Below, one piece after another: positions 1 through 64,000 of a stretch of DNA of 64,000 nucleotides. Positions within the stretch are counted from its first letter, which is position 1. Each line of letters opens with the position of its first letter. The notes below the pieces were generated by a model that saw nothing but the letters and a program-made list of their open reading frames with translations, was not told the DNA's origin and ran no database searches. The position numbers and the translations under genes were made by a program. Source of the DNA: Blastocystis hominis (Eukaryota; Sar; Bigyra; Opalinata; Blastocystidae); the NCBI RefSeq assembly GCF_000151665.1, contig NW_013171817.1:62001-126000 (forward strand), written 5' to 3'.

Positions 1-326
1 ACAAGATCAGTGAGAATCGAAGAAACATCTAGGAACAATTGAAATCAAATCGATCAAACTATACTCGAAATTGATTTCCATTGAACTCTCTGGAATGAAC
101 GAGGTAGCTTGACATTTTGAAGATTTGGAATAACTGAATATGATCAATATTCATTATTCAGAAATACTTTCCAATGTTACCCAACGAGGTGCATTGAAAC
201 TATATTGTACAGAAGTTATTGATCTTAGATTTGGAAGATTTGCAAATCAAATCATTTAGAATCAATTCATTAATACTTCAAAGTATCTATGAACTTGAAT
301 CATCACTGTCTTCAACGAATGTCCTA

Positions 327-913
327 TTATCCACTCTCCTTGTTTGAACTGCACGATTTATTATTCTTGTAGCACACTCCCATTCCATGACGTACATTAT
401 TTTTAAATAACATTCCCTTAAATAGGATTGACTTTCCATCCGTGTCATATTCTGCTCCAGCTCTCTTTCCTGGATAGTTTTATTCCAAATAATCCAAGAA
501 TTCTTTATCATGCACTCATGCACCATCTTTATAATCTATCATTGTATTATCATTTAAGAACTGTTTCAATACGTTGACTTCGTTTCCATCTTTCCATTCA
601 TTCATTCGTGAAATCTTTCCAACTTCATAAAAATAAAGGATTCCTCAATGTTTTCCTTGATCATTCATCTTGTAAACACTTCGTAAGTGCAGTTTATTCA
701 ACCATTTCTTCAATATCATTTACCCATTTCTCTGAAATGATATATGCTTAACTCATTGTTTTTATCGTGCAATCCGACGAATATTCCATTCCCTTGTTCA
801 TTGTATTCCGTTCCTCTTCCATGTCGATATCCATTCTCGAGATAACCCTCATAGAAAAGGTTTCCAGACTGATTATACAGTTCACAGGGTCCAGAAATAT
901 CGCCTTGAGAATA
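327..913 (-). pseudogene. Degenerate MORN-repeat gene (relic of the MORN-LRR family)
   Basis: Three minus-strand pieces read as MORN-type repeats: 913-716 (core YEGYLENGYRHGRGTEY), 620-516 (WKDGNEVNVLKQFLNDN) and 476-327 (GKRAGAEYDTDGKSILF, then NNVRHGMGVCY). In order and content they match the MORN half of the two intact paralogues at 8637-12552 and 14210-16457. Stops and frame shifts separate them, no ATG-started frame joins them, and I see no LRR half. A frame at 1179-985 may be a further upstream piece. I read it as a decayed copy. A multi-exon gene with unusual introns is the alternative, and is less likely because the stops do not sit at plausible splice sites. Confidence 0.6.
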
Positions 914-1395
914 CTACAATTTGGAAATTACACAATGTTAGGAGATTGTATTGTGTCATTTCCATTCAGTCTACCACCCTTCATTTATGTATGAATCCCA
1001 TATCCCTGATGTGGGTCGTCAGCACTTAAAATTACCATATTTTCACTCTTTGATATGAAGGCAAGGTGATTCCATTCAGATTTGCGAAAATGAATGATGA
1101 AAAAGTGAACTTTAATATTAAAAATAACATTGCTACTTGTATTGTTTTTCATTTTAGCATTAGACCAACTAACATCCACTGAACACTATAGTTTAGATCT
1201 TGTTGATGTTCCTCATGCACCGTTGTTAATAAAAAACACGATGATTCAACTCATTTACCCCACTCTTTCCTTCATTTCATTCAATATTTCGTCAACCAGC
1301 ATTCTTCCAATCCGCTTCCTGCGACGCCATCAAGATTCTCCACTCATCATCACCCATTGTGTATTATCTCAAACATCCCTTCTATTTGCTCATAA
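914..1395. other. No intact gene; possible MORN relic
   Basis: AT-rich stretch with only short frames on both strands. The minus frame at 985-1179 may belong to the relic MORN gene, but the similarity is too weak to claim. Nothing else is recognisable. Bases 1-326 are likewise without a supported gene. Confidence 0.4.
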
Positions 1396-2408
1396 TCAAT
1401 TATATTTGGATAAAAAATGAATCAATATATTGCGAAGAATCGCAGGCAAATCTTGCACTCCTTGCTTGATTCCAAACTCGCACAATATCTTCTTCTCGCG
1501 ATAGAACTCCAACACCGGCTTCGTTCTCTCCTCGAAAATGTCGTATCTCGCTTCGATGATTTTTGGATTGTCGTCCGAACGAACGACTAAAGGGACATTG
1601 CAATCATCGCACAGGTTCTCGTTCTGCGGCAGAATCGCAGGCAGATGAACGCTTCCTTCGCTGATTTCACTTAAAATATACGAACGGTTGCATTTGGGAC
1701 AGACTCTAGCATGAACATGCGGAATGAAGCCTACCGCCGGTTCATGAGCTTTTTTACAACTAGATGCTTCGGAAGAGTGAAAACCATCGCGAGATCGACA
1801 GGAGAAAACTAGGAAAGAACCAAGGAAAGCATGTACTTCTTCGAGAGCCTCTGCTTGCTTAATCGTGCGGGGAAACCCGTCCATAATCAAACCCGAGCGA
1901 TACTGTGGCTGTTTAAGGACCTCTATGATCTTTGGAATCATCACGTCATCCGGTATTAATTCTCCACGCAGAACGTACTTCTACCTATCAGGAAAGACGA
2001 TTAGAGCTACTTCCGCAATCAAACCAAAATCAGTCCCTTGTTGCATCTCCTTTTGAATAATATACTTTGAGCGAAAGGAAGGAATCTATCCGATAGAGCG
2101 TGTATGCAATCCAAACTAGTAGTACAGGAGCAACTATTCGCATACAGGTCCCGACGCCCACGCCCGGAGGACCCATGAATAGAATATTTTTCTTTCGAAC
2201 ATTGAGTGCCTGAAACTAGGATAAACGCACATTTCAACCACATACAAAGCAACTATAGAAACTAATGGGGTCTTGATCTGCCTATGCATAACTCTCATCT
2301 GCCACTGCCCACACAAAGCCTGTCCAGCTCAGCACCAAGTTCATGGGTCGAAAGACCCTTCAGGCTGGCGATGATAAACCTCAGTTTCCCAACATTCAAG
2401 GAATTCAT
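1396..2408 (-). CDS. Adenylate kinase-like protein with altered catalytic motifs
   Basis: Spliced minus-strand gene with about six introns of 28-31 bp ending in TAG. Start chosen at ATG 2408 (MNSLNVGK...); stop TGA at 1398-1396. Recognisable nucleoside monophosphate kinase features: a P-loop-like GPPGVGVGT, the AMP-side helix with DGFPRT, a zinc-type lid with CPKC and CDDC pairs, then RSDDNPKIIEAR and the T-x-P segment before the last helix. Known family members transfer phosphate between ATP and AMP. Odd: the P-loop Lys (GxPGxGKGT) is Val here, and the AMP-binding STGD stretch aligns without a gap to RSKY. The lid and C-terminal half are well kept. It may be a non-catalytic paralogue, or a gene beginning to decay. 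There is an N-terminal extension of about 45 residues before the P-loop. Confidence 0.72.
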
Positions 2409-2470
2409 CCGCCGCGTAACCAAATCGCTCTGTTGATTAATAACAAAAAACTCCTTCGACCAAAAAGCCG

Positions 2471-2670
2471 TTTGCACTTGGTTATGGATCAAACAACGCA
2501 CAGAAATTACACAAACTACGAATCTCGTCAAACCTACAGCCTTTCTGAACTCATTCTAGCCGAAAACTCGTTTGCACTTGGTTATGGATCAAACAACGCA
2601 CAGAAACCACAAAAACTACGAAGCCCGTCAACCCACAGCCTTCCCGAGCTCATTCTAGCCGAGCACTCCA
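2471..2670. repeat. Direct tandem duplication, period 100 bp
   Basis: Two adjacent copies, the first beginning TTTGCACTTGGTTATGGATC at 2471 and the second at 2571. They are nearly identical over the first 36 bases and about 80 percent identical afterwards. The block fills the space between the start of the adenylate kinase-like gene (ATG at 2408) and the stop of the SAS-6-like gene (2675-2673), so it sits in the putative promoter of the former. No coding potential of its own. Confidence 0.85.
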
Positions 2671-2672
2671 CG

Positions 2673-4171
2673 CTACAGAGACGAAGCCACATGCGACCCC
2701 AGCTTAATCTTGTTGATCTCCTGATTGAGGCACGAAATCGCTACACTTCGTCGATCTCCGCATTCCTACCCCGATCCTTCATCTTATTCGAGTGCAACAG
2801 CGTTTTCACGTAATCGACATTCTTCGCATGTTCCGTCTTCAACTGCGCCAACTGCACCGCCATCGTCTCCATCGCCTTCTTCTGCTCCTCCTTCTCCCTC
2901 TCCAGACCTTCTTCTCTCTCCCTTCCTTCCTCTACTTCCCTCTCCAGACGCTTCACCGCGGTTTCCAGCTCTTTTTGGCGCTTCTTCGCCTCCTCCAGCG
3001 CCGCTTCCCGCTCCGCCAACGTCGCCGACGCCTTCTCCGCCTTCTCCGTCTGCTCCTGCAGCTGCTTCGCCGTGCGCTCCGCCGTTTCCGCCAGCGCTTT
3101 CTACCGATAACCGCGGGGAAACAGCCAAACTTCCGCCTGCTGCAGGTCGGCGAGCGATTTCTTGCAGGAATCGGCCTCCCCCGCGGTTCTGCGGAGGCGG
3201 TTGGCTTCGTCTTGGAGGGAGTCGAAGGCCGCGCGGAGTTCGTCGCGTTCCCCGTGGGCGGCGAGGCTAGGAATCGCGGGGAAAAAGCGATTACAGGGAG
3301 GCGGAGGAGGCTGCGAGTTTTTGCTGGAGCGCGGCGAGCTGCGCGGCCCACTGCTGGCGCTGCTGGTCGAGCGAGGCGGCGTGCTGCTGGTCGAGCGTGT
3401 CGAGCTGGTGGCGGAGGGAGAGGATCTGGGACTCGAGCGTTTGCTGGATTTGATGGAGGGAGGACTCGTAGTCCTGCTTGAGCGAGGCGGTGTCGTGGGA
3501 GTATTGGCGTTGGAGGTCGCGATATCGCTGGAGAAGAGAGTTGGAATGGGCGGAGGAAGGAGAAACGGAGGCGGAATCCTGCATGGGTCAGAGAGTTAAT
3601 AATGGAGAAACGGGGTCCTGGTAGAGACGAACCAGCGAGAGAAGGTAGGAAATGAGCTGGGAATCGTTGGCTTGGCGGAAAGGGAGCGAGATGAGAGGGA
3701 AGGACATGAAGGAAGAAACCTGGACTACTTTGAGAAGCTGGCTGCCATCCTCCTCCAAAGGCTCTAAACAAATGGAAAATCTAGGTCAAACCAAGCGAGA
3801 CAACAAAACGTAAAGAAACCTCCCAGAGATGACATCCTGTTTGTTTTCGTCTCGGTGATGCGGTCCAGAATCGATAAAAAATGAGAGGGGAACTGATTGA
3901 AAGGAATTAACACATTCTGAGACGTTATCATATTCTCATACTCATCTTCTCGAATAATACAGTAATAGAGAAAGGAAGCGTTGCTCGGATCACTCAGTTC
4001 GAGCTGAAGTGTATCGGAGTCTTCCTAAACAGAATCAACATCCATCCAACCGCCCACCGTATGAACCGTTTCCACTTTTAAACTCAGATGGCGTTCTTCA
4101 TTCGCAACCGTGACTTCCATCTCCCGAACAGAGCATCTCTCGTCCGTATGGGGTTCCTGAGAATCTTCCAT
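2673..4171 (-). CDS. SAS6: SAS-6-like centriole assembly protein
   Basis: Spliced minus-strand gene; start ATG 4171, predicted stop TAG 2675-2673 after a 26-bp CAG-ended intron. The N-terminal globular part carries the SAS-6 hallmarks in order: DPSNASFLYYCIIREDEYE, then NQFPSHFLSILDRI, then LLKVVQVSSFMSFPLISLPF and the ND...LISYLLSLVRLY helix. These match the head domain of SAS-6, which forms the ninefold centriole cartwheel. The rest is a long coiled coil (about 250 residues of E/Q/R/K heptads), the normal SAS-6 rod. Introns resolved: after VKVET, after SSLG, after YQDP and two in the rod. It diverges from the golgin gene, with only about 67 bp between start codons. Odd because Blastocystis is not known to make flagella. 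Other XRCC4/XLF/SAS-6 superfamily members are the alternative, but the head motifs fit SAS-6 best. Confidence 0.78.
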
Positions 4172-4238
4172 CTCGAATGTGGGAATGTGAAAAGATGAAA
4201 AGAGTGGAGGAAAATGGAATTCCGAATATTGGTACGAA

Positions 4239-4762
4239 ATGGGTCGTAAGCATTTCTTTGATTCTTACGACATCATGAGCGAGTCGACAGAGGATTTATC
4301 GAAGGTAGCCATCCCGGAGGGAGATGACGATTCTCAAAAGCAGGAAGTAGGGATTGGTTTTGACTTTGGCGATATTTTGTAGAATGAAAAGCTGAAAAAG
4401 GTTATCCAGTTCCTTCAGGCCAAATCCAAATCGCAAACTGTTAAAATTGCAGAACTTACAAAGCAAAGCGAGTTGAAAGATATCATTATTTCAACTGCCA
4501 AGGAGAATTTAGAAAAAATTCAAAAGGAGCGGGATGACAAAGCGCGCGAGTTAGCTGTATTCGTTATTTTAGGGAGTTTCTCACTTTCTAGGAATTGAAA
4601 TCGAAGAAGGGAGGAAACTCCATCGAGATGTTTGAAGGACAGAAGCCAGAAGCCGTCCTGGAGCGAATTCAAGTTGGCCACGATATTTGGTGCCTTGTAA
4701 AGTTCCCCAAGCCCGCTTCCGACGCGTTTCTCTTTATATTTTTCATATTTGATGAATAGCTC

Positions 4763-4799
<37 letters not shown>

Positions 4800-5914
4800 G
4801 ACGACGACTTCCACGATAATTCCTGCATTTGGCTCTCGCAGGACGAGCTTATCGAGCACGTCAACTCCATCGGCTGCACGCTGGACCTTCCCCCCTTCTC
4901 TCTCTCTTCCACCCAAGCATCCGAATTAGTCCCTTTTTTTGGAATTCCATAAAACGCAGCGAAACCAACTGCAGTCGCTCCAGCAATCCTACGAAAAACT
5001 CGAAGAGGAGTACAAGAAGTTCCGCGTGGAAACCGACGTCATGCTCTGGAACAAAAACTCGCAGATCACCAGCGTAGGTTTCCCCGGTTTCCCCAATTGT
5101 AGCTGCAATCGTCGAGCATCGACCTGCCGCTGTTCTCGACGCAGCCGTCGCTGCAAGTGCAGGACGACGTGGAGAGTCTGCGCATCCAGCGGCAAGCGTT
5201 GAAGGAGCGCAACGCGCAGCTGACGCAGCAGATCGACTCGCTGCGGCTGGACGTGGAGGAGCTGAAGCTGCAGACGGCGGACGACCAGCGGAAGCTGGGG
5301 CTGATGAAGGCGGAGTGCGATGAGTGGAGGCGGAAGTATAAGGAGGAGGTGAAGGTGAGAGAAGGAGGTGAGAGCGAGGCGTAGAAGAAGCAGACGGAGT
5401 CGATCGATGCGCAGATTAGCGTGGCGACGGATAAGGAGACGATTGAATCGCTGCGGAACGAGATCGATTACTTGAAGAGCAAAAACCAGCAGATGTTGAT
5501 GATGATGCGGAAGAGTGAAGCGGAAGGGAAGGGAGCCGCGACGAGTTCGACGAGTTCGACGAGTTCGATGGGGTCGATGGGGTCGATGAGTGGAATGAAT
5601 GGTGGAAAAGGAGAAGAGGGGAAAGGAGGAGAGCTGGATGTGAGTAGTCAGGATATTTTAACGAAGAATGTTTGTTTCTTTTGGGAGAGAGTGAGGCGTA
5701 GAAGTATCTGCGGAGCTTGTTTTTTAATTATTTGTGCTCGCGCGATCGCAGTGCGAGGTGGGGGCGAAGCGGACGGGTGAGGCGTAGAAATCACATGCAG
5801 ACGGCGCTGATGACGATCTTCCAGTTCACTCCGGAGGAAGTGATGGAGATTCGAGTGAGGATTTTGGAGAGAGAGGATGACGGATAGAAGAAAGCGTCGA
5901 GTTCGTGGTTCTGA
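4239..5914 (+). CDS. Golgin with C-terminal GRIP domain
   Basis: Spliced plus-strand gene of about nine exons; start at ATG 4239 (in frame with a second ATG at 4275), stop TGA 5912-5914. The first half has scattered coiled coil, a run of ten Asp (about 4768-4797) and an acidic linker; the second half is a long heptad coiled coil with an S/T/M/G-rich insert. The final exons encode KYLRSLFFNYL, then NHMQTALMTIFQFTPEEVMEIRKK, the order seen in GRIP domains (conserved Tyr first, then the LQFSPEE-type helix). GRIP domains bind ARL1 on the trans-Golgi, so the likely role is vesicle tethering. Introns are 29-36 bp; one ends in CAG, the others in TAG. The 3' signal is the shared palindrome at 5979-5996. 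A TGTTTGTT also straddles the exon/intron junction at 5669-5676. Confidence 0.78.
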
Positions 5915-5978
5915 GTTTTTTATTCAACACAAGAGAAGAGAAGGATGGTTCTAAGAATACGAATGATTTTTGTGGGCG

Positions 5979-5996
5979 TGTTTGTTCCAAGAAACA
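5979..5996. terminator. Back-to-back polyadenylation motifs shared by golgin (+) and COG6 (-)
   Basis: Plus strand reads TGTTTGTT, CC, AAGAAACA. The right half is TGTTTCTT on the minus strand. Each half is a 3'-end octamer for one of the two convergent genes. Assignment rests on the known Blastocystis motif and on the same arrangement recurring in four other places in this window. Confidence 0.75.
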
Positions 5997-6000
5997 GAGC

Positions 6001-8050
6001 AATCACAGTCGAGAAGCGTTTTGATCTGCTGAGGCGTGTGCAGCATGATCGAATCCACGTTGATGTATCCATTCTGCGGGTCGTGCACCGCGTTGTACAA
6101 TCGCTCGTACTCGCTGGAGATCATTCGGCTCGCCTCCAGCTTCATGCGGGTTCGCAGCTTGGGATGAATCGTGTAGAACTCGTTATTGATGAACAAGTAC
6201 ATCTTCGAGACTAACAGCTGCGTGCCCTTTTCGATCACCGCAGGAGACGCGATGGAATGGACCGAGAGAGGCGGCGACAGCGAGTTCATCTGCTGCAGCA
6301 AGCGCAGCAAATCGCATTCTTTAAGCAGAGCGTTGAGCTACGAATCAATCAACCCACTTCATGCCTCGCTTACCTTTTCTCGAATGATCGTATCCGTGTA
6401 GAAATCGCTCTTTTCGCAGAGATAGTAATTGAAATTCACTCCGAATCCGTACTGACTCACCACACTCTTCAGCTCCTCGATCACATTCACCAGCGTCACG
6501 TAAAGCTCCGTCGCATCCAAAATCTGGAAGTAATCGCGCGAATTCTCCACGAGCGGCATCAGTGACGCCTCCACCAACGAATTGAACAGCTCCGTTTTTC
6601 GCTCAATCTCCATCGTTGTGTTGTTTAGACTAAATCTCACGTGTGCAAACAAACAAAACATATCGAAACACTGCCGCAGCAGCAGCAGCAGCTCCGTGAA
6701 AATCGTGTTCTGTCCCCGTTCGCTTCCGTTTTTCGTGGACACGCCGTTCCCCGCGGTGATAAACGAGTTGCTAACGAACGGAGAGAGTTTGAAATAGTGT
6801 TTCACGCGCACCACGAAGAGATTGGTGATGCGAGTCCATAACGTTTGTTCAATGGAGAGCAGCGTGGATCGCAGAGAGCAATCCTTGCTAATGATGTTCG
6901 CTACGATGTTGTCGTAGAACGCGAGGATCTGAAGCGACTCAAACAGCTGCAACACGTTCGAATTCTCGTCGAAATACGGGTTCAAATACTCCTGGACGAA
7001 CTTGTTCGCCCCGCTGAAAATCACGTCCATGCAACTCGTCACGAAGTGATTCTGCGCCGACTCCTCGGCGTCTCCCGCCAACAAAACGCGGATTCCCGCG
7101 CGTTCTTCGTTCATGTATTCGTGCAGCCACGTGAACAGATCCGACATCATCTGGTTCGGGTTTTCCTCGTTGCGGTTCTGGCTCCACTGCACAAGATTGT
7201 CCGCGAGAAGGCTCGCGAGCAGGTTGCGGCGGTTGTTCACGAAGTCTGTTAGGCAGTGATTGAAGTACGATTCTTTCTGTCGAAGCGTCTGCAGACCGCG
7301 GCGAAGACGAAGAAAGCTGCTGTTCCCTTCATCGAGGTAGTAGCTCTTGTCGCCTGTGTTGTGGCATTCCGCTTGGCACCACCCGAAGAGGCGGTGGAAC
7401 GCGTTTTCTTCGAGGGAGGAGATGGTCTCCAGCAATTCCACCGTGGCCGTCATCATGCAGTAGGGGTCTTGCATGAGCGCTGTACAGCGCGCTTTGACTT
7501 CGGAGGCTCGCTGCAGGACCACGAAGAACTCGTCGGAGCCATTCTCGAAAATGGGGCGCTGTTCCAGAATGGATTTTTCTTCGGCAGAGAGGGAATATGC
7601 GTGGAGGAAACGAGTGAGCGCTTCGCGACGTGAACGGAGGCGTTGTCTTGGAAAATTAGGAAACTGAAAGATTTCTACTCGTATGTAATAGTATCCGTGT
7701 GGAACGAGTTCAGAGACCGCGTCTGCTTCTCTGTTTCATCAATTGTATTACGAATGTCCAAACAGACTTTTGTCACTTCGTCCAGGGATGTGGAAAACTT
7801 TTCAAAGACCTACGACGTCATTTGCTCGACAGAAATAGCGAACGGTGTAAAACTTCCCAAGTTCGGTTGCAAAGCGTTGAGTCAATTCGCAGCTTATTCC
7901 CTCCAGAGAAAAACGCAAGTTCTTTCGACTGTCCACAGTATTTTCGGTTGAGTCATAATACGCCGCAAACGAATCCAAAGCCTCTTGGATGTCGCTCTGC
8001 GTTGTATTCATACTGAGGACCTTCTGGATCTTCTTGTCTAGAACACGCAT
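6001..8050 (-). CDS. COG6: Conserved oligomeric Golgi complex subunit 6
   Basis: Minus-strand gene, start ATG 8050. The middle exon (7522-6359) carries RLFGWCQAEC, a WLHEYMNEER segment and long helical repeats. The last exon has SSEYERLYNAV, then INVDSIMLHTPQQIKTLL, matching the COG6 C-terminus (YGEVYAAV...NILHRSPQQVQTLLS in animals). COG6 is part of the tethering complex for retrograde intra-Golgi vesicles. The N-terminal exon is an amphipathic helix typical of the complex. The splice between the exon ending near 7690 and RFLHAYSLSAEEK is not fully resolved. The genomic frame runs past the 3' signal to a TAG at 5951, so the stop is probably made by polyadenylation: GAT-T followed by four bases and TGTTTCTT gives UAA at 6001. 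Confidence 0.85.
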
Positions 8051-8584
8051 CTCACTAAAAATGTCTATACAAACAACAGTATTTTTTGATTTCTCTTTTG
8101 CTTGTGATTCGTAATCACTTGTAGATAGTTGCTAGTATGAAATAGGATAGAGAGAAGGGATGATTTAAGATGGGTTGTGCATTTTGGTTGAGCAAAACCA
8201 TTCTTTGTTAAGTAGGTTCTTTGGAGATTCCATGATGGAGAGATCCAATAATTTCGAATCTACAACATCGGTTATGTGGGATGTTTTAAACATGATAAAT
8301 ATATCGCATCGCACCTTTTTTGCTTGAAAATGAGTCATCAACGTATTTCCGTGATCATGAAGGATTTATTATGCTTTTCAAATTCATTTCGGGAATTTTT
8401 CACAGGAAGACGAGTTTGTGAGTAAATTTCACTGTGACACACGATGTTAGTTGAAACATAATAAGAATTATTTAAAAAGACTGCTTCTCGATATCTGGGA
8501 TTGACGCTTTCTATTTACAGATCCAATTCAGAGTCTAGCAGCAACACACACGCTGATACTTATTATCTGTGACCTTCTTTCTTA
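8051..8584. other. Intergenic, no gene seen
   Basis: About 530 bp of AT-rich sequence between the COG6 start codon and the 3' end of the MORN-LRR gene. Short frames only. It presumably holds the COG6 promoter; I see no recognisable element. Confidence 0.6.
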
Positions 8585-8592
8585 AACAAACA
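8585..8592 (-). terminator. 3'-end octamer of the MORN-LRR gene
   Basis: AACAAACA on the plus strand, i.e. TGTTTGTT on the minus strand, 45 bp after the TAA stop at 8639-8637. Confidence 0.65.
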
Positions 8593-8636
8593 CAGATTCG
8601 CAAGTTACACCCTATTGGTTCTTGATCCAGTGTCCT

Positions 8637-11600
8637 TTACGAATTCAGAAGTCTCATCAGAGCGTCCAACAATCCATTTCCCTTTTTCACAAGAGATCCC
8701 AGGTTCGGATGCACACCTACACAATAACGAAACGCACTCATTTCGACCCTCCACTTCCATTTCATTCACCGCCTCGAAGGAGTTGGGAAGACTCACCTCC
8801 ATCACGTTAGGAATGTCTACCTCACAATCCAATTTCGTTGCTACTGTTCAACTTGACGTTCTTCATAAGACGCAGACTGTTTCCATCCGAGACAAGGCTG
8901 CGAAGGCGCGGCAGATCTGATAATAAAAAAGAACTGGGAATCGCTTACTCTTCATGGTCACACAGCTGTTATTGTCCATCACCACGCCATCCAGCGCATC
9001 CGATCCCAAACGAATCGTTTCCAGCATTGGCAGGTCTATTTCTCATCCCTCATTAGAATATTCAACTCTTCATCGTAACGGCAACAGCGTTGCAGAATCC
9101 CTTGTTTCCGACTTCGATCGACTGGAGAGATATCAAGTCTACATGCCATCGAGATTGTATTTCTACCCTCCAGGACAAAGTCCGCATCGTGGAAATTGCA
9201 GGACTCGTATCCCACTTCTCCGATCTTCAAATGCTTCAGCATATTGCAGTTCTGAATCACGAACGGTCCGCTATAGTCGCTGAAGCTGTATCGTCCGATG
9301 GTGATGATTTCAAGAGACGGACAGTTGGTAACGGTAAAGTTTCGATGCGGATTGTCACCACGCTCGTTTTTACTCTGCGTAAAGCAGTTCTTCCCAATAG
9401 TGATCGACTTCAGGGCGGGGAGTCCGCTGATTACAAAATGATACACCTCGCTGAAGCAGTCGTTTGCAATCTGGAGCGTCTCCAGAAGCATGAAAGTGGT
9501 CAGCTCGAAGAAGCGATCGGCTCGATCATTGCAGGAGAAGGCGGGAATGACCATTTCGGAGGTCGCTGGGTTCATTTCGGTGATCATACTCGGACACTTG
9601 CTGGTGATAACCAGCGACGCTAGACTGTTGCTCACGTCTACAGTGAGAGGCAAAGCAAAACCGAACCATCGATGGTCGCGAACTCCACGTAGTTGAAGGA
9701 GTCGGGAAGAGAAACGTCGGTCAATCGGGGAATGTCTGCGTGAGAGGAAAGAAGAGAGCCAACTCGAAAGAACAACGGTGCGTTGCAGAGCGAACGTCGC
9801 GCCATCCGAACGAAGCGTCGTCAGATTCGGCAGATCTGTGGATCACTGCTCGACAATTAGGAATACTCTTCATTGTGAGGGTGTTGATCGTCTTCTTGTA
9901 TCTTCCCTGAATGGACTGGTTTCCGCACACGAACTCCCTCAGTCTGGGGAGATCTGCGCTTGACCGTTCGCATTGAATCCCTACTCTCAATGACGGTGCA
10001 GACAGACCAGAAGAACGCCAGTTTTCCAAGATGAACAACCTCGAGAGAAGGCAAATCTGCATCGAATTAAGGCGGAAATAGAGTACCTCGAAGAACAAAG
10101 TTCGCGTAGTCGAAGTTCCAACTATCTTCGGTGATATCTCCGATCTTCAATTCTTCGAGAGCCGGCAAGTTCTTCACTTCGAACTCTCCGGAGTAGTCGC
10201 AGAAACTGTACTTTCCGATAATAATACTGCGCAAATGGGGGCAATCAAGGACGTGGAACGACCGCGTGGGATCGTTGCCATGTCGTTTCTTTTCAGCGGT
10301 GAAGCTATTCTCTCCGATCGTCAGTGAGATGAGATTCTGCAAGCCTTGGATCCGGAATTCCTTCATGTTCTCGAACGAATCGTTCCCGATCCGAATGGTT
10401 TGGAGTTTAGTGAAACGCGAAAAGTTGAAGGGCGGGACGTTCGGGTTGTTACAGATTCCGTTTTCGAGGTCGATGGTTGTTACCGATGAATCGATTCTCT
10501 CCAAATTGACAATCTGATCGACTGGGAGAAGCTCAGCGAGCGGCTCAGCGACGTCTATTTCTTCAAATGGGCAATCGATTCATACTCTCCACGGTAGAGT
10601 TTCGGACCATTTTGAATGAGCCGGGGAGTCTCACATTGTCCAAAGCGGGAATGTCTGATGGTGAGAAGAAAAAGTGAAGGAACGTACTTTGAAGAATTAC
10701 CAACTTCGGCGAATGGAACGTGAATCCAGGTTTATTGGAAATCAGGGTTTTGAGCATGGGCAAATCTGAGAATCAAAGAAAAGAAGACATCGTTCTACCC
10801 TTCATAATCAGAGAGCAATCGTCTCGCTTGTCTCCATTCATCGAGTTATCTCCCACTCGAATTGAGTTCAGCTTCGGTAGATCTACATGAAAACTCACAC
10901 TAAATTGTACTTTCGAAGACAGTGTGAGTGGAGAATCCGAACGTTTTGTCTCCCATTACGATAGTTCGCAGTTCAGGCAAATCTCGGAAAATGCACGAGC
11001 TGTTGCTGAAGTTCCACGACTCCTCGTCGAACACTCCAATCTCGATTTCCCGCAGTCTTCGAAGATCCAGCAGTTCAAAATCGCCGCCATAATCGCTGAA
11101 GCTGTAGCGGCCGATCTTGATAGTTTCGAGGAAAGGGCAATGCTTGATGTGGAAGGATCGGTCTTTGTCTTCTTTCCATCCGTTCAGCTCCTTCGTGAAT
11201 GAACTCTTTCCAACCGTGAATTGTTGGAGTAGGGGCATGTCAGCAATGCAGAAATAGTCCACGCGAGAACAGCACTCGTCGCCCACTTCGATCATCCGCA
11301 GCTTTGCGAAAGCCTTCAGCTCGAATCTAGCCATACTATTGCAAGTCGAAGAGCGGATCTTGAGAATCTCGACCGTCGACTGCAAACCACCCAATTCAGC
11401 ATCGCTAGTGATAATAGTTTCCTCTCCCGTCAAAGGCATCATTGCCAATGTCTCCTCTTCTGTAGGCTGTTGCTCGGCACTATTGTCTTGAGGTTCATCA
11501 GAGTCATTCGAGTCATCCGAGTCATCCGAGTCATCCGAGTCGTCAGAATCGTCAGAATCGTCAGAGTCGTCAGAACCTTGAGCAAGTTGACCAAGAAGGT

Positions 11601-12552
11601 GTGCCAAAGCATGGATTTCATATTCTGGATCTTCAAACTGCTGTTCTTCATGGGTTTCTTCCTCATCCACAGTCGATTCTTCCTCATCACCAGGTACTTC
11701 CGGTGGCTCAGGTACTTCCGGTAGCTCAGGTACTTCCGGTATCTCAGGTATTTCCGATGGTTCAGACTCTTCAGGTTGGATATACCATCCCTCGGCTAGA
11801 TCCTGTTTCTTAACCTCCACTCCATGTTCCCATTCTCCTATACCCACAGTGACATGGTTCTTAATCAAATAACCTTGTCCATTGCGCAAATAAACACCGG
11901 TCTTTTCATCCAGGCAGTATCCACCTCTGTAGATTGGGTTCAGATCGTATTTCTTCAAATTGGGAAATTCTGGATCATATTCCACCATTTCGTCCCCAAT
12001 GAATTCACGAAGATATTTCACCACCTTTCCATTTTCCCAAATGCCCTGGCGAGAGATAATACCGGTTTCTCTGTCGTATTCATTGCCTAGTCCGTCGCGC
12101 TGATATGACTCATTAAACTGACCACGAAAAACGATCTTGTTAGTTTCAGGATCTTCATATTCGAGGACAGCCCCTTCGATATCGTTAGCAATGCGCACAA
12201 TATCCGTCTCACCTTCATTTCGGACCTGAACCAGTTTAACTATTCCATTCTCAAAATACGTGATAGTCCCGATCGACGCATCATCTCGTTCGATCCACTC
12301 GATTTGCTTCACTCCGAGCGAATAAAGTGTCACTACACCATTGGGTCTTTTTATGAGGATTTCATTTGAGTGACTCCCTTTGTATGATACAATAGTACAC
12401 TCTTCCTCATCAATAATATCCGTGACTCTCTCTGACTCTTCATATCCATCGAGAAAGTACTGCTCAGTAATCGATTCCAAGTAAGGATCTATACTTATTA
12501 CCCATTGCACAATCCTACTTTTAAACATTTTTTGAAAATATTCTGTTTCCAA
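8637..12552 (-). CDS. MORN-repeat plus leucine-rich-repeat protein (family member 1)
   Basis: Large minus-strand gene: ATG 12552, TAA 8639-8637, about 1160 residues. The first exon (12552-10911) holds a MORN-type half (VFRGQFNESYQRDGLGNEYD; IYRGGYCLDEKTG), a Pro/Glu/Val linker, an acidic (D-D-S)n run near 11500-11570 and the first LRRs. Fourteen short introns follow (about 28-33 bp, ending TAG or CAG). Every one is phase 1, and most downstream exons begin with codons for D/N-L/I-P, i.e. the start of an LRR. LRRs look like L..I.IG..SF and recur every 24-26 residues; two long exons carry a repeated FxVxNCPxLExIxIGRYSFSDY block. I know of no function; MORN and LRR units suggest membrane-associated scaffolding or binding. 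No signal peptide. Paralogue of 14210-16457 and of the relic at 327-913. Confidence 0.8.
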
Positions 12553-12736
12553 GACGATATTGTTAAAAACAGATTATAATATTACTATACAACGTTTTCG
12601 TTATTTTTAACAATTTCATTTTTTTTAAAATAAACAGATCGTTATTTTGAAATTAACGGAGCAGTGCAAAAACGATATCGAAAAACCTTTGCAATTTAAA
12701 TTCACACAAAAACAAAAGAGATATCCATATTCAGGT

Positions 12737-13406
12737 TCTTTTCGATTTTGGATTATTTACCAAACAATGGTCTTGGACGTTCAAGCAGCACTAGGAGAGA
12801 AAGTCGATTTGTGATACTTCCTCTCTTGTCGTCATGGATGGAATTGCAGTCGTTGATGAAGAGAAAGCAAAGAAACTACGATTGTTCTTACTAAAGAAAA
12901 TTCAACCCTTCGGTTCTGTGGTTAAGAACGACATTTTCATACCTATCGATCCAGAGACGGGGAAAAGCTATGGGTAAGGTTTATGTTGCATATTAGAATT
13001 GAATGAACTAACAATTGTGTGTAGAGCTGCTCTTTTCGAGATGGCGAGTCCTGAGGAAGCAAAGAAAGTGATTTCTGGACTTCATAACACACCTATGGAT
13101 AAACTTCACACATTCCATTTATATAGTTATGCGGATATCGTCGATTCTCTTCAAGATCCCAACACAATGGAGTTACCCAACAAAGAATCGTTTGCTCCGC
13201 TGAAGAAGCTCGCCTCTACCCCGTATTTCTCATTATCGATGTTTCGATGTATCCTAGAAGCGGTCTACATTCGTGGATGCAAGACGCATTCCAACGCGAC
13301 CAATTCCTTATCCGGTACAAAGACCAAGTGGAAGTGTACTGGTGCGACTCTCCCTCGCCACAGCTTGCACACGACGGCAAGAACGACCTCGCCTGTTCGC
13401 AGCCGC
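12737..13406 (+). pseudogene. Truncated duplicate of the eIF3b gene
   Basis: Almost identical to 17885-18584, the 5' part of the eIF3b gene, including about 30 bp of upstream sequence, the ATG region, both introns and the RRM-coding exons. It has a 29-bp internal deletion soon after the start (near 12803), which shifts the frame and removes residues around the helix after ALGEKAK. It stops abruptly at 13406 inside the exon, where unrelated sequence begins. Base differences are few and fall in exons and introns alike, so the duplication looks recent and unselected. It lies at the start end of the MORN-LRR gene, in the same accessory island. Confidence 0.88.
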
Positions 13407-14209
13407 TGATGCTGCGATTGTCAATAGGCATAAATCACACTCAAATCTTCGAATCGAAGCTCTTTCTCATTGTCTGATACATAAAAGATCTTTGCTTTGT
13501 GGAATGTAAGCGACTCTCCTGGCCTCCTTCTCAATCCGAAAACACAAAACGTTTCAAATGAAACTACGAATCACGAGAAGTGTGTTCGTATGATTGTAGA
13601 GCGATTGATTTGAACTTGGCGTCGCTTCCCACAAAGAATGAGTTTAGTCGGATCGCTGTTTTTCCGCTGTCTTTCGTTTGATTTCGAGTACTGTGCTGGA
13701 AAAGGAGGGTTTCTTATTCTCTCGAAAAGATCGCAATGATTATGATTGTGAATGTGGTGACGGGAAAATGTGAATTGGGCGTGATTTAGACAATTGGGAT
13801 TGATGGAGCGATTGTGAAGTCTGAACTCACTCTGAGGATGTAGATTGATTTCTGGAATGGATGTGTTTGTTCAGAAATTCGTTATACAGCATAACACAAA
13901 ACCAGTACACAATAGTAAATGTAAGTTGCAAGAGTGATTCAAAGAGATGATACTTTGAGGATATGGAAAATACAGTTCAACATTTATTCAACAAGTATAA
14001 TATAATATAATATATATTGTATATCAACATGAAGAATTGAATGGTTTTAGCAGGAAGTGAAACAACAACGATTTAATTGAGAATATTGAATGCCAATAAT
14101 TTATTGATACAAGGATAAAATGGTTGAGAGGTTAATGAACTCAATTACCTAGTACAATGGAAAACTCTCTCGTTCAGATATTTATCTAAATGTCTTTGAG
14201 TGATACAGT
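13407..14209. other. Intergenic, no gene seen
   Basis: About 800 bp, AT-rich towards the right, between the eIF3b pseudogene breakpoint and the second MORN-LRR gene. It contains a short run of TATAATATAATATAATATA type sequence near 13997. No frame with recognisable content. Confidence 0.6.
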
Positions 14210-16457
14210 ATGAATCCAGATAGAAATACATTATGTACAAATAGTTATGAAATAATAGACCAACAAACTGAGCTAAGAGTGAAAACCAGTATTTTCTTAA
14301 TATGGTCAACAATTTTGATAGTATACATATCGATAAACCATAATAATATAGATTCATCAAAACAAACCAGAGAATCCAGGTATTTACTCAACGACTACAT
14401 TACCATGGAAAAGAAGAAGATCTCTATTAATGGGGTGGAATATGAAGTGACCCTATATCAAGGAGATCATTCAAACGAGTATTTGTTGAGTGAAATGAAA
14501 GATGGTAAAGTTGAAGGTCGTTGCCAATTATTCAATCGCGGAATCTTGAGCCTTGCATGGGTGATGAAAAATGGTAAGCGAATCGGTGGCGTGACAGAAT
14601 ATGAGAACGGTAAAGCATTACAAAGAGAAAATTGGGATTCGATCCTTGGAAATGATGGAGATCGCAGAATAATCGAAAATAGTAAAGAAGGATTGATCAT
14701 GACAATTCGAAGTAAATGTAAAGGTGAAAATGGTGAAGAGAAGGACGGGGTGATTGTTTATCGAGGTGGATTTGATGAAGAAATGAATCGAGATGGTTAT
14801 GGAATGGAATATGATGTAGGGAATGGTAAAGAGAAGATTGAAGGATACTGGTCGAAAGACAAAATGATTCGAATGATTCGAGAATTTGATGCTGATAATA
14901 ACAAAATGATCGAATATGCTGAAAACAAAGGTGAGAATGGGAATGCGGAGTTATTGAATCGAATTCCAATGTATATAGGAGGATATAGTATCGAAAATGG
15001 TAAATTTGTACGAAATGGAATGGGATATTTACTTGATGAAGCCAGTGGAACAGCAATTCGTGAAAGTGAATGGGAACATGGAGAAGAGAAGAATGGAGGA
15101 ATCGACCTGTATGAAGGCTGGTATAAAAAAGGAATGAGTGAAAGCATTCGAAGTGTACTAAAGAATGAAAAACCAAGAGAAATGAAAACTGAACCAACTG
15201 TAAATCTATTTGCCAAACGAATTGAAATCAGCAATAGTTCGGAATTGAATAAAATGGATTTGAAAGTGACGAACTTGGTGATACGTTCGAATAGTTGTAA
15301 TGATCTGAATAAACTGGATCTGAACAAATTCAAATGGTTGGAATCAATCGAAATCGGTGATGATTGTTTTGGATCCGTGAAAACAATCAAAATCGATGGA
15401 TTGGATCGATTGAAAATTATCAAAATCGGAAGCAACTCATTTACTCAGGCAAAGAATGAGTGGGGAAAAGACAAATCGAAATCATTCCACATATTGAATT
15501 GTGAATCATTGGAATCTATTCAAATTGGTGATTATAGTTTCAGTGATTTTGGAGGCGACTTTGAATTGAAGAATCTACCACAATTACAATCTATTCAAAT
15601 TGGTACAATTGGAACTCAATCAACCAATTTTTATTGGAGTTCATTTGTGATTCGAGGTATTGATATGATATTGAATACTTGAATGAATAGATCTTCCAAA
15701 TTTGCAATCTATTACATTAGGTGATTGGACATTCCGTGATTCCTTATCGACAATAATTGAAAGTATTGAATGAATGTGAATGAAATGATTGATATAGATC
15801 TTCCATCATTACAATCCATTCAACTCGGTAATTATGCTCTCCAAGGAAGAAATAGAAAACCATGTTCCTTGACAATGCGAAGTAACAATAATATGATTCT
15901 GAATGATTTACTTTGTAGATCTTCCAAATCTAACATCAATAACTTCTGTACGATCTAGTTTCCTTAATCCTCGTGTAGTGACATTGGCAAGTATTTCTGA
16001 ATATTGAATATTGATAGTATTTAGATATTCCAAATCTTCAAAATGTCAAGCTACCTGGTTCATTCCGATATGCTCGATCGAAATCAATTTCGAGTATAGT
16101 TTGATCGATTTGATTTGATTCATAGATATTTCTTCCATTCTCGATAATAGAGTTACTGAGTGCAAAGAAAAAACAGAAGTCCATATTTATTCAGAAGATA
16201 AAAACCCTACGCACTCCGATACATTAAAGGATAAAAGTAGAGATGCCGCACCGTCATCTAGTTTATCATACTTTTCATGCAAACCATTGCGACCAACATC
16301 AACACAAGCAGAACAAATATCTCAATATCAAAGCCAGCCAAGAGTCCTATCACCTCAAAGAGATAATTCAGTACAAATCGCTCCACCCAGTTTTAGAGAA
16401 AGCTCATGGAAAACAATTTTGAAAAAACCAAGAGAACCTTCATCTAGATATGTGTAA
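14210..16457 (+). CDS. MORN-repeat plus leucine-rich-repeat protein (family member 2)
   Basis: Plus-strand paralogue of the gene at 8637-12552, about 691 residues, intact to TAA 16455-16457. Five introns (15657-15690, 15763-15797, 15882-15918, 15991-16024, 16094-16125) are all phase 1 and end in TAG. The exons after each begin D/N/K-L/I-P and hold one LRR of 23-28 residues. The N-terminal half has MORN-like units (VYRGGFDEEMNRDGYGMEYD; MYIGGYSIENGKFVRNGMGY); the LRR half has LESIQIGDYSFSDFGGDFEL. The last exon codes for a 110-residue disordered tail rich in Ser, Gln and Pro, absent from member 1. From ATG 14210 there is a hydrophobic stretch (FLIWSTILIVYISI); ATG 14405 would remove it and matches member 1 better, so the start is open. 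The gene is AT-rich compared with its housekeeping neighbours. Confidence 0.78.
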
Positions 16458-17915
16458 ATGCTTATCTAGTTAGCTTTAAATTACATAATTATAGTCCCCC
16501 AACCATAGGATTTTACCAGCAATGAATCTCCACAGCCTATTCATATTAATTATCATTGTTTATATAATGCTTACTTTGTTTGTATTTAGTTATAAGTTTC
16601 TCATTATCATTCTTTAATCATTTATTGATTTAGGATCCAATCATTGATTGACACTTTTCCATTATCATAACTCAGAAAGGTTTAAAGAGCATGTTCCAAT
16701 TCTTTGTGTAATTAGTGTTAAGAATAAAGAGTGAAAATACATGAATAATAGAAAAGTAAGCTGAAGCAATTCAGTACAGTTCAATGATTGAAACAGAAAT
16801 GTATTTTTCCTGACAAATCACCAGATAGTGAGTGCGTGAATTGAGACATCCAAGTATATGAACTGGATCGTAATGAATTGTATTATATACCGTTTTTATA
16901 ACTAGAGTTGGAAATTCCTATTAATATATATATATAATTGAATAGAATTCGTTTTTTCGTTCCGATTTGTGCGTGTAGTACAAAATTAAACCTATCTCAA
17001 AGGAAATTGGAGAGTGAACAGGTAAACTTTCTAAGTGTAGAAATTCGATATCAATTGGTCAATAATAATCCCCTCAATGAGTGTATTATGATAAATAGAA
17101 TAGTAAGGAAATAATTGAATTGAAAAAGAATCGAGGTGGATTCTCTTGTTTTGTTTTCAAATCTATGGATTCATTCACTTGATCCTTCCACTTGCATATT
17201 ATAATAACTAGAGTAACAATGTGTGATGTTGGTTGTATCTCTTGAACCTATTCACAGTACACACAAAGAAATCAGTATAATATCCACATTGATTTGTTCC
17301 TATTCAGTTCGCTATTGTTTTCGATATAGTCCTACTTTCAATCACTTCACCTATTTCATTTTATCTAATAAGTATTGAGTATCAACACTGTGCTTTTCTA
17401 CAATCAATTGAACATACCACATATGACTGTAGATCACAGGGTTGAACCATTATCTACACAAGAGTCTGTATCTCTAATCATCCAGTAAAAATAACTCAAT
17501 TCGTAAAGTAATCTCACTCAAACAGCTACTTTTCAGTACTTTGTAGATTCAAAATTGCTGATAAGTTTATGCATCTTGTTCATATCATTTACATTCTATT
17601 TTCTGTCCACTATTTACAAAAAAAAGTATTACAATTAGCATTGCTTGCACTAATCTCACTTCATAGGATCGATTTATATTGGTTAACCACATTTATACTG
17701 TTAACAAGTTCAAGTTAACAAAACAACTTCCTTGGCAACTTTCTCTCTATTCCTATTCCATTCTCATCATCTAGAACTCTCCAAGACACATCCTTCTCTT
17801 TCCACTTCGTTTCTCTAATTAAAACGTGTCCTTTAAAAGCAATTCCTCCATTTTTTACCTTTCCATAAATAGTCCAGATTTCGACACTTTTCGATTATTG
17901 CTTATTTACCAAACA
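16458..17915. other. Long AT-rich intergenic region
   Basis: About 1.45 kb with no frame of recognisable content on either strand; it contains short AT microsatellite-like runs (near 16923). It should hold the 3' flank of the MORN-LRR gene and the eIF3b promoter. In such a compact genome a gap of this size is unusual. Confidence 0.6.
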
Positions 17916-20230
17916 ATGGTCTTGGACGTTCAAGCAGCACTAGGAGAGAAAGCCAAATTCATCACGAGCGAAGAGATCAAGCCAATTTGTGATACTTCCT
18001 CTCTTGTCGTCATGGATGGAATTGCAGTCGTTGATGAAGAGAAAGCAAAGAAGCTGCGATTATTCTTACTAAAGAAAATTCAACCCTTCGGTTCTGTGGT
18101 CAAGAACGACATTTTCATACCTATCGATCCAGAGACGGGGAAAAGCTATGGGTAAGATTTGTGTTGCATATTAGAATTGAATGAACTAACAATTGTGTGT
18201 AGAGCTGCTCTTTTCGAGATGGCGAGTCCTGAGGAAGCAAAGAAAGTGATTTCTGGACTTCATAACACACCTATGGATAAACTTCACACATTCCATTTAT
18301 ATAGTTATGCGGATATCGTCGATTCTCTTCAAGATCCCAACACAATGGAATTACCCAACAAAGAATCGTTTGCCCCGTTGAAGAAGCTCGCCTCTACCCC
18401 GTATTTCTCATTATCGATGTTTCGATGTATCCTAGAAGCGGTCTGCATTCGTGGATGCAAGACGCATTCCAACGCGACCAATTCCTTATCCGGTACAAAG
18501 ACCAAGTGGAAGTGTACTGGTGCGACTCTCCCTCGCCACAGCTTGCACACGACGGCAAGAACGACCTCGCCTGTTCGCAGCCGCCCATCGAATGGAGCCC
18601 TCTGGGCACCTACGTGGTCACCTACCACGGCCAAGGCATCATGCTCCACAGCGGCTCCTCCTTCTGCGAGTGCGGCCGTCTGCCCCACAAGGACGTCAAG
18701 CGCGTGCTCTTCAGCCGCCACGAGCGCTACGCGCTGACCTGGAACGGCGCGACGGGCGCCTCCGCCAAAGACGCTGTCGCTGTGTGGGACGTGGCGACCA
18801 ATCATCTGCTGCGCCGCTTCCCCTGCACCGACCCGCACTGGCCGTCCTTCGCCTTCTCCGCCAACGAGCAGTTCCTCGCCGTGAAGGGCAGCAACGGCAT
18901 CGGTCTGTGCGTGCTATCCTCAGGCCTGACCGCCTAGGTTCTCGCTCCCCGACTTCCGCCTGCTCCGCCAGGCCTGCTTCGGCGTGCCGTCGATCGCCGA
19001 CTTCGCCTGGTCGCCCACCGGCGCCATTCTGAGCTACGTGATCCCCGAGACGGAGAGCAAGCCCGCCACCGTGGTGCTGCTCGACGTCCAGCAGGGCCGC
19101 ATGCTCCAGTCCGTCTCTCTCAACAACGTCCAGCAGCTCCGCCTCGCGTGGTCCCCGCGGGGATCCGCGCTCGCCCTCGTGGTCGCGCGCAAGGCCAACC
19201 GGCGAGCCAAGACGCTCTTCTACCAGATCTCGCTGGTCCGCGTGGCGCTGCGGAATCTCCCGGTGGAGGTCGTGGAGGAGGGGCGTTTCAACGTAGACCC
19301 TGCAGATGGAGGAGGCCGTGGACGCGCTGGAGTGGGAGAACGACGACCAGCGCTTCGCGCTGCTCACCACCAACGCCAAGGCGCAGCACAATGTTTCGTT
19401 CTACGCGGTTACCGCGGGAATGGAGCCCGGAAAGCCGAAGAAGCACGAGCTCACCAAACTCTGTAGGATTGGGGCGGGCGTTTCATGAGATACGATTCCG
19501 AACCGCGCGTGCAACCGACTCTACTGGTCTCCCGCGGGGAACTACATTCTGCTGGCGGGTCTGGGGGTAGGGAATGGAGTTCGATGAGGAACAGACGTCG
19601 CTGCGGGGGAAACTGGAGTTCTGGGACGTTTCGGCGCGGATGTCGCTGAAGGAGCAGGAGCATTTCAGGTGATTCCCGCGGGGAGGAGTGATGGGTAGCT
19701 GCACGGACGTGGCGTGGTCGCCGAACGGGCATTTCTGCGTGACGTCGTCGTGCTATTCGAAGGAGAACAAGCAGGACGTGGGTTTTTTTGAAGGGAGAAG
19801 GGATGATGAGTAGTATGAAAACGGGTTCGATGTGTGGGATGTGACCGGAGAGAGCGTGGCGAAGAAGCGGCTGCCGCAGTTCCTGACGCTGCAGTTCCGT
19901 CCGTGGCCGATGGAGTGCGTGACGGAGGAGATGGAGGCGGAGGCGAAGAGCGAATTGGAGACGAAGGAGAAGGAGTATAAGAAGCAGATGGTGCAGATGG
20001 AGGCCATGAAGCATATCGACGAGATCCGGAAGAAGCTGGGATGGATCGATGCGTTCAGAGAGCGGAGACGGAGAATTCTGGAGACGATGGAGGCGATGAA
20101 CGCGGAGAGAAAGGCGATGAAGGACAAGGAAGAGGAGATGGTGGAGATGTGGGAGAAAGGAAGGGAAGTGATGTGTAGAGAGGTTTTGGAGGAAGTGGAG
20201 CTGCTGGAACTGAAGAACGAGGCGTGTTGA
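17916..20230 (+). CDS. EIF3B: Eukaryotic translation initiation factor 3 subunit B
   Basis: Plus-strand gene, ATG 17916, TGA 20228-20230, about nine exons. The order of parts fits eIF3b: an RRM (SSLVVMDGIAVVDEEKAKKL ... NDIFIPIDPETGKSYGAALFEM), a WD-type beta-propeller (DQFLIRYKDQVEVYWCD; PIEWSPLGTYVVTYH; IADFAWSPTGAILSYVIPE; NRLYWSPAGNYILLAGLG; GKLEFWDVSARMSL; DVAWSPNGHFCVTSS), then a charged helical tail after LQFRPWP. eIF3b is the scaffold of the eIF3 complex on the 40S subunit. Introns: 18152-18202 (51 bp), 18401-18435, 18907-18937 and several of 25-36 bp downstream. The 3' octamer is at 20248-20255, only five bases before the next gene's ATG. A recent broken copy lies at 12737-13406. Confidence 0.93.
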
Positions 20231-20247
20231 TTCATTTATGGGTTTTG

Positions 20248-20255
20248 TGTTTGTT
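20248..20255 (+). terminator. 3'-end octamer of eIF3b
   Basis: TGTTTGTT, 18 bp after the TGA. The ATG of the dephospho-CoA kinase gene starts five bases further on, so signal and next start codon almost touch. Confidence 0.7.
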
Positions 20256-20260
20256 GGATA

Positions 20261-21154
20261 ATGCATAAAGAGGATAAGAGGGTGATTGGACTTGTGGGAG
20301 GCATTTGCAGTGAGGAATGGAGGCAGGGGTGAAGAATAGGCGGGAAAAGTACCATTGTCTCAATTTTGCGTAGCAAGGGGTGTTATTGCATTGACTGCGA
20401 TAAATTGGGTCATAAAGTTTACATATCCAGATACTCTTGTGTTCATGGCACTCGATTTCTTAACAGAACGAACCTAATTCTCCAGGGTTCCAAAAGGTAG
20501 TGGAAACGTTTGGAAAGGAGATCGTTGGGGAAGATGGATATATCAATCGGAGAAAGCTGGGGTCGATCGTTTTTTCGAATGCAGGTAGCGTAGTACATTG
20601 CGCTGTCCTGTATAGAAGAGATGAAAAAACTCACCGACATTGTGTGGCCGCTAATTCGAGAAATGTTTTTAGAAGAGATACGCCGGTGGGTAGTATAGGG
20701 ATAGGCATCACAACAAGAACGGATGCTTCAGTTGTCGTCGTGGAAGCGGCAATTTTGCTCGAAGCTGGATGGAACCAGGACATGGGAGAGGTACTAGCAC
20801 CGTTGGTGGCTAAGTTCCCAGATTTGGGTGATCGAGTGTAGTCCGGAAACAGCAATTGAGAGAATGAAAGGCAGAGGATTTACCGAGGAGGAAGCGAAGC
20901 TGCGAATTTCCAGTCAGTGGAAAAATGAAGATCGAGAGAAATTTGCTGACGTCGTCATCGTGAACAATGGAAGTCGGGAGGAGTTGGAATCGCAAGTAAA
21001 TAATTATTTCTTCCATGTTTTTTCGAAATTGACAATACAGAGAAATATTATTATCGAATTCGATAGAACCCAAGATCCTTTCGGCGTTTCATTTTGGGAG
21101 TTTCACAGAATGTTTGGGGTCAAAAGTCATAATTTCCGAGGTAGTAATACGTAG
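20261..21154 (+). CDS. Dephospho-CoA kinase
   Basis: Plus-strand gene, ATG 20261, TAG 21152-21154. After splicing, the start reads VIGLVGGICSGKSTIVSIL, a P-loop with intact GKS interrupted by a 30-bp intron. Then come CYCIDCDKLGHK, FGKEIVGEDGYINRRKLGS, the KKLTDIVWPLIREMF helix, VVVEAAILLEAGW and IECSPETAIERM. These match the kinase domain of animal CoA synthase (COASY), which phosphorylates dephospho-CoA in the last step of CoA synthesis. The phosphopantetheine adenylyltransferase domain of COASY is absent, so this is a stand-alone kinase. The C-terminal exon after LESQ adds about 40 residues I do not recognise. Five or six introns; the one at about 20399-20497 is not fully resolved. Confidence 0.87.
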
Positions 21155-21203
21155 GATTAAAAAAACCTAAAAACAAGAGAGTGCATATTGTTTTCTTTGA
21201 ACG

Positions 21204-22684
21204 ATGAGCGATAACGGTAACACTGAGACTGTGAGTGTTGAGATGGTTGATGTTACGGTCAAACAGAACGTGGAGACGAAGCCCACTGAGGTAGAGAAGA
21301 AGGGTGATATGTATGGCTTTTGATATTGCTCTGAAGTAGTCAATTTGATCCCCAAGCTCGAGCGAGAGCGGCCAATATGACAAGCTATGTCGCCATGGTT
21401 TGCAACATTCTGTTAACTATTGCAAAGGTACGCTATTTTGAGACCGCTAATAGATGTAGTATGTGGCTGGTTATTTTGGAAACTCTTCTGCCTTGATTGC
21501 CGGTATGTTTTTACCCATATTCTTGACAAATAGATGCTTGGCACTCCCTGAGTGATCTTGCAACGGATGTGGTGGTCGTCGTCGTGAGTTGCTTCGCGAA
21601 GAAGCCCGCCGATCTGGACCATCCCTACGGCCATGGCCGTGTGGAGGTCGTTGGCAGTGTGTTGGTGGCTCTGTTCCTCCTGATCGCGGGCGTCTCCGTG
21701 GGCTACGACAGCGCCCAGAAGATCCAAACGCCGAACGAGGGCAAGCTGGAGTGGTACACCTCCATCGCCGCCTTGGTATCGATCCTGGTGAACGAAGGTC
21801 TGTACTGGTACGCCTACCTGGTGGGCAAGAAGATCAACAGCCAGGTGATCATCGCCAATGCCTGGCACCACCGCACCGACGCCATGTCGTCCGTGATCGC
21901 TCTGGGCGGCACTCTGGTGGCTCTCTTCTTCGGCTGGAACTACGCGGACCCCATCGCGGGACTGTTCGTGGCGCTGATGATCGTGTGGATCGGCCTGCAG
22001 ATCCTCTACCAGTCCATGTGCTCCCTGGTGGACCGCATCCCCATGGAGATCGTCGACCAGCTCAACCAGATCCTCGCGGACATCCCCGGCGTGGAGGGCT
22101 ACTCGGACGTGCGTGCCCGCGAGATGGGCGCGTTCGTGGTGGTGGATCTGAAGCTGTACGTGCATCCGGGAACGCACGTGGAGGACGCGGAGGAGATCCA
22201 GCGCGTCGTGGAGACCAAGATCCGCGAGGAGGTCAAGAACGTGACGGAGGTGATGGTGCGGATCACGTCGGTGCGCGATGATGTGAGAGAGGCGAGGAGC
22301 GATCATCCGTAGAAGAACAATAACGCGATTAACAACATCACCACGAGGATCCGCGAGGCCGTGATGAAGGTCGCTGCGGTGAAGGAGATCACGCAGATTC
22401 GCGTGTTTGGGCCCGGTAGCCGCGCGGGATGGATGTGATGGGTAGAGCCGTTCTCGGTGGATCTGCATATTCTGTGCAAGGAGTTTAGCTCGTTCTGCGA
22501 GGTAGGAGCGCGGAGAGGGGATGAGGGGTAGCAACATGCGGCGCTGCATGAAGTGAAGCGTGCGGTGATGGCGCTGGCACCGATGAAAGCGGTGCACGTT
22601 GGTTTGGAATGCGACGATGACGAACATCAGGTCAATTGCGAGGATGAAGGACCTTGCGTTCCAGTAGCCAAGGCAACTCCCTAA
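21204..22684 (+). CDS. Cation diffusion facilitator (CDF) family transporter
   Basis: Plus-strand gene, ATG 21204, TAA 22682-22684, six introns of 30-33 bp. After a short polar N-terminus the protein has the CDF layout: YVAGYFGNSSALIADAWHSL with the first HxxxD metal site (DAWHSLSD), the HPYGHGR loop, membrane helices, then the second site NAWHHRTD. After the last helix comes a cytoplasmic domain (IPMEIVDQLNQIL; MGAFVVVDLKLYVHP) and a His/Cys/Asp-rich tail. CDF proteins export Zn, Mn, Fe or Co from the cytosol, usually against protons; the metal cannot be read here. The HxxxD pair would fit Mn, Fe or Zn. The 3' octamers at 22759-22770 follow the stop by 75 bp. Confidence 0.9.
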
Positions 22685-22758
22685 GGTTCCTTGGCTGCGC
22701 ATTTTGAAAATTTTATTTTGTATTTAGTTATGTTGAGTTGCTGGGTGATTCGTTCGTT

Positions 22759-22770
22759 TGTTTGTTTGTT
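22759..22770 (+). terminator. Overlapping 3'-end octamers of the CDF transporter gene
   Basis: Two overlapping TGTTTGTT copies, offset by four bases, in a TTTG repeat. Confidence 0.65.
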
Positions 22771-22829
22771 ACAAAGGGAATAAAAGGGAAACTTTTGGAA
22801 TTGTGTCACTCCATATTTCTTTTATAGCT

Positions 22830-24182
22830 ATGACGAAACCCCTTGCTGTACGTTCTTTGGACGGCTTACTCATTGAGTAGACTGCTGCCAACTTGGTAAA
22901 GGTCTGTTTAGGTATCAGTATCCTTGCCATCCCCAACGTAACCTTTAACGTTGTAATACTGTGCCCGCGTGACGTGTAGGGAGGTTACCTGCCTATGGCC
23001 GTTTTAACTCTTCTCATTTCCATTTGGAATGCTTTTGCCACCCAAAGGGTGGTAGATGTAATTCCCTATCTGTCAAAGCCCGTAACGGATTCCGATGATC
23101 CGTTAATGCTCATGATGGAAGAAGTTTTTTTTGAACGGTCGTTTTATTGGTAGGCTATGGGCACTTTTGGTGTGATCCTTCTCGATTTCTGCTATCTAAT
23201 TACCTTAGTTGGAGGAGGTCTAGTTGCGTATGAGGCATGTGTTTTGGCGAGTTTGTTAATGTACAGATCGTATTTAGCGACCTTTTATCTGGACTTCCTT
23301 GGGAGGATTGGGGTTTCAAAATTGCAAGCAGCAAGTTCTTCTGGGGAGCGGTCTATTTTATCGTCGTGATTCCGCTCTCTCTGCTCCGTGACCTTAGTTC
23401 CATGTCCTTTATGTCGATTGGAGGCCTCGTCGCCCTCCTCTCCTCCATTATTATCTACGTCGTTTACGGAGGCCTCCATTTCAAGATCAACTTCGAGACC
23501 TCCTTCCTCTGGCCGAAGAGCCTCAGCGAGTTCGCCAACATGTTCGGTGTGTGCTGCCTGTGCTTCGCGGTGCCCTTCTACGGCACCTCCTCGCAGCGGT
23601 CGATGGACGACAAGTCGAAATTCGGCGGCGTTCTCTACGGCTCGCTGCTCTTCTCCGGCTTCTTCTACATCCTCGTGGGCGTGGGCTGCTCGCTGCTGTA
23701 CAACCGCGCGCCCGGCGGCATCGCGGAGATCTTCATCGAGAACATCGACCACAAGAGCTGGTTCTACTTCATCGCAGCCGGCCTGCTCTCGCTGAACTCG
23801 CTGTTCTCCTACCCCATCATCGCGTACCCGCCCGTGCTCTGCCTGGAGACGCTGCTGCACGACGGTAGGCGCGACGGGCGCGTGCGATGTAGACACCAAC
23901 GAGGATAAGTTGTTCGTGAAGTCGTGGAAGAAGTGGCTGGTGCGCATCGGCATGTTGCTGGTCGTGGTGATCTTCGCAACCTGCTTCTCGGCGTTCAAGA
24001 GTATCATCAGCTTCGTGGGCGGGTTCGCAGTGACATTTGGGTGCTTCGCACTGCCGTCCTTTTTGCACTGGAAGCTGATTCCGGACCTGTCGACCACGCA
24101 GAAGGTGGTGGATTGGGTGCTGGTGGTGCTGGGACTCATCCTGATGGTGGTCATCACGCTCTTGAATATCTTCCATTTCTAA
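22830..24182 (+). CDS. Amino acid/auxin permease family transporter
   Basis: Plus-strand gene, ATG 22830, TAA 24180-24182. First intron 22848-22880; others of about 26-43 bp. The frame starts TAANLVKVCLGISILAIPN, the first helix of amino acid/auxin permeases (SLC32/36/38 type: N-L..LG.GIL.lP). It continues with GGYLPMAVLTLLISIWNAFA, VLLDFCYLITLVGGG, LLRDLSSMSFMSIGGLVALL, FGVCCLCFAVPFYGTSSQRS and LFSYPIIAYPP. About eleven hydrophobic helices are visible. Likely role: proton- or sodium-coupled amino acid transport at the plasma or vacuolar membrane; substrate unknown. The transcript should end about eight bases after the stop, just before the palindrome at 24195-24212. Confidence 0.85.
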
Positions 24183-24194
24183 TGTGGTTCGCTG

Positions 24195-24212
24195 TGTTTG
24201 TTCCATCAAACA
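24195..24212. terminator. Back-to-back polyadenylation motifs shared by the transporter (+) and TANGO6-like gene (-)
   Basis: Plus strand TGTTTGTT, CC, ATCAAACA; the right half is TGTTTGAT on the minus strand. Same 8+2+8 layout as at 5979 and 32686. Confidence 0.75.
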
Positions 24213-24216
24213 AGAG

Positions 24217-27165
24217 AGGGCTGCTCTTCTTCGATCAGGCGGAGCGGCGATCGGTACGTCGAGAGCAGAGCGAGCGCCGCCTCCGCGTGGCCTTGCACGA
24301 TGTCGTCGCGATCTTCCGTCGCTTGGCGGAGAATGTGGTCCACCAGGTCGATCTGTGTGTCCAGAATGGCTTTCAACTCGCCCTGCGTGCCTTCGAGAAG
24401 GCGGTAGAGCAGAAACACGGCGGCACGACGCACTAGAACGGCTTCGGGCTGCTTCTCGAAGAGCAGAACGCCTCGACAGTGACTCAGCAGTTCCTACAAT
24501 CAGAAACGCGCAGAGAAAACGAACAGGAATAAACGGACTCATCGCGTATTTCAGATACGTCACCATCTCGGCGAGAGCGGAAAAGCAGGACGCTCGCAAG
24601 GCCTGGATTGAAAAGATCTCATCGTCCGCCGTCGCTTTGGTTTCTCGCTTTGCTTCCACTTTTTTCCACGTTAGTTCATTGGATGGATCCATGTACCCAA
24701 GAAACGCGTTCATTAACGGCTTGGCGAATCTGCAATCAACTCACCGCATCGATTCTACTTCACACACGCGTCTTTCATGTATTGCACGGTGCACACGATC
24801 GCTTCTCCCACGCGAAGCCGAAGATCCAAGGGAGCAATCGCGTTACTGAACGTTTCCAAAAGAATTGGAAGCACTTGCTCATGAAACGTGGAGGCCAGAA
24901 TGACCATTGCGTTCACTGCTGCGAGATACACATAGCTATCGTCATCATTAAGGCCTTTTTTCAAAGCAGAGAGAATGGCAGGGAGCTCGGGAGCGAGCGA
25001 TTCCTTGTCGCTGGTTTGTAAAAGATGGTGGAGTCGCGATAAAGCGAACGACCGCACGGGTTGGTAGGGACTTCGGAAGTCCTGCGCGATTTCAGGAAGA
25101 GCCACGGAAGGAGATTCGATTGCAAATGAAGAGGAGGAGGAAGATAATAGAGTGTGAGATGAAGAACGGGGTGCAGGAATGGACGAAGCGGCGATTTTGG
25201 ATTCCACGCGATTGTGAAGATCTTGAAGACGCGTTTGGATGGCTCGTACGACGGGCAGCTCGGTGTGGTCGTCGAGTTCGCGAAGCATTCGAGCGATCAC
25301 CGCTCTGAGATCGCGGTAATACAGCGATTCCTCCTCGGATGTTCGCTGTTTCCGATCCAAATCGACGATAAGCGGCGTGTCGAGCGCGCTGGAGGCGAGA
25401 ATGACAACCAAATCGTTGCAGATCGCGAGGAGTTCCGTGGGGTTTTCGAAAGAATGCTCGGAGCTCAGAGCGATTTGCATGATTCGTTCGAGACTGCGAA
25501 GACCCTGCAATAAATCATCGCCGAATAGTTCAAGACGCGATGAATCGGTAATGGTGATCAATACGAGAATGATTCGCTGCTTTTGTTGGGGAGAGAAAGG
25601 CTGAAAAGAAACGGGCGCGAAGTGGGAGCGAAAGAAAAGATCGAGTAATGCGATAAATAATCTCGAAACTTGTTTGGTTGGCCAGCAGGAGAGAAGAGAA
25701 GACGCTTCGCGATCCCAGGATTCGCGTTGATTCAGATCGAGAATCCATTGCTGATCGAGTTTGGTGGATTTGCAGGGCCGTAGAACGAGGCCTCGAGATG
25801 AATCGAGAGCAAATCGAAGAGGACGGTTGGCAAGTCCATTGCCTTGAAGGATTTGAAGGAATGTGTCGACGGACAGCATCGAATTGACCACATATGTGTT
25901 CAGTAATTTCAATAAATATGCTTTTTCAGCACATCTACGCGGTGATGAATGAATCGTTACACAATCACTTGCTGCTTTCTGCGAAGACGTAAGCATGGAA
26001 AACCGCGGGGATGAGAAGGGAGCAGGAATCCATGATGTTAGGCATAACAGAACCTGTGATCATAATGCGAGTGAGACCACGAATGGCTCGTTCGATGGAC
26101 GCATTGTCCCATGAAGTGTGCGAAGGATCGTCGTATTGAAGAGTTCCGTAATAAGGCTGCTGTGTGATGACCAGGAAGGGAGCGAAGAGCTTTGGAAAGA
26201 AGACGGAGAACACGGCGAGTTCGTTTTTATCGATGAGCAAATCGAGTACATGCACGCAGGTGGTCACGACGAATTTGTTGCTGTCCTTTTCGCCGATCAA
26301 GTGAGCCATTTGATTACAGATATTTGCGATGTACTCAGTACGATTCAACGCTTTGGAACAACTCGCGATGCCTCGAGCTGCATGAATGATTGCCTTGATA
26401 AGCAACATAATATCAATGAAATACATCGATGTTCCCTCCTTCGGAAAAGGATAAGAGCGAGGAAACCACACCGTTTACACCTCCAGGAAGCATGACAATC
26501 AGCCCCATGAGACGACTAATCGCATGATTGAGCCATTTCGACCTGCCATGACTCTATTTCGATAATATCATTTGGAACAGAATTACAGATTTTTGGAGAG
26601 AGAGAATGCATGTGATGAGGAGAACAAAAGAATAGGATGAAATGTGTGAATAAAAATAATCGACACAAGCTGTATACGGAAGATGGAAGGCTTCCACCTT
26701 GAGAATAAAGTGGATAAAGTAAAAAATGGAGTAGACAACTCCCGCTATTTCGAGGTCTTCAATCATTCCCGTCTTCAGACAGGTTATCACAATCTGATTG
26801 ACATCACTCTCCGATAAATGGGAAGCAACACTTCCAAATCCATGGCGAAGGGCCGCTCCAAAAGATGAAAGGTCCGAAAACTCATTCCAGTTTACGTTTG
26901 CGTCTTTAGAGTAAAGCACTGGACCAATCACCCAAGCTACGTCTAACAGCAAAAGATTCCTAATTAAGGTGCAGTAACCCAAATTGATTGTCATGGTAGA
27001 CGACACCATGTCGTGATTCTCATTATAATGGTCGACAATTTCTTTAAGCGCTTCATTCATTTCGATAAGTCTTGAAGCAGCGGCTTTGCTGTCATCCTTG
27101 TTAACTTCCTCAACGATAAGCGTAAACCCATCCTTAATAGTTTGAAATTGATCTGACTCTTGCAT
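24217..27165 (-). CDS. TANGO6/RTP1-like HEAT-repeat protein
   Basis: Long minus-strand gene, start ATG 27165. Exons are seen at 27165-26554, 26471-25965, 25996-24755 and 24713-24217 with short introns between. Helical repeats throughout. The diagnostic C-terminal part reads ALPEIAQDFRSPYQPVRSFA, GLNDDDSYVYLAAVNAM, LRLRVGEAIVCTVQYM, then MVTYLKYA and RRAAVFLLYRLLEGTQGEL. This matches TANGO6 (animals) and Rtp1 (yeast), which is implicated in assembly and nuclear import of RNA polymerase II. Some inner splice sites are not resolved. The genomic frame ends at a TGA (24208-24206) that lies inside the 3' octamer. Polyadenylation four bases upstream of the octamer would turn CCC-T into a UAA stop at 24217, so the TGA is probably not in the mRNA. 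Confidence 0.7.
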
Positions 27166-27214
27166 CAAATTCGGAGAATGCAAAATAGCCCGAGTCTTTT
27201 TCCAGAGAATAATA

Positions 27215-27559
27215 ATGCCAGAACAAGAGAAGAAAACAAATAACTGGACGGACTTCCGTAGAGCTTGAGATTAAAAAACTTTTATTATTTTAGGGTTTCC
27301 GAAGAACATCACAACTCCGGGTCGAGGAGCGCGACTTGCAATTGGAACGTATCGTGGTTTGCTTAGAGAGTGATTCTGTAGTGGCTTTTTCACATATGGC
27401 TTTTTGAGACAGAAAGGGCTTTGCTTGTTTGTAGGTATCATGGAGCTTCTTTCTGCCGCCACTGCATACTCTCCCTTATACGACGGCTATCATATTTATA
27501 AGGGACGTCAGCAACTTCCTGCGACCCCAGTGCCCAAAGAAGACCCGAAGGAAGACTAG
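27215..27559 (+). CDS. Small membrane protein, unknown
   Basis: Plus-strand gene of three exons: ATG 27215, introns 27258-27293 (36 bp) and 27349-27381 (33 bp), stop TAG 27557-27559, about 90 residues. The splicing restores one open frame with a basic N-terminal part (PKNITTPGRGARLAIG), a hydrophobic segment with aromatic residues (GTGFFTYGFL and LCLFVGIMELLSAATAY) and a polar Pro/Glu-rich end. Size and shape recall accessory subunits of organelle membrane complexes, but I recognise no family. 3' octamer at 27566-27573. It is read only after splicing, since no long unspliced frame exists. Confidence 0.6.
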
Positions 27560-27565
27560 TTGCAT

Positions 27566-27573
27566 TGTTTGTT
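27566..27573 (+). terminator. 3'-end octamer of the small membrane protein gene
   Basis: TGTTTGTT seven bases after the TAG. An ATG follows at 27583. Confidence 0.65.
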
Positions 27574-27700
27574 CGAAAAAGCATGCGGTATAACGCTTTC
27601 AGTGCCAAAACGAACCAAAAGTGGTCAGTTATCCCTCTGGAGGATTAGTACGGTTATGTCCCAAAAGAATTGTGTTTTGCCATAATTCCTTGAAATCGAT

Positions 27701-29319
27701 ATGCGCAAAGAGACCTTACTTGCTTGTATGTGGATGAGTCTTATTACGCTAACGCAAAGGCCTGGTCAACTTGTTCGGAGGTAGTGTTTTTGGTTACAAC
27801 GTGGGAGTTGTCTCTGGGTTAACCAAGCCTCTTATCCAGTGCACACTGTTCGATCCGTCGGACAACATTCCTCTGAATCTCTACATTGTGGTTTTTCTTT
27901 GCTTTTCTGACGTCTAGGGTTTGTTCACATCCACTATCCTCGTTTTTGCCACCATTGGTTCGCCTCTCGGTGTGTGGTTCGGTAACAAGTTTGGTATGCG
28001 TACCGTATCCTCTGTTTCTGGTGTTGATCTCGTAGTCGTTGATGATCATGGCGGGTATTGCTATTGTCTTCCCCATTCTTGCTACCTTTGTCAAGAACTT
28101 CTGGTACATTCTCACAATGAGAGGAATCCTCGGATTATCCCTCGGATTTGCCTCGGCTGTGTGTCCCATGTACAGCAGTGCCATCGTGGATGACAGTGTG
28201 AAAGGTACTTTTTCATGTTCCTTTCCAGCTAGGCCGCGTTGGCTCCACCTTCCAACTGTCCATCACCTTCAGCATTTTGATAGGCGAATTGATGAACTTC
28301 CTGCTGGTCCCCTCCTTCAACTCGGAGCAGTGCATCCCTCTCTCCGACTTCAGCTGGAAGATGCAGATCTCCTTCTGCGCGCTCTTCGGTCTCCTCCTGC
28401 TCATCACGCTCTTCTTCGGACCCAACCCCAAGCGTACCCTTTCCCTTCTCTCTCTCTCTCAACCCCAGCCGGCGAAAAGCGCGTCGCTTCTTCGCTTTCC
28501 CTCTCCGCCCAGGAGTTGCATCCATCGGCGTTCCTCACGTCTAGAACCTTCATCGACGGCAGACCGATGCGAAACAGCCTGTTCAGCATGAAGGTGGAAA
28601 CGTGGAAACCGAGTGAGGGGTAGAACTTCCGGTGGCTGGTGCTGGCGATCATGCTGGCGGTGATGAATCAGTTCACGGGCGTGAACGGCGTGATGTACTA
28701 CGCGTCGCAGATTCTGAGCGATGCGGGCGTGAAGAACGTAGCGCATGGAGATCATCGAGATCAATCGTAGCCGTTGATCGCGCAGATGTTCGTCGTGGGC
28801 GTGTGGAACATGGTGACGGTGTTCATTTTCATGGCGATCGTGGACTGCATGTCGCGCCGCAAGATCTTCCTGATCGCGCTGGCGGTGATGCTGGCTGGTT
28901 CGATCATTTTAGTGGTCTCTTTCTCCTTCAAAGGACTCAGCATTGCCGCGATCGTCGGCCTTCTCTTGTTCATTCTGGGCTTCGAGAGCGGTCCGGGCCC
29001 GCTGTTCTTCGTGATGGCGTCGCAGGACTTCCCGCCGGAGCTGGTGGACCAGGGAACGTCGGTGGCGAACGTGATTATGTGGATCTTCAACATCCTGATC
29101 GCGTTCTTCTTCCCGATTCTCACGTCGGCGGTGGGCAGTGCGGGAACGTTCGTGATTCTGGGCCTGTTCCAGCTGCTGTGCATGATCTATTTCGGATCGT
29201 TCGGCAAGTCGTAGGGGCGAGGGAAGGCTGCGATGAGTAGATCGGCGTCGGGAGGAAAGGTGACCAATACCATGATCGCGATGAGTAACAGTCACGAAAG
29301 TCTGAATACTCTGCTTTGA
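27701..29319 (+). CDS. Sugar transporter of the major facilitator superfamily
   Basis: Plus-strand gene with about eight introns of 27-35 bp. I start at ATG 27701 (MRKETLLACLVNLFGG); an upstream ATG at 27583 with extra exons is possible. Visible MFS sugar-porter features: FGYNVGVVSG in helix 1, GVWFGNKFGMR (the G-x-x-x-D/N-R-x-G-R-type loop), MRGILGLSLGFASAVCPMYS, MNQFTGVNGVMYYAS in helix 7 (like QQ.TG.N...YY in GLUT proteins), DCMSRRKIFLI and the GPGPLFFVMASQDFP helix 10. The expected PESPR after helix 6 is replaced by GPNPK, and the central loop is short. A final 30-bp intron (TCGTAG at 29215 is its donor region) leads to a short Ser/Asn-rich tail. The end reads CTT-TGA, with TGTTTGAG four bases on. 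Confidence 0.84.
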
Positions 29320-29390
29320 TGTGTTTGAGAGAATAAACGAAAAGGATAGAAAAGGAAAGGGAGGGGTGATGAATAATCTATTTTGAGAGA

Positions 29391-29415
29391 TGGATGGATG
29401 GATGGATGGATGGAT
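29391..29415. repeat. (TGGA)n microsatellite
   Basis: Six TGGA units in the convergent intergenic gap between the sugar transporter and RPL7. The gap (29320-29670) otherwise has T/C-rich sequence and no gene. Confidence 0.9.
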
Positions 29416-29631
29416 TAACTGGAAGAAATCGAGGCCGAATAATGCAATCAACGATGCATACATCTATTCCAAGTCTATTTGAATTGAATCAGTGACCTAT
29501 GAACACAACACTCGATCAGAAAAGAGTTGAATGAAGCCGATTTGGAGTGAAAACTGCCTTCATCCACATACCAATCACTCACCCCAACCTCCTTCCTTCG
29601 TTCCATTCCTTGCCTTCTTCCTTGCTTATAC

Positions 29632-29639
29632 AACAAACA
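29632..29639 (-). terminator. 3'-end octamer of RPL7
   Basis: AACAAACA on plus (TGTTTGTT on minus), 31 bp after the stop of RPL7. Confidence 0.7.
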
Positions 29640-29670
29640 TCTCCATATTATTCTTAACCTGAAAAGTGCT

Positions 29671-30452
29671 TTAGATCATTCTGTTCACCAGCTTGCCAAT
29701 CAGCACCTCGTGGTTACCGTAGTCACCTCCCTCGTTGAAGTGACGCAGCTTCTTCGAGAATCCGCCGTTGGGGCTGTTCAGCTTGAAGGGCCACAGGAAG
29801 TTGTTCGCCTCCTTGAAGTGGGGTCCCACAGTGTAGATCTCGTGGATCAGATCCTCCACAGACACAATGCCGAACTTGCCGAGCACCTGCTCAATCTGCT
29901 CGTTCAGCATCAGAGGAACGCGCTGCTTGTTCAGCTTAGCATATCCACGCTTATAGATCAGAGAACGCACCAGCTTCAGGTTGGGGTAACCGTAGGCGAT
30001 GTAGGGCTCCACCAGACGCAGCATCTCCATCGTAGCCTTGTTCAGACGCACGAACACGGCGTTGTGGATCTGGCGCAGACGAAGCAGACGCAGGGTCTTC
30101 TTCACCTTCGGAGAGCACTGGTTGATACCACGAATACGCACAACGATCGCCAGACGGCCCTCTCCCTCACAGAACAGATGACCGTTGTTGTGAGCATCTC
30201 TTCTCTGGGCAATCAGATCAGCCTCCATCTGAGCGTATTCCTTGTAGTACTGCTCAGTACGCTTCACCATCGCCTCTCTCTTGACCTGCTCGGCCTTCTC
30301 GAGGTTGGCAGCAAACTTCTCGGCGGCAGCCTTCAGTTTTTCATCACGACGCTGTTTCAAAGCCACAGACTCAGGACTACACAGAAATGAGACTCAAATT
30401 TCCGAAAAAAGGGTACACATGGATACCACTAGCAAAGTACTTACACTGACAT
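29671..30452 (-). CDS. RPL7: 60S ribosomal protein L7 (uL30)
   Basis: Two-exon minus-strand gene. The tiny first exon (ATG TCA GT, from 30452) is joined across a 68-bp intron to give [13 protein letters not shown], which matches the conserved N-terminus VPESV-LKKR of eukaryotic L7. The rest runs without interruption: [79 protein letters not shown] and the C-terminal [19 protein letters not shown], then TAA. Highly expressed structural protein of the large subunit. The intron is longer than most here, as is common for the first intron of ribosomal protein genes. Confidence 0.97.
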
Positions 30453-30849
30453 TATAGATTAAGAATAATACTTGATAAGTCTTGAGAAAGCGACTGAATG
30501 GCTTGATTCTTTTCGCTATATTGAATTATTGTTCATCCAAAAGCACCCCATAGGTGAAATTGATTTCATTTTCTGTGTACTATCCACGCTTGAGTCACGC
30601 CTCATAAATCTATAATCAGATGGTCTCAACCAAATTTGGCGTAATCTTCATTTTTCTTTCAAAGGCTTTCATCCACAGTGTTTATATCCAAAATTATTAG
30701 TTTCCACTGCTGTATCCACCTAAAGAATGCGATAGAGACAAGAAAATAGGTATCTTCGCCTTGAGTCTTCTGAAGTGATTGATATAAATCCATCTATTAT
30801 CTCAATCCCCCAAATGCGCAAATTTCAGGCATATAGCATAAACAATCAA
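30453..30849. other. Intergenic (divergent promoter region)
   Basis: About 400 bp between the start codons of RPL7 (-) and the discoidin-like gene (+). No gene seen. An upstream in-frame ATG at 30813 could extend the latter. Confidence 0.5.
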
Positions 30850-31895
30850 ATGGGTCAAAACCAGTCAGCCGAAGCTCTATACAAGACTCAGGAGACTAGG
30901 AATGTGCTAGCAAACAGTCAGAATCAGTCCTCTGATCGTTCCAACGAGTCTACTATCATTTGCAAGAGTCGATGGAGTGAGATTATTTTTACCCCAAGCG
31001 CAAAAACTCCCTACTATGAGGATATGCTGACGAGTAAACCAATGAATAGAATAGGACATAGACACGCCTTTGTTTACCTTTCTTAGCGGATTCTATCAAA
31101 AGAATGAAAGCTCGAAGCATATCTTCTTTCATCTAGCGTATGATGAAGTTTGCCGTGTGGCAGAATATGCGAAAAGCACGTTTCGTATGGTAGTTTAAAC
31201 GATAGACTGGAAAATATTCAAATATACCGGAGAACCGACCGAAAACGGTATTATTTATTGGATTGGGTGTCTGAATGAGTCCCATCTGTATGAAAATCCC
31301 ATCAAAACAGGTCTGGTCGAGATTGTGACCAGCAAAGACTATCATGTGAACTATTCTCGTTGTGAATGTATGCGAAAGGAGTTGTGTTCATCGTAGCTTC
31401 CATCTATCGTGTTTTGGAATTGCCTAGTCTGTCAGATAGAGACTGCTATTTTGATCCCGGCTGCATTATCTTTCACTTTCCCAAACACCTGATTTGTCCT
31501 GCTGGATACACGTTTCGAAATGGAGGAGGCCGAGGTACGTTTCGATGTCTGCCTGTTCATTGTGCAGGATCCGTGGTTCGCAGATGGGTACTTGAAGCTG
31601 CAACATCGATCAATGGTCCCTGGACGGTAATATCCAATCACCCGGAGGATGATACGTTTTTTTACGATGTGACCGATGGCCAAGATAAAGAAAACTCATT
31701 TCTGTATATATATATTTCAAGGCCTTCTAAAGATGTAGACCTCATTGCTGGCCAATAACATTGGAAAACAAGCAGTTCTTTTCCTTTTTCAAACTTCAGT
31801 CTTTACATACTCATGCTAATGGCCGATCCCATGCACTGTACATTAGTGGGTTTGAGTTATATGGAATCGTTCGATGGAATCGCAATAGTCATTAA
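30850..31895 (+). CDS. F5/8 type C (discoidin-like) domain protein
   Basis: Plus-strand gene; preferred start ATG 30850 gives MGQNQSAEA, a good N-myristoylation sequence (upstream ATG 30813 possible). After about 80 polar residues come WKIFKYTGEPTENGIIYWIG and a NP-x-x-x-G-LVEIVTS segment. Then follow FHFPKHLICPAGYTFRNGGG, RRWVLEAATSINGPWTVISN, a DD aromatic loop and ALYISGFELYGIV. This order (NGIIYWIG, P.GYT.R, WVLEASxDGxW, ISGFELYG) is that of F5/8C-like domains found in many BTB and ubiquitin-ligase proteins of protists and animals. No BTB domain or other catalytic part is visible. Introns of 21-35 bp; two in the middle (about 31260-31430) are not fully resolved. Stop TAA 31893-31895. Confidence 0.66.
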
Positions 31896-32128
31896 CTGAT
31901 CGTTTTATTAGTAGCAATTCAGCGCAATAGCAAGTTATTTATAATTGGCTAATTCATTTGAATCAAGTATTATTATTATTATTATTATTAATAACACATT
32001 GCTTGCTTCTTTGTTTGTTGCTGTCCAAATTCGTGTGATCCCATCTTTCCTGGAAATTTCTAGGAATTCAAAATCTCATTTAAATCTCACCACAGAATTG
32101 TCACTTTTTGGTAGAACTCCTCAAAACA

Positions 32129-32653
32129 ATGGTCAGCTTGAAGCTTCAGAAGAGACTTGCTGCCGCCGTCCTTAAGTGCGGTAAGCGTAAGGTGTGGATG
32201 GATCCCAGCGAGGTGAGCAACATTGCTGTTGCCAACTCTCGCCAGAGCGTTCGCTCCATGATCAAGAACGGAATGATCGTGAAGAAGCACAACCTGATGC
32301 ACTCTCGTGCTCGTGTGAACATTCGTCACGAGGCCAAGGCCCGCGGCAACCACACTGGTTACGGTAAGCGTCACGGAACCATGAACGCCCGTATTCCCGA
32401 GAAGCTGCTCTGGATGCGTCGTATTCGTGTGCTCCGTAGACTGCTGCGCAAGTACCGTGATGCCGGCAAGATCGACAAGCACATGTACGCTCACTTCTAC
32501 GCTCTGGCCAAGGGTAACCGTTACAAGACCAAGCGTGTGCTGATTGAGCAGATCCACCGTAAGAAGGGTGAGGATAAGAAGGAGAAGCAGCTTGCTGAGC
32601 AGGCTACTGCCCTTCTTAACCAGAAGAGAGCCGCTATGGAGGCTTCTGCCTAA
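32129..32653 (+). CDS. RPL19: 60S ribosomal protein L19 (eL19)
   Basis: Single uninterrupted plus-strand frame: ATG 32129, TAA 32651-32653, 174 residues. Starts MVSLKLQKRLAAAVLKCGKR, with VWMDPSEVSNIAVANSR, GTMNARIPEKLLWMRRIRVL and the basic helix RYKTKRVLIEQIHRKKGE, all diagnostic for eL19. GC-rich and codon-biased as expected of a highly expressed gene. An earlier ATG cannot be used without an upstream intron. The 3' signal is the perfect palindrome at 32686-32703. Confidence 0.98.
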   Translation: MVSLKLQKRLAAAVLKCGKRKVWMDPSEVSNIAVANSRQSVRSMIKNGMIVKKHNLMHSRARVNIRHEAKARGNHTGYGKRHGTMNARIPEKLLWMRRIRVLRRLLRKYRDAGKIDKHMYAHFYALAKGNRYKTKRVLIEQIHRKKGEDKKEKQLAEQATALLNQKRAAMEASA

Positions 32654-32685
32654 GTCGTCTAGTGTATGGATGATCTACCACTTGA

Positions 32686-32703
32686 TGTTTGTTCGAACAA
32701 ACA
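32686..32703. terminator. Perfect 18-bp palindrome: back-to-back 3' motifs of RPL19 (+) and PP2C (-)
   Basis: TGTTTGTTCGAACAAACA reads the same on both strands. Each half is a full TGTTTGTT octamer pointing at one of the two convergent genes. RPL19 stops 33 bp to the left and the PP2C gene 54 bp to the right. Confidence 0.85.
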
Positions 32704-32718
32704 GGGCTAGGATACATA

Positions 32719-32748
32719 GCAGCAGCAACAACAACAACAACAGCAGCA
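32719..32748. repeat. CAG/CAA trinucleotide tract
   Basis: AGCAGCAGC, then CAA units, then CAGCAGCAG, non-coding, between the palindrome and the PP2C stop codon. Confidence 0.85.
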
Positions 32749-32756
32749 GAGAAATA

Positions 32757-34237
32757 TTAGGGATGCAACTTGACAACTATCACGGACATGTCGTCAAGGA
32801 ACAACCTCCGATATCCAGTCCGGAGTCCCTTCAGCTGGTCTATGATCAGCTCATTTCTCTCTACCCGTTACGCCTCTCCATCTCCCCCACCTGCCGCATG
32901 CTTCAAACATGCCGCAATGACGGTGTTGGCTGCGGCCTCCGCGGAGTTCCCCCGCCTCAGCACCTCGGCCACGATGTCCACGACGGCCTGGTTATCGAGC
33001 TCGTCCCAGACCCCATCGCTGGCGAGCACAATGAACTGGTCGTGCTGCGCGATCTCAAAGAACGTCACTTCGGGCGTCGCCGTGATGTACGGCGGATGGA
33101 AGTCGCGCGCGAAGCGGTCCAGCTGCGGAATGGCCTCGATGAACTCTTTCCTCTGGTGAACCAAAAGCGCCAGGTCTACTTTGAGCACGAAATCGCCGAT
33201 GCATCGCGTGGGCTGCAGGATGCCTTTCACGTACCGGGGCTCGTCGTTGATAAACGTCACCAGATTGCGCTCCTCTACGCGTGGCTGCCTTCCTTCAGGA
33301 TTACCTGGATGCGCCTTCTTCAGCTTTTGGAACTCGGCGGGCTCGCGAATGTTGTGATCGTGCGTCAAGGCGACGGCTTCCACCTTGTTGCCGCGCGGAG
33401 AGAGGCGGCCCAGCACTGCGCGGCAGTCTCCGGCTAGCGGTGAGGAAGGAGGGAGAGGGGAACCGTTGGCGACAAGGCAAAAATCGTGGTAAATGATCGT
33501 GGAAACGAGACAAGCGCCGGTCGTCAGGATGGAGGAGTCGGATTCCCAGAGAGACATCATCACTGTGGATGAGAAGGGAAAGAAGGGAGGAGTACGGTCG
33601 TAGACGACGTCGTCGAGCGCTTGGTAGAGCTGAATGACTCGTTGGGTCATGTAGGATTCGAGGGAGTATTTATCGATGTAATCTGCATGGAGAGGAGGAG
33701 AGGTGGGGGGTACCGATGTTAGAGAAGAATTTCTTGACCAGCTTTCCGAATTCCATTTTCACGATGTCGGAGACGAAAGTGCCTCCATGGCCATCGGCTA
33801 CGCCGGTTAATAAGATATTTGGGACGGGATTCTCAACTATAATGCGATCTTCGCAGGGATTGTTGGACTATCGCGATAATCGATCGAAAATACTCATACA
33901 GGGTAGTGATCATAACCCACTCCACGTTTTAAATTGTCAAAATTCTTTTGACCACCCGTGAGACCGTACACAGCGAAAAGGGCGGAAGCAGCGAGGGCTC
34001 CGTAGGACACTGCGTGCTTATAGTTGACTGGCTCCTTTGGCAGTAAAAGATTGGTACTACTAGCTTGTGAAGTGAAAATGAGAAGTACGCTGTGCCAAAA
34101 TACTTTGCATTGTGTGGGTAATTCAAAGCAGCAACAGCAGGCCCCCTCGTTCCAATTCTAATAGACCCTGTCCGATACAACGAGCTGACAGTTCCCAGCG
34201 CCCTCCTTGATTTTACGAAAAAGGAAGAAGCGTTCAT
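32757..34237 (-). CDS. Organelle-targeted PP2C phosphatase (pyruvate dehydrogenase phosphatase-like)
   Basis: Minus-strand gene, ATG 34237, TAA 32759-32757, with at least three short introns. The N-terminus (SFFVKSRRALGTVSSLYRTG) is basic, Ser/Arg-rich and free of acidic residues, like a mitochondrial presequence. It is followed by one hydrophobic segment (YGALAASALFAVYGLTGG). The PP2C core then shows PCEDR, VADGHGGTFVSD (metal-binding Asp-Gly-His-Gly-Gly), GDCRAVLG, THDHNIREPAE, TRCIGDFVLK, IVLASDGVWDEL and, after a 51-bp intron, DDMSVIVVKL. The LGYDHYP-like and EDR context resembles pyruvate dehydrogenase phosphatase. Blastocystis organelles are known to contain pyruvate dehydrogenase, so that substrate is plausible but is inference. 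The membrane anchor suggests attachment to the inner membrane. Confidence 0.82.
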
Positions 34238-34309
34238 ATCACAAAAACAAAAAACAGTTTAAGAATATAGAACCAAAATCCGGACTATCTATTTAGAGTT
34301 CAATAGACT

Positions 34310-34998
34310 ATGAAGCGAGGCGTCTTTATCGTAATCGAGGGCGTGGACCGATCTGGAAAGACGTCCCAGTGTCATCGAATCGTGGAGCGTTTAAATGCTG
34401 AGGACATCACGGCGAAATTTTACGGTTTTCCAAGTAGAGTTTGTCGTGTTAAATGTGATCTAAAGACAGAACCACTCAAATTGGTCAACAAATAAACAAG
34501 TACCTCCAAAACGCAACCGAAATAGAGAATCATTGCGTCCACCTCCTGTTTTCTGCAAATAGATGGGAATTGAGGTAAGAGTGGGTGGTCACTGTGACTC
34601 TTAGCAAGTCCATTCTTGAAGACTTGAAGAATGGAGTTAACATTATTTGCGATCGTTACATTGCAAGTGGAGTGGCCTATAGCGTGACAAGGGGACTGGA
34701 TATGGAGTGGTGTATTCATTCTGACAAGGGACTTCCTGCTCCGGATGTGACTTTCCAGCTAGAGCTTCCAATCGAAGAGCAAATGCGGAGAGCCGGGTTC
34801 GGAGAAGAAAGACTGGAAACTCGAGAATTCCAGCAGTCAGTTGCTGAGGCATTTAGAAGACTGTCGTCCGAGTTCTATCCCTATACATGGACTCCTGTTA
34901 GTGCATTGGGTAGTATCGATGAAGTTCACGAAAGACTCTATGGATTGGTAAAGAATGCAATTAGCGATTGTTGCGCTCACCCATATCAGTATTTTTAG
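34310..34998 (+). CDS. dTMP (thymidylate) kinase
   Basis: Three-exon plus-strand gene: ATG 34310, introns 34434-34465 and 34575-34604, TAG 34996-34998, about 208 residues, a normal length. It reads GVFIVIEGVDRSGKTSQCHR (P-loop), YGFPNRTTQIGQQINKYL (the FPxR thymidylate-binding segment), HLLFSANRWE, ICDRYIASGVAYSVTRGL (the DRY/S signature) and LPAPDVTFQLELPIEE. Catalyses dTMP to dTDP. The lid follows the eukaryotic pattern. Its 3' octamer variant TGTTTGTA is at 35001-35008, two bases after the stop. The last 38 coding bases overlap the frame of the convergent gene at 34961-35282. Confidence 0.95.
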
Positions 34999-35282
34999 CT
35001 TGTTTGTAGAACACTCCATGAAAATAAAAGAACCCACGATATATACCTAGTAGAGCCGATGTAACCCCAAGAACTAGATAAAAGCGCTTATCCGCCACCT
35101 TGATAGGCCTTTTGGTTTTCATCAGATAGAAGGAGTACCCAGAGAGCCCCCACATCGCCAATGTACCTGAGACTCTACATCTACAGTTAATGTAGTTTCT
35201 AGGCAATCAACGGAATGCAATCTTCTCCCGGCTTTTTCCATTTATCCGGCATCTTATAGGTGTTTTCATCTGTCTTTCCCAT
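34961..35282 (-). CDS. Small membrane protein, unknown
   Basis: Minus-strand gene, ATG 35282 (MGKTDENTYKMPDKWKKPG), one intron of 37 bp (gttgattg...gatgtag), about 94 residues in the longest reading, stop TAA 34963-34961. It has two hydrophobic helices (SGTLAMWGLSGYSFYLM; FYLVLGVTSALLGIYRGFFYF) joined by a basic loop (KTKRPIKVADKR). I do not recognise a family; size and layout suit an organelle or ER membrane complex subunit. The end is uncertain: no clear octamer exists for it on the minus strand, and the reading overlaps the dTMP kinase gene by 38 bp. Confidence 0.6.
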
Positions 35283-35392
35283 AAAGCAAAAGTGAAACGA
35301 TGTAAAAGTGTAGTAGTAATAATAATAATAATATAAAGACTTTCCGCCACTTTTTCTCGTCCATTTTGTAGATTATACCGAAATGGTTTTGA

Positions 35393-35863
35393 ATTTTTTC
35401 TTGTTCATTAGTTTGCTCTCAGTGGCCTGTAGTGGATTAACTTGGGATGATAAACACTGGTTAAGTGAGAGGGAGACAATGACGGACCTGGCAGAAGTAG
35501 TTTTCGGCAACGCAATGATAATGCAATAGAAAGCCATTCGTGATTTGAAAGAAAAATCGGAAATTCACCTCTATGACGATATCGAGCTTATTAATGTATT
35601 GACGCAGCGAAAATCTGTAAATGAAATCAGATGGCTTGAATCAATAGATCTCAGGTGACAAGCGTTCGATCTACATGAAAATCCTTCTGAAAAGCCACTA
35701 CTTTGCTGACTATGAGGCTGAAAAGGCTGTCGATGTATTGATTCTGCAGTCAAGATCTGATTATTCTCTCTCTTTTTATTTCGACGAGCTCCCTGCAATG
35801 AATCCCAGTTTCGTACGGAAGATGACTGAGAAGTGGGGCGCAAAGGAAGAAACAGAGCTGTGA
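35393..35863 (+). CDS. Secreted protein, unknown
   Basis: Plus-strand gene, ATG 35393, TGA 35861-35863. The start MVLNFFLFISLLSVACSG is a clear signal peptide. After removal of a 33-bp intron (gtagttttc...caatag) and one further intron of about 40 bp (gtgacaag...gaaaag) the frame is open to the end, about 130 residues. It contains HYFADYEAEKAVDVLILQSR, SLSFYFDELPAMNPSF and an acidic C-terminus. I recognise no family. It has no cysteine pairs after the signal peptide, so it is not a classical disulfide-rich effector. It is convergent with NTF2. Confidence 0.62.
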
Positions 35864-35908
35864 AACCTTCAATTCGTAACCTAACGTGTATACTCGAATA
35901 ATTGTTGG

Positions 35909-35916
35909 AACAAACA
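35909..35916 (-). terminator. 3'-end octamer of NTF2
   Basis: AACAAACA on plus. It is preceded on plus by ATTGTTGG, a weak copy that may serve the convergent secreted-protein gene. Confidence 0.7.
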
Positions 35917-35921
35917 ATGGT

Positions 35922-36370
35922 ATTCCAAAATCAAACGGAAAATATCGTTATGAACGTAGTACTGATTGTTACCACTGTCACGGATAATGAAGGTCTCGGC
36001 AAACATCATGGGCTGGTTGTCGTCAATCTAAGAATGACCATGAACACAGAATCGTACTCGAATCATTCCAGTGCAGCAAATGAGAACACTTCCGTCACTG
36101 GTGGGCTGGACGTTCGTGGACTTGATGTCATGAGCAAACGTGGCTCCAATGCTCTAAATCATGACTCTTCCAGAAAAAAACCTACAGTGATCTTTCCCAT
36201 AATGCTAGCAGTTCCAAGGAACTCGTTTCCCTCGAAGGTCAACATGGAACAGTCTCTCTATCGATTACCAAGCTCAGTACAGAACATACGTAAAGTCCCT
36301 GAAGACTGTTTCTGTCTTGATCGAAACACTGATAGAAGTACTGAATGAACGAATTTCCCAGTTCAGCCAT
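35922..36370 (-). CDS. NTF2: Nuclear transport factor 2
   Basis: Four-exon minus-strand gene, found only after splicing: ATG 36370 and three introns of 30-32 bp (gtatgttctg..., gtaggttttt..., gtacgattct..., all ending TAG). It reads MAELGNSFIQYFYQCFDQDR, LQGLYRDCSMLTFEGNEFLG, then IMGKITSIGATFAHDIKSTN, DGSVLICCTGMIRIDDNQPM, FAETFIIRDSGNNQYYVHND and IFRLILE. These are the NTF2 signatures, including the acidic and hydrophobic residues that bind Ran-GDP. About 125 residues, the family length. No genomic stop follows: the frame runs through the octamer to a TAG 39 bp on. Polyadenylation would make GAA-UAA, giving the expected NTF2 C-terminus. Confidence 0.93.
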
Positions 36371-36866
36371 TTCGAAGGTAGAAAATAACCAAAGAATTAA
36401 TGGATAATGTGGATTCCAAAAATAGGCCTCTTTTTAGCCAAAAGCACCAATTATCACTCTGTTTATATATCGTTAAATTTAAATATTTAAATATGAACAC
36501 ATATAATAATATAATAATCATAGTGTTTAAATTCGAAAGAACGAGGGAACAGGTGGAAAAGGGTCAAGGTTGTATGGGATGCTTTGAACTATGATGGATG
36601 AAAAGGGATTATGAGATCACTTATTTTTCTGTGACGAATCGGATAAAAATAAGAAAGGAAAACACAAAATGCACACTTGAAAACCGAGGTGAAACTTAAC
36701 TCTTGTGGAAGACACAATAAATATGTTGAGATATCCAAAATGCGTCCCGAAACATAGAAATCATACGATTTTGTGAACAAATCTCACTTGAAAGGCGAAT
36801 CGCGGTTATTCGCCCTAATCTAGCCAGGTTTGATTTTTGCCCGTTTACATTATCTGATTCACTCCA
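36371..36866. other. Divergent intergenic region
   Basis: About 500 bp between the starts of NTF2 (-) and beta-adaptin (+), AT-rich with an ATAATAATATAATAATAAT run near 36500. No gene seen. Confidence 0.55.
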
Positions 36867-38979
36867 ATGGCTGACGTTAGTGCAATTCGTAACTTGGCTA
36901 ATGAAGGTATCAACCTCACAAAGGATGTGATGGACAAAGTGATCAAGAGTGTTCGAGGAAATGATAAACGTTTTTTCAATTCTTCAAAGAAAGGAGAGGT
37001 TGGCGAATGGAGAAAGAAATTACACAGTCTGGATGTGACGGAAGTCACGAACGCTATGAAATGCGTTATTGCTGCTATGACAATTGGGACGGATGTTTCA
37101 ATGCTGTTCCCTGATGTGATTAGTTGTATCCATGATAAAACCCTCGAGCTGAAGAAACTAGTTTATCTGTAAGCGGTTTGTTATTGTTAGGATGTAGGTA
37201 CTTAATCAACTATGCTCGTGCCAAGCCAGAACTCATCATTCTGGCAGTGAATACCTTTGTCCGTGATTGTGAAGACCCGAACCCTCTGATCCGTGCGCTG
37301 GCTCTGCGTACAATGGCATGTATCCGTGTCAGGAAGATCGTGGAATACCTCATGATGCCCTTGGGCAAGTGCATCGACGATGTGGATCCCTACGTGCGTA
37401 AAACGGCTGCTATCTGCGTTTCTAAATTCTACGACATGGATCCACAGCGCTGCGAGGACGAAGGCTTCATCGAGCGTCTTCGCCGCATGATCGGCGATTC
37501 CTCTCCAATGGTGGTAGCCAACGCCGTGGCTTCGCTCTGTGACATCGGAGACACGATCGGCTACGACGTTCTCCGTCTGAAGCCGAAGCTGGTGAACAAA
37601 CTCTTGGCGGCTCTGAACGAATGTTCGGAATGGGGCCAGATCGTTTTGCTGGACGCTTTGGCCGCGTACATCCCCGAGGACGAGAACGAGGCGATGCTGA
37701 TCGTGGAGAAGACGATTCCCCGTCTGCAGCACGTGAATTCCGCAGTGATGTTGGGGTAGGAAGCGGCGGATCGGCTTGGCTGACGCGTAGAGCGGTGAAA
37801 GTGATCCTGCTGAACGTGGAGGACTGCGACGAAGAGCTCTCCAAGACGGCGCTGAACAAGATGGCGCGCGCGTTGGTGACGTTGGTGTCGGTGGATTCCG
37901 CGGAGCTGCGCTACGTGGCGCTGCGAAATCTGCGTCTGGTGATCCAGAAAGTGCCGAACCTGCTGTCGAAGAACATCCAGGCGTTCTTCTGCAAATACAA
38001 CGACCCCTTCTACGTCAAAATGGAGAAGCTCGAGCTGCTCATCAGCCTCGCCACGCCCAAATTCATGGAGAAAATCCTCAACGAGCTCAAAGAGTACCAT
38101 GCTGATTCGAAGCGTCGCTAATCTCTAGCTACGCCACGGAAGCGGACATCGATTTCGTGCGCGCGGCGGTGCGTGCGATCGGTCGCTGCGCGCTGAAAGT
38201 GGAGTCGATGGTGGACAAGTGCATCTCGGTGCTGCTGACGCTGCTGCAAAGCAAGGTGTCGTACGTGGTGCAGGAAGCGGTGATCGTGGTGCGCGACATC
38301 TTCCGCATGTACCCGGGCAAGTACACGTCGGTGATCGTGCCGCTCTGCGCGGTGCTGGACCTCCTCGACGAGCCCGAGGCCAAGGCCTCCATGATGTGGG
38401 TCGTCGGCGAGTACGCTGACATCATCGACAACGCCGCCGAGCTCCTCGACGCCTTCCTCGACTCCTTCCACGACGAGACGCCCGAGGTCCAGGTCGAGCT
38501 GCTCACCGCGGTTGTCAAGCTGTTTTTGAAGCAGCCCGCGCAGGGGCAGGAGCTGGTCACCGCGGTTCTGACGATGTCGACGGAGGAGAGCACGAACGCG
38601 GACGTGCGGGACCGCGGGTACATGTACTGGCGATTGCTGTCGTCGGACGCGAAGATCGCGCGGAGCGTGGTTTTGAGAGAAAAGCCGAAGATTGACCCGA
38701 AGCTGGAGGAGATGATCGATGACGAGACCCTGCAGAAGCTGCTGGAGGAGCTGGGAATGGTGTCTTCGGTGTATCATAAGCCGGCGGAGGAGTTCATCAC
38801 GCCGAAGGTCGGACCCGCGCCGATTGATGAGATCGGGGATGATGGGAATGTGGATCTGGATGAGGAGAGCGAGGAGGAGGATGAGGACGAGGACGGGGAG
38901 GAGGACGAGGATATTTTTGAGGAGGAAGAGGAGGAGGAACAGCCGAAGGAGGAGGAGAATGAAGTGAATTTCTTGTTCT
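36867..38979 (+). CDS. Beta-adaptin (AP complex large subunit) without ear domain
   Basis: Plus-strand gene, ATG 36867, introns 37169-37197, 37756-37790 and 38094-38128. The trunk is a typical beta-adaptin solenoid: MTIGTDVSMLFPDV, LVYLYLINYARAKPELIIL, RALALRTMACIRV, DVDPYVRKTAAICVSK, DSSPMVVANAVASLCDI, ELRYVALRNLRL, CKYNDPFYVKMEKLELL and ATEADIDFVRAAVRAIGRCA. It coats clathrin or AP vesicles at the Golgi or endosomes. After the trunk (DRGYMYWRLLSSD) it ends in a hinge of Asp/Glu runs with no appendage (ear) domain. No clathrin-box motif is obvious. The stop is probably made by polyadenylation: TTC-T, four bases, TGTTTGTT (38984-38991). The genomic TGA at 38991-38993 lies inside and beyond the motif. 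Confidence 0.9.
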
Positions 38980-38983
38980 GGGG

Positions 38984-38991
38984 TGTTTGTT
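38984..38991 (+). terminator. 3'-end octamer of beta-adaptin
   Basis: TGTTTGTT overlapping the end of the open frame; cleavage is expected near 38979. Confidence 0.75.
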
Positions 38992-39130
38992 GAGAGAAAG
39001 AGAATGGTCGATCAGCAATCATCAGCGACCTGCGCAATAGAACGAAGCCCTTCCCCTTTCAATGAGCGGTTATTGCCCAATACACACGCAAGGAGAGCGA
39101 GACAATCAATCCCTCCTTTCGTTTGATCGC

Positions 39131-39138
39131 AACAAACA
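39131..39138 (-). terminator. 3'-end octamer of prolidase
   Basis: AACAAACA on plus (TGTTTGTT on minus), 17 bp after the TAA of the prolidase gene. Confidence 0.75.
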
Positions 39139-39155
39139 AGGCAATCACCTCTCAA

Positions 39156-40673
39156 TTACAAGAAGCTCTTGATCTGATCCACCGAAGTGATCTTGCCGCT
39201 GTAGGCAGCCTCGACATCTTCGCAGGTACGAGGAGCAGGAGTGATATCCTCGCATCCGTCCTTGGTGATGTAGCAATCGCACTCGATTCTGCATCCACCG
39301 ATCGGGTAGTACTTATTAACGACCTCCCAGTTCACGAACTTGTTCAGTTCGGGATCGGCCTTGATCTTCTCAATGCAGCAATCCACGAAGTACACGCCGG
39401 GCTCCACAGTGATCAGCATGCCCTCAGCCAGATCTCTCTTGGTTCGCAGAGACTTGTATCCCATGATGGTATCGCGCACCATGCCCTCGGTATAACCGCC
39501 CACATCGTGCACATCGATTCCCATGAAGTGGCCGAGACCGTGAGGCATGAAGTAGCCCGCGATGTTGGCCTTCAGCATCTCCTCCACATCGCCCACGAAC
39601 AGACCCTGCTCCTTGAAGTGCTCGCACATCACGCGGTTAGCGAGAGTGTGCACATCGCGCCAGTTCACACCGGGCTTCATCATCTTCTGGCACTGGCGGT
39701 TCATGTCCAGCACGGTCTCGTAGATGAAGCGCTGCTCGGGAGTGAACTTGCCGTTCACAGGGCACACGGTGGTGATATCGCAGGCGTAGCACTTGTACTC
39801 GGTACCCATATCCATCAGCAGCCAGTCGCCGTCGTGCATCAGACGGTCGTTGGGCGCGCCAGCATGTCCGTAGTGCAGAATGCTGCTGTTGCGGCCCGAA
39901 GCGCAAATCGGAATGAACGAGAACTGACGGCACGCGCCCTTGAAGTAGCAAGAGTGCATGAACGTCGACTCGATCTGGGACTCATACATCTCCGGCTGCA
40001 GAGCGGCCATGTTGTCCAGATGAGCCTGAGCGCCAACGCGACCAGCGTAGCGATAGATCTCCATCTCCTTCGCGGTCTTGAAGACACGGCACTCCGTGAT
40101 GGCCTCGAACAGGTACTTCTCGTCCACGTTGTACTTCTCGATTCCGTCGAAGTGCGCTGATGGTTAAGAAAAAACTCTTCGATGCTTACCAGGAATGGCG
40201 GTCTTGTCACTGTCGCTGTTCACTCCCTTGGTCACGTACACCACTTCAGGAGCGAATTCGCTGAAGTAGGCAGCGATCTCGTCGGTGAAACGAACCTCGT
40301 CCACCTTGTAGAGATCCTTGTAGTAGCTAGCGGGCAGAATGGGTCCCATCCACACAGCAAAATCAGCAGGGAGCCTAGCAATGAATAGGGTTCAACCATC
40401 ACGTACTTAGGAATGAAGAGAATGGCCTTCTTGGTGTCGGTCTCAATGGCGCCATAGAAGTCAGGCTCCTTCACACCGAAAAGGTAGTGGAACTTCGAGT
40501 CCTGACGGAACATCACATCAGTATCTAAAAATCAACATAACGGTAAAACCATTACCAGCCTCATAGCGAGTCTGCTGCTTGCCACCCTCCAGGAGAGCGA
40601 TTCCGTGCTTCTTTCCAGCCAGAGACACCAACTTGTCAATCACGTTCGAACGGATTTCGGCGTACATCGTCAT
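39156..40673 (-). CDS. PEPD: Xaa-Pro dipeptidase (prolidase, M24B)
   Basis: Minus-strand gene, start ATG 40673 (MTMYAEIRSNVIDKLV), TAA 39158-39156, three short introns. The N-terminal creatinase-like domain has LLEGGKQQTRYEAG and DSKFHYLFGVKEPDFYGAIE. The pita-bread domain shows all five metal ligands of prolidase: D in LLMDMG, D in ACDITT, H in MPHGLGHFMG, E in ITVEPGVY and E in GCRIECD. The DVHDVGGY stretch is also typical. Cleaves dipeptides with C-terminal proline, with Mn or other divalent metal, in the cytosol. Length about 470 residues, normal. The first exon could extend upstream, but the frames I tried (from an ATG at 40738) do not join. Confidence 0.94.
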
Positions 40674-40994
40674 ATCAATTTCAAAACTATACATCAAATA
40701 AAAAACACATAAGGAACGGCTTGCAAACACCGGCCATTGTTTCAGATTAAGCTCACAAAGATTATAAAAAAATGAGAAGATACTGCATCTTCTACTATTC
40801 GAACCTTCTATGAGCTTTCGACACTATCCCCGCGGCAAACTCTTATTTCTATTTCAAAACACAATTGCATTTCTCAATCAATAACTATCAAAATGCAATA
40901 CCTTTCTTCTTATGAACCAAAAAGCGAATGCGTGAAGCGGTACAGCAACAAAAACACAAAATGGTGTTCGAAGTGAAAAAGTAGAAACAAAAAA

Positions 40995-41066
40995 GCCTCA
41001 AAGGAGGATCGAACTCCTGACCTTTCGCTTACTAAGCGAGTGCTCTACCGACTGAGCTATTGAGGC
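40995..41066 (-). tRNA. tRNA-Thr (AGT)
   Basis: 72-nt cloverleaf on the minus strand. Acceptor GCCTCAA pairs with TTGAGGC; the D arm is GCTC/GAGC; anticodon loop TTAGTAA with anticodon AGT; T arm AGGAG-TTCGATC-CTCCT. The first pair of the anticodon stem is a C-A mismatch. No intron and no encoded CCA. It sits alone between the starts of prolidase and the D/W/E-repeat gene. Confidence 0.93.
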
Positions 41067-41157
41067 GCCTGTTTGGTTCTCAAAACAGAGTACATAAACC
41101 ACAACCCTCACTCCGCAATGCTGCTAAAAAGAACATACGGATATCGCTGTATGAAGA

Positions 41158-44100
41158 ATGTCATTGCAAATTATTGAGCAGAGTGCAATAAAAGGAATAG
41201 AGGCAGCGTTTGGAGATGTACAAGAGGAGTTGATCTGTTTGCAATGTACAAATTCGTATTCTGAATATTATGAGATATATGAGTCGTATGCTATGATTAA
41301 GGAGTTGCTAAGGATATAGATATGTGTCTAAAGAACTAAAAAGCAATGTTTTCAGCGGCTATTGCTTTGCTAATTTCTTAAAGGATAACGCAATATTCAA
41401 GGAAGCCATGAAAGAGGAGGCGATTGTTGAAAAGAAGCCTGTTGACCATTGTACACTCTCTTTAGATTTGTATTATATGTAGCCGAGGCATTAGCTCGTC
41501 TAGAAGAAATAGCAATGATCAATGCAAAGTTGAACGAAGAGCTACGTAAGGAGGAACAATATTTGGATGAGCATTACTATGTACCCGTTCGATCCCCGAG
41601 AAAGCAATCAGGAGATGAGGATTCAACTAAAACCGAAAAGGAAAGCGTGTTGTCAATGCGTTCTACGAAGTCAAATCGCTCTAGTTTAAAGAGTTTAATG
41701 GCTAGCAGTGATGTGAAGGACTTAACCCAGTACAAGGAGGATAGTATCGAGGATTGGGAAGATATTCGAGTGATCAGTCCCATTCCCACGGTGATGAACA
41801 TTGATTTTTCAGACTCGGACGAGGACTGGGGTAAAAGTCCTGTGAAGGTTGTGGCTTCTACGAAGTCTGCGAAGTCTGCGAAGCCGGCAAAGGGCGAATT
41901 AGGAGGGAAGCAGGCAACGAGAATGGATGCGAATGCGAATGCGAACGCGAATGCGGATTCGGATTCGGAGGACGACTGGGAAACAGCCGAAGAGAAAACT
42001 CTCCCACCGCCTCGGTCGAGTGGATCGCAGCGTGTCACAAGCCGAAATGAAAGACGAAGAAGGGAAAACTCACAGTCAAAATTGAGCAAAGCAGAAGGAG
42101 AGACGACTGTGGAGAAAGCGAAGACTTCAGCGACTGGATCGACTGCCAAATCGATGAAGGGAATGGATGACGAGAGCGATGAAGAATGGGAAGAATCGAA
42201 ACCTGTGACCATTATATCCAAAACAACTGATAATTGGGACGATGATAGTGATGATGAATGGGAAGAATCGAAGCCTGCTGAATCGAAGAGCGTAGAATTA
42301 GAATCGGTAAAACTGACAATCAAACCTCCAAGAGGAACAACGTCGAGAAGAAGGGCAGCGAAGGCATCGATAAAACAGCCGAGTGGGGAGAAAAGCAAGA
42401 AAGAGGATTCGAGTGACGATGAATGGGCGGAACCAAAGCCCATGGAATCGAAGCCCATGGAATCGAAGCCTGTTGAACCACAACCTGCTGAATCAAAGCC
42501 TGCTGAAGTGACATTGAAGCCACCAAGAGGAACGACGCGAAGAAGGGCCGCAAAGCAATCTACAAAGCAGCCTAGTATTCAAATCAATAAAGAAGAGGGT
42601 TCGAGTGACGACGAATGGGCGGAATCCAAGCCGATAGAGTCCGCACAAACTACCTCCAAAGCATCTTCTCGAAGGAGTTCGCTCCATTCTGTGAAAGCCT
42701 CCGCTTCATTCAATAGTAGCGAGGATGAATGGGAAGAATCGAAACCAGCAGAATCCTCTCCCAAACCCGTCCAATCGGCTCCAAAGAAAGTCGATTCATG
42801 GAGTGACGATGGCGATGAATGGGAAGAATCCACTTCTAAACCCACCGATTCATCATCCAAACCCACCGAATCAAAGCCCAAACAGTCGGATGCTTGGAGT
42901 GACGATGGCGATGAATGGGAAGAATCCACTCCTAAACCCACCGATTCATCCAAATCCATCGATTCATCATCCAAACCCACCGATTCATCATCCAAACCCA
43001 CCGAATCAAAGCCCAAACAGTCGGATGCTTGGAGTGACGATGGCGATGAATGGGAAGAATCCACCCCCAAACCAGCTGTCTCCAGTTCGCAGCCCATCGA
43101 TTCTGTGTCGCAACCTTTGGATCTTTGGGATGACGATGTCAATGAATGGGAAGAATCCACGCCTTCCAACCCCTCTAAGAAATCTTCTCTCTGGGACGAT
43201 GGCGATGATTGGGAAACGCTGTCCCCCAAGCCTTCCGAACCCGAACAGAAATCTTCGAAAGTGCCCGCCCAGCCATCGAATTTGTGGGATCCCAGCTGGG
43301 ATGAAGAGCCAGCCAAGCCAGCCAAGCCAGCTAAAGCGAGCGATGCTGCGTTGAGCGGAAAGAAGCAGGATTTCTGGGACGATGATGAGTGGGAAGCAAG
43401 CCCCGTAAAGGCGGTGGAATCAAAGCATTCCGACGATTGGGACGACGACAGCGAAGAAGAAATCAAGCCGGTCTCCAAGGACGTGCCCTCAAAACCCGAT
43501 CAGTCGGCGGCCAACCAGTCCGATTTGTTCTCGGATGAGGAGGATTGGAGTGCGGTTCCCGCGATTAAACGGCCGCCCAAGCCCTCGCGAGCGCGTCGCT
43601 TGGCGTCGAGGAACAAAAAGGAGGAATCGCAGGCAGCGACCAATGCTGCGAAACCAACACCAAGAGAAAGCAGAGCGCCGTCGATCGAAGAGCCGTCGAC
43701 TGGAGGCTCGCAGCCCAGCCCAACATTGGAACCGCCAGGAGAAAGCCAGAAGCTCGCGAAGCCCGCGAAGCCCGCGAAGCCAACGCGCTCGGCACGAAAT
43801 CGAAAGCTGAAGATCGATATGAGCAAGTGGAAGGAGCCAGCTTTGTCGCAGCCCCCCTCTTCCCAACCATCCAAAAAGCCTGCAGAGCCCGTGGAGCCTA
43901 TGGAACCTATGGAATTAGCTAGGCCTGCGGAGGGGAAGAAGAAAACACGGAGAGATTCGTGGAGTGACGAGGAATCAGAGCCAGAAGCGAGGAATGCAAA
44001 GCTTGATTCATGGAGTGACGAAGGGTCCGATGACTTGTTTGAGAAGCCGAGGAAGGAGAGTCAGAAGGAAACGGCACGCAGTCCGAGTACAAAGAGTGTA

Positions 44101-44184
44101 GATAAAACAATTGATGGTATTTTAAATGCCATTCCCAACTTCGACTACTTGAGTTATTCTCGTGTTCTTGATGTTCTTTCTTAA
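41158..44184 (+). CDS. Large disordered protein with acidic D/W/E repeats
   Basis: Plus-strand gene, ATG 41158, introns 41286-41319 and 41451-41482, stop TAA 44182-44184, about 985 residues. The first 100 residues look folded and helical (MSLQIIEQSAIKGIEAAFGD; VFSGYCFANFLKDNAIFKEA). The rest is low-complexity Ser/Lys/Pro/Glu with dozens of short acidic tryptophan motifs (SDDEWEES, DDWETAEE, LWDDGDDW, FSDEEDW). Such Asp-Asp-x-Trp motifs occur in adaptor-binding and trafficking proteins, so vesicle transport is a guess. It ends with a short ordered-looking segment (IDGILNAIPNFDYLSYSRVL). Nearly identical tandem repeats lie at 42796-43070. I recognise no family. The octamer at 44231-44238 follows. 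Confidence 0.75.
42796..43070 (+). repeat. In-frame tandem repeats inside the D/W/E protein gene
   Basis: Three copies of a unit starting TGGAGTGACGATGGCGATGA (SDDGDEWEES), followed by Thr/Lys/Pro/Ser-rich spacers of different length. Copies are nearly identical at base level, so length change by slippage or unequal exchange is likely. The spacing stays a multiple of three. Confidence 0.85.
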
Positions 44185-44230
44185 TTTGAAGGACACAAGT
44201 TTTTGGTAGTTGTATCATGGTTCATCTGCT

Positions 44231-44238
44231 TGTTTGTT
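44231..44238 (+). terminator. 3'-end octamer of the D/W/E protein gene
   Basis: TGTTTGTT, 47 bp after the TAA, 38 bp before the next gene's ATG. Confidence 0.65.
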
Positions 44239-44275
44239 TGGGATAATTTACAATTTCTTTTTTCTTGTCCTCGAG

Positions 44276-46092
44276 ATGAACACTCCATTAACGGAATCAG
44301 GAAACCCTACTGCGAATCTGAAATTCTACCGAAGGATTCTTCCTGGACTTGTATGGGATTAGGACATGATTTGATTGTCAGAGACGTCTGCGACACTTGA
44401 GATGCATTTCTATACGCAATATTTACAATGAATCTGTGGAAAAAAGCTGCCAGCTGTATTTCACGATCCATTGCAGTACTCTCGTATCTGTATTGTGATT
44501 TGCAATAGATCTTGACAAGAATGCAGATTCTGGTAATGAAACTCTCGTATATACATCTGAAACACTTCAAGATACTGTGAACCCGGAATGGAATGAATTT
44601 GGGAACCCAATCGATATTTTAGAACAAGCAAAGGAGGAAAAAGGTAATTTTGCTGTCTGGAATTGAGGGCTAGTGTTCATCCTTCGTATCTGGAACAATG
44701 TCGGCAAGGAACCTCAGAAAATTATCGAATCCACGGTGAACGTGCAAGATTTGGAATACATTTGCCCATTGGAAGCCACCGATCTGAGATCAAACAACAT
44801 CGACTCTTTCCACAAGGCAGAGGGTGACTTCATTTTGGCCAACATGAGCACTACGGTGTTTACGAATATTTTCAACGTATTTGTATTCCTGACGTGTCAT
44901 CAAGGCACTTCCCTTCAATGCGATTCTCTTCCAAATGCAAGACGGTTATTTCACTACCCACGAAGTCTGCTCGCTCCTCCGCGCCACGGGCACGTTGAAG
45001 ACCGTGGAGTACCCTCCGATCCCCACAACGAACCCCGTTTGTAGTCTGATTCAGCGACTGAACTGCAGGTTGACTTCCATTTCACGCTGACCACGCTGCA
45101 GCAACTCTACTTACAGCAATCCCGCACGAAGCAGAACGATGATCGGATGTCGTTGATGAAGGATATGGTGAAGGACGTAATGAGCGGCCCGATGGCGGCG
45201 AACGAGAAAAACGTGGCTTCGAAGTGTTTAATGAACGATATTCTGCAGCTCCGCGCGGAAGAAGCGACGCTGAAGGAGCATTTGGAGGAGGGTAGGAAGT
45301 GCTGAGGAGTGGCGAGTAGAAACGAAGGAGTGCGATCGGATTCGCAGCGCGCTGGAGCAGTCGCTGCAGGGATTGGAGACGCATCGAAGCGTGGGTGAGA
45401 GAGGAGGGAGTGAGGCGTAGAACGTGGCGAACTATCAGAAAATGGTGGAGGAGCGGAATGAGCGCGTGACGGAATTGGAGTAGCGCCGGAGGGAGCGTTG
45501 AACGGCTAGAAAGGACGACATCAAGACGATGGACAGTCTGCATGCGCGCTGCACGCGGCTCCTCGCCATGCTTTCCTTCGTGTATCCCATTCGACAGGTC
45601 GGAGCGAGCTACACGCTGCGCAATATCGAGATCCCCGAGTTCGAGCTGCGAAGTACGATGCGAATCGTGGGGCGTTTACGGCATAGCGAGAGGCCAAGTG
45701 AACGAAGACGCCGTGAATCGAACCAACGCCGCGCTGGGCTTCCTCGCGCATCTCGTGCAGCTGCTGGGGAAGTACTTCATGGTAGCGGTGGAGCGAGGGG
45801 TCGAGCGTAGATCCCGCTGCCGTACACGATCGATTATCGAGCCTCGTCTTCGGTGATTTTCGATGTGCACGAAGAACCGCCCATGCAATATCCGCTCTTT
45901 TTGGGCACGCAGGGAGCCAAGCCGGCGTCCATTGGGACGGCCGTGACCATGCTGAGGGAGAACGTGATGAGCGTGGGAGAAGGAAGAGGGGTTGAGGGGT
46001 AGATCTTACGACGAGAGAACATTCCGCTGGAAATGGAAGAGCCCATTCTTTGTGGTCTGGACAAACTATTCAAGAAGTATCTTGTGTATTGA
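44276..46092 (+). CDS. UVRAG/VPS38-like subunit of the PI3-kinase complex
   Basis: Plus-strand gene, ATG 44276, TGA 46090-46092, about ten short introns. It begins RRLRHLRCISIRNIYNESVE and SCQLYFTIHCSTL, then DTVNPEWNEFG and FILRIWNNVGKEP, the C2-like N-terminal part of UVRAG (RHLRNIAARNI...NP.W in animals). A coiled coil follows (VDFHFTLTTLQQLYLQQSRT; AEEATLKEHLEE; MVEERNERVTELE). The C-terminal BARA-like part has VNRTNAALGFLAHLVQLLGK, LPYTIDYRASSSVIFDVHEE, MQYPLFLG and AVTMLRENV. UVRAG/Vps38 joins Vps34, Vps15 and Beclin 1 for endosomal sorting and autophagosome maturation. Some splice sites in the first 400 bp are unresolved. Confidence 0.8.
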
Positions 46093-46094
46093 TC

Positions 46095-46130
46095 TTTGAA
46101 TTTGAATTTGAATTTGAATTTGGATTTGAT
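46095..46130. repeat. TTTGAA hexanucleotide repeat
   Basis: Four perfect TTTGAA units then two variants, in the 66-bp gap between UVRAG and the dCTP pyrophosphatase gene. Confidence 0.9.
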
Positions 46131-46158
46131 TGTTGAGCTGTTTCTTAAAAACACTTTG

Positions 46159-46648
46159 ATGAGCGAGGAACAACCGAAAAGCCGTTTTGATAGTCAGGTT
46201 ACTCTGGAAGAACTGAGAGCGCGTATTCAGAAATTCGCGGAGGAGCGAGATTGGGACCAGGTACGTCCTTTTTTTATTCTACTCATTTCTCTAGTTCCAT
46301 ACTCCACGAAATCTACTTCTTGCCATGGTAGAGAAGGAAGAAGGAGTGAACCTGTAGATGGGTGAAGTGGGAGAGGTGTGTGAGATTCTCCAGTGGAAAG
46401 AAACGGTCTCCCCAGGTACGCCGGAACTTTCGGAAGAGGAACGTGTTCATCTCGGAGAAGAGTTGAGTGACGTTCTGATTTACTTGATCCGTCTTTCGGG
46501 TATTATCCATTATCTGTATTGATGCCTAGATCGGTGTGGAATTGATTTGCCCTCGGCTGCGATTCGCAAAATGGGTCTCAACGCGAAGAAGTATCCAGCT
46601 GATGTGGTTCGAGGATCAAGCAAGAAGTACAATGAATACCATTCGTAA
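46159..46648 (+). CDS. dCTP pyrophosphatase (MazG-like)
   Basis: Plus-strand gene, ATG 46159, TAA 46646-46648, three introns of 30-35 bp. It reads VTLEELRARIQKFAEERDWD, FHTPRNLLLAM, then MGEVGEVCEILQWKE (metal-binding ExxE), GEELSDVLIYLIRL (second ExxD) and ADVVRGSSKKYNEYHS at the end. This is the DCTPP1 pattern: an all-alpha NTP pyrophosphohydrolase that clears dCTP and modified dCTP, giving dCMP and pyrophosphate. About 126 residues. A weak 3' signal (TTGCTTGTTT) lies near 46703. Confidence 0.93.
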
Positions 46649-46781
46649 CGGCCTCGCGGGGGGTAAACGTCTCTTTATCAACAACACTTTATTTCCTCTG
46701 GTTTGCTTGTTTTTTTCTATACACTCTTGTTTCCGATTCCAAAAGTATGGGCTATTTTGCTCATTATTCTTTCAATTCTAT

Positions 46782-47870
46782 ATGCCTTCCATTCATACAG
46801 TGATTGTTCACCCGATCGTTTTACTGGGGATAACGGATCATGTGAAAAGAATGTCAACAATGACGAAGGGTCGTGTAGTCGGCGTTCTTTTGGGTTCATG
46901 TAGAAATGGAGTTGTGGACTGTTCAACTTCATTTGCTGGTAGGGAAGGAGGTGACGGAGTAACTGTTAGTTCCTTTTGAAGAAAACAAGGAAACAAATGT
47001 ATGGTTCCTCGACACAGACTATTTGGAGAAGATTGAAAAAATGCAAAAGCGAATCAATAGTGCCTTCTCTTGTAAGTGTGTAATGTTTAGTAAAAGAGAA
47101 TATTGTGGGTTACTACAGCTCGAGCAGCAAATTAAACGCGATTGACCTTGAAATCGATCAAATGTTCCGTAAGTATTGCAATAATCCCGTGAGCATTGTA
47201 TCCTTGCCTAATAGCTAGATATTCTTAACACTGGACATCCACAACAGCGTTGGTGATGTTCCTGCCAAGGGTTATATTACGCAAGAGGTGATTGACAAAG
47301 TAGCTTGTTCGTTCGTGTGATTGTAATTCGCAGAATGGAAAGGAGGGAGAGCGTATGTTCTTCCAGCTGAACGTGAAGATCGAGGGTCTTCCCATCGAAG
47401 AGGCTGGCGTTCAGCACGTTCTTCGGAGCGTTCGCGACGCTTCCATGGTGTCAATTTACAACCAAATCAACGACAAAATGGTCTCTCTGCGAGGGATCGA
47501 AGACCGCATTCACACGATCATCGAGTACTTGGAGCACTGCTCCTCTTCGAATCCTCCGAACTCGGAGATCATGAATCACATCCAGACCTTGCTGAGCAGT
47601 CTTCCGAATCTGCACGTAGCGATGGGGGTGGATTGTAATGGATAGTTGGAAGCGATCCAGGAGGCGATCGCGGCCAAAACGAACGATATTTACATGGTAG
47701 AGATGGAAGGAGAGTGTGAGTGTAGCTGTTGTATCTGAGCTCGCTGGTGCGAACGGTGGTGTCGCTGCACGATATGGTGAAGGTGAAGGAGGAATCGCTG
47801 GAGAAGAAGGTGAAGGAGAGCAATGTGATCGAGACGAGTAGCGATGACGATGATTTCTATATGCTGTTTT
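46782..47870 (+). CDS. RPN8: 26S proteasome regulatory subunit RPN8 (PSMD7)
   Basis: Plus-strand gene, ATG 46782 (MPSIHTVIVHPIVLLGITDH), about seven introns of 28-46 bp, including a 31-bp one that joins MQKRIN to IKENIVGYYS. The MPN domain lacks the JAMM zinc residues, as expected of Rpn8: RVVGVLLG, FAVPFEENKETNVWFLDTDY and VGYYSSSSKLNAIDLEIDQM. The C-terminal helices read AGVQHVLRSVRDASMVSIYN and LYLSSLVRTVVSLHDMVKVK. Rpn8 pairs with the deubiquitinase Rpn11 in the lid. After an Asp run the frame has no stop before the 3' signal; CTG-TTT-T, four bases, TGTTTGTA predicts a polyadenylation-made UAA at 47870, ending ...DDDDFYMLF. The unprocessed frame would run to about 47983. Confidence 0.92.
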
Positions 47871-47874
47871 CGAG

Positions 47875-47891
47875 TGTTTGTAAATCAAACA
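47875..47891. terminator. Back-to-back polyadenylation motifs shared by RPN8 (+) and LST8 (-)
   Basis: Plus strand TGTTTGTA, A, ATCAAACA; the right half is TGTTTGAT on the minus strand. Both genes appear to get their stop codon by cleavage just before these octamers. Confidence 0.75.
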
Positions 47892-47895
47892 GAAC

Positions 47896-49074
47896 AGAAT
47901 CGCTCGTACAGAGCCACGCACGCCACTGTCTTCTCGTGTCCTGTGTAGTGCCGAATCACTCGACCCGATCGCAGATCCCATAGTCGACACGTATGATCCG
48001 ACGAGCCTATTCTGAGCATCCCTTCTCTCACTCCTACAACTCACCAGGTTTTTGCTGTCGCACGAGAACGTCGAGTCCCACACATATCCCTAGACTTTAG
48101 CAATAAGACCATCGCACACTTCATGACCGATCAGCTTCGTGACCTCCATCGTATCCAGGTCCCACAGCTTGATGCTGCGATCGGCCGATGTCGTAGCAAG
48201 CATTCTATACTTCGAACTGTCTAGCGAATCCCACTTGTTTGTCATGGAAACCTTGCAGGAAAGAACGTATTCGTCGTGGGCGTGGAACTTTAGGCGCGGC
48301 TGAATGGCGGTGCTGGAGTATTTCCAGATGTACACGTTGCCCTTCTTACTGCAAGCAATGAGCTGCGAGTGAAGAGAAGGGAAAAATGAAAACGCTCTCG
48401 CCATCAGGACTGATCGTCATGCAATGCAGAGGCGTGTTATCATCGGGACACTGAGTATGAGCGAGGGAGCGTTAGAGAGAATACCATTTCGAGACGGAAT
48501 GTGCCTGTGCTGATGTTCCACACGCGGACGAAGCCACTCTCGTCCACCATTACGATCTCCGTCTATGTGTAAAAACTCATCATTCAAATCAAAACTTGAT
48601 TCGGATGCAGCAAACATCCGTTAATCATTCCACGAGCTTCAACAGTATGAACGCACACGGCAGTGCGCATGTCCCAAATCTTACACTGTTTGTCGTTTCC
48701 TGCTGTATATATCCATTTTGCATCATAGTTAAAACCAATTTTATTGATTGCTGCCTTGTGAGCCTCCTGTTTTACGTACTATGCATAAAAACTACAGCAA
48801 TCCTTCATACTTTGGGTGCCTGCTTATCCGAATCGGTTTCATAGATTCTAAACGACTTCACAGAGCACGCAGCGAGGTAGTGACCGTCATTTGAGAAATC
48901 CAGAGAAAAAACGGGCTGAAAGTGACGGAAACATGTTGTCTATACATATTTTGTTTTTGCATCCTGACTATCTTTGTATTCCAGGGTCTTTTTCGCGTGA
49001 CCTCCCGATGTATCCCAGCAGCGGATTACTCCATCGTATCCTCCAGATACGAGAAAAACATCCTTGGAAGCCAT
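47896..49074 (-). CDS. LST8: LST8 (TOR complex WD-repeat subunit)
   Basis: Minus-strand gene, ATG 49074 (MASKDVFLVSGGYDGVIRCW), several introns of 25-40 bp. WD repeats in order: FLVSGGYDGVIRCWDTSGGH, PVFSLDFSNDGHYLAACSVK, SFRIYETDSDKQAPK, NVYIWKYSSTAIQPRLKFHA, YRMLATTSADRSIKLWDLDT, VWDSTFSCDSKNL and SSDHTCRLWDLRSGRVIRHY, then TGHEKTVACVAL. The seven-blade order and the final YTGHEK blade match LST8/GbetaL, which stabilises the TOR kinase domain. The predicted end is CGA-TTC-T, four bases, TGTTTGAT (UAA at 47896); a genomic TGA lies inside the motif. An AGAT microsatellite lies just upstream of the ATG. Confidence 0.88.
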
Positions 49075-49080
49075 ATTACT

Positions 49081-49106
49081 AGATAGATAGATAGATAGAT
49101 AGATAG
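49081..49106. repeat. (AGAT)n microsatellite
   Basis: Six and a half AGAT units, seven bases upstream of the LST8 start codon, in its promoter or 5' leader. Confidence 0.92.
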
Positions 49107-49447
49107 TCTCAAAGTGCAGATAATAATCCTGATTACTGGAATTCCATTTCTTGAGGTTACGTACAAATCGATCAACTTACCCATTTCCATGGATGATCCA
49201 CACAAACGCTCTCCATGCAACCAAAAAGTGGATCTTGTGAATAGATGGTAATAGTGGAAACCAAACTTCGTGTCTTTGTGTTTCTAATATTTAAACCTAC
49301 CATTATACATATGATAGAGTCACAACAAGGCAAAGACAACAGGATTCGAATTGTTTTCAATCTTTGTCAGAATCGCGGTAACTACATGATTCCGTATTAT
49401 TTATTATTTCGGGTATTTTTTAGTATTACCAGACGTAAGTTGTAAAA

Positions 49448-50290
49448 ATGGAATCATCATCGCATAGTATGAACGGACTTGGTGTTGCCACTGGAGAGGG
49501 AGATGACATGCCTTATGATGTGAATATGAAGCTTGCCCTGATCGGAGATTCTGGTACGTGTTTTTGGTAACTGCGCTGAGAGTTTAGCGGTCGGAAAGAC
49601 TTGTTTGCTAAACAGATACATTCAGGGTACCTTTTCCAGTGAATTTTACACAACAATTGTAGGGAAATATGTTTGCTGGTTAGATAATAGGGAATTGACT
49701 ATCGTACGAAGATTGAGACAATCGATGACAAAGTATGCCGTCTTGAGGTACTTGCATCATGCTTGGATCGTATTAACGCATAGGTTTGGGACACTGCAGG
49801 GCAGGAGCGGTTCCGAGCCATAACCAAGTCGTACTTACACGACGTGGCTGTACGCGCAGAGGATTTGCTTGTTTGTTAGGGCGTGTTCCTGGTTTTTGAT
49901 ATAACGACTCGCACATCGTTTACCAACATCTCTACATGGATTCAACAGATCGAGAACGTAGGAGTGTCCATCCCTTCCTGATGTCCAGAGCGGAGTGGAG
50001 GATGTTTGCTGCATTTTGATCGCCACGCACGGCGATCAGTTGGATCGCCGGCAGGTTTCCGACGAGGAAATCAAGGAGCGAGCCGCCGCGTTGAACTACT
50101 CTTATTTTGTCACCAGCGCCGTGGATGGACAGAATGTGAACGAAGCCTTCCGCGCCATGGGAAGTCTGATTCTGAAGAAGTCGAAGAAGGACGAGAGCGA
50201 GATGGGAAGTGGGAGAAGGGGGACATGTTCAGTGTAGATACTCCAGTTGTGTTGAAGAAGCACGAGAAAAGTGGAGGTTGCTCCTGCTAA
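49448..50290 (+). CDS. Rab-like small GTPase with unusual G4 motif
   Basis: Plus-strand gene, ATG 49448, TAA 50288-50290, six introns of 29-43 bp. After a 25-residue Ser/Gly-rich leader it reads KLALIGDSAVGKTCLLNRYI (P-loop), FYTTIGIDYRTKIE (switch I with the Rab TIGID), VWDTAGQERFRAITKSYLHD (G3), GVFLVFDITTRTSF and TSAVDGQNVNEAF (G5). It ends SGGCSC, a two-Cys prenylation site. All this is Rab (Rab8/10-like). Odd: where NKxD should be, it reads ATHGDQLD; Asn-Lys is replaced by Thr-His, so guanine binding may be altered. Its fifth intron contains a TGTTTGTT octamer (49870-49877). Confidence 0.85.
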
Positions 50291-50325
50291 TTACATAATC
50301 AGCTTATTTTTTTTGTTAACTCGCT

Positions 50326-50333
50326 TGTTTGTT
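50326..50333 (+). terminator. 3'-end octamer of the Rab-like gene
   Basis: TGTTTGTT, 36 bp after the TAA. Confidence 0.7.
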
Positions 50334-50419
50334 GAGGAATCAGAATAGTTGAATTCCCGCGGGATAGACCATCACGCTAAGATAGAAAACTGTTCGTTCG
50401 ACAGGTTTATTATTGGAGT

Positions 50420-50524
50420 ATGTATAACAAATTGGCAGTGGCATCTACCGTTGCTGTGGCGAGCTCGTTCCCGTTGTTCGTTCGGTTCGCTAGAACGGCA
50501 AGGAAGATGCAAAATTCCTTTTGA
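50420..50524 (+). CDS. Possible 34-residue membrane microprotein
   Basis: Short uninterrupted frame MYNKLAVASTVAVASSFPLF then VRFARTARKMQNSF, ending TGA 50522-50524. It has one hydrophobic segment followed by a basic tail, as in tiny TOM or respiratory subunits. It lies between the Rab 3' octamer and the eIF5 ATG at 50555. No octamer follows it, so it could be an upstream ORF or chance. Confidence 0.3.
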   Translation: MYNKLAVASTVAVASSFPLFVRFARTARKMQNSF

Positions 50525-50554
50525 TTTCCTCTCCCACTAACGCTTTTCTAGGTG

Positions 50555-51910
50555 ATGTCGCTAATTAACATCGGACCTAGTGACGATCCAGCATATCGTT
50601 ACAAGATGCCAAAGCTCCAGTCCAAGACGGAGGGACGTGGTAACGGTATCAAGACAATTCTGATAAATGCAAAAGAAGTTGCGGAGGCCTTGAATCGACC
50701 TGCTTCTTATCTTCCAAAGGTAGTGGAGGGAGGAGCCGAGTGATTTTCTAGTTCTTTGGATATGAGCTGGGAGCGCAGTCGAAATACGACCAAAAAGAAG
50801 AAAAAGCCTCTGTAAATGGAGATCATCCGAACGCCGACTTGCTAAAGATCCTGAACAAGTTCATCGAGATCTACGTTCTGTGTCCTTGCTGCGGCCTTCC
50901 CGAAACGGTTCTGGTGTTGAAGCACAAGAAGGATTTGTACCACCGCTGCCATGCTTGCGGAAGCGAGTCCGTAATTCCCAGCGAAAACAAAATGAGTACC
51001 GGTGTGACGCCTTTCTGACCCGCAGACAAGTTCATCATAAACGACATCAGCAAGCCGAAGTCGAAATCGAAATCGAAGTCTCCGCGCGACGAGGAAGCGG
51101 AGCCGCGCAAGCACAAGCACAAGTCGAAGCCCTCGCACGACGAGGAGCGCAAGCACAAGCATAAGCATCGCGAGAAATCCTCGACCTCTTCGTTCTGTCG
51201 GTCCTTCGAAGCTTCCTTGACGTCTAGTGGAGTGCGCGTCCCGCATCGCGGAGACCATCACCGAGGCCACCACGGCCGAGCAGCTCATCGAGACGGTGCA
51301 GAACGTGCAGAACGCGAGCTCGTTCAAGCTGCCCGAGCGCGCTCCGCTGGCGCTCTACGCGATCTGCATGAACGTGCCCGACTACGCGGCGATCCCTGCG
51401 GTGCTGGAGCGATTCGGCGGCGTGGTGCGCAGCGTAGCGTCGTGCGGGAGGGGTGAGGCCTAGTTCATCAGCAAGAGCTCGGTGGAGGAGCGAATGATGA
51501 TCGTGTTGGAGCTGCTCGCCTTCCGTGTGCCCGCGCTGCGCGCCTACTTCGCTGCCGTGCTGAAGTTCATGTACGACGCGGACGTGCTGAGCGAGAAGAC
51601 GATCTTGCGGTGGGAGAGCCACACGCTGAAGCATCGGTTCTCGTGTCTGACGGAGAAGTTCGTGAAGGAGCTGAAGGAAGCGGCGGAACCGATGATCGTG
51701 TGGCTAAATGAAGCGCCCGTGAGTGGAGAGGAGGACGAGGAAGACGAGGACGAGGACGAGGACGAGGACGAGAATGGAGAGGGAGAGGAGAATGAGAATG
51801 AGGACGAGAATGAGGACGATGATGAGGACGATGACGATGAGGACGATGAGGACGATGATGATGATGATGACGACGACGATGATGATGATGACGAGGAAGA
51901 TGATGAATAG
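50555..51910 (+). CDS. EIF5: Eukaryotic translation initiation factor 5
   Basis: Plus-strand gene, ATG 50555 (an in-frame GTG precedes it), TAG 51908-51910, four introns of 24-32 bp. The N-terminal domain reads [51 protein letters not shown] and a zinc ribbon (CPCCGLPE ... CHACGSE). A Lys/His/Ser-rich linker follows, then a W2 HEAT domain ([59 protein letters not shown]). eIF5 is the GTPase activator for eIF2 at start-codon selection. The protein ends in a very long Asp/Glu run (about 51730-51907), much longer than the acidic tails usual in the family. No clear octamer follows. Confidence 0.95.
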
Positions 51911-51980
51911 AAGGGTGAAATTACTTAAGCGTTGTTTTTGTTGACACAAAGATAATTTGGTTTCTAGATTGGTTTGGTCG

Positions 51981-54900
51981 ATGCAGATTCAATTACCAGA
52001 GCAATTTACGTCCCAAGAGGAACCCTTCTTGGTTCAGATCTTGCAGCAAGTGTTGGATCCGACGCAGTCTTCGAATCTATTGTCTGGAAGTCTTTTCCAC
52101 GAAATGGAATGTAAAAAAGGATATTTAGAGTGCCTATTGGTTGATGTTTGTGGAAATGACTAATGTGCTAGCATATTGTATATAATCCAGAGTATCCATT
52201 TGGTATCCGACAATTAGCAGTGATTAATATCAAAAACTGTGTCAACAATCGTTGGTGGAGACATTCCTCGGGAGTTGTTGCAGATAATCTATCGGAGGAG
52301 GCAAAGCAATCCTTCTCGGTCATGTTGATGCAATATGTATCGATTTCGGCGAACTTGTACCTAGTTTTCAAATCCCCTCGACAATCCAGCGCTAATCACG
52401 CATCTATCGCTCACAATTGCTCGTATCGCTCGCGTTGATTATCCGGACCGTATCGGCAACTACTTGGAAGTGATCGAAGCGTTGCTGTCCTCCTCCGACC
52501 CCATAAAAGTGTACCAATGCATGTACGCCTTCCCCATTTCTGTCACAAAGGAATTCCCTTCTCTGTTTCATCCGCGTGTTCTCGACCTGTCGAATCGGTC
52601 GTCAGCGCGTTCTCTACAACCAGATGCTTCCTCGCTTGTTCAGTCTGGCCACAGGCTGCTTGAAGCTGGTGCAGTCGATGACCGCCGACGCCCTCTCATC
52701 GGAGATTCTCCGCTGCGCGATGAGCGTACTCTCCTTCCCCTCCCCTGAAAGAAAGAGCATTTACAAGATCGTGACCACGGGGGTTCTCCGCGATCCTCGC
52801 TCTCCGCTCCAAGCCGAGCTCCCGTCCCTGATGTCGCAACTGCTCTCGCTCGAGCTCGCCTGCCTGCAACGCGGCGACGTTCTCACCGACAGCAGCCTCA
52901 TCCGATCGATGAAATGGTGCCTGAAATCGCTGCAGGCGCTGTCGCAGTCCTCGTTGCCGGCGATCGCGCCGCTCCTCTCCGATTTCGCGTCGCTGTGCCA
53001 CACCTTTTTGTTCTCTGTGTTCAGCGATCAAACGCAGATCGACTTGCTGTAGCCGCGGATGGGGACGAATCAGGCGATAGAATGGACTTGTTCCCTGTCG
53101 TGGATGTCGCGATCTCCGCGGTGATTTCGCTGCTGTCAAAGAGTTCCGCGGACGCTGCGCTCCGCCAATTCTATTCGCCCGAGACGCTCGATCGGTTGCT
53201 GCGCTGTCTGCAGCAGCGAATGTTCCCGCTATCTCCTTCGCAGCTCGCTCTGCTGGACGAGGATCCGGAGAGTTCGTACTGGACGCTGACCAATTCGTGC
53301 TATCGGCAGAAACTCTTCTCGCTGTGCGATTCGCTCTACCAGGTTTGCCCGCAACTGATGATTCAATTGATTTTGGAAACGATGCAGAATCTGTCCTCCG
53401 CTTCCGAGCCGTCGATTTATGGACTTTTGTGCTTCTTTCAGAGGGGAGGCAGCGCTCTCTCCGCGCAGGTCAATTATAAAAACGTTGTGTCGCACTTGCT
53501 GCTTCCGCTGCTTCGAGAAGGCGTTTCGTCTTCGTTGGCGGTGGAATGCATCGCCGTGGTGACGCAGTGCTTCTATCTCTTCGATGAATCATCGCGATCT
53601 TTGCTGGTGAGCAGCATCATCGAGCTCCTGCGTCACTCCAATCTGGCGGTTCGATTGGCTGGCGTGGGGTGTTTGACGGAGCTTTTGGAGGGATCGCCGA
53701 TGAGCGTTTCGCTGATTCTCCGAAGCTTCGATGAGATCTTGAGCCATATCGTGTTTTTATATCAAGTGCGATCGTTGAAGGCGATGGGTGATGGGTAGGA
53801 AACGAACTCGCAGGAGAGCAGAGAGCGACTCATCGCGTTGTGCGAGGCGCTTTGCAAGCGCTGTGAGGCGGAGAATCGCTATTTGCAGCTGCTTCAAACC
53901 TTCGATGTGCTGTGGAATCACTCGATTCAGATCCGCGAGCTGAGCTGCCAAGCCAAGCTGCTTCGCTTTTTAACCAATATCGTGAGTGTAGGGCTCTGCT
54001 GCCCGGATGAATCATGCATAGAACGGAAAGGCTTCGATGGGTTCGTATGTTGCTGCGTTGCTGCACGTCGTGGAGTACGCGGTTCACAATCCAGACAGCA
54101 CGGTGGTGGACTTGTGTCTGGAAGATGGGCTGATTTTGTGGAATTCCACGCTGCGGATCGAAGGAGTGGAGTACTCAGAAGCGATCCACGTGCTGTTTCC
54201 GTGCTTGTTGGATGTGTATCTGCGAGAAATGAAGAACTTTGGCACTGTGATGAACATCGTGGACGCTTATCTCTATCTCGGACGCGAATCGTTCGTGCAG
54301 GCCTATCGGAGTGCGCTGCAGGAACTGTATCTCTGCTTGGAGGAAGCTGTGTCCGCGAAGGAAATCACGAGGTTGGCCACGTCGATCCACACAGTGCTGC
54401 TCCTCTTCCCCAAAGAAGCGGTCTTCATCGTGCAGTCCGTTCTCGGAAAGATCATTCCGATCCTTCTGCAGCGCGAGGAAGCCGACACCAACGGGAAAAT
54501 CACCGAAAACACCTACGTGTCCTACCTGCTCATCGTCGGCCAGACGCTGCTCAACGGGGGTGAAAGCTTGCAGCTGCTCGCGGGACTGTGCAATCAGCTG
54601 CGGCTGCGTAGCGATTGGGCGAAGGCTGAGATGTAGGCGAGTACGATTTCTTCAGCGCCATGCTTTCCTCGTTTTTGCGGAGTTTTGACTGTGCGGGAGG
54701 AGGGGCGATCGGCTATGTGCGACGCAGCTTGTTTGTGCAGTGCATGCTGATCTGCATTTTGAATGGAGGAGAAAGCGAGCTCGAGCTGCTGGAACAAGTG
54801 GTGGATTGCTTTCTGAACGTGATTTCGGAAATGGAAGTGGGAGAAGATAAAATGCGTCTTGTGTTTACGGAGAAAAGCATGAATCGATCCGACCGACTCT

Positions 54901-55090
54901 CAAGCGAGTATTTAAAGCGGTTTGTGGAGCAGTCGAAGGTCCAAGAAAGCTTTTCGTTCTTTTGTTCGGTAAGGAGCGGTGGTGGAATAAGATGTAGCAA
55001 TTGCAAAGCAAACTCGGACCCGAAAATTTCCAGAGAGCATTCCAAAAGATGGACGCGTCGTTGCTCAATTCCTTATCAAGCTATCTGTAG
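51981..55090 (+). CDS. IPO11: Importin-11-like karyopherin
   Basis: Plus-strand gene, ATG 51981, TAG 55088-55090, about seven short introns, roughly 960 residues. HEAT repeats throughout. The importin-beta N-terminal part reads FGIRQLAVINIKNCVNNRWW, LSEEAKQSF and IARIARVDYPDRIGNYLEVI. Further on, LALLDEDPESSYWTLTNSCY, LAVRLAGVGCLTELLEGSPM, VDLCLEDGLILWNSTLRIEG and MNIVDAYLYLGRESFVQAYR align in order with importin-11 (WEEDPEGF; LLEDGLELW; KIINGYIFLSSTEFLQTYA). IPO11 imports ubiquitin-conjugating enzymes and RPL12 in animals. Boundaries near 52545 and 53050 are only approximate. A run of overlapping octamers lies at 55114-55137. Confidence 0.86.
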
Positions 55091-55113
55091 TTTTTGGCAT
55101 TTAATTATTTAAT

Positions 55114-55137
55114 TGTTTGTTTGTTTGTTTGTTTGTT
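55114..55137 (+). terminator. Array of overlapping 3'-end octamers after importin-11
   Basis: (TGTT/TTGT)-type repeat holding five overlapping TGTTTGTT copies at 4-bp steps, 24 bp after the stop. Confidence 0.7.
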
Positions 55138-55250
55138 GAAAATGTATAGTGATACCATTGTTGATCCTTGATAAGGATGGAAAAAGTGGTTCTCCAATCA
55201 TCATCAAGATGAATGTTTCAACGTTTCTATTCATAATAATCTTGTGAGCG

Positions 55251-56894
55251 ATGAACTTTTTGTTGTAGGTTTGGTTAATTTTGGTCAAGGATAGCGGATT
55301 CTTAATTGCGGCTGCTCTAGCCTACCCTCAATTCCCTACCTTTTACAAGGCCAACGTCACCGTAACACTGCCTTACGCTGACTTTGTGGAGCCCATCTTT
55401 GTCTACTATGATGCTGACGCTAAGAAGGCTCGTTTCGATTATTGTAATTTTTATTTGGATACGAATGAGAGGTAGATGGTGGTGTCAACAGATACTACTA
55501 TGATATGAACAAGGAAGTCGGATATGCTATCGTAGAGTTGGATACTTTGGTATGAGATGTAGGTTCCTGTGGTTGCTTACGAGACTTGCTTCAACATCCA
55601 CAAGGGTGATGTGGCCATGAACTCGATTCTCCCTGACCTGGAGGGTTTCGAACTTCAGGATAAGATGGAGAAGGTCAACGGCCACAACTGCAGAGTGTGG
55701 TACCACGAGGAGCAGATTGGCGACAAGCTGAACAAGTATTGGTACTATGAGGACATTGGCAACTTCAAGCCTGTCCGCTTCTACATGATCGGCTACAACG
55801 TGGTCCTGCAGTCTCACTTCGATGAGTACATCTACGATTACATCTCTGTGGAGTACGTGCGTCCCACTGCTGAGGATTTCTCGGAGCCCGAGACGAAGTG
55901 GACTTGCATTGACTTCCCTGGACCTGGTTCGGTTGTGGGCGACTCGCACAAGTTCCTGTCGACCCGCTTCCCTCGCACGGCTGCTGCGGAGTTCAAGCAG
56001 TTCGTGAAGGACAACAAGAAGTGCTACAACGATGTGGAGTACAAGGAGCGCCAGCTGAACTTCCTGCGCAACAAGGCCCGCGTGGAGAAGGTGAACAGCG
56101 AGAACCGCAGCTACAAGCTGAAGCTGAACCACCTGGCGGATCGCTCGGAGTCGGAGCTGCGCGCCATGATGGGACTGAAGCGCTCGCAGAAGAAGGACTT
56201 CGCCGCTCATCGCTACACGCCCAGCAACGGCGTCAAGCCCGACTTCGTGGACTGGAGAGAGAAGGGAGCCGTGACCCCCGTGAAGGATCAGTGCATGTGC
56301 GGATCCTGCTGGACCTACGGAACGGTGGGAGTGCTGGAGGGACAGTACTTCCTCAAGTACGGCAAGCTGGTCAAGTTCTCGGAGCAGAACCTGCTGGACT
56401 GCTCGTGGAACTTCGGTAACGACGGCTGCAACGGAGGCGAGGACTTCCGCGCCTACGGCTGGATGCTGCACAACGGCGGTCTGATGACCGACGAGGACTA
56501 CGGACACTACCTGGGCATTGACGGATGGTGCCACTTCAACAAGTCCGCCGCCGCCGTCAAGATCACGGACTACGTGCTGATCACCCCCGGATCGGTGGAG
56601 GAGCTGGAGGACGCCGTGGCCAACGTGGGTCCCATCTCCGTCGGTATCGCTGTCACCACCGACTTCCTCTTCTACGCCGAGGGAGTCTTCGACAACCCCG
56701 AGTGCTCGTCCGCTGTGGAGGATCAGGCGCATGCCGTCCTGGCCGTGGGTTACGGAACCGAGAACGGAAAGGACTACTGGCTGATCAAGAACTCCTGGTC
56801 CACTTACTGGGGAGACAACGGCTACGTCAAGATTGCGAGAAAGAACAACATTTGCGGTGTTGCCACTGCTGCTTCCTATCCTATTCTGGAGTAA
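55251..56894 (+). CDS. Secreted papain-family cysteine protease with extra N-terminal domain
   Basis: Plus-strand gene, ATG 55251, introns 55265-55294, 55444-55475 and 55532-55562, TAA 56892-56894, about 515 residues. Splicing restores a signal peptide (MNFLFGFLIAAALA), a 170-residue N-terminal domain, an I29-type propeptide (FKQFVKDNKKCYNDVEYKER; YKLKLNHLADRSESELRAMM) and a C1A protease: VKDQCMCGSCWTYGTVGVLE (oxyanion Gln and catalytic Cys), DQAHAVLAVGYG (His), LIKNSWSTYWGDNGY (Asn). This layout is that of the 26/29-kDa digestive protease family of insects and protists. It is probably secreted or lysosomal. Very GC-rich with strong codon bias, suggesting high expression. A distant relative of its N-terminal domain may be encoded at 62817-63681. 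Confidence 0.94.
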
Positions 56895-56938
56895 ATAGAA
56901 TCTCATGGCAAAGTATTATAATAAAGAAAAGAAATATT

Positions 56939-56946
56939 TGTTTGTT
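56939..56946 (+). terminator. 3'-end octamer of the cysteine protease gene
   Basis: TGTTTGTT, 44 bp after the TAA. Confidence 0.7.
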
Positions 56947-57052
56947 TCCAAAACAGGTAGTAGTTGTTGCAGTTTGTATTTTGAATATATTTAGACTTTT
57001 GTAATTGTGTCTTTTTGAATAAGCAGGCACACGGGCTTGCAGGTCAATAAGA

Positions 57053-59758
57053 ATGCAATCTAGCTACGTAAGTCATGGAAAGATACGATTCACTTGCAGG
57101 ATCAACAAAAGCGGTTTTATGAGCTAGACGCTGTTTGACTTGGCTTTGGATCTAACAAATAGCAAAATTCAAAGATAAAGGAGAAGATAAAACGTCTTGA
57201 AGAGAAAAACCTAGCGTTGCAGGTATGTGCCTTTTGTAAAGTGATTGTCGCTCACTCTGTCTAGAAACAGCTTTCTTCGAAGAAAGAAGAGGTTAAACAA
57301 TTGAGTACCAGGATCATTTCTGCGGGACAACTCCTGAATGATACGAAAAAAGAGAACGATGTGAATAATATAAATAGGAACGGCTGATTTTCTAGACACT
57401 GAGTGAACAAATCGCATCTCTAAACAAGGAACTCAGTGACCAAAAGGATAAAGCCAAAAAGGAGACTGCCAGTCTCAAGGCCCTTCTTGCGGAGCGGGAT
57501 GCAAAAATCAAGAAGCTCAATGAGAAGGTGGATTCCCTCTATATGACGTCTCTCGAGGAAGCGAGGAAGAAAGACCAGCTGCAAGACCGTCTCGACGATA
57601 TGGAGAAGCAGATCAAAACTGCCAGTCCTTCCGTGTATTCGAGCACGATCATCTCTTCGTCGGCCGTCTATTCCCTACTGAGCGACGCCCAGCAGAAAAT
57701 AGAGAGTTTGCAGTCCCAGCTGAGCGAGGTCACCAAGCAGCGCGACACCGTAGCTGTGCGATAGAGGAGGCCTGAGCGCTAGTTAAGCAAAGAGAACGAG
57801 AACTTGAAGCAGGACGTTCAGGTTCTTCGAAGGCAGCACGAGAACTGCGCTGCCCGCGAGTCCTTGCTGCACCAGAACAATCGTCAGCTCCAAAGCATGG
57901 TGGCGAGCCACGAGGCGGAGAAGGCGGACTTGCTTGCGCGGATTTCGTCGGTCGGAAAGGAGTCGGACGCCACGACGTACTGGAAGATTCGTTTGGAGAT
58001 CGTGGGGTCGCTGAACGAGCGATTGCTGGGGCTTTTGAAGTTCTTTTCCGGCTTTTCTTCGCTTCCTCCTTTGGGAACGGAGACCTATCTTTCGATGCTG
58101 GAGCGAGAGCGAAACGAGTTCCTCCAGATGGCGAGCAAGGAGTGCTCCAAGCGTCGAATCGTCGAGAGCCAGCTGCTCGGCGTGCAGGAACAGCTGCGCC
58201 AGCTCCAGATGAACTACGACCGTCTGATCAATCCGCTGGAGCAGGTGGAGTGCGCGTGCGCGATGCAGGACGAAACGGATTTGGCCATTCTGCGCGATGC
58301 GCTGAACGTAGCGACGCGGGAAGGGCGTGAAGAATAGGAGAAACTGGGACATCTGCAGGCGCTGGAAGGCCAGCTGGACGTGATGAAGGAGGCGCAGCAG
58401 ACGGATAAGCAGCGGATGGACGCGCTGCAGAAGCGGAACATCGAGCTGGAAGAGCGACTGAACGTTCTGCAGAAGGAAAACGAATCGAACCAGCAGTACA
58501 TTCAGTCATTGGAGGAGGACTTGGAGGACAAGGAGTCGAAGATTCAGCGAGAAATCACAGCGAGCAAGGTGATGGAGGAGTCGTGGCATCAAGTAGAATT
58601 GGCCGGGGACTGCGAGCCTAGATGAAGGAATCCGTGGATTCGTTGCGCGCCACCGATAGGCTGAGTAAGGATTCGTTGAAGGCGAGCAAAAGTGAACTGA
58701 GTCGCGTGAAGGACGAATCGGAAAGCAAGATCAAGCAGTTAGATGAGCGAGTCAAGCAGTTGGAAGAGAAGAGTGGCAAGTTGAAACTGGACTATGAAGC
58801 CGCGAGTTCGGATTTGGAGACTGTGAGCAACTACGCCGTGATGCTTGTGTACGACTTCTGCAAAACGTGCAAGGACTGGGAGATCAGCGTGGCCAACTGC
58901 GACTCCATCGAGAAGATGATCTCGCATCTGGGGACGCTCGCCAGCAATCCCGGGTTCGTGAACGAGGTGATGAAGATCTTTGCGGGGGCCACGACGCTGG
59001 TGACTTCCGACCTCTGCACGTTCTTCCAGACGAACCAGGAACACGTGGGGCAGCTGAAGAAGGAGCTGGAGGCGACGACGAAGCTGTGCGACAGCAAGCA
59101 GAAGCAGCTGGATCTGATTCCGGATCACGTGCTGCTGGACCAGATGGAGGGCGGGACGATGAAGACCACGATTTCGTGCGATACGCAGATGATTCCCGTG
59201 GGGGAGAGCGCGATGGGGAACCTGCTTCGGCAGAACAAGTATCTCCAATCGACCGTCTCCGTGTATCAGAACGAAATCGAGGAGCTGTCGAGCCGATTGC
59301 AGGCGGCCAACCAGCTGCCCGTGGCGTTGGGCGTCGACCAGAACAGTGTTTCGCAGCAGCTGGAGTACGAGCGGAGCCAGTGCGTTCTGTGGCGAATCCG
59401 CGCGGAGCAGCTGGAATTGACGCTGAGTATGTCGGTGGACAATCAGAGCTGCCTGACCGATTCGGATCTTGCGAACATTGAAGTGCAGGTGAATAATCTC
59501 ATGACGGACGTGTTCAATACAACGTACGATATGGGACTGCCGGTCTCGCTCGAGTCGATGAAGAGCGTGTATCACAACTGTGTGAAGCAGAATGAAAACC
59601 GAGAGCCGCCCGAGATTGAGACGAATTTGTATTGTACCAAAACCATGATCGACAGCATCATCAAATCTCTCTTGGATGAAAAGTACGTCATGGAAATGGC
59701 TGCTTCGGAAATGAAAGACCAAATCCGGAAGCTGAGATATCAAATGGCAAATGTTTGA
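57053..59758 (+). CDS. Long coiled-coil protein, unknown
   Basis: Plus-strand gene, ATG 57053 (MQSSYDQQKRFYELDAQNSK), about eight introns of 30-42 bp, TGA 59756-59758, about 815 residues. Nearly all heptad coiled coil (KIKEKIKRLEEKNLALQKQL; LKALLAERDAKIKKLNEKVD; LNVLQKENESNQQYIQSLEE). It is broken by two less-coiled segments: one with YWKIRLEIVGSLNERLLGLL, and one Cys/Met-rich with MLVYDFCKTCKDWEISVANC. The C-terminus returns to helix. The overall form recalls dynactin p150, golgins or centrosomal proteins, but no diagnostic domain (CAP-Gly, GRIP) is present. Its last bases, AATGTTTGATAG, include an octamer-like TGTTTGAT. A GTA microsatellite and a proper octamer (59841) follow. Confidence 0.72.
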
Positions 59759-59768
59759 TAGAGTGTTA

Positions 59769-59770
<2 letters not shown>

Positions 59771-59822
<52 letters not shown>
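59771..59822. repeat. (GTA)n microsatellite
   Basis: Seventeen perfect GTA units in the 3' flank of the coiled-coil gene. On the other strand they read as ACT, giving a spurious poly-Thr extension of the RMI1-like frame. Confidence 0.95.
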
Positions 59823-59840
59823 AACTGATACTAGTAGCCA

Positions 59841-59859
59841 TGTTTGTTCCAAAAAAACA
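59841..59859. terminator. Back-to-back polyadenylation motifs shared by the coiled-coil gene (+) and RMI1-like gene (-)
   Basis: Plus strand TGTTTGTT, CCA, AAAAAACA; the right half is TGTTTTTT on the minus strand, a weaker octamer. Same arrangement as at 5979, 24195, 32686 and 47875. Confidence 0.65.
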
Positions 59860-59864
59860 TCCAC

Positions 59865-60361
59865 ACACTGTTCCTCCTAATAAAAGGACGTTGGTAGGGT
59901 TTAGGAGAAGCAGGCCATTCTCCACACGAACATTCTGAACTGCGATCTTGGCTCCCCGTTTGATAGCAATCGTCAACGAAGGAATAGGAGTATATTCTAT
60001 GGCATAGCAGGTCGTCTTCCCGTCGGTCAGCTCCATCTTCAGCATTCTGTTCGTTGTATCAGTAAACTGCGAGTCTTTCGGAACGGAAATGTTCACGATC
60101 TTTTCAATCTACTTGGTTTAAGCAGGAACTGCCTTACTTGCAATACAACACACATCGGTATAGTATAGCACTGCGTCGGAGTCTGCAAGGAAGCTAAAAT
60201 GCCCTCACTACACACAGAGAGGTCTGTATTCAGCGCCGTATTGTATAAGAACTCACATTGAGAGGTACTATGCTTGTGACACACAGACTGTTTCTACTTT
60301 GTGCAATTCTTCAACTTCTCTTGAATCCTATAAATACAACATCAATACAACAGAGTACCAT
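59865..60361 (-). CDS. RMI1/TDRD3-type OB-fold protein
   Basis: Minus-strand gene. My preferred splicing starts at ATG 60361, with a 31-bp intron straight after the start codon, then SREVEELHKYLS, a further exon EGILASLQTPTQCYTIPMCV, and the main exon. The core reads VLQIEKIVNISVPKDSQFTD, RMLKMELTDGKTTCYAIEYT, PGTK-like KRGAKIAVQNVRV and GLLLLNPTNVLLLGGTV. This is the N-terminal OB-fold of RMI1 and TDRD3 (RmLk..LTDG, aiEy, GlLLL.p.N...LGG.V), partners of topoisomerase III. About 110 residues, so only this domain is present. The stop seems made by polyadenylation: GTG-T, five bases, TGTTTTTT. Reading through would add a poly-Thr tail from the GTA repeat. Confidence 0.74.
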
Positions 60362-60450
60362 GACTGCTTCAAATAGAGACCGCTCTTTTGAAGGTCAGTA
60401 AACATTTTCTTGTTAAACAGTTTTTATTCTTTATAGGAGAATTTTGAAGT

Positions 60451-61322
60451 ATGAATACTGCCTATGAAGCTACTGAGTTGGGATTTGTCATGGACAATAC
60501 AAAAGTGGATTCCACAGGTAACTATATCTGTGCTATTGAATGAGCAGAGGATATCATACTCGACGGATTCAAATTACCAAAATATTTGCCTCCTGTCGTT
60601 ATGTATAATGACAAGGAAATGCACTTTCTGAGGTATTTATTGCAACACTGTAAAGATTAGTGAACAATTAACATCTGATCCGGTGAAACGATCGCTGATT
60701 CCTACAATCGATACTCCAAACCATTGCTTTGTAGTATCTTCGTCTCAGATTCGTAGGGTATGTACATTCGGATAGCGATATTTTTTAGCCTGATACGATT
60801 TTTGATAACTACCGTTTAAACCCTCAAGAGGCGCGGTACTTCTTTTATTATTTTCCACTCATTGTTAGAAAGAAAATAGCGGAATTGAAGGGTAAACTGA
60901 GGAAACTGAGAAACAAATCACAGAAGATCTCTTTGGAAACTATTACCGAAATGACCGAAGATGAGGACAGAATCCTGGTAATGCAATTCCGTGTTTTTAA
61001 GATTAGCATGACATCATTCAGTATGATCTCTGGATTCAAACGTATGAAAATCGAAAAGAGAGTCCTCCGAACTCTAGAATGATTTATGAAAAGGAGGTTA
61101 GAATGCTGCTAGGAGAGCTCACCGAGTTCCGGAATAGCGAGACTGAAGAATCTCATGTGGAAGAGATAGACAATGATATTAATGTGGGAGAAGGAAGGAA
61201 GGGGGACTGACGGATAGACGTTAAATCGAGTTTTTACGACCTATTGCGATACGCCTACGCCTGAAAATGAGCTTGAGTTGAAGACAGTGTATTACAGAAT
61301 CATCTCTTCGTACTATCAATAA
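60451..61322 (+). CDS. Unknown acidic/helical protein
   Basis: Plus-strand gene, ATG 60451 (MNTAYEATELGFVMDNTKVD), six introns of 28-44 bp, TAA 61320-61322, about 230 residues. Splicing gives one open frame: LDGFKLPKYLPPVVMYNDKE, NHCFVVSSSQIRRPDTIFDN, ARYFFYYFPLIVRKKIAELK, a basic coil (KGKLRKLRNKSQKISLETIT), an acidic stretch and VYYRIISSYYQ at the end. I recognise no family; it is soluble, without signal peptide or membrane segment. 3' signals: TGTTTGCT about 12 bp after the stop, and a full TGTTTGTT at 61418-61425. Confidence 0.62.
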
Positions 61323-61475
61323 ATATTATCTTCTGTGTTTGCTCTCCTTTTCCTTGTCCATTTTCTGCTGTTTATTGTGTATTCAACCAATCATAAATAT
61401 ACCAATAATAATCTAAATGTTTGTTTGTGTAGACAAAATTCGGGACGATTATTGGAATTTCTTTTTCTTCTCAAA

Positions 61476-62173
61476 ATGTCGGAATCTGCTCAGCTTCCTT
61501 CCGTCCAGAGGATTCGAAGGGATGGTAAATGAGATTCGATGCATTTGAGCTTGTAGGAACCTTCAGTTGTTTTGCGGATGCTTCCTTTAATCCGAACCAG
61601 TTTACAAGTGGCCTTATGCGATCCAGAGACGGAGAGACACAGGGGATGGATATCGATATGTGTTTAAAGATGCTTTCGATTTACTTGGAGACTATTGATA
61701 ATGATTTGCGTGACGTTGTCTTACAGAACCAAGATAAATTGTTTAGCCAGATCAGTGACATCAAAGGGTTAAAAACAGAGTACGAACATATTTACAGCCA
61801 AGTGGATGCGATTACTACTTCCTTCAACTCAATAAAGAGCGAAGTGAATGCTTCGTGCAAGTCGATTCGAGAGAATGCGGTTCGTTTGGCTAATTTCAAT
61901 GCTGTTGTTCTGCTATTGCGCCAAGTTATAGCTTTCCGCTCTGGCATAAAGAAGATTCGCGGCTTTTTGTCAGAAAGCAATCCATCACAGAGAGCTTGGC
62001 TCCGTGCTCAGAAAACGTATCAAGAGATTGAGAAGACGTTCAACGAAGGCCATTTATCAGGTAGATGAATCGAAATTATTTGAATCGTAGATGTGAAAGC
62101 CCTAGCGGAGGATATTCGCTATTTCAATGAGATCCGAGCCAAGATCATCGAGCACGTATCGGCCAAGAAATAA
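61476..62173 (+). CDS. COG5-like protein, N-terminal domain only
   Basis: Plus-strand gene, ATG 61476, introns of 32 bp (near 61522) and 30 bp (near 62060), TAA 62171-62173, about 210 residues. It begins with a short polar lead, then FADASFNPNQFTSGLMRSRD and a long helical segment: ETIDNDLRDVVLQNQDKLFS, LKTEYEHIYSQVDAITTSFN, IRENAVRLANFNAVVLLLRQ and AWLRAQKTYQEIEKTFNEGH. This follows the COG5 N-terminus (FLsddFD...Y......L...I..L...L...V...H..LL.Q). Animal and yeast COG5 is much longer. Here the frame stops at an ordinary TAA, and I see no continuing exon in the 110 bp before the octamer at 62280. It may be a minimal COG5, or another complex subunit of the same fold. Confidence 0.66.
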
Positions 62174-62279
62174 ATGGATGAAGCACTCCATTCAGAAGGA
62201 TGGGGTGGCTTCGTGCTAGGGACAGGGAGATAAAAACAAAGAAGTGAAAAGATATCAAGAATTACAGTGTGTAGCGGCC

Positions 62280-62287
62280 TGTTTGTT
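62280..62287 (+). terminator. 3'-end octamer of the COG5-like gene
   Basis: TGTTTGTT directly abutting the stop codon (62290-62288) of the convergent Hsp20 gene. Confidence 0.65.
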
Positions 62288-62807
62288 TTAAATCTTCACG
62301 ACAGCTGCTTGCTGCGCCTCCACCTTGGGCATAGTGAGGATCAGCATTCCATCCTCAAGCTTCGCAGCAATCTTCTCCGTATCGCACGTAGCTGGCATCT
62401 ACGGAAAACGAGCTGATTGAGCAAAGTACCTTCAGAGCACGCTTAAACGGTCCGTTTCTGCGCTCCGTTTGCAAATACTTATCGTTGGGGCCAATCACCT
62501 TCTTCTTTCTCTTTCCTTCGATACAGATCATGTCGCCCTTCACCTGAATATTGATACGGTCCTTAGGGATTCCAGGGACATCGCAGATAACGACAAACTG
62601 CGTATCCGTCTAGTCTATCAGTCCATCTCCTTCAACCCCAACTTCAACGATATCGACGCTCATATGATATCGATCTGCTGCATTATTCTCACTAACAGTA
62701 AAGAAGACCCTTAATCACTACTATTTCATTCTTGTGCCAGGAACAGTAGAAAGAGCAAAATCGTCGTCCTCAAAGTATGGGTTTGATGCAAAGTTCAATA
62801 TCGACAT
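62288..62807 (-). CDS. Small heat shock protein (Hsp20/alpha-crystallin)
   Basis: Four-exon minus-strand gene: ATG 62807, introns of 30, 33 and 30 bp, TAA 62290-62288, about 140 residues. The N-terminal arm is MSILNFASNPYFEDDDFALS. The alpha-crystallin domain reads QFVVICDVPGIPKDRINIQV, GDMICIEGKRKKK, ERRNGPFKRALKMPATCDTE and KLEDGMLILTMPKVE, with the IxI-like VVKI at the end. ATP-independent chaperone. Splicing at a TA/T-split Tyr codon joins exon 1 to exon 2. It lies 10 bp downstream of the stop of the gene at 62817-63681 on the same strand. Confidence 0.93.
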
Positions 62808-62816
62808 GTCTGGGAA

Positions 62817-63681
62817 TCAAAAACAGTGAAAATAAGTGAAAAGAGAGTGATTTGAAAAGGTTTGAATGGAAAAAACAATATACACTTTTACAAAAGGACC
62901 AAAAATCTGCTTGTACGGCCACCCTTTACTATTTCGTAAACAGCGTCCCGACTCCTTCCTATTCCTCACACCTGCTACTCGATCCATACCAATAAAGCAC
63001 ATCAAAAAGCCAAGGACTCAGAGTTTCTCTGGAAATATGGTTGTAGACCGTGGAAAACACGGGAACTGCTGTCTTCTCTTCTGTTACCCAATACTCATCC
63101 ACTCTCAGAGGCACTACTATCGATTTGATGCATCATATCTACATTTTGTGACTTCTTCAAAATAAATATCAAAGTATTGGCGGTAGTTCTGAGTGGAGTA
63201 GCTCAACAGTCGCTGGTCCCCATCTACTTTGATTCCCTGTGGTTGACTCACGGCCATAATTGCGTACGTCATTTTTAACTTTCGAAGGGAAGGACGGCAG
63301 AGGAAATAGCTGTCCAAGATAGCTATATTCGCAAATATCAGTGCCATTGAGTGACTCTATCCGAACCTCATAGTGCTATCCTCAATCTGTGTGTCCATTC
63401 CTACCTGGTGATAATTCTTGATCAGAATCACATCGACGCCATTTTCATCCTTGTACTCAAAGCGTGCACCTCCATAATCCCTATCATACAGGAGCTTATA
63501 GCTGCGAATTCTTGGGGGGTATTCCTGGGACTAGGTGGTGACAAAATCCGCATACTCATACTTCAGGAATCTGATAGGCAACAGTACTATAGTTGATTTC
63601 GAGAGAGGGCGGAAATTCGGGCATGGAAGCTTCCGTCAAGATCCCACAGACTACGAATGCAAAGAGCACGATCCAACACAT
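62817..63681 (-). CDS. Secreted protein resembling the N-terminal domain of the cysteine protease
   Basis: Minus-strand gene, ATG 63681, signal peptide MCWIVLFAFVVCGILTEAS, about five introns of 26-31 bp, TGA 62819-62817. Readable exons: MPEFPPSLEINYSTVAYQIP, YKLLYDRDYGGARFEYKDEN, HYEVRIESLNGTDICEYSYL, YRQYFDIYFEEVTKLVPLRV and AVPVFSTVYNHISRETLSPW. The pattern (FP start, a YY-D-x-x-GGARFEY segment, a VP-x-x-x-x-E-YW strand) resembles the region before the propeptide of the cysteine protease at 55251-56894. That relation is inferred by eye. No protease domain follows. The last exon (basic, then VYIVFSIQTF) is less certain. Confidence 0.6.
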
Positions 63682-63696
63682 CACGGACGACTTTGC

Positions 63697-63704
63697 AACA
63701 AACA
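63697..63704 (-). terminator. 3'-end octamer of the carrier gene
   Basis: TGTTTGTT on minus, 50 bp after the carrier stop codon; the next gene's ATG follows 16 bp further. Confidence 0.7.
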
Positions 63705-63754
63705 AGGCAAAAACGATAATAGAAATATACAGGAGATACTAAAATCAATATATT

Positions 63755-64000
63755 TTACTTCATAAAAGCCTTATTATACCAACCATTGAATAAATCCTTC
63801 AAGAGCAAACTAATCATCGCGTGAGGAGCCGAACGAGCCCAGAAAGTCCAGTAACCTCTCCAGAACGTGGTAAAGCCTTCATAGCGCACGATCTTGTAGG
63901 CACAGTCAACTAAGTTCTTGTACGGCATTTTTCCCGTTTCAGGATCAACACGCATATTCATCATACGGCACTTAATTAAATCGAAAGGCAAAGTCGTAAA
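63755..64000 (-). CDS. Mitochondrial carrier protein, C-terminal fragment
   Basis: Minus-strand frame open to the window edge; stop TAA 63757-63755. It holds the third repeat of a mitochondrial carrier: TLPFDLIKCRMMNMRVDPET (PxDxxKxR signature), YKNLVDCAYKIVRYEGFTTF, then WRGYWTFWARSAPHAMISLL and KDLFNGWY. The second half resembles the oxoglutarate/malate or dicarboxylate carriers of the inner membrane, but the substrate cannot be told from this part. The start lies outside the window. Confidence 0.88.
   Translation of the reverse strand, partial: FTTLPFDLIKCRMMNMRVDPETGKMPYKNLVDCAYKIVRYEGFTTFWRGYWTFWARSAPHAMISLLLKDLFNGWYNKAFMK

Follow-up and report, generated by a model that had tools for sequence, protein, structure and literature searches.

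The RPL19-PP2C junction and related elements of the window

The window analysed here comprises 64,000 nucleotides of the Blastocystis hominis genome (RefSeq assembly GCF_000151665.1, contig NW_013171817.1, forward-strand positions 62,001 to 126,000; C3:62001-126000 in our contig numbering). It contains the exact 18-bp palindrome TGTTTGTTCGAACAAACA at 32686-32703, located between the convergent genes for ribosomal protein L19 (RPL19) and a protein phosphatase 2C (PP2C). This palindrome had been described in an earlier note made from the sequence alone and was found exactly as given there, with Pfam matches for both genes. The same layout of octamer, short spacer and inverted octamer, claimed for four further places, is present at all of them: 5979-5996 and 24195-24212 (2-bp spacers), 47875-47891 (1 bp) and 59841-59859 (3 bp). 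The accompanying statement that each half is the octamer TGTTTGTT holds for tolerated variants but not for exactness; all 10 halves carry 0 or 1 mismatch, inside the published tolerance of two, and four of the five elements are inexact, only that at 32686 being exact in both halves (Table 1).

Overall, the window holds 31 octamers compared to 2.5 in shuffles. Eight convergent junctions were listed by the coding model, one of which (3589/3607) is devoid of an octamer and looks spurious; five of the seven credible ones hold a pair, in agreement with the five named in the note. The pair at 59734/59773 was overlooked by the script because the model runs minus-strand coding across it.

Most of the proposed gene names are supported by Pfam, i.e., RPL19, PP2C, COG6, Aa_trans transporter, RTP1-type protein (presumably the homologue of TANGO6) and RMI1, and the gene left of 47875 carries the MitMem_reg domain expected of RPN8. 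Two names received no such support: the golgin-like stretch matched no Pfam family, and the gene right of 47891 is identified by Pfam as that of a WD40 protein, without LST8 being singled out.

Table 1. Octamer halves and neighbouring features at convergent junctions (positions counted from the first base of the window)
Feature	Position	Strand	Remark
RPL19 signal, exact octamer TGTTTGTT	32686..32693	+	predicted last mRNA base 32681, 28 nt after TAA
PP2C presumed signal, exact inverted octamer	32696..32703	-	predicted last mRNA base 32708; 3'-end frame unreadable
Exact octamer, 3' end of golgin-called gene	5979..5986	+	encoded stop by coding model, 87 nt 3'UTR
Inverted octamer TGTTTCTT (1 mismatch), COG6 end	5989..5996	-	stop predicted to be made by polyadenylation at 4-nt site
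Exact octamer, Aa_trans transporter end	24195..24202	+	encoded TAA, 8 nt 3'UTR
Inverted octamer TGTTTGAT (1 mismatch), RTP1/TANGO6-type gene end	24205..24212	-	predicted polyadenylation-made stop
Octamer TGTTTGTA (1 mismatch), RPN8-type gene end	47875..47882	+	predicted polyadenylation-made stop
Inverted octamer TGTTTGAT (1 mismatch), WD40 gene end (LST8 in the earlier note)	47884..47891	-	predicted polyadenylation-made stop
Exact octamer, coiled-coil gene end	59841..59848	+	encoded stop, 78 nt 3'UTR
Inverted octamer TGTTTTTT (1 mismatch), RMI1 end	59852..59859	-	predicted polyadenylation-made stop
Ribosomal protein L19e reading frame	32084..32653	+	Pfam PF25476, PF01280
Protein phosphatase 2C domain reading frame	32868..33758	-	Pfam PF00481
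Contrast: convergent junction, two separate exact inward octamers 139 bp apart	38984..39138	.	octamer scan

Frequency and spacing of octamer pairs in the genome

The scanned genome (18.7 Mb, 40 contigs) contains 7304 exact single octamers, divided between the strands as 3601 and 3703; both values fit those published for ST7 (18.8 Mb, 6732 sites). At this density, random placement yields 0.71 inward pairs (octamer followed by inverted octamer) per spacing value. Exact inward pairs were found 8, 17 and 19 times at spacings of 0, 1 and 2 bp, i.e., 44 pairs versus about 2.1 expected; three duplicated loci (L031/L044, L026/L047, L023/L062) reduce these to 41 distinct ones. At 0-6 bp, 58 exact inward pairs were counted. 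The range of 7-30 bp yielded 24 pairs in 24 slots versus 17 expected, although nine of the observed pairs represent (TGTT)n arrays adjoining a tight pair. Exact outward pairs at 0-30 bp amounted to 10 versus 22 expected. Controls with the reversed pattern gave 0 (inward 0-2 bp), 0 (0-6 bp), 3 (7-30 bp) and 19 (outward 0-30 bp) pairs. The inward class at 7-30 bp represents the best local null because its orientation is identical; relative to it, 44 pairs in 3 slots versus 24 in 24 slots correspond to a roughly 15-fold excess per slot (binomial p about 1e-25). The paired layout is thereby confirmed as real and well above chance, and the comparison with single-motif frequency that the earlier note had fixed in advance is answered in its favour.

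With only the hexamer core of each half demanded (TGTTTG..CAAACA, tails relaxed), 160 matches were obtained at 1-3 bp, 221 at 4-6 bp and 69 at 7-9 bp versus 10, 6 and 6 in the controls, a few sites being counted in more than one distance class; for cores 1-6 bp apart, this amounts to 381 versus 16 control matches. Among the first 50 of the 160 matches at 1-3 bp, the gap measures 3 bp in 42, 2 bp in six and 1 bp in two cases, a core gap of 3 bp meaning that the octamer tails have one base in common. The first 50 of the 221 matches at 4-6 bp comprise 21 with a gap of 4, seven with 5 and 22 with 6 bp.

A sample of 244 kb, made up of the window and 180 kb of contig C1, contains four core pairs with gaps of 1-6 bp. 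The coding model places three of them at convergent junctions, and for the remaining one, at 32686, Pfam indicates the convergent setting. The same sample holds 22 convergent boundaries by the coding model, at least one of which is spurious, scaling to about 1700 per genome. By this rough extrapolation, tight pairs would very roughly occupy a minority of the convergent junctions, a fifth to a quarter if nearly all of the pairs are convergent.

Orientation of the flanking genes

Flanking genes were called with a home-made, strand-symmetric coding model, which misses genes and assigned the wrong strand to at least one flank. According to this model, 36 of the 44 exact pairs lie between convergent genes (+ left, - right), three in +/+, one in -/-, three in +/none and one in none/- setting; one of the +/+ calls is the window's own pair, the right neighbour of which, PP2C, is located on the minus strand by Pfam. 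Disregarding the duplicates L044, L047 and L062, 34 of 41 pairs are convergent. Where both flanks were called, 36/40 exact pairs were convergent, and at most four of these 40 tandem, compared to 20/38 convergent among exact octamers with sense coding upstream, a set cleared of (TGTT)n arrays and including two of the window's paired plus-strand octamers (Fisher p = 0.0003). The preference for convergent over tandem junctions assumed in the earlier note thus applies to exact pairs.

With up to two mismatches tolerated, the spacing excess persists in the 244-kb sample (16 pairs in 3 slots at 0-2 bp versus 24 in 26 slots at 15-40 bp). A convergent preference was not apparent in this relaxed set: the pairs at 0-2 bp (five convergent, four tandem, seven uncalled) are no better than those at 15-40 bp (11 convergent, six tandem, seven uncalled).

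Six of the 10 exact outward pairs are convergent, too. Two outward pairs without spacer (AACAAACATGTTTGTT), L068 (C24:1247317-1247332) and L070 (C36:683094-683109), both locate at convergent junctions, and by the published 4-nt cleavage rule each mRNA would end inside the partner octamer. At times the octamer lies within a (TGTT)n array (window 55114-55137; C1:751400-751445). L023 and L062 are duplicates of each other, but the long TGTT array is present in L062 alone.

Stop codons at paired and single octamers

In PMC4159000, Blastocystis poly(A) sites were mapped to a position 4 nt upstream of the octamer, in which up to two substitutions are allowed at published 3' ends. Changing the octamer together with two upstream thymines decreased reporter output 324-fold (PMC6395660). 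The single octamer signal and the completion of stop codons by the tail are likewise described in PMC4159000, PMC5608401 and PMC4360255.

For 42 exact pairs (84 sides), the coding frame was read to the octamer and A's were added at 0-10 nt upstream of it. Two duplicate loci were dropped from this set and the third, L062, is still included; its removal takes away one encoded-stop side and one frameless side. Of the 84 sides, 18 have no readable frame, 29 possess an encoded stop before the site, and 37 remain. An addition at exactly 4 nt creates a stop on 32 of these 37 sides, leaving five with neither kind of stop, compared to 2/38 at 5 nt. The other distances yielded 2/34, 6/34, 1/34 and 22/37 (0, 1, 2 and 3 nt) as well as 4/41, 14/43, 3/43, 3/43 and 7/43 (6, 7, 8, 9 and 10 nt). 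Of the lesser peaks at 3 and 7 nt, the former is expected where the T is followed by G or A. At eight of the 42 pairs, both genes would depend on the tail for their stop. Among sides that have a stop, whether encoded or tail-made, polyadenylation is predicted to make it on 32 of 61 at pairs versus 6/48 at single octamers, the latter share being near the published 15 %; at single octamers, six of 11 sides without encoded stop gain one at 4 nt.

In the window, the stop of the minus-strand gene appears to be made at 4 nt at all four readable junctions (COG6, TANGO6-type, WD40 and RMI1), each at an inexact half, and the plus-strand RPN8-type gene, also at an inexact half, has a predicted polyadenylation-made stop as well. 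Judged by reading frame, the pairs seem to follow the 4-nt cleavage rule, and both halves are probably functional on their own strands. Since the RMI1 stop would be made by polyadenylation, the poly-Thr tail of the plain ORF should be untranslated. This tail corresponds to a TAG-type trinucleotide tract at 59758-59850, just left of the RMI1 element, which by the 4-nt rule falls outside the RMI1 mRNA.

Distance classes, downstream composition and 3'UTRs

Within the 244 kb, 11 convergent junctions combine modelled coding on either flank with an inward pair in which neither half exceeds one mismatch (one best pair each); those at 32686 and 59841 are absent because the model mis-strands a flank. 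Their spacings are 2, 2, 139, 1, 199, 28, 2, 158, 137, 4 and 513 bp, only one of the 11 (28 bp, at a TGTT array) falling between 5 and 136 bp. The spacing looks bimodal, tight versus far, and with two states a benefit of the tight one is an easier explanation than steady shrinkage. Of the five junctions in the far class, four have spacings of 137-199 bp (window 38984-39138; C1:90081, 152261 and 175786), which is near nucleosome size, numbers being very small.

The sequence following single octamers was inspected with (TGTT)n arrays dropped, as was also done for the word ranks below. At 71 unpaired exact octamers at 3' ends, positions +10 to +15 contain 48 % A and 16 % G versus 30 % and 30 % at +20 to +25 (A, p=1.6e-6), and the octamer ranks first for the shift in A among 27 same-composition words. 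Tandem unpaired octamers alone (n=16) show 45 % versus 29 % A (p=0.015; G, p=0.011), while depletion of G was not significant at the 34 unpaired convergent ones (p=0.13). The A-tract is just as strong at 43 octamers that lack upstream sense coding (51 % versus 28 % A). Genome-wide, 530 of the 7304 octamers have a run of six A/C at +10 to +15 and 208 have one at +20 to +25, part of the 530 being the pairs themselves. Of the approximately 100 matches listed at +20 to +25, 27 belong to a dispersed repeat that contains TGTTTGTTTATCAATGAGTCACAAAA with small variations (e.g., C1:939285-939310 and C2:191200-191225). The link between A-tract and octamer is an association.

An abutting partner octamer places its complement, AACAAACA, on +10 to +15, where it is A-rich and free of G. 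Among 28 words of identical composition, it ranks 5th at 18 exact tandem octamers and 2nd at 64 tandem octamers with at most one mismatch, and 4th and 2nd, respectively, at convergent ones. As the ranks are alike, the word-rank test can neither separate the two settings nor show or exclude a hidden partner at tandem octamers.

The median 3'UTR with encoded stop measures 27 nt beside pairs versus 52.5 nt at single octamers (n=26 each), after dropping three of 29 pair sides whose stop lies far upstream, probably because of frame errors, and, among single octamers, sides of at least 153 nt and (TGTT)n arrays. Beside pairs, 16 of the 26 sides retain 24-100 nt. Compaction still matters, as pairs favour the absence of a 3'UTR and have shorter ones where the stop is encoded.

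Interpretation

We consider it probable that the element consists of two complete, strand-specific poly(A) signals, standing back to back or having their last base in common, between convergent genes. As evidence from the sequence, tight pairs are in excess, most exact ones lie at convergent junctions, and the stop logic is seen at both halves. In each pre-mRNA only the own-strand UGUUUGUU would be read, with cleavage four nt upstream of it by a 3'-end machinery that would use both halves. As cleavage would occur outside each half, the predicted mRNA ends are 24-27 nt apart (23 nt with a common tail base). The proposal of the earlier note that one short element ends two genes gains support from the convergent setting and from the stop codons at 4 nt; its expectation of hardly overlapping transcripts goes in the right direction, the predicted mRNAs having in fact no overlap at all. 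Against the reading as two signals stands the predicted folding of the paired RNA, in which the octamer has a mean unpaired probability of 0.22 (n=44) versus 0.37 (n=107); a hairpin would hide the octamer, which is odd for a signal read as single strand.

The close spacing could be accounted for if AACAAACA doubled as the A-rich, G-poor tract seen after single octamers, so that each half would help the other, with genome compaction contributing as well, most of all where no 3'UTR is left. The resulting picture of a fused, mutually dependent double signal, in which each half acts for one gene as the signal and for its neighbour as the A-rich auxiliary element, is tentatively put forward as a possibility to which we would give well under even odds. 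If true, two genes would be locked to one element of 15-19 bp, sometimes with neither encoding a stop codon, a single mutation in it would affect two proteins together, changing their ends and even their stop codons, and the junction would constitute a distinct evolutionary state of one-step origin rather than the product of gradual shortening.

A compaction floor alone, with deletions shortening junctions until two essential octamers abut and no functional coupling needed, agrees with the sharp lower bound of the core gaps, with the enrichment of genes lacking a 3'UTR at pairs and with the shorter encoded-stop UTRs there. Steady shrinkage should, however, leave intermediates, yet these are confined to one of 11 junctions, and exact pairs at 7-30 bp stay near the level set by density. 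Moreover, the junction is often above the floor, given the 24-100 nt retained by the majority of encoded-stop sides, and the outward arrangement, though shorter still, is rare. Taken by itself, compaction is therefore a somewhat unlikely explanation.

Recognition of the palindrome as one unit, either as double-stranded DNA blocking both polymerases or as an RNA hairpin, appears quite improbable. With core gaps of 3-6 bp, the centres of the half-sites would be separated by 9-12 bp, roughly a turn of the helix; the paired RNA is able to form a hairpin, and AACAAACA-like sequence is somewhat favoured at tandem octamers with one mismatch. Variation of the spacing from 3 to 6 bp, however, alters the geometry of any dimer site or loop, variant partner halves break the symmetry at many pairs, and the symmetry ends at the octamers (mean flank identity 0.27 versus 0.28 in the control, 42 pairs); exact pairs at tandem junctions are, in addition, scarce.

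Mere coincidence, with copies of an abundant motif happening to meet where intergenic gaps are short, is conceivable with about 7300 octamers and one expected per strand in each convergent gap. It is ruled out by the spacing profile and has a practically negligible probability, the local chance estimated from same-orientation spacings of 7-30 bp being about 15 times lower per slot.

Three further candidates were rejected. A hairpin terminator at the ends of single genes is at odds with exact pairs being less frequent at tandem than at convergent junctions, origin by copying one half (fold-back) with the lack of palindromy beyond the octamers, and membership in a repeat family with the differing flanks of the exact pairs, except for the three duplicated locus pairs.

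If the reading as two facing signals holds, the pairs provide a way of packing convergent genes almost coding to coding without mRNA overlap, only 24-26 nt separating the last coding bases where both stops are tail-made. They would also supply a straightforward criterion by which gene models could be corrected wherever plain ORFs overrun the true end, perhaps at hundreds of junctions. Because the paired RNA could fold on itself, they form a natural system for asking whether the downstream element is read as RNA or as DNA.

Comparison with known systems

The single signal was known before, as the earlier note had acknowledged. With the Blastocystis TGTTTGTT signal described by Klimes et al. 2014 (PMC4159000) and Gentekaki et al. 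2017 (PMC5608401), the pairs share the octamer, the tolerated variation, the cleavage 4 nt upstream and the tail-completed stops. In contrast, the accessible parts of both papers deal with single signals, a paired, inverted or palindromic form being unmentioned there. The nearest remark in that text is that octamers could separate most of 95 overlapping gene models of ST4, one pair of which was shown with overlapping 3' ends. Neither "convergent" nor "palindrom" was found by word search in PMC4159000, PMC5608401 and PMC6395660, nor "palindrom" in PMC4360255, and a literature search, outside of which most subscription literature lies, did not retrieve a report of the paired Blastocystis form.

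Short inverted repeats in yeast (PMC6420913) likewise correlate with the poly(A) signal; as presented in the accessible part of that study, this is a structural correlation with nucleosome exclusion, not a paired signal of two genes. In Arabidopsis (PMC3032780), sense and antisense transcripts also end in one region, and its authors expected the signals there to be palindromic and suggested selection against double-stranded RNA. The available text differs from the present case in leaving the mechanism open, without a defined element and with long overlapping 3' regions.

The bidirectional cleavage/polyadenylation sites of budding yeast with their symmetric Hrp1 element (PMC3875857) resemble the pairs in that one symmetric sequence serves convergent genes. 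In Blastocystis, too, one element would serve both convergent genes, to judge from 36 of 44 convergent exact pairs and the stop logic on both sides. According to the accessible part of the yeast study, however, the element itself is symmetric and convergent 3' ends frequently overlap, a combination not seen in Blastocystis. The pairing of the known Blastocystis signal appears to be new, while the single signal and bidirectional poly(A) regions were already known; compared to yeast, the pairs consist of two asymmetric downstream elements facing each other, with predicted mRNA ends that do not overlap.
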